Source: Ectocarpus siliculosus (taxonomy: Eukaryota; Sar; Phaeophyceae; Ectocarpales; Ectocarpaceae). From it: a stretch of DNA of 28,493 nucleotides. Positions 1 through 28,493 of the stretch are shown in pieces. Below the pieces are notes generated by a model. The model saw nothing but the letters and a program-made list of their open reading frames with translations, did not search any database and had not been told where the DNA came from. Position 1 is the first letter of the stretch; each line of letters begins with the position of its first letter. The DNA is taken from assembly GCA_000310025.1 (NCBI GenBank), contig FN649728.1:6110864-6139356 (forward strand), read 5' to 3'. Made by a program: the position numbers and the translations under genes.

Positions 1-170
1 TGGTTGGGAGGGGGTGGGGGGGGGGTATTTCAAAAATAAAAAAAACGTTTTGGCCCACCAAAAACAGGCAACTGTTGACAGCTGATATTTGTGCGATTTG
101 ATCTTTCGAATATCGTCAAGACAAACGTGACCTACAGCAGCAACTGCTGTGTCCTTTCTGCCTTACTTAC

Positions 171-2635
171 CTTGCTCTCCTCGCCGTCTTCCACGTCTTC
201 CGGCTTCCTGAAAACCTTCTCCCGCCTAGGCTGATCCTCCGCTCCCTCCGGAGAAGGCGGGGCCGTGGCAGCAGCCGACGATTCGGAGTCGAACGAGACC
301 TTGCACCCGTCGCTCACGCTCAGGTTGTTCAGCAGCATGCCCCTTTACCGACATAACGAATCGTCGCATGAAAGTCACTTCTTAGTTTGATGACGTATCA
401 AATAGTTTTCTCTGAAGACTGCTGTGCTCTCACATCTCTTCGCGAAGCTCGCACAGAGCTTCACATCGTCAACTTCTGTAAGTTACTGAAGTACATTCTT
501 GAGTCCAGGTCCTTCCGAGGTGGCGCGTACTGCTTGACAGATTGAGTTCAGAAACCCATTATTGCTCTCCTTCCCCCCCCCCACGCAGCCAAGCCCAAGC
601 CTCCTTTCCCCCCCACCCATGGGAATCGTGCCGGCACACGACGGACTTACTTTGAACCCGCCTCGTCGAAAATCTTGCTCATCTTGTGGAACATCGGGTC
701 CATCTTGAAGGCGCGGTCTGTCTCGCTGTAGACACCGAGAATTTTTGTCCAAGAGCCGCAGCAGCGCAAGAAAAAAGATGACAAAAGGGGCGTGTGCGGC
801 GCGCGGTTCGTGGGGGGGAGGCAACACGACAAGAGCTGCCAGACAAAAAAACACAGCGGATGCGGTAGCCGAACAGAACAAATACAACAGGGCGAACAGC
901 CTACCGACGGTCTTATCACCCGCCAACATAGGCAAAAAAATAACTTAAAAACAGAGAACCCGGGGTCGTCTGCCAATCCAGGCCACCGGACAAAACACGC
1001 CTTACCCTTACCGGAGAATCATAAAGAGACTGTCACCTCGATGCAGAGCTGGGCAACGTGACCACACAACATGGGGGCAGGTGGTACATACTGAAAACCT
1101 TGAACTAACTCACAACTGAACAACGTTTCCAAAATACTCGGAGCAATAAAGCAAAGATCAACTACCCAGAGGTGAACAACGTTTCCAAAAACAAACAAAG
1201 TAAACATCAACAACAACAACAACAGCAGCAACCACGCACTTACAACACTGCCGTGACCACCAGAAACCACAATGAAAACAAGAGAAATGCAGCAACACTA
1301 GATAGATACATACCTCTGGTCGAGCTGCTCGGGCTTCTTGAGCGTCTCGTGGACGCCCAATCGGGTCGACCGCTCAGAACTCCCGACGGCAGCACTGTTG
1401 CAACGCAAGCAAAACAGATAGACATAGATCGTCAGGGTGAAATGCCGCCACCGCCGTCGCAAGACATGGGTTACAACCAGAGAGCACAAACACTTGAAGA
1501 GGGACCTCCTAAAATATGCCCGGGGCACGTAAACCACTCTCAACGATGCGCATGCTCGATCAGCAGAACACAGCACGTGGAAGGGGCGCAAGCAAAACAC
1601 GCGGCTGGACGCGCCTACCGCAGCGCAACGCACACCACAGGCCCAGATTCGTACCGCACACGAACGCCCAAGATCACCGCAGCATACCGGGGTCACACAC
1701 CACAAACACTGCACCATCACACCATATATCTATTGGTACAAAAAAAAAAAATCATGAAACGACCGCCAACAGAAAGAAACGAGCAGAGAGAGAGAGACGG
1801 AGCTATCGGGGACCCAAGAAAAAGACTAATAACCGAAAAGAGATTTCTCGGAAAATTCTCTTCCTACTCACCCGGCACCCTTGTCGGCGTTGTCGTTGTC
1901 GGAGCGGTTGAGGTTGTCCAGCAGGGAGTAACTGCTGATGTGCGTGGCGTCCACCCTACGTTTTTTGTATATATTTTTTGTCCGAAAAGATAGCCGCGCA
2001 CGACGGTGGACAATAAACAACAACGGATGGATCAGTATTAAACCACAGACCGGATCGCCGCAACAAACGGCGACGAACGAAGGGGTTGTCTTGAAGGCAC
2101 TTTAACTACCCGGGGCAGCAAGCAAGAGGCTCTTCCGCCTAACCACACACCAATCACGCCCCCACCACATGCGTTTCGGGGAGGGTAGGATACAGAGTGC
2201 GATGTGCGGACTGCTTTGCTGGTAGTCAGCAAGCAAGAAGCTTCTCCGCCCCCCCCCCCACAATCACACGGCCACCAACCGTGTTTTGGGACGCGTAACT
2301 GGCGGAGTGCAACACGTGGAATGTTCTAGTAGCCCGTGCCTCTACAAAAAGCAGTAACCGGGACGGCAGTGCTCCGTTGTATGGGACACGCAGGCGCACA
2401 AACAACGGCAACATAAGAGAAAAAAAAAACACGACAGCCCGCAAACAGAGACGGCAACCTGAACGACAGGGGTAGAAAGGTGATGACACCAACACCACCA
2501 CGACACTCATATCACTGTCAAAAAAGTTTTGCTATGCTTCGTAGGGGCCTCTGAACGAACACGAACAATCGTCCATGATCCTGAGAGAAATGCTGGCGAT
2601 GCAACGACAGCAGAAACAGTAACCGTAGCCGCAGT

Positions 2636-2676
<41 letters not shown>

Positions 2677-3620
2677 TTACAACACCAACAGCAGCAGCAG
2701 CAGCAACAACAACCATAACCATAACCATAAAGGTAGCCGTGTACCTGTGGGAGTAGATCTTGACGGAGGCGTCGAGGGTGCAAGAGGCCTTCTGGAAGTT
2801 AACCTTAGACCCCCCCATTTGCCCACCCTCGTCCAAGATGACCCTGATTCGCGACGATACAGTAGTCACGGCAAGAAGATCAGACTTACGGTGATACAAA
2901 GATACAGAGCACTTGCGACTTACAGAAAAAAAGCAACAGCAGAGGGACACACACCACTCCACAACATTGAGAAGTTGGAAATTGATCCCATACCGTCGGA
3001 GAGGCCCCCAATAGTGCGGATGCCCGGCACAGTAGGGGTGGAATTGGCTGGCACAGATGGAATAATCAAGCTGGCTGATACATTGACTAGTTCGGGTGCT
3101 CGCTAGAGGACGGGTGAAAGCGCGCGGCATCTACTTCCAGCACTATAGAGGGCCCCCGACTGCACTACGAGTTAGGTCACGTCTGGCCGCTGTCGTCCAT
3201 GACGACTACCCAACAAAAGAAATAGGCGCGAGAGGAATATACCCGTACACCATCAGCACGCACTCAGCTGCTAAGCCCCGGATGGAAGCTTAGCACGAAG
3301 ACAGGGACGTACGCCGTAACCCGCACCACGCAACACACACCCCGGTGATTAACGACAAGGTAGGCCCCCTCTCGTGAGATTGATGCACGGGGCACCCACG
3401 GATCCGGAGGGTATCCTCGGCCCACAAAACGCCCGCTACTCCCCCACTACACCACCGCGTGTAGAACAGCGGCGACAGCGGCAGCAGCAGCAGCAGCAGC
3501 AGCAGCAGCTCACCTGTCCATGTAGTCGATGAGATGCAGCCCCCAGCACTTGTCCCGGGTGATCTTATTCTCCGAGCTGAGCTTGATTATGGAGCTGTAC
3601 ATGCTGGTCAGCTTGCTCTG
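171..3620 (-). CDS. NCAPH: Condensin complex subunit CAP-H (Barren/Cnd2 kleisin), N-terminal exons, gene continues off the left edge
   Basis: CAP-H is the kleisin that bridges the SMC2/SMC4 ATPases and recruits the HEAT subunits of condensin I, which compacts chromosomes in mitosis. Exons in transcription order are 3615(or 3620)-3514, 2843-2745, 1955-1872, 1394-1314, 725-651 and 342-171. All have GT donors and AG acceptors, and every junction keeps frame. Visible family signatures are KLSSENKIT followed by GLHLIDYMD, then NFQKASCTLDASVKIYSHR, then the block around DPMFHKMSKIFDEAGSKG and MLLNNLSVSDGC. These match the conserved N-terminal region of Cnd2 proteins, which in known condensins binds the SMC2 neck. 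The last visible exon is acidic and Pro/Ser-rich and ends in phase 0 at a GTAAGT donor (position 170 downward), so the SMC4-binding C-terminus lies outside the window. The 5' boundary of the 3.6-kb exon is ambiguous because three AGs lie within nine bases. Family assignment is firm; exact exon edges are inferred by eye. Confidence 0.88.
2636..2676. repeat. (ATC)n/(TCA)n microsatellite
   Basis: About 13 perfect trinucleotide units inside a CAP-H intron, followed by a CAG/CAA stretch (2688-2710). Both lie within about 110 bp downstream, in transcript sense, of the donor of the NFQKASC exon. Confidence 0.95.
3481..3509. repeat. (CAG)n microsatellite touching a 5' splice site
   Basis: Nearly ten perfect GCA/CAG units. 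In the CAP-H transcript (minus strand) this is a CTG run that starts immediately after the GTGAG donor at 3513, so the first 30 or so intron bases are the repeat. Confidence 0.95.
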
Positions 3621-3651
3621 CTCGGCGGAGACGGCCACACACAGCAGCGAC

Positions 3652-3652
3652 A

Positions 3653-3683
<31 letters not shown>

Positions 3684-3686
3684 TAT
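3652..3686. repeat. Poly-A plus (AT)n microsatellite
   Basis: Nine A residues followed by about 13 AT units. On the minus strand the AT run and the T-rich tract lie just upstream of the acceptor of the KLTSMYSS exon and may serve as its pyrimidine tract. Confidence 0.95.
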
Positions 3687-4330
3687 CGGACTCAATCAAA
3701 ACGGCGATCTCAACAGCGGCAGCGCTGGTCTGAGCTGCGGACGAAACAAGGGATGTTTGTGAAAGCACGGTGGCTGAGCGTGGCCCTGGGCGCGTGCACA
3801 ACTGTCCGCCTAAAAAGGCAAGTCCTGCACTAAATAGGAGAAAAATATAAAGGGTTTGCAAAACGAACAAAAATCAGACGCGCGACTGCGAAGAAGAGCA
3901 AAGAGCTGTTTACCACTAAAGTTCGATGACAAGAATACCAGCCGGAGCTGGCTCGTGGTCCTTTCTTGGCAAAACGTGACGAGCACATGCTGTAATTCCT
4001 AGCTCTCGTGGGACGCAATCCGACCCCTGACCACTCCCACTCGCCAAGAAATAAGTGAACCTTATGCCGAGAGGTCATAGGATAAGTCTCCAACGTTTTA
4101 TTAGTTCACCGAAACGGCGTGCTGTTTCTCACGCCGTGGACTTTTCTACCCTGCTGTTATCTGAGTAAATTAGTGCTGAGACGTCCGTACAAATTAATGT
4201 ACGTCGCAAGGGGCAGCTGACCCTCCCTCTTGCGGCGGGCTCAACCTCCCGCGTCAGGTTGGTACCCAAAACTCTGAATTTTTGGCGTTTCTGTTCATCA
4301 CTTGATTGACTGCCACCGGGCAAGATCGCT

Positions 4331-4430
4331 CCACCCCGTGGTCACACAGAAGGGTTCCTCTCCCTGCGGCCCCCTACACCCACCCCTCTTGCAGTACCTT
4401 GCCTTCGATATTGAACATAAAAACACGCGA
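4331..4430 (-). repeat. Fragment of a SINE-like dispersed repeat
   Basis: This stretch shares an ordered set of words with 10376-10450: CGTGGTCACACAGAAG (CGTGGGCACACAGAAG in the other copy), a C-rich stretch, then TGCAGTACCTTGCCTTCGAT (TGCGGTACTTCGCCTTCGAT). The other copy sits inside a tRNA-headed element, so this is read as a truncated relative in the same orientation. Confidence 0.55.
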
Positions 4431-4719
4431 AAAACTGAAAAAATCTCTTCTCGCCCCACGGGCGCACGAGGAGTCAAGGATCCTGCGCTTGCCTGGTCAG
4501 CGTTGGCATCGAATCCGCCGCCTCCGAAACCAGAAAGCCTCCTTCCAACAGAAGAACGCCTCCGTCCAAGCAACGACTTCCGCGCCGACCTGCTTGTTTG
4601 TTGTCCAAGCAGGGGATCGATCACGATGAATTGATGAGCGCTTCCGAGTCGGTTGTGAACGGGTTAACGCTCTTCAGCATACATGCGTTGTAAATGTAAA
4701 CCTTTGCTTGATGGAGTTA

Positions 4720-4944
4720 CCGTAAGGATGCGAGAGAGCGCACGGGGGTGTTGGCATTTTTCAAAGCTTGATTGCTCCACGACAGGAGGGTGCCAACACC
4801 AACCGATACCTCTCAGGAAAGCCCTCGACGTGGTATTTCCAAAACCACCACTGTCGGCAGTGGTACATACCCTACCCTCCTGGTTGTAGATAAATCATGC
4901 TATGAAACGCTGACACCCCCGTGCGTTCTCTCGCATCCTTACGG
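4720..4944. mobile_element. TA-flanked MITE, 225 bp, with long terminal inverted repeats
   Basis: The left end CCGTAAGGATGCGAGAGAG and the right end (reverse complement CCGTAAGGATGCGAGAGAA) continue into CGCACGGGGGTGT on both sides, giving roughly 38 bp inverted repeats with few mismatches. The element is bounded by TA at 4718-4719 and 4945-4946, as expected for a Tc1/mariner-type target duplication. It has no coding capacity and lies in the putative first intron of CAP-H. Confidence 0.8.
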
Positions 4945-4999
4945 TAAATCACACGTAGTCTACACACACATCGGGAGGGGATTTACTGCTGTAGTTGAC

Positions 5000-5219
5000 A
5001 CTATTAATAGACATCAACCCCCTGCCTGGACCAATCTTCAAGGCTCGGTTACCCCACAGCAGAGAGAGTGGCGGAGCCGAAAATGGCGGCGTTGGAACCC
5101 TCTCCTCGACATCGTTCCGAAAACGTATTGTTTGATCAATATATATAAGTATTATAGTCTTGGTTGTGGAGTAATGTAGTCGACGGTCCAGGTAGTGTGA
5201 TATCTTACGTCATGCATCC
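5000..5219. mobile_element. MITE family M1, copy A
   Basis: Resembles copies at 11260-11464 and 13519-13744 end to end: a left arm ending CTGGACC(A/G), a centre with GAAAATGGCG, GCGTTGGAA and GTTTGAT, and a right arm with GGTCCAGG, GATATCTTACG and TGCATCC. The left terminus is the most eroded and its edge is approximate. Confidence 0.7.
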
Positions 5220-5321
5220 TTCGGTAGGCCGGTAAGCTCTTCCAGTTGTGTTTTGAGACAGCGGTGATGGTAGCTAAAACATGTGGAGTACAATCCCTAC
5301 GGCACAGGAAAAAAGCCGTAC

Positions 5322-5470
5322 CTAGATCCGCTTTCGCCAGAACGTGGCCCCTTCCCCCCGCCGGCCGGAGTGTCTCCGTTAGGCTCGGCATTCTCCTTAT
5401 CCTTTTCCTTCTCGGGAGTGTCGGCGATGAGCGAGCTCGCGATGAAGATTCCCGTGTCTTGGAGGGCCAT
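5322..5470 (-). CDS. NCAPH: Probable first coding exon of the CAP-H gene
   Basis: An ATG at 5470-5468 on the minus strand, preceded by AGCAGC, opens 49 GC-rich codons of a polar, disordered-looking stretch (for example DTPEKEKDKENAEPNGD). The stretch ends in phase 2 at a donor-like CTAG/GTACGG. Joining to an acceptor at 3615 (GAGCAGAG/C) restores frame and leads straight into the conserved KLTSMYSS segment of CAP-H. The intron would be 1.7 kb and contains only repeats (a MITE at 4720-4944, a second MITE at about 5000-5219, a SINE-like fragment at 4331-4430). CAP-H N-termini are variable, so homology cannot confirm it. It could instead belong to another minus-strand gene, or an intermediate exon could exist. 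Confidence 0.45.
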
Positions 5471-7407
5471 GCTGCTGCCGCCGCTGTTGCTAAAGTTGAT
5501 GACCCTTCAGCCAACCAGCTCCTGGGTATTGCCAGGTCACCCAAAAGCACAGCTGGGGCTTCCTCTTGTTCGCACCGCAGCTATAGAGGGCTTGCCTGAT
5601 GCGTTAGGGCGGCAGGGAGCGTGGTGCCCGCAGCAGCCCAAGCTGGCCTCTCTGTCGCTCTCCTGTCGCAGCGCACCCACTGATTTCAGTCACAAATCCA
5701 AGCCACGACAGCGAAGAAAGGCCACGGGATCAAGGCAGCTGCACGTGTCAATGTCCTCGCCACTCTACTGCTACCGCTGGCCTCGCTGCTATTGCTCAAG
5801 ACTCAGCTAAATTGCCAAACGGCCAATAGCGGGGGGCACTCGGATAGTACTAAAGCGGGAGACTGAACACCGCGGACGGCATTTCTCTTGGAATTGTAAC
5901 CGTCGGAAGAAAAATGGGCACCGAACTTGAACAGGCACATCTCACTTTTGATCTCTTGACCTACGTCACTTTGTGCCTTTTTTTTGTGTCGAACAGAAGG
6001 CATCTGTCGTGCTATATGATGCCCCCCTGTCCTACACCCTCGGTGCAGCAGAGCCTACCTCCGTTCAAAGAAGATTCAAATATGAATGGGCTGAGAGTTC
6101 AAATTTGAAGTCGTCAATCGAAGCGCCAACGAGCACCCCCCCGTGCCCGATCTGCCCAACCAACATGACGAACCAATTTCAATCTTGTTTCTTGAAAGTA
6201 CAGTCAAAGTACAATTAATTCAGAACATCACCACACGAGGTATAACGACAGCAGCAGTAGCAGTCGCAGGTCGCAGGGGGGGGTTGTCTTGAGAAGTTTT
6301 TTTTGCAATCAGTGGGACGAGAACTGGCTACATTCTAGGCTACATGCGTCTTGGCGGCTTCGCCGACAGAACAGGAGGAGCGGAAGGAGCCAGTCCACAC
6401 CACGCCATCCCTCACCGGAAGTACACCAACTATAATAACAACCAACTGCGGACATTTGCGGCCTAACTTTTCTACCGATTTACCGAACTGGCGTGACCCA
6501 ACGACCCAACACACACAACTGAGGGTAAAGGAAATAGTCTACATCTCGCAAAGGGCCTCCCACCTTCTTCCCCAGGCATCCCAACAGCGTCCCACCGCCG
6601 CCAGAGACCGAGGTATGCGGGCTTCAGCAAAGCAGCAAAGAACGTGGAGTTTCTCAATGTTCACAGCAGGCGGGAAATGTACAAAGCTCGCTCTGCGGGA
6701 TCCCTGACAAACGTGATCGAGTTCCCACGAGTTTCTGAACCTGGGTGCTGCTGTTGTTTGAAAGGTCTCCAGGATCATACAGAAGACCGACGCTGTGCCC
6801 TGTGGGCGATCGAAGATGTATCTGCCGATTGATCCTGGGGCAATGCGTGTGTTTGCTTCTATATATAGCTTCTGAGTCCCGGGTATGTTTGGTTGTACTC
6901 CGTACAGCCGTAACCGAAAGAGTGCCGACGCCGACATTTACAACAAACAGTTCTGAGTTCCGCTGGAAGTTGACTTGCACTTGCAACACAACGGGGTCGT
7001 CGTGAACGTGCGTTTCAACCGGTAGTTTGACCATGGTTTTGACCGGTAGTTTGGGGAGAAGGTTTCGATGTTTTCGGTAGACCCAGTGTAGAGCATGCTC
7101 GTCGAAGAAAGCGTCCGGGACCACCACGTGCGAAAACTTGGGGTTCCACCCAGAGCACCACCACCACCAGCCTTTCATTTTTTCATCAAAGGGTGAGCGC
7201 AAAGACGTGCGTTTGTTGCCTGGAGCTGCTTTCGTGACGACAAGCAGTCAACACCAGCAGCAAGCAGCAGTCACGTATTGCCACCACCGCAGCAGCAGCC
7301 AGCCGCAGCAGCAGCAGCAGCACCGGAAACAAAATATCCTGCTTCTCTTTCCCCTCCCCACTCCCAGCCACACCTACACGCCACCACCTCTGACCGGCAT
7401 CAACAGG
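5471..7407. other. Intergenic region between the divergent CAP-H and arsenate reductase genes
   Basis: No gene recognised. The region should hold the promoters of both flanking genes, but no element could be assigned by eye. A minus-strand open stretch at 6654-7202 lacks any recognised domain. A short repeated word (ACCGGTAGTTTG) occurs twice near 7018-7050, and a CAG-rich microsatellite block lies at about 7250-7325, just upstream of the chosen start of the plus-strand gene. Confidence 0.6.
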
Positions 7408-8289
7408 ATGATTCAGCCGGCGATGGTTCGAATGGCAGCTAGGCGAGCTGTGGTCGTATGCGGAGCCAGAACAGCAACCGCACCAACGGCAGGTAAGAGG
7501 TGGGGGTTGGCTATTGTTCGAAGGGGCAACCGCCTCTTCTTTTTTTTTTGCATCAGCTGCGCGATTGATTGTTCTCTTGCGGCCAAGGTAGAAGAAAGCA
7601 CACCAGCGGAAGGCTGGAATATTCGAACATAGACGTTGTTTATGTGGTACTCTGGTAGACAATGGCGAGGCTGCGCCACAGGTCGAGAGATTTAGTTGTT
7701 GTTGTCGGCAGAGTATTTGTTGTAGTGGTGTCCACTGCTGTGGTGAGCGGTTGTACATACTTGCAAAAAGCTAAATAAGCTGTCGTCTGCTGCTGCTGCA
7801 GCAAGTAATGTTGTCTCCGACAGCAGTTCTTTTTCAGATGCTATTTCCTGAGTCTACTTGTAAACCTATGATGATGTGCGTCTGTGCGGTGCGTAGTCTA
7901 TGCAATCTCGGTGTTCGGGACTACATACTGTAGACTGCTGTGCAGGGGCTGGTCTTTGCCAAGGGGTGGGGGCGCGAGAGCGTGTGCGGTATATGTCTCC
8001 CTCTTTTGGCAAAGCCTGCTACAGCAGTACCAGTGTTTCGTCTATGCCGCAAGGCAGTTTGCGTCTGGTCTGTTCCATCGCCGGCGTTTCTCTGGACACG
8101 ATGCCACTGCTACCGCTTGTTGCTGCTCAAAATGATCATGACCCTACCCTATTTACAAATGCCTAATGCTTTCGGCCTCTGCACTTCCTTTTACAGCCCG
8201 CCGACAGCAGGAGCGATGCTGCGGAGGGGGCACACGATGATGCCGTACAGCAGTCAAACGCGTTTTTTTTTCGACGTACGCATGTGCAC

Positions 8290-8320
<31 letters not shown>

Positions 8321-11300
8321 ATTCTTGGATATCTAGATATTTGCTGCGGAATGGATAAATAGGGCGAATGTCAGGCCGATAACGTTGGTGGCGTAAAACT
8401 GCTGCTGCGCTGTGAATGCCTGTCTTCGTGTTTTTGTTCTTTCTCGATGAACCCATCTACAGCAGCACATATCGTTGCGGTGCGCGTGTGTACAGCAGCA
8501 AGTGCTTTAGGCAAAAACCGAGATCGTTTTTTTCAGCATGGCTGCACGGGTCTGTCTGTGTGTACAGCAGTATTTATGTGCTTTATTTGTTTGCTGACTT
8601 TCCCTCCCGCAGGGCTGAGAGCGGCGAAAGCGGGAGCGGGGTGGTTGCCTCATCGACGACAGCAGGAGCAGCATCAGCATCAGCAGCAACAATGGTTTTC
8701 AGCGGAGCCGGCGCCGTTCAGCAAAAAGAGCGTCATGTTTGTGTGCAAGCGGAACAGCTGCAGATCCCAGGTGATCGAACGTGCACTTTTGCAGCGCGCA
8801 CGGAAGTATTACGATGTACTTGTGGTCGATCACGACTTTCTGTCTTGTGTGTTGCGAGCCACGTTTTGTGGAAACAGACGCTCACCCCCGGTTGGTGCCT
8901 TCATTCTACAGTACTATTCCATGTGTACAGATGGCGCCCGCACTTAAGAACCTACCTGTTAAGAACATGAGGCTAAAAAAATCCGAAACTCATGAACATG
9001 AGCGTATTTTAGTGGTCCCCGCTGAGAACCTTACACTAAAACCTATATGATGGCCATTCGCAGCCTCAACAGGCAACTAAGAACCCCAGCCTCACGCAAA
9101 TTAAGATGTTCCTAAGTGCGGGCGCCATCTGTACTGCACGTTCATCATATCCATATGCATACTACTCCGCAAGGTATCTTCGAAAGGGTTGGTAAATAGT
9201 GTACTGCTGCAGTACCCCCTGCCTGTGGGTCCAACTGCAAGGGCCGTTGGCCGCTCTTCGTTTTGTGGTGGCTAAGGGGGCGGCGTCTTAGTCTGTCTTG
9301 CGCATGTGCTCTCTGTAGAGCAGCGTCAGCAGCGTCACGCTCTTCTCGGTTGTGTTCGTTCAATTTTTTTATTTGCCGTGGTTGTCTGGCGGAGGAAAAT
9401 CAAAAGTCAACAATTGTTGTTGTTGTTGTTGTCTTCACATCAAAAACCGTTCCGACCTCTCTCTACCCAGTACCTTCATATGTCCGTACTGATCCAACAC
9501 TTGACGCGGTCGATTCCAGTGGTCACAGGCTAACGTACCCTAAAAAGGTACACTCAAATAAACTGGCCCCGAGGGGTCCGCAAGTCAATAGAAATAAACG
9601 ACAGATATTGTGGAGTCCTCCGCTCCCTCTGCGCGCTATGCGAGGTAACAACTGAGACGAGGAGTCAGCATCACGGGCCAGAGAGAAAGAGGTACACCCC
9701 CTTGGTTCAATCTTGGTGCTTCACACGCAAGCAGAGACACGGCCATCTGACACAGAAAAAGAGAGAAAAAAAGAGCGACAACGAGAACAAAGAGAAAAAG
9801 AGAAAAAAATAAAAGGAAACAGGAAGAAAAGAGAAAAGAAAACGATGTTGTAGTCTAATAACCGTGAAACGCGCCGTTGTTCGGGAAGATTAAGTAAGAT
9901 GGTTGGCAGGCCCCTTGGACGAAAATATTATATGGTTGGTGGGCCCCTTCGACAACCCCTTGGGCGAAAATATTAGATGGTTGTGGGCCCCTTCGACGGC
10001 CCCTTGGGCGAAAATATTAGATGGTTGGCGTTGCCGGGACGGAAAAGTTCACCCTCGAAGCAAGTGTTTTTTTTTTTCCAATACATAGGACGAACAAAAC
10101 ACACCGAAAACACACCACGTCCGTCTCTAGTACAGGTATTGGAAGAGTCTGGCATAGATTGTTGTTGTTGTTTTCTTCACATTAAACTCGTGTCAGTTGC
10201 TAATCCCAAAATCTAGCAAAGACTCGGCCCGTGGTCACAAAAATGCTAGAGCCATCTATTTATTAGATTTACAATGAGTTAATCAAATCTTGCTTGTGGT
10301 TTTTTGTAGTTTTGTAGTTTTCTAGTTTTTGTCTTCACTACAAATCAACCCTCACAGCACTCGTGCCGTTTACTCCAACCCGTGGGCACACAGAAGAGCC
10401 CATCTCTACCCTCCCCTCCTGCGGTACTTCGCCTTCGATTTTTAATGCTAGAAGAGTTCAGCACTCTCTTCCGTCTGTGTTCACACGAACTAGCGCTATC
10501 CACTAGGCCAGGAGCGGAAGCGAGAGAAAAACTCACTTTGCAAGAAAAGCTCGCTTACGCCGGGGTTCGAACCCCTGACCTGATCTCTAGAAAGTTTGGA
10601 GGAAACCAACTAGACCACCGGGGCGACCGGTTGCATACGTTTGTGTGTTTTGTGTCTGCACTATTAGCACCGACCGCGCCAACCGTTTGACCAAGGAAAA
10701 GGACGACAGCAGTGTGTGTGCGCGCGCGGCTGACCAATGAAAAGGACGTCAGAGTGTGTGTTGGCGTGGGACAGATAGATATTGATTGGACTTCTTTTTT
10801 AGTGTCGCGTATGCATACATACGCGCATCGAGAAAATATATTTACAGAAAGTACGTGCAGGTAGGGTGAGCAGGCTTGGGTAAGGTATACATCGTTCAGG
10901 ATGCTTCACGAGTTGTATCCAGGATCTTGTGTCGATGTGGTAAACGGTGGAAAATTCCCCGCTCCTTGTCGGTTCTTGGTTTGTGGATCATGTCGTATCG
11001 CTCCGCGAATACCTACTGCTGTTTTCTCGTTCTCGGCAAGATGAGATGGTTGGTAGGCGGGGCCCCCTGAACGAAAGGTGCAACCTCCCAAGGCTTCACA
11101 GAGTGCAGCGGTGGCTGGTTTGAATCCTTTCGTCCTTTCGCCATATGCGTTGGGAACGCTGGTGCAGCCACTCGAGGTTCTTCCGCCTCTCACCTCTGGG
11201 CCCCTTTTTTTGCGGAGAATTTTCGCGGAGAGCAAGACAAACTAGAGGAAGAGAGGCCTGGTTGCGTTAGATACCACACCCCCAGGACCGATTTTTTCAA

Positions 11301-14300
11301 AGCAGAAAAAGCGGTGACGGTGCTGAAAATGGTGCCGTTGGCACTGCTGTCTCGTCAAGAGGCTTGCCGAAAGCGCATCATTTGATGGCGGCATCATGTT
11401 CGTCGTGGAGATATCGGGCTTTGGAAATCGGTCCCTCGGGTGTGGTATCTTACGTCATGCAACCTACGGTAGGTCTGTGAACAGCGGCACTCGCTCGGGA
11501 ATCGATCCATCTGCTAACCTCAGTACAGCGCAGTAGGAGCCCACCCAAATACCAAGTAAAACCGATGGTAGGCATCATGTGGGTGCCTGTTCCACGGACA
11601 AAAGCTCGTGAGGGGCAGCTGTACTATCCTCAGAAGCAAGACCTAAGATGAAAAGTTTTTATCGCTGGGGGGCGATGGTGATTCACTGCAGTTGTCGCTC
11701 CGACATAGAGGGTGGCGTGATAAGGCCCTCGACCCTCTTGTATCGGCCCCCGGAATAAGAGGGTACCCGGGTACCCAACAATACCATGTAAGCCGATCGA
11801 ATCCTTGACAACCGACTTAAGAGCCCCCTCTAATAAGGCCCCCTATTATTTTCGGAGCCACCACGACTGCTGTGAATGAACGATGTATATTTTGCTCTGA
11901 AACGTGTTTCTGTCTTTGGGAGGGGAGAGGAGGGGGGGGGGGGGGGGGGCCACCCCCGTCCCCGGGGTTCCTTAACCCTTCCGGGGGCTCGCGGGGCTTA
12001 TTTGTGACGTAACGGACATACGACGTATTCTTACCAGATGGCCGAGGGGGGGGCGAAGCACCTCGCCAGGGATGACCTTGAGATCTGGAGCTCGGGGCTG
12101 GAGGGGTCCAGGGTGCACCCGACGGCCACGGTGAGCAAGCGAGCGAGCGAGCGATGGACGATGATGCACGTGGTCAGCAAGACGTGTGTGTGTGTTTTTT
12201 ATTGTTAGCATCGACCGCGCTAACCGGCTGACCAACGAAATGACGTCAGTCTCAGTGCGGTTGAAAACACAAAACACTCATGTATAAATGCCATTAACTG
12301 GGACCCCGTGACGGGGCGGCATGGGGGAGACTAACCTATTCTCCGGATCGAAGACAGAAACGGCAGCAACAGAAGACAAGCGTTTGTGTTGTGTATTTGT
12401 TGGTATGGACCGCGCTAACCGACTGACCAATGAAAAGACGTCAGTCTCGGTGCGGTTGAAAACGCAAAATGCTTCCAAGAGACCATGATCTGGGACTCCA
12501 TGAGGGGCTGTCATGGGGGAGGCTATATAGATGTGTGTGAGCGCGTCTCGGGCCTGATTTCAGCTGGAAAAATGGAGATAGACATTGCAAGTTTTCCCTC
12601 AATCAAACCTCGCTTGCTAAAAAGACTCCCAATTCTCGCCATAGCTTATGTGATTGTGTCTCCATTGAAGCATCTGTTGTATGCATGTTTTCTCACCTGA
12701 AGGGTACATCAGTTTTTCTTTTTTGTTCCTCCCTCGCTCACTGGTCGGCCTGTCGATGATTCTGATGTGTCTGTGTGTGTTTCTTTTCATTGCTTTTCCC
12801 GACACGTCTCGCAGGCCGTGATGCGACGGTTTGAATACAAACAGGAAATATGTAGTTGGTCTGCATCGTTGTGTCAACTTGCTAGCATTGGTTTCGCTGC
12901 TTGCTTTTCCCGACACGTGTCGCAGGCGGTGATGCAGGAAGTCGGCGTTGACATCACCAGCCACACCTCCGACTACCTCCACGACTTCACGCCGACCCAC
13001 TTCGATGCGGTCGTGTCCATGTGCGGGTGAGCTCACCGGCGACGACACTGCCACCTTCTTTTTTTATTTTTTATGGTGCATTTGAGGCTGATTCTGATAC
13101 ACCCGGATTCCTCATCCAAAAAACATCAATCCAGGATCGGCCTGACACAACGATTCCATCTCTATCCATAGAAAAGAGTCTACGATAGATTAGCAAATAA
13201 TTCATAGCGTCGGCGGAAACTACCTGTATTTCTACGGTTTCCCGATCAGCACACAGCACACAGCGATATTGTATTTTCTTGTTCACGCCTACTAGGCTAA
13301 TCTCGCCGCACCCGCGTTATTGTGTCACCTCAGACATGGATTGAGAATTGAGCTCGATGATCCTGGCTTGCTTGCTATCACTACGGCTGCTGTGTTCGTT
13401 CAACCGTCTTTCGGCGACAATAGAAAAGAACCAGATACTAGTCTCCTACGTTTGGTTTGGCGCCTGAACGCTACCAGTGTATGTAGCAGAGGTGTTTTTC
13501 GACACAAGGATACCGTAAGTTGCATAGGATATCACACCCCCTGGACCGGTTTTCGAAGCTCGACTAGTCGGCAGGAAAAACAGCAGTGACGGTGCCGGAA
13601 ATGGCGGGAGGCGTTGGAAGTGTCTCGTCGAGATCTTTGCGAAAAATTAATCGTTTGATTTCGGTATCCTCTTGGTCGTGGAAAAATGTACTCTAGAAAT
13701 TTTGAATTTCGGTCCAGAGGGTGGGTGTGGTGTCTTACGCAACCTAATCGTGTCGGGCGAGAAACCGCCCACCCAAGAGAGATATTGCTGCTGTGCGTGT
13801 ACATACAACGTCTCTACTTCCCTGTATTCCCCCTCCCAACCCCTTCCACCGGCACAAATGACATTCCCCCGTCCTTGTTGTGTTTCCTGAATAAGTCGGC
13901 TGTACCCCCCCATGGTCCTGTCCCCCCGACCCCCCCCCCTAGGTGTGGGACCAGCCTGCCCGAGCCGTGGCAGAAGGCGGGGGTGTTCGAGGACTGGCAG
14001 CTGGACGATCCGGATGGGAAGCCGCTGGAGACCTTCCGCAGGGTGCGCGCGGAGATCAAGGACCACGTGGAAGCGTGAGTTGTTGCTGTGGTTGTCGTTG
14101 TTGTTGTCTTCACATTGAGAACCGTTCCGATCTCCGCTCAGTACCTTCTAATGTCCGTACAATAATAGTACAACTGACGACGCGGACGCTTTCCGTGGTC
14201 ACAAGACAACTGCCCCGAATGCGGGGGGTGCACCTTTCTTGAAGAAACGAGTGGGCAATGGTTGCTGCAGATGTAATAGCGCCCGCGCTTCAGGACCACT

Positions 14301-16643
14301 CTCTGGCGTTGGCCGGTTGTTGCAATAGTTTCTCTACAGTATTGTAGGGGAACTACGAAATGGCCGCACTATAGGTTTCAGTGTCGGGCTCACAAATGGT
14401 GCTCTGAAATTCTGTTTTTCGGGGCTGTATCAACTTCTTACATGGCCTCCAAGCGCGGTCGCGAACTGAATACGCGTAGGGCCAAGGGTGAAATGGAGGG
14501 AGGTTTGTCGTTTTTTTGGTCGGGAGCGGTTTTGGCATTTATTGATACACGGGGCGTGATTTTTGGTGGGTGGGGAGGGGTGTCTCTTGTTTGCTCTCCT
14601 CCTCTTCCCTCCCGGGCTCACGTTGTGCTCCTTAAAAGTCATGTATGGTAAAAAATTTTGTCTTTGCTCAACTCTCAAAAGCTTGTGTCTCACTCTCGAA
14701 ACGTCTATAGATAGTGGTGGTGGAGTGTTTGTTGGATGTCCTTCCAACTGAACCTCTCGTGCTGACCTCTCAAATCTCTTGCCACTTCAGTCTCGAACGA
14801 TCCTCTTGTAGCGATAAAACGTGCTCAATGCTCGATTTCTTGACGACGAAGAGAGCTCCTTAGCCTTAAACAGAGAGCTCCTTAGCCTTACCCAGAGAGC
14901 TCCTTAGCCTTCACCAGAGAGCTCATTAGCCTTAGCCAGAGAGCTCCTTAGCCTTACCCAGAGAGCTCCTTAGCCTTCACCAGAGAGCTCATTAGCCTTA
15001 GCCAGAGAGCTCATTAGCCTTAACCAGAGAGCTCCTTAGCCTTAACCAGAGAGCTCCTTAGCCTTAAACAGAGAGCTCCTTAGCCTTAAACAGAGAGCTC
15101 CTTAGCCTTAACCAGCTTGGTTACGTTTTCGGAAAGCTCTCGGACGAGACGGTGCTGACACCGCAATGCTCGGCACCGCCGCTGAGTTGCCCTGGGCTGT
15201 AAAGATCGGTCGTCTGGGGGTCAGTATCTTTGTGCAACCTCCAATACCCTCTCTGAGCACAACATCGGTAGGCCCTACGAGTACGCGTGAAAGGTTTCGA
15301 CACACAATTCTGCGGCCAAGACTACATGTAAAACAGGGCTGGCTCAATGCGGGTTGAATCGAAGTCCGTCGGTTCACTAGACTTGTGTGCGCGAACAAAC
15401 GATGCTTTAAGCCCCGCGTACTGCTACTTGAAAGAGGTGCCGGAGACCGACCACACGAGTGAGGGTGTGCGATTGGTTGGAGATCGATTGCTCGACAACC
15501 ATTGGTTGGAGGTCGATGATTACTCCACAACCATTGGTTGGAGGTCGATTGCTCCACATCCGAAGAGAGGGGCGAAAGCTGACCCGGACACACGCAAGGA
15601 GAGCTTTCACATCTCGACGAGGATTGCACATGTTTCCGAAGCCACCAGCCACCCTTGTGCGGGGCGACCGCATCTACACGTGTGCGATCGAATTTTTTGG
15701 GCTCAATTGCTCCACAGCCTTGTAGTCGAGAGGGTAACCAGACCGACACGTGCAAGGAAATGCAACTCTCTCTCTCTCTCTCTCGACGCCGACGAGATAA
15801 CATCTTTCCAGAACGAAGCCACCCCTCTTCTCGGCATTGGCAAGCCTCAAGGTTGGGGAGAGAACGAGATTTTTTTCAACCATCGATACCACAGCTGCTG
15901 TGAGTTGGCCCTGGCGCACTTTTACGGCGCTTCCGTCCCGCGGCTTGAGGAGACAGAAGTAGGAAGATCGGGGGGTGCTGGGAAGAGGTGGATTTTTTTT
16001 TTCCTTTTTCGCACCGAAATCGAAGAAGCAGCGATGAGAACCACCGTGGTGTGTTGCCGGCGCCGACAACTTTTGCGCTCCGCACGCACGCATCCTCGCA
16101 TGCTTTCTTTGGCACTGCTGTTTCGTTAGAACAAACGGTGTGTCTTGGAGCTCTTTTTTTGTTCTCGCTGGGAATCTGTTTTTGGGTTCGCTTTTTTTTT
16201 GTTTTCTCTGCCGTCCTTTGTTGACTTCTACCCATGCTCTTCCGTTGTGGTTAAAAAAATGTTGTTTTTTCAAAAAAAATTAACAGACTCGTGAAACAGC
16301 TGGACACGACTCCTACAGCAACCGAACGACCAACAGCGACGCCTTCATCACCCCAAACCGAAACAAGACGGCCTCGTGCTGCCACGACAACCCAACGCCG
16401 CCGGAAAGCCGGGGTCATGGTCGCAGCGTGAGGCCTTTTCTCCCTTGCGCCCGACCACCGCTGCCACGCCTCTGACAACAATATCGCCTCTTGCGTGAAC
16501 ACCTTTCCGGGTGCCGCAACCGCCGCCGCCGCCGCCGCTTCCGTCCGTCCATGACGTAAAGACTGGTCGACAAGATCAAGAGCGGGAAAGAGACGACGCA
16601 GGAGGAGAGGGACGCGATGGCCAAGGGGCCTAACGAGTGTTGA
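7408..16643 (+). CDS. arsC: Arsenate reductase, low-molecular-weight-PTPase fold, Synechocystis (glutaredoxin-dependent) type, six exons
   Basis: The enzyme reduces arsenate to arsenite with glutathione/glutaredoxin. Exons are 7408-7492, 8613-8770, 12038-12130, 12926-13026, 13943-14074 and 16562-16643. All introns are GT..AG and phases match at every junction (1, 0, 0, 2, 2), giving 216 residues. Signatures are the P-loop VMFVCKRNSCRSQ then MAEG at the exon 2/3 join, GLEGSRVHPTA, VGVDITSHTS, MCGCG, FEDWQLDDPDG and FRRVRAEIK. Cys73, Cys145 and Cys147 are offset by exactly 65 from the Cys8/Cys80/Cys82 triad I recall for the cyanobacterial enzyme, so all catalytic cysteines are present. The 65-residue extension starts Arg/Ala-rich (MIQPAMVRMAARRA), then becomes Gln/His-rich; it looks like a mitochondrial presequence, and no clear signal peptide is seen. 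The ATG at 7408 is chosen because upstream in-frame sequence is microsatellite. Intron 2 is 3.27 kb. The last exon has an alternative (see 16287-16431). Confidence 0.9.
8285..8314. repeat. (CAG)n microsatellite
   Basis: About eight to nine CAG units in intron 1 of the arsenate reductase gene, in a stretch where TACAGCAG also recurs as an isolated word. Confidence 0.9.
8928..9131. mobile_element. TA-flanked MITE, 204 bp
   Basis: The left end CAGATGGCGCCCGCACTTAA and the reverse complement of the right end CAGATGGCGCCCGCACTTAG match at 19 of 20 positions, and the match continues through GAAC. Flanking TA dinucleotides sit at 8926-8927 and 9132-9133, suggesting a Tc1/mariner-type MITE. It lies about 160 bp into intron 2 of the arsenate reductase gene and codes for nothing. 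Confidence 0.85.
9414..9532 (-). repeat. SINE-like repeat with (AAC)n 3' tail, copy 1
   Basis: Read on the minus strand it runs from TGTGACCACTGG through TACGGACAT, GAAGGTACTG and CGGAACGGTT to GTGAAGACAACAACAACAAC. The copy at 14079-14205 follows the same order of words. It lies in an intron, antisense to the host gene. Confidence 0.65.
9758..9845. repeat. Purine (A/G)-rich tract
   Basis: Almost uninterrupted AGA/AAAG sequence of about 90 bp in intron 2 of the arsenate reductase gene. Confidence 0.85.
9899..10029. repeat. Degenerate tandem repeat, three units of about 32-46 bp
   Basis: Each unit begins ATGGTTG, continues GGGCCCCTT(C/G)GAC and ends GGCGAAAATATTA. A related single unit (AGATGGTTGGTAGGCGGGG) appears near 11042, so the module is also dispersed. 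Confidence 0.8.
10159..10240 (-). repeat. SINE-like repeat, short copy 2
   Basis: On the minus strand it shows TTGTGACCACGGG near the start and TAATGTGAAGAAAACAACAA at the tail, the same terminal words as the copies at 9414-9532 and 14079-14205. The body is shortened. Confidence 0.5.
10300..10632 (-). mobile_element. tRNA-derived SINE candidate with A-box and B-box head
   Basis: On the minus strand the head has an A-box-like TGGTCTAGTTGG (about 10619-10608) and an exact B-box core GGTTCGAACCCC (about 10574-10563). The tRNA fold is degenerate: the T-stem and D-stem do not pair properly, so a functional tRNA is unlikely. A second A-box-like TGGCCTAGTGG follows at about 10511. The body carries the words shared with 4331-4430, and the 3' end (GTAGTGAAGACAAAAAC) resembles the tails of the other SINE-like copies. 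It lies in intron 2 of the arsenate reductase gene, antisense to it. Confidence 0.6.
10655..10760. repeat. Dispersed repeat family E, diverged copy
   Basis: Contains ATTAGCACCGACCGCGCCAA and GCTGACCAATGAAAAGGACG, matching the core of the copies at 12190-12335, 12385-12530 and 25848-25925. Confidence 0.55.
11260..11464. mobile_element. MITE family M1, copy B (205 bp)
   Basis: The inverted ends are the best preserved of the family: left GGTTGCGT..AGATACCACACCC..GGACCGATTT, right (reverse complement) GGTTGCATGACGTAAGATACCACACCC-type followed by GGGACCGATTT and CAAAGC. Terminal repeats are about 50 bp with indels. Intron 2 of the arsenate reductase gene. Confidence 0.8.
11932..11949. repeat. Poly-G run of 18 followed by C/G-rich sequence
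   Basis: Homopolymer of 18 G about 90 bp upstream of exon 3 of the arsenate reductase gene. It is either an intronic feature or a site of uncertain base calls; sequence after it is normal again by about 12000. Confidence 0.9.
12190..12530. repeat. Dispersed repeat family E, two tandem copies 200 bp apart
   Basis: Both copies carry GACCGCGCTAACCG, CTGACCAA(C/T)GAAA, GACGTCAGTCTC(A/G)GTGCGG and TTGAAAAC, then GGGAC(C/T)CC(G/A)TGA and CATGGGGGAG. They fill intron 3 (12131-12925) of the arsenate reductase gene. The reverse complement (GGTTAGCGCGGTCGATGC) resembles a tRNA A-box, but no B-box was found. Confidence 0.7.
12790..12935 (+). repeat. Duplicated splice-acceptor/exon-start segment
   Basis: A 35-bp segment occurs at 12790-12824 and again at 12901-12935 with two substitutions: TTGCTTTTCCCGACACGT, one changed base, TCGCAGGC, one changed base, GTGATGC. 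The second copy is the real 3' end of intron 3 plus the first 10 bases of exon 4. The first copy is followed by CGACGG instead of the exon body, so it is a decoy acceptor 111 bp upstream. Confidence 0.85.
13088..13260. repeat. Dispersed repeat family F, copy 1
   Basis: Shares ATTCCATCTCTATCCATAG, a GAGTC..AGGATA-like block, AGCAA and ACGGTTTCCCGATCAGC with 26160-26290 in the same order. Lies in intron 4 of the arsenate reductase gene. Confidence 0.45.
13519..13744. mobile_element. MITE family M1, copy C (226 bp)
   Basis: Left end GTTGCATAGGATATCACACC, right end (reverse complement) GGTTGCGTAAGACACCACAC. Inner arms share CTGGACCG. The flanks TAA (13516-13518) and TAA (13745-13747) would fit a 3-bp target duplication of PIF/Harbinger type. 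Intron 4 of the arsenate reductase gene. Confidence 0.75.
14079..14205 (-). repeat. SINE-like repeat with (AAC)n tail, copy 3
   Basis: Minus-strand order TTGTGACCACGG, TACGGACATTAGAAGGTACTG, GGAACGGTTCTC, ATGTGAAGACAACAACAAC, matching 9414-9532. Its tail abuts the donor of exon 5 of the arsenate reductase gene. Confidence 0.65.
14851..15114. repeat. 22-bp tandem repeat, 12 units
   Basis: Consensus GAGAGCTCCTTAGCCTTA plus a four-base variable end. Twelve contiguous full units with no indels. Units 2-4 and 5-7 are identical as a 66-bp block, showing higher-order duplication. Lies in intron 5 of the arsenate reductase gene. Confidence 0.98.
15471..15558. repeat. Tandem repeat, three units of about 30 bp
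   Basis: Unit core ATTGGTTGGAGGTCGATTGC followed by TC(C/G)ACA. Intron 5 of the arsenate reductase gene. Confidence 0.85.
15765..15783. repeat. (CT)n microsatellite
   Basis: About nine CT units in intron 5 of the arsenate reductase gene. Confidence 0.9.
16287..16431 (+). CDS. arsC: Possible cassette or alternative last exon of the arsenate reductase gene
   Basis: After a T-rich stretch and TTAACAG acceptor, the sequence is open in the phase left by exon 5 and reads A-LVKQLDTTPTATERP, which continues the family's C-terminal helix as well as the downstream exon does. The frame stops at 16429-16431. However, GTGAGG at 16428 gives a donor in the same phase (GC/GT), making 16287-16427 a symmetric 141-bp cassette that could splice on to 16562. 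Beyond the first ten residues the peptide is Thr/Pro/Arg-rich with no family match, so it may be spurious. Confidence 0.4.
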
Positions 16644-17553
16644 CTACCGTAGCCCCTCCGCCTTCCTTGGACCTTTCCCTCATGTGCGCTGGTGACATCG
16701 TTGGCTATAGTCGGAGCCATGCAGCGATGGGATGGAATGGCGTGTGTGGTCGGTCTACTGCCGCGCTAATCTAGTGGACTGTTGTTGTTCATCGATGGAG
16801 CCCCGTCAATCCGCGGGGGGGGGGGGGACCCGGGTGATGCACCACCAAGCTCTGCCGCTGCCATTGCATTTTTCGGCGGCATATTTTTCGAGTTCCATTT
16901 CGAAAATCGCCTGGGGACGGGGCGTGGCATCGTCGGAATCGAGACGAATGCACCTATTTTCTAGCGCGTTGGTGCATCCCACGGGACCCCCGGCGTTTCA
17001 CTTTTTTGGGCCATGCCTTTTTTTTTTTTTTCAGTAGATGGACGGAGATGAGAGGGGGAAAACATTGTCGGTGGTGATCACCGATCGTTGGACGAGGTGG
17101 GGGGGGGTGAAGGAAAGTAACGATTGTGCAAGGCGACACGTATCTACCATATGCGTACTTTTTTGCGGCGGGGGCTTGCTTGTCGTTGGTTGTGTTTCGG
17201 GCGTGAATGGGTTGGCATTTTACAGATAGATCGACGTTGGCAGGTTAGAGATAGAGAGAGAGAGAGAGCGAGAGGAGAGGGGGGTTCGAATGCTTTTTGG
17301 TGGGCACCCGCGCAGCTCAATGGCTTTAACCACGGCCTCGATTGCTCGTTCGTTGATTTTTTAGTGCGCCTCTGCTGTTGCTATGCGTACATGTGCTCTT
17401 CTCGCGCGATACTTATGCTCCGCTCAGTAGTCGGGTACAGGATTCATACGTTACCTACATACGGCCGCACCGCTCGTGCCCAGGCGGGGCGAATGTGAGG
17501 AGCAGAAAAGAAATTGCTGCGACGAGTAGAAATCATAGATATCTTCGGTTCGT

Positions 17554-17838
17554 TTATGGATTTGTTTCGCACAGACAACAACACGGAGTATACATTATTT
17601 TGTTTATTCTTTTTATTTTAGTCCGCACGTCGTTTTTGTTCTTCGGCGCCTTGCCTTTCTTAGCGCCCGAGCAAGAATTGGTGGCAAGGTCGTCGTCTAT
17701 TGCCCGGTTGGCCTCTGTTGATGGCGATCGAGAGGGCGAGAGCTTGGTCTGAGAGAGCGCCCTCCAGCTTTCAGCTTCTTTGGCGGCCGCAGATAGATCG
17801 CGACATTGTTGCCGGTATCTTGTCGATTTGACTATCAC
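17554..17838 (-). CDS. Weak candidate terminal exon of an unrecognised minus-strand gene
   Basis: Open minus-strand reading after an acceptor-like GTGATAG at about 17829. It encodes a coiled-coil-like start (RQQCRDLSAAAKEAESWRAL), then a Ser/Lys-rich tail (GAKKGKAPKNKN) and a stop. The first half has GC-rich third positions like the real exons nearby. No domain is recognised and no partner exon upstream could be identified. Confidence 0.25.
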   Translation of the reverse strand: MIVKSTRYRQQCRDLSAAAKEAESWRALSQTKLSPSRSPSTEANRAIDDDLATNSCSGAKKGKAPKNKNDVRTKIKRINKIMYTPCCCLCETNP

Positions 17839-18796
17839 ACATCGTATACAAGGGGTGGTACCTGCTATCTACAGCATCAGTAGGTTGGTCTTGTTTTTTT
17901 TTGTTTTTTTCTTGCCCTCTCGCGTCCAGGGGACAGGTGGGCATGGTGCGGGATGGGCCTCATTTTGTTACGAACTTTTAACAATATTTTGTAGGGTACG
18001 ATAAGTTTTGTGTGACGTGTGCTGGTTAGGAAACGGTCACCACACATAGGCCACCGTCACACGTGTCACAGCACCAGCCACAGCAACAGCCACTACAGTG
18101 GAAATTTCGTTTCATAAGGTTTAAGATTTTCCATTTTCAAAAGAGATGAAAAGGGTTTATTGCGTTGTGTATCCTTCCTCGGAATCTTCACTAATTGCGT
18201 TAAGGCTGAGAAAGCCTCCAAAGCCGAGTATTTTCCTCTTTTTGGGGGGCCGCTACCCGTGCGGTGAGGACCCGGCGTGCTCCGTCCAGGCTTTACAGGG
18301 ATGCGAGGTAAATGGTCTTAACGACTACGGCATGCACGGATCCCCCCCCCCCCCGGCAAACGGTGGCTGAAACCATTGCGTGATGTTAACGTGATGTTAG
18401 CCGCTGCTAGAAACAACCGCTCCAGAATCTTCGATGCTGCTCCCGTGCATCTACAACACTGGTCAGAGATGCGCTACCATGACGATCTGGCTGCCAGAGT
18501 ACGTTCAGGATTGGTTTCTGCTCCTAAAACGAAAGAACCTAAAAGGATTTCTTCGCCGTTTTTTTTTAGGCGCCGCATTATTGAGTCCGGCAGAAGTTTT
18601 CCCTTCCACTCACGAACTGCTGCTACCGGGTATGTACTGTTTTTTTTTGGGGAGGGGGGTGCTCGGTAGATTACTGATCCACGGGGCCTCTGGGAGTTGC
18701 GTAGAGCACATGTGTACCATGGATACGTAATCCGTGCGGGGCCCGTCTTGCCTCCCGCATGTTTCCCACTCGTGCATGATAAAGGTCTTGAGTCAG

Positions 18797-18966
18797 CCTT
18801 CTTTTTCTCTGTTAGCCACTGGCGAAGCTGCCGTACCCCAACAGTTCTGATTGGCCAATATTTTTGAAAGGAATCTTACGTGAAAGTCGACCTTCTTTCC
18901 CTTTCGGCCGCTTACGAAGTTACCGCACCCAGACAGTTCTGATTCGCCAACATTTTGAAGGGAATT
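18797..18966. repeat. Tandem duplication, 94-bp period
   Basis: CCTTCTTT starts at 18797 and 18891. Each is followed by a CCG-containing block, ACAGTTCTGATT, GCCAA and ATTTTGAA(A/G)GGAAT at matching distances, with moderate divergence. Confidence 0.8.
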
Positions 18967-19255
18967 GTCCCCGTGCGTGCGTGAGCGTTTGAAACCAAAC
19001 TGTGTTCCGTCTTCCAAAAATGTTAAAACCGAATTGCGTTCCATGCGCATCCTGCCCCTAACGCCCCAAGGAGCCCCTCGCTGGTTCGCCAATCAATCGC
19101 CTCCCCCTGAAAAAACATGTTCCGAAAATTACCCTTGCGCTCCAATTCCAAAGCCGCACACTCGTGGACGTACGGGGAGGAGCACTGAGTCAGACGCCAC
19201 CGCGGAAAAAAAAAAGAAAAAACGCGAAAAATACGGAGAGCTGACCAAACAAAAC

Positions 19256-22200
19256 TCAAAACGGGGGTTGCGCGGCCCACTTGGCCACGTCTTTGCGACT
19301 CCCGAACCGGAACGAGCCAACGTGGATGCTCCGCAGGGAGGGCGGCCACTCCAGCCCCCGCACGTGGGACACCGGGTACCGCGCGAAGAAGGAGAGCCGC
19401 CTCAGGCCGCGCGGCAGCGCCAGCCCCTGCAGCGAGTGCGAGAAGGCCCAGCCGAAGTGCAGCTCCCTCAGCGTCGCCGGCAGCATCAGAGCGGAGTCGC
19501 CGCCGCCGCCGCTGCCCAAGCCGTCGAAGTCGCCGATGCCGCTCTCCATCGGCTGGTCGAAGCAGTTCCCGAACCGGAGCTCTTCCAGGCCCGGGGGCCA
19601 CCTCACGCCCGCCACGGGGCGGTCGAACTTCGACTCCGCAACGAAGACGAGGCGCTTCAGCCGCTCCGGTAGGCGGGCGGCTTCGAGCTCGCGGTTGAAC
19701 GCCGCGCCGAGCCGCAGCTCTTCTAGGCCGCCGGGGAGGAGGGGCGGTGGGACGGGGGCGGCGTCCAAGTCGGACGGCTGCGGCTGCGGCTGCGGCTGCT
19801 GCTGTTGCTGTCGGTGACTGCTGCTCCCTCCTCCTCGCCCTTGTTGTTGTTGTTGTTGTTGTTGTCCCTGTTGTGCTTGGTTTTCTTCCTCTTGGGGGTT
19901 GTTGTTGTTGTTGTTGTTGTTGCTGCTGCTGCTGCTGTTGGCGTGGTCGAGGGGGTAGTTGAACGCGGACCCGAGGATCAATACCCTCAGGCTCGCCGGC
20001 AGGGAGACCGTGTCCAGCGCAGAGTTGAAGCCGTCGCCGGCGTCCAGGTACTCGAGCCTCTTCGGCAACGACAAGCAGCAAGAAGGCCGCCGCTGGCGGC
20101 GGCTCCCCCCGCCCCCCAAAGAACCCGCGAATAGCGCATCACCCCACCTGCAGGACAACTCGAGGCGCCGGAGCTCCGCCGGCCAGCGCACGGACGACAC
20201 GAAGGAGAAGGATTGACCGATCACAAGCTTCTCGAGGCCGTCCGGCAGCTCGCCGCCGGCCAGCGGGTGGTTGTAGCCGTCGCCGAGAACGAGCTCCTTC
20301 AGCCCGGTGGGGAGCAGGAACGGCGGCGGCGGCGAAGCAGCAGTAGCAGCAGCAGCAGCAGTAGAAGGAAGCGGTGGAGTAGTGCCAGCGCCGCCCGTTA
20401 GCGCGTTCGTCGGTCCGCCGCCCCCGCCGGTGCCGCCGCCGGTGTCGGCGGTGCCGGCGGCGCGGGCACGGTAGCTAGAGCCGATGCCGGGGGAAGGGAA
20501 CGCCTGGTTGAACTTGTCCCCGAACGTCAGCGTCCGCAGCCTCTCCGGCCAAACCACGTCGCCTATCGCCTGCGGAAACGTTTGATCGGCATCAAAAGCA
20601 AAAAAAGCTGAATCGTTGCGGCGGTGAGGGTATAGCAGTGCGTGCAACGAAGAAGTACCGTCACGAAAGGTTTCGTTGCCGCCAAGCAATAAAAAGGCTT
20701 GACTTTTGGCGGTGCGGTTCAGCAGCACGCGCGAAAACGATGAGGGGTCAAGTCAAAAGCCCCGAGCGCTTGCGGTACGTATCAGCAGAGAAAAAAACAA
20801 AATGTACAACAAGCATTGTGGCGGCTTACGCCGCCACGCGCAATGGAGCGAGTCCCAAGGTACATGGGGGCGGTCGTGTGTGGATCGTGGCAGGTTAACT
20901 CGACGTTATGTGTCGTAGTATGCCCGTATAGTGCGCATGTCTATAGCGTGATAACACGTAGACGATGGCATGTAAACGTCAGGATCGACGGTGTCACAAC
21001 TGTATGCTGTGAGAAGGTCTCCTGGAAGGATGTCAAGGACTTGTGCGTTAATGGTGTCTATGGTAGCGTTGGTTGACGAAAGGATGGCTCCAGCCTTGAA
21101 CTCAGTCGGGTCGGCGTCGAGAATGTCCGGATACACGAAATTGATCAATTCTTCAAAATAGTCTGTGTTGTCAAGGACGAACCGGTCAGAGGCTATGTTT
21201 GGCATGCTATGAACGTATGCCAATGGCACGGCATCGACGCCGTCGTCTGTTGTAACATGCGGTTGGGTACCAACACCGATATTTCGGACGAACGCAGCGT
21301 ACGCTGCGTCCTCTCGATCGCGCTGCGATATGGAAAGACGCACACGTCGTACATGTTTCCAAAGCGGACTGGAAATGATGGACGCATTAATTGTTTCCGC
21401 GGGCCCGCCATGTTTGACGACAGGCCCTATCTGGCGTAGATCACCGCTTAGCAAGATAGGATTTCCTCCCATGATCATGTTATCGCCCATAAGATCTTGG
21501 AGTGTAAGATTAAGAGCTTCGACAGAAAAACGATGGCTCATTGGGATTTCGTCCCAAACAATAAGGTCACACTTCCGTAATACTTCTGCTCGTTGCGACT
21601 CAGCGGAGATATTGCGCGTTGCACACCGCTGACATTCTTTTCATCCAGTGGTAGTTTGAACATGGAGTGCGCAGTCAACCCACCAGTTGGAGACCTGCGA
21701 TGCCCGTACTGGCAACACAAAGGACTAATTTACTGAGTGATGGTAGGTGGGCGCATAGTACGCTCTCCGTCTTACCCGTCCCAGCAGGCGCGTCTATCAT
21801 GAATACGTTAGACGATCCTGATGACACGCTGTTAACCACGCTATCGTAAACATGACGTTGCTCGACGGTGAGGTTTCGGAGATGCTCGGCAACAAACATG
21901 CGCATTTGCTCCGGATTGAACACGTGCTTGAAACACAACTACTGTGTGTCTAGATGGATTACGGCAGGCAGTCCAACGATAGCGTTCGTTCGTCCATGGT
22001 GCTGTAACCCGAGATCGATTTCGCGAAGGGCGGCGTTATCGGTATCCAGATCGGTCATGGACATGCGCAAATCTGACGTGAAGTCCTTATTGAAATGCTC
22101 CCACAGAAGGTTGGCAGGGGCCCCGTCAAGAATGAGCGTAACAAATAGCTGGCGCAACTGTCTACCCGTGTTGAAAATAATGGCCTCCTCTAGGCATACT

Positions 22201-24471
22201 TTGTACTCTTCGTCGTGTTTGATTATACCCATGGCCCTAGCAGCGTCCTGAAAGGTGTCATACACAATGTCTTCGTCAGTCCTTAACTGCTCAAATGATC
22301 TTGCGGGCTCGTGGTGTAGAAGTAAGCGCAGGTAAAAAACGTCACCTTTATCACGGGACATTGCCGACACACGTGCGACATGCTTTTCAGATGAATGTGG
22401 CGTCACAAAATTGCGGTATGTATCTCTAAAGTATACGCATTTTGTGCGCGCCTTCTCTCTTTTGACTATGTACATCTCGTTGTAGTCGAGATACGTAAGC
22501 ATGTTGAATTCGATGTCAGCGGGTCTGCCGAAGTAGAGCAGGAGGTCAGATGTTGAACGAACCTCATGCACCGCTCGTTGACCGAACCCCGATGGATTCC
22601 GAAAAAAGATATTCATACATATGGATTCCGAAAAAAGATGTTCATATGAGAACAGAGCAGTCGCATACGTGCAAATAGGTATGTGCGACACACGTGTAAA
22701 TAGGTATAATAGGTATTATTGGGTGTGACAGAGAGAGATAGAGAGAGACAGAAATAGAGAGACAAAAAACAAAGGAGAGAGTGAGAAGGCAGGGAAAGAC
22801 ACACAGACACACAAAGAGACACAGAGACGGAGAGAGAAATGCAGAGAGAGACAGAGAGAGAAACGGGGAAAAAAAAAGAAAAAAGTTGTACCGCCCATTC
22901 CGACTCTGCTTCCGACTCTGATTCCGAGAGAGGAGAGAGCGAAAAAGCGCCGAAGAGAGAGAGAGAGAGACCGGAAGAGAAAAAAGAAGGCAGAGACCAA
23001 TGGAATGGTATTGGAGAGGACCGTAGAGCTCATCGGACCGAAGAACTGCCCTCCGAGCGACAAAATTGCGAAAACTGCAAAATGCGAAATGCTGGCCTGT
23101 GAGCGCTCGAACGGTCGGGACTGCACTCTGAAACCAAGTGATTAAGCGTGGTGGCCTGAGAGCGTTCGAGAGAACGATCCCTGGCCCGCAGAAAATGCTG
23201 CGATTCTAGGAAAAAGATAAGCGAAGTAATTGTTATGGGCACACATTTGGCGTGGTGTGCGCGGGCGATCTTGTCGAAAAGAGGATCTCCAAAGAAGAGG
23301 ATCTCCGAAAACCGGATCTCCAATAAGAGAATGTCCGAAAACCGGATCTCCAAAAAATCGTATCTCCGAAAAAGAGGATCTCCAAAAAATCGTATTTCCA
23401 AAAAAAGCGTATCTCCGAAAAAAACATGTCCGAAAGCTCCTTTACCTGATTGAACCTCCCGCCGAAAACGACCTCCCTCAGGCCTTTCGGAAACACGACC
23501 CCGTTCCCGTCCCCGTACCCCAGGGACTGGTTGAAGTACTCCGAGAGCGTGAGCTTCTCGAGGGACGCCGGCCACTCCACCCCGTCCAGCGGCTGGTTGA
23601 ACACGCCCCCCAGGTGGACCTCCCGCAGGCGTGGCGGCAGCCCGATGCCACCTCCTCCCCTCAAGGGCTTGTCGAAGCTCGTGCCGAAGCGGACGACCTC
23701 GAGGGACGGTGGCCAGGTGTCCTTAGCCCCCACCAGGTTCCGGTTCCACGTGGCCCCGAACTTGAGCCGCTTGAGCGCGGGCGGCCACCGGACGCGCCCG
23801 GGCCCCAGGGACTCGTTGAACCAGTAGCCGAAGGTCAACGCCTCCAGGGTCTCCGGGAACTCCACCGCGTTCACCTTCTCGTCGAACTTTGCCCCGAAGT
23901 GCAGCTCTTTCACCCCGCGCGGCCAACCGAAGCCCGCTTCGAGCAGCTCCAGCGCCGGTAGCTGCCAGATGATGCCGACGGCCCTGACGAGAGGCACTCT
24001 TGTGGTAGCCCTGGCCGGGGTGGGCGTGGCAGGGAGCGTAGAAGCTGCAGCAGCAGGGGGCGCAGCTGTACCTGTGGCAGGGCCCCGAATACTGCTAGCG
24101 GCGGTAGACCCAGGAGGAGCGACAACAACCCTGGTTGCTGCGCCTCCGCTGCTGCTACTCCTGCCGTGCCACGAAAACTTGTGCTGCGCGCCGCCACCGC
24201 CGCCGGTGGTTCTGCTGCCGACACAGCCGCTCCCGCCTGCTCCGGAAGCCGCCGCCGCCGCCCGCTTGCTGGGCCCCGCCCCGCTGCCGCCTCTGGCGCC
24301 GTCACCTTGAGCGCCGGAGTGACCCCCGCTGCCGGCCGTTTCGGCGGAGAATCTTCTTCTGTCGACGCGCCACAGGGTGCGGGGAGTCCCGTCCGTCACC
24401 CTTACCCTACGGGCCACCTGACGCCTAGACTCGCGGCAGACGTACAGGCACGAGCACTCCAAGGAGCGGAG
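19256..24471 (-). CDS. FNIP-type leucine-rich repeat protein, two exons
   Basis: Exon 1 runs from about 24471 to 23446 and exon 2 from 20569 to 19256 (stop). The donor CAG/GTAAAG and acceptor CCGCAG/GCG are both phase 0, so FGGRFNQ joins AIGDVVWPERL and the repeat continues unbroken. About 19 repeats of 22-25 residues follow the pattern P..L..L.FG..FN..L....W, as in LEKLTLSEYFNQSL and LRTLTFGDKFNQAF. This is the FNIP repeat known from Dictyostelium and some other protists; no function is established here. The N-terminal 160 residues are Gly/Ala/Ser-rich and disordered. A poly-Asn/Gln insertion encoded by a GTT/CTG microsatellite (minus-strand AAC/CAG) sits in mid-protein. Position 24462 is TTG and no ATG is in frame, so the true 5' end lies upstream; the TACCAG acceptor at 24472 is one option, or an exon was missed. 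Length is about 780 codons. Confidence 0.75.
19836..19938. repeat. In-frame trinucleotide repeats coding poly-Gln/poly-Asn in the FNIP gene
   Basis: Runs of GTT and CTG on the plus strand (AAC/CAA/CAG in the gene) encode Gln and Asn homopolymers between two repeat units, a likely length-variable linker. Confidence 0.9.
20818..20837. repeat. Perfect hairpin near the truncated helicase end
   Basis: GTGGCGGC and GCCGCCAC form an 8-bp stem with a TTAC loop, with CATTG/CAATG further out. It sits about 70 bp beyond the 3' end of the helicase relic, where a Helitron would have its terminal hairpin, but no CTRR end was seen after it. Confidence 0.7.
20906..22691 (-). pseudogene. Decayed Helitron-type PIF1-like helicase in the FNIP gene intron
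   Basis: Minus-strand reading begins with the linker region typical of Helitron proteins (LTYLDYNEMYIVKREK, GDVFYLRLLLHHEPARSFEQ, DTFQDAARAMGI). It continues with PIF1 motifs: Walker A APAGTGKT, ASTGIA, Walker B DEIPM, GDLRQIGPV and SQRDRED. Three lesions are visible: an in-frame TAG at 21939-21941, a frameshift near 21680 and another near 21610. The reading ends at a stop after the NATIDTINAQVLDILPGD region, so the C-terminal helicase motifs are missing. No Rep nuclease domain was found upstream, where a purine microsatellite begins. It is therefore a dead fragment. The strand is the same as the host gene, and the helicase lies wholly within its 20570-23445 intron. Confidence 0.85.
22728..22995. 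repeat. GA-rich purine tract, about 270 bp
   Basis: Degenerate GAGAGA/ACAGAG repeats interrupted by a short mixed segment at about 22888-22925. Lies upstream (in transcript sense) of the helicase relic in the FNIP gene intron. Confidence 0.85.
23281..23438. repeat. Degenerate 16-bp tandem repeat, about ten units
   Basis: Unit (G)GATCTCC(A/G)AAAAA followed by a few variable bases. It begins within about ten bases of the FNIP exon 1 donor, so it occupies the 5' end of that intron. Confidence 0.85.
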
Positions 24472-24608
24472 CTGGTACGGCGGTGGTGGTGGCGGGGAGT
24501 TGTGGGGTAGGGCGGGATTTTAGCGATCGGTCTAAAAAGCCTACGCACGTTGTGTACAAAACCTGGCGTAGCGGCAAGTGAATAGGCACGTCCCAAGGAG
24601 TGGAGCTG
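24425..24608 (-). repeat. Duplicated exon-start-like segment upstream of the FNIP gene
   Basis: On the minus strand CAG/CTCCGCTCCTTGGAG.. (from 24474) and CAG/CTCCACTCCTTGGGA.. (about 24610) are followed by GTGCCT and TGCCGC at similar distances. A third relative at about 25754-25826 shares TGCCGCGAGYCTAGRCG with the first and CACGTGCG..GGCTTTTT with the second. The first copy overlaps the presumed start of FNIP exon 1. Confidence 0.6.
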
Positions 24609-24867
24609 CAGTGCGGTGCTGGCGGGAGTAGTGGCTCCCCTCCCATACATAGGGGTCCAACAAAAAAGAATTAAAATATTTCGCGCGAAGCGCGAAAAGA
24701 AGGGCCGGAGAGAGACATCAAAGCAAGCGTAGATAGAGATGGATGGAGCCTACGCCACCACGTAGGTCACCAGTACGCACGCTCGCACCTCACCCGATAC
24801 CATCAGTCAGTCAGGGGATCAATGGGAGAGCTGTTTAGCTCTCATCATCATCAGCTCAGCGGCAGCA

Positions 24868-24868
24868 G

Positions 24869-24900
<32 letters not shown>

Positions 24901-24935
24901 GCTGTTTGTTGCTGCCGCTGCTGCTGCTGCTGCTG
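24868..24935. repeat. (CTG)n microsatellite
   Basis: Two CTG runs separated by about 20 bp of CTT/TGC-rich sequence. Confidence 0.9.
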
Positions 24936-24976
24936 TGCATGGGTGCGACTTGCTTTCTTCGCTTTCGCTACTAACA

Positions 24977-25540
24977 GAGGGCAACAGGCTCTAAAAATCG
25001 CCACCGATGCCTCCCACGACGTGCGTATTTGGCCGCCCGTGGCTTTCAGCGCTGTGTACGTCTCACTTGTCTCTGTTTCTGGGGTGCGTCTGTTGTGGAA
25101 GCAAAGATCGGCCGGCAGACGAAGAGACAGCAGACAGAGATCTGACTTGTGTGCACTCGCATGTTCCCTCGCTTACGCTGCTAGCAGTAGGCCTCGGGGT
25201 ATAAAAATAGCTTCCGACGCCAGCCATGATGTGTGCCTTTGACCGGCCTTGGTCTACAGCAGTGTGTAGGCCTCGTTTTCTCTGTTGTGGGGATGCGTCT
25301 GTTCGGGAAGCTCCAAAGATCGGTAGGTTGAGGGTGATGCAGACAGACCGCGGGTTGACTTGCGTCGTCACTCGCTTGTGCTGCCGACAGCAGGCAACGG
25401 GCCGCAAGAGTCCCACCCAACGCCTCCCATGATGTATGCCTTTGGCTGCCCTTGGCCTACAGCAGTCCGCATACTGCTGTGCTGGTTGTTTCGTATGTTG
25501 TCTACGTGATGTGTATGGTGCTGCTGTGCGAGAGGATTTT
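24977..25540. repeat. Diverged tandem repeat, about 205-bp period, nearly three units
   Basis: Units start near 24977, 25187 and 25388. Shared words are CGCCTCCCA(T/C)GA(T/C)GT, GGCC(C/T)..TGG, GGGGATGCGTCTGTT, AAAGATCGG, TGACTTG(C/T)GT and CTCGCTT. The third unit is incomplete and ends in an inverted pair CTACAGCAGT/ACTGCTGTG. Confidence 0.75.
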
Positions 25541-25753
25541 TCAGTGATTCTGCCGAGAGCGTCGTGCCCATCGCCCAATCATCTGTCTCTGTCTTACAAA
25601 ATGTCTTACAAACTCGACGGGTGATTGGTGGGAGTTAGGCATCTACCCGGCTCTACCCCTCTAAAACACAGATAATTGTTGGAAGTTCTTCCGTGTCTTA
25701 CAAAAAATTGCCCTATTTATGGGTGCTGTGCCGGAGTAGTCGTAATGACAGTA

Positions 25754-25826
25754 GGGTGTAACGATGGGGAAAAAAGCCTTCGCACGTGTTATACAAACCT
25801 CGCGTCTAGGCTCGCGGCACGTACAC
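25754..25826 (-). repeat. Third relative of the FNIP exon-start-like segment
   Basis: The minus strand reads TACGTGCCGCGAGCCTAGAC and then CACGTGCGAAGGCTTTTTTC, matching the segments at 24425-24460 and 24530-24575. Translated, CREPRREV resembles CRESRRQV at the start of the FNIP exon. Confidence 0.5.
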
Positions 25827-25847
25827 ATACACACGTACACATACACA

Positions 25848-25925
25848 CACCCAGCCGCACTAAGACTGACGTCTTTTCATTGGTCAGCCGGTTAGCGCGG
25901 TCGATGCTAACAAAAAAAACACACA
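25848..25925. repeat. Dispersed repeat family E, inverted copy
   Basis: The reverse complement matches 12190-12270: TTAGCATCGACCGCGCTAAC, GGCTGACCAATGAAAAGACG and GTCAGTCTTAGTGCGG. Confidence 0.75.
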
Positions 25926-26159
25926 CCCAGCAGAGACAAGAGAGAGCCGTGCTCGGTGACACGATCGTGTGCGCCCGCCACGCATCATCATCGGCGGAGA
26001 CAGGACATACAAGAGATACGGAGTGGGAAGCAGGACAGAGATGCCCAAAATGCAAGCCCTTTTTTTTGTCAACCATTGTTTGGTCGAGGGGGTCGACCCT
26101 TTCGTCTCTCGCTTCTCCGGTGGGCGACGCGGTGTGCTTTTTGTTTTTTTTCAATACTG

Positions 26160-26290
26160 AACACAAAGAATCCATCTCTATCTACAGATGAGAGTCCAGG
26201 ATATATTGTACAAGCAACGAACCCGTGGCATTACCGCAGCACAACCAGTGTTTGTGTACGGTTCCCCGAGCAGCTGTAATTTTCTCAGAG
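26160..26290. repeat. Dispersed repeat family F, copy 2
   Basis: Shares AATCCATCTCTATCTACAG, GAGTCCAGGATA, AGCAACGAA and ACGGTTCCCCGAGCAGC in order with 13088-13260. Confidence 0.45.
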
Positions 26291-28065
26291 TATTGCTTGT
26301 TGTCATCAAGCGCATCAACCACCATTTCACCGAGCGCGTTTTTCCCGCTTGTCCCATGGTTGGTCAGAGAGGCGGCGGAAACGATCGAGGCCCCCTGTGG
26401 TGTGTGTGTGTTAGGGCCTTTGGCAGGTGGCGCCGAAGCGGGTACAACATTATAGTGGGAGTATGTTTTCGTTTTCGATCAACAAAGGTTAACATACGAG
26501 AGTGTGGGGGGAACATCCCGAGCTGCGGGCAAGCGAGGGGGTGGTCAGTCGAACACTGATGCCTTCACACGGCGGTGCTGTTTGGGATGGGAAAAGTTGT
26601 CGGGCTCTACTACTGTACAACAAGGGCAACACCGTGCGGTCCTTACAGGCCGCAAATCGTGCCTCAGAGTTGAGTTTAGAGATGTTCGGTGGTCGACGCA
26701 CGGGGGTGGGCTCTCCTGATCTCCTTTTCTAATTCCTCGAACCTTTTCTGAAAAGGGCGGGGGTATGCGGTAGGCAAACCCCCGTTTGCCCGCCGTGGCC
26801 CGTTATCCAAAAAGAGGGGCACATCGTACCATTTCAAAGTGTCTCCGGAAGCAGCAGCAGTTGCTGCTCAGCGATCCCAACAAACAACTACGAGCAGGGC
26901 AGCAATGATCGTATCTGCCAGGTGGTGAGGACTCATGCTCAATTTGGGAGTTATTGCGGCTACTTCTTCCCTGTGGTTGGTTACATCTCGTCCCGTACCC
27001 TGGTGCGACCGCTTTCGCGCGTGCGTGGCAAGGATGCTACAATGCAACATGCCGTTACTGCTGCGCCTGTGCGACCTTGACGTGAACGACGCCGCCGACT
27101 GCAACTAAATGTTCAACAAGGCGATTGGACGAAAAAACACTCAGAGGGCTCCGGGACTTGCGCCACACGGGAACTCGTTCACCTGGAAGAAAGTAAGCCA
27201 TCCAGCTCCCGTGACTATCGCCAGACCCTCGTTTGTCCTTGGGGAAGGGCTGCCCATAAGTACTGCTGCTTTGCTGCTTGCGTGGGTTTATCCTGTAAGC
27301 AGCAACGTGATGTGTGTGGTGTGCACACTTTACGGCATCCCCCAGGTACAAAGAGGTAGGTCGGACGTGTTGGCTTGGCCGTAATATTGCTGATCACCAC
27401 CCCCTTACGCTGACGGCGGCCTGCTTTTCGTCAAGCTCGTGCGTTGTACGATTGGAAGCAGATGGTGCGCTAACCCTGCTGCTGTACACAGCAGGCAACA
27501 GTCCGTCTCCGGACGATCTCCGCAATCTTCGAACGGCTGGTGGGGCAAGTTTGCGTGCCCCCTCCGTAGATCCGTCAAGATCCGTTGGATCCGTACTCAA
27601 TCGCCTGTCAACCTTGCTTGGTGCATGATTCACCACATACATAATGAGGGCGGGGCTTGAAGATCAGTGGTAGCAAAGTCTAACGACTGTCCGCAACTAT
27701 CACCCTGTGCGGGCCCCGCGTTACTCCTCTTTTCGACCTTGCGTCGATGTGTACAGCAGTAGTACAACAGTGGCGTCCTTCCGACTTGTCGCCGTCTTCT
27801 GGTCGACCAGTACCAGCATGATACCCTTTCCTTGTAATCTCAGGCTGTATCTACGGTCTGGAAGGTCATTGTCCCCAGACCTTACTTAGACTTCAATTTT
27901 ATCTCTGCGTCATCCTTTGGTCCGTGCAAGCACCCCTTGAACCCTAGACTTTTCCTTCGTTCACCTTTCTTTTCGTTTTTTTTTTTCTCTCTCCGAAAAA
28001 GCATGTGACATTATTATCTCCTTCGTTGCCAACGTATCGAAGTCGTCAACAACATCGATGGCATA
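26291..28065. other. Region with no recognised gene
   Basis: Open stretches exist on both strands but none shows a family signature, a coherent splice pattern or exon-like codon use. Words from the 205-bp tandem repeat recur weakly near 27230-27330 (for example GTGATGTGTGTGGTG). Confidence 0.5.
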
Positions 28066-28493
28066 GGGGGGGGGGGGGGGGGGGGGGGGCCCAAAAAAAA
28101 AATTGCAAAGGAAAAGAAAAAGAAACCCTTGGCCAAAGGGAAAGGGGCCCAAAAAAAAGGGGGAATCCCAAAAAAAGGGGGGGGAAAAAAAAAAAATTAA
28201 GGGGGGAAAAATTTTTTTAAAAAAAAAAAATTTCAAAAGGCGGGGGGGAAAACCCCAAACCGGGGTGCCCCAAATTTTTAAAAAATTAATTTCCCCCCCC
28301 CGAAAAACGGGGAAAAAAAACCCCGGGTTTCCCCCGAAAAGGGGTCCCCAATACCAAAAGGGAAAAAAACCCCCGGGGGAATTCCCGAAACCCCAAAAGG
28401 GGGGGCCCCCCCCCCCCAAAGGGGGGGGGGGGGCCCATTGGGGAAAAAAGGGCCCCCCCCCGGGGCCCCCGGGCCGGGGGGAGGCCCCAAAAA
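28066..28493. other. Likely low-quality or artefactual sequence
   Basis: Begins with 24 consecutive G and continues as runs of A, G, C and T of 3-12 bases with almost no complex sequence, unlike the rest of the window. Open readings here are Gly/Pro/Phe/Lys homopolymer translations and should not be annotated. Confidence 0.85.

Follow-up and report, generated by a model that had tools for sequence, protein, structure and literature searches.

The arsenate reductase ArsC of Synechocystis sp. PCC 6803 is the product of the gene slr0946 (PMC4284471) and, as far as the available portions of two accounts go, receives its electrons from glutathione and glutaredoxin (PMC4284471, PMC6205960). The available text of the first of these, a review of 2014, describes this type of reductase, ArsC-Syn, as exclusive to cyanobacteria (PMC4284471). 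Bacterial-type arsC genes in eukaryotic algae are reported in the accessible parts of two further papers: the gene neighbourhoods of the green algae Chromochloris, Coccomyxa and Klebsormidium are likened to the Synechocystis arsBHC operon, with green-algal ArsC proteins nearer to various bacterial homologues than to one another (PMC7826186), and among the red algae arsB and arsC are confined to the Galdieriales, by way of horizontal gene transfer (HGT) (PMC9812998). These algal genes adjoin arsB (and arsH) or were gained by HGT, and in the accessible text they are likened by description, with the ArsC family left unstated (PMC7826186, PMC9812998). An ArsC transcript of Aureococcus anophagefferens provides an arsenate reductase in another stramenopile, the available text stating neither its family nor its targeting (PMC4109616), and a gene survey of raphidophytes carries an abbreviation for arsenate reductase in a figure legend, in the available part likewise with no family stated (PMC6685483).

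The titles and abstract beginnings of the literature searched name no gene for an arsenate reductase from brown algae, and a mention in the body of a text is possible. Brown algae can accumulate considerable amounts of arsenic, and in such algae much of it is organic. The available text of one study gives an arsenic content of 81 mg/kg dry mass for Saccharina latissima (PMC11009773). We analysed a window of 28,493 nt, that is, the whole stretch of DNA under study, from the brown alga Ectocarpus siliculosus; it corresponds to positions 6110864-6139356 of contig C3 in a genome of 189 Mb and 492 contigs. The window holds a real and probably functional gene for an enzyme whose type is known but whose host is unexpected, and its occurrence in a brown alga makes it an immediate candidate for the initial step of arsenic conversion. 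The encoded protein resembles the Synechocystis enzyme in its ungapped core (75 identities in 129 residues against ArsC chain 2myu_A), its redox cysteines and its P-loop, and differs in being encoded by a nuclear gene of six exons, with a leader of about 65 residues and a C-terminal tail of about 20. It is an exception to the cyanobacteria-only statement in the accessible part of the 2014 review (PMC4284471), and may not be the first such exception, an arsBHC-like cluster being known from green algae (PMC7826186, available text).

Exon structure and coding signal

Joining the six plus-strand exons, rebuilt from the window, yields 651 nt that encode 216 residues without an internal stop. All five introns are of the GT-AG type and the phases agree across the junctions, the running length modulo 3 after exons 1 to 5 being 1, 0, 0, 2 and 2; this confirms the original prediction that six exons in matching phases rebuild a complete ArsC. 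Exon 1 (7408..7492) encodes residues 1-28 plus one base, the first part of the leader, and begins at the first ATG that its open frame offers after the stop before 7081. Exon 2 (8613..8770) supplies the remaining leader and, by alignment of the core, the start of ArsC with Cys73 and the P-loop CKRNSCR, followed by exon 3 (12038..12130), which covers core residues 82-112 between GT-AG introns with phase 0 on either side. Exon 4 (12926..13026) continues the core and has Cys145 at its end, exon 5 (13943..14074) provides Cys147 and the stretch EDWQLDDP, and exon 6 (16562..16643) the end of the core helix and the C-terminal tail up to Cys216, followed by the stop TGA. In the joined protein cysteines thus occupy positions 18, 73, 78, 145, 147 and 216. 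The claim that the gene is nuclear is supported by the five introns and by the length of the contig, which is 6.1 Mb or more.

Searching the genome with the protein matched exons 5, 4 and 3 (E 2.9e-24, 1.5e-16 and 4.4e-14), all of them inside the window; no second arsC copy was found in the 189 Mb by this search, which recovered three of the six exons. As the query was nearly identical to the window's own protein, the result speaks to copy number and not to homology.

The codon statistics derive from a small training set of 404 codons from elsewhere in the genome, taken from an ArsM-like exon and a gene for a fucoxanthin-chlorophyll protein, and the background was drawn from the arsC introns themselves, where open stretches of equal length overlap, so that the counts are not independent trials. 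On this scale the score of exon 3 is reached by none of 2995 intronic open stretches, that of exon 4 by none of 2813, that of exon 5 by none of 1982 and that of exon 6, which lies outside the training set, by none of 3507. For the short core portion of exon 2 the score is not decisive, being reached by 191 of 4856 stretches, and the leader codons are intron-like, with 170 of 955 intronic stretches scoring equally high.

The donor of exon 1, CAG/GTAAGA, agrees with the consensus at 8/9 positions and ranks at the top among all 1738 GTs of the window. First exons were searched for by combining ATGs with donors of at least 7/9 and acceptors of at least 12/17 pyrimidines ending in C/TAG, thresholds of our own choosing, of which the pyrimidine one would miss the acceptors of exons 3, 4 and 6 (10, 11 and 10 of 17). 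The exon 2 acceptor (13/17 pyrimidines) is the sole one to pass among the 27 acceptors open to the core, and three first-exon models pass, namely the originally predicted start and two internal ATGs, all within exon 1. The acceptor of exon 6 reads AAG, with 10/17 pyrimidines. A rival terminal exon at 16287..16431 on the plus strand (LVKQLDTTPT...), in phase behind a CAG, was rejected on its codons, which look non-coding (a score reached by 1024 of 1790 intronic stretches).

The acceptor region of exon 4 is duplicated, 12899-12951 having a near-copy 111 nt upstream at 12788-12840, with identity at 33 of the first 37 positions and at 36 of 53 overall. Use of the AG in the upstream copy would add 37 in-frame codons to exon 4; this possible alternative extension (12815..12925, plus strand) is open, and its codons are intron-like, 1569 of 2486 intronic stretches scoring equally high.

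Family assignment, distribution and origin

Residues 67-192 match the NCBIfam model for glutathione/glutaredoxin arsenate reductases, TIGR02689, over its entire length (1-126 of 126) at 183.4 bits against a cut-off of 157.6 (E 1.7e-54), which bears out the assignment to the Synechocystis type. The closest structures are 2l17, 2l18, 2l19, 2myn, 2myp, 2myt and 2myu, which we take to be Synechocystis sp. PCC 6803 ArsC. Residues 67-195 align with residues 2-130 of 2myu_A at equal length (E 4.9e-48), and the alignments to 2l17 and 2l19 are ungapped, in agreement with the claim of a core free of internal gain or loss; 2myu_A and 2l19 themselves differ at some positions, probably through engineering. 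By the 2myu_A numbering, Cys73, Cys145 and Cys147 are Cys8, Cys80 and Cys82, so the displacement by exactly 65 that had been predicted holds for all three.

Across 131 cyanobacterial sequences (duplicates included, many picked for similarity to the window protein, and the divergent L136, below the family cut-off, omitted) there are 52 columns conserved at 95% or more, of which the window protein keeps 46 and six non-cyanobacterial ArsC sequences keep 25-33; the three redox cysteine columns are invariant in all 131. With the other ArsC proteins of the low-molecular-weight phosphatase fold, including the pI258 type (TIGR02691), the window protein shares the fold family, the nucleophilic cysteine and roughly 30-44% identity in the sequences listed. 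It differs from them in lying far below their curated cut-offs and in having the second cysteine of the CGC pair, which is not conserved in most of the six sequences compared, only one of these being annotated as thioredoxin-type. Both models of the pI258-type thioredoxin-linked family are missed, with 82.9 bits against 174.3 for TIGR02691 and 100.9 against 215 for NF010053. The Pfam LMWPc model also matches the protein.

A pattern scan of 84,980 prokaryotic species, one genome per species, retrieved 280 relatives, and the best 80 of these are all cyanobacterial. Of 194 genomes sampled from the phylum to which an Oscillatoria genome belongs, 63 have some match to TIGR02689 and 49 exceed its cut-off; none of 14 control genomes does so, 9 of them matching at lower scores. 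Among 72,556 plasmid records 560 match, a single one of them above 60% identity (Oscillatoria, 62.8%), and the next highest identity is 42.7% among 50 of the 560 records taken at even steps down the ranking. Carriage by viruses and phages was considered and rejected: two pattern matches in viral contigs are not relatives, and 10 of 50,697 phage records match, all below 60% identity (44.1% being the highest of five records listed).

For phylogenetic analysis 139 sequences were found, one repeat was dropped, and the remaining 138 plus the window sequence were thinned at 88% identity to 66. All trees comprise prokaryotic sequences and the window sequence, with two actinobacterial ArsC sequences, both encoded beside a thioredoxin reductase gene, as outgroup. 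A quick tree of the 66 separated the window and cyanobacterial sequences from this outgroup with support 84, with long outgroup branches and without resolving the position of the window; for this reason five divergent sequences (L136, L138-L141) were removed, leaving 61 sequences and 127 columns for a careful tree. There the same split has support 100/100. Within that group the window sequence stands beside two others at a weak 89/73, in an analysis whose bootstrap had not settled, and the AU test does not reject a topology in which the cyanobacterial sequences form one group that excludes the window (p-AU 0.291). The window branch, at 1.17, is the longest end branch of the tree.

On these alignments the trees support the family, but neither a donor nor a date. 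The original prediction envisaged a gene captured from a cyanobacterium or from an ancestor of the plastid: the grouping with cyanobacterial sequences stands, while a place inside the cyanobacteria lacks the backing of the AU test, and the window branch is the longest. The tree that had been proposed as a check, run here on prokaryotic sequences, does not put the protein outside with the other ArsC proteins, and its AU value is compatible both with nesting among the cyanobacteria and with a position beside them. We infer that the gene arose by transfer of a cyanobacterial-type gene. The restriction of red-algal arsC to the Galdieriales, as given in the accessible part of the source (PMC9812998), is a weak argument against descent by way of the red alga that gave rise to the plastid.

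The leader and its predicted address

Residues 1-45 of the leader contain seven arginines, one lysine and no aspartate or glutamate (net charge +8), a charge profile matched by 30 of 1975 intronic open stretches and by 6 of the window's 207 frames that start with ATG, the leader's own starts included. The best 10-residue and 19-residue hydropathies are 1.49 and 0.93, without a long hydrophobic core. In ochrophyte plastid proteins a hydrophobic signal peptide precedes the transit peptide. The best helical moment in the first 40 residues is matched by 1515 of 2000 shuffles. The earlier description of the leader as mitochondrial-looking rather than plastidic fits the basic, acid-free composition and the lack of a long hydrophobic core; the helical moment is no better than that of shuffles. 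A mitochondrial address is plausible as the best guess from the leader's composition. If the leader works as proposed, a cyanobacterial-type enzyme would have been relocated to the mitochondrion.

Directly upstream of exon 2, within intron 1, lies a further plus-strand open frame (8447..8612) with an ATG at 8447 and a best 19-residue hydropathy of 2.14, against 0.93 for the leader. Speculatively, a transcription start within intron 1 could give the protein a different, hydrophobic N-terminus and another address.

Arsenic conversion and alternative readings

The best explanation, to which we give a probability of about 0.7, is that the window carries a real nuclear, functional-looking arsenate reductase of the Synechocystis type, plausibly mitochondrial by its leader, which would supply arsenite for methylation. 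The three cysteines of ArsC act in a thiol relay. By analogy with Synechocystis, activity, relay and electron donor would be as follows: arsenate entering with phosphate would be attacked by the nucleophile Cys73, the disulfide would reside on Cys145 and Cys147, and glutathione together with glutaredoxin would regenerate the enzyme and release arsenite. The arsenite could then be methylated by an ArsM on the way to organoarsenicals, and the basic leader would direct the enzyme to the mitochondrion and so to a site at which arsenate could take the place of phosphate. Both the localisation and the route from arsenate through arsenite to methylation are putative.

A candidate for the methylation step is a long ArsM-like exon on contig C26 (4452454-4453164, L146), which matches solved arsenite methyltransferases in the PDB (best E 7.3e-70) and scores 187.6 bits against the bacterial family model, below its cut-off of 263. 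Acr3 and ArsH gave no match in an exon-by-exon genome search, a method that can miss genes, so that, in difference from the Synechocystis arsBHC operon, such a setting is either absent from this genome or was missed. The genome has three SBF-domain matches (71.7, 33.5 and 26.3 bits). One further LMWPc exon lies elsewhere on contig C3; the same search missed the ArsC exons, which shows its limit.

Several other readings have to be weighed against this one. Prokaryotic contamination or an assembly artefact might be suspected in view of the high similarity of the protein to bacterial ones, and we regard it as extremely improbable for a gene with five GT-AG introns that carry repeats, on a contig of at least 6.1 Mb, and with codon usage in exons 3-6 resembling that of two other genes of the genome. 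The protein might alternatively have ceased to be an arsenate reductase and serve as a low-molecular-weight phosphatase or a mitochondrial assembly factor on the same fold. The LMWPc match, a weak PDB match (26 bits) to the LMWPc-domain protein mt-SAF26 and the long tree branch speak for this, and some change of function is possible on account of that branch; the retention of the three redox cysteines, the P-loop and 46 of the 52 conserved columns, together with a score above the TIGR02689 equivalog cut-off, makes it unlikely.

As to origin, the gene could have come with the red-algal plastid ancestor, by endosymbiotic transfer, and not independently from a cyanobacterium. We regard this as a real possibility, yet on balance a doubtful one: the family is cyanobacterial in type, the host has fucoxanthin-chlorophyll proteins and the AU result allows a position beside the cyanobacteria as well as inside them, and against this stands the presence of arsC among red algae only in the Galdieriales, by HGT, in the available text of the source (PMC9812998). 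A comparable degree of reserve applies to the reading in which the enzyme is the same and is cytosolic or plastid-directed, its start lying elsewhere, e.g. at the ATG in intron 1, or the leader being inactive as a mitochondrial signal. The open frame upstream of exon 2 with its hydrophobic stretch, the intron-like leader codons and the unexceptional helical moment fit this; the exon 1 donor, the best of the window, is joined to the exon 2 acceptor in all threshold-passing first-exon models (spliced starts being those scored), and the predicted leader lacks any long hydrophobic core, both of which argue against it.

Returning to the mitochondrial arsenate reductase, we advance only tentatively the wider proposal that a glutaredoxin-coupled enzyme of this kind guards ATP synthesis in ochrophyte mitochondria and starts organoarsenical synthesis, a cyanobacterial enzyme having been re-addressed to an organelle of non-cyanobacterial descent.

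Some further features of the genome and the window may be recorded. Chlorophyll-binding (light-harvesting) matches number 87 genome-wide, with clusters on contigs C92, C232, C488 and C16 and many equal scores; one of these proteins matches FCP17 of PDB 9ygv at 408.7 bits over 198 residues, which points to a photosynthetic ochrophyte. A search for tRNAs in the window found none. Intron 5 contains a 22-bp tandem array at 14850-15115 (AGAGAGCTCCTTAGCCTTAACC, 12.1 copies), and the introns share two repeat pairs, 12202-12274 with 12397-12469 and 9416-9459 with 14091-14134, the unit at 14091-14134 beginning at the 17th base of intron 5. Downstream of the gene, two minus-strand frames with FNIP repeats (19256-20752 and 23233-24519) flank minus-strand fragments of a PIF1-like helicase (20909-21640 and 21678-21938), perhaps reflecting insertion of a mobile element into an FNIP gene cluster.
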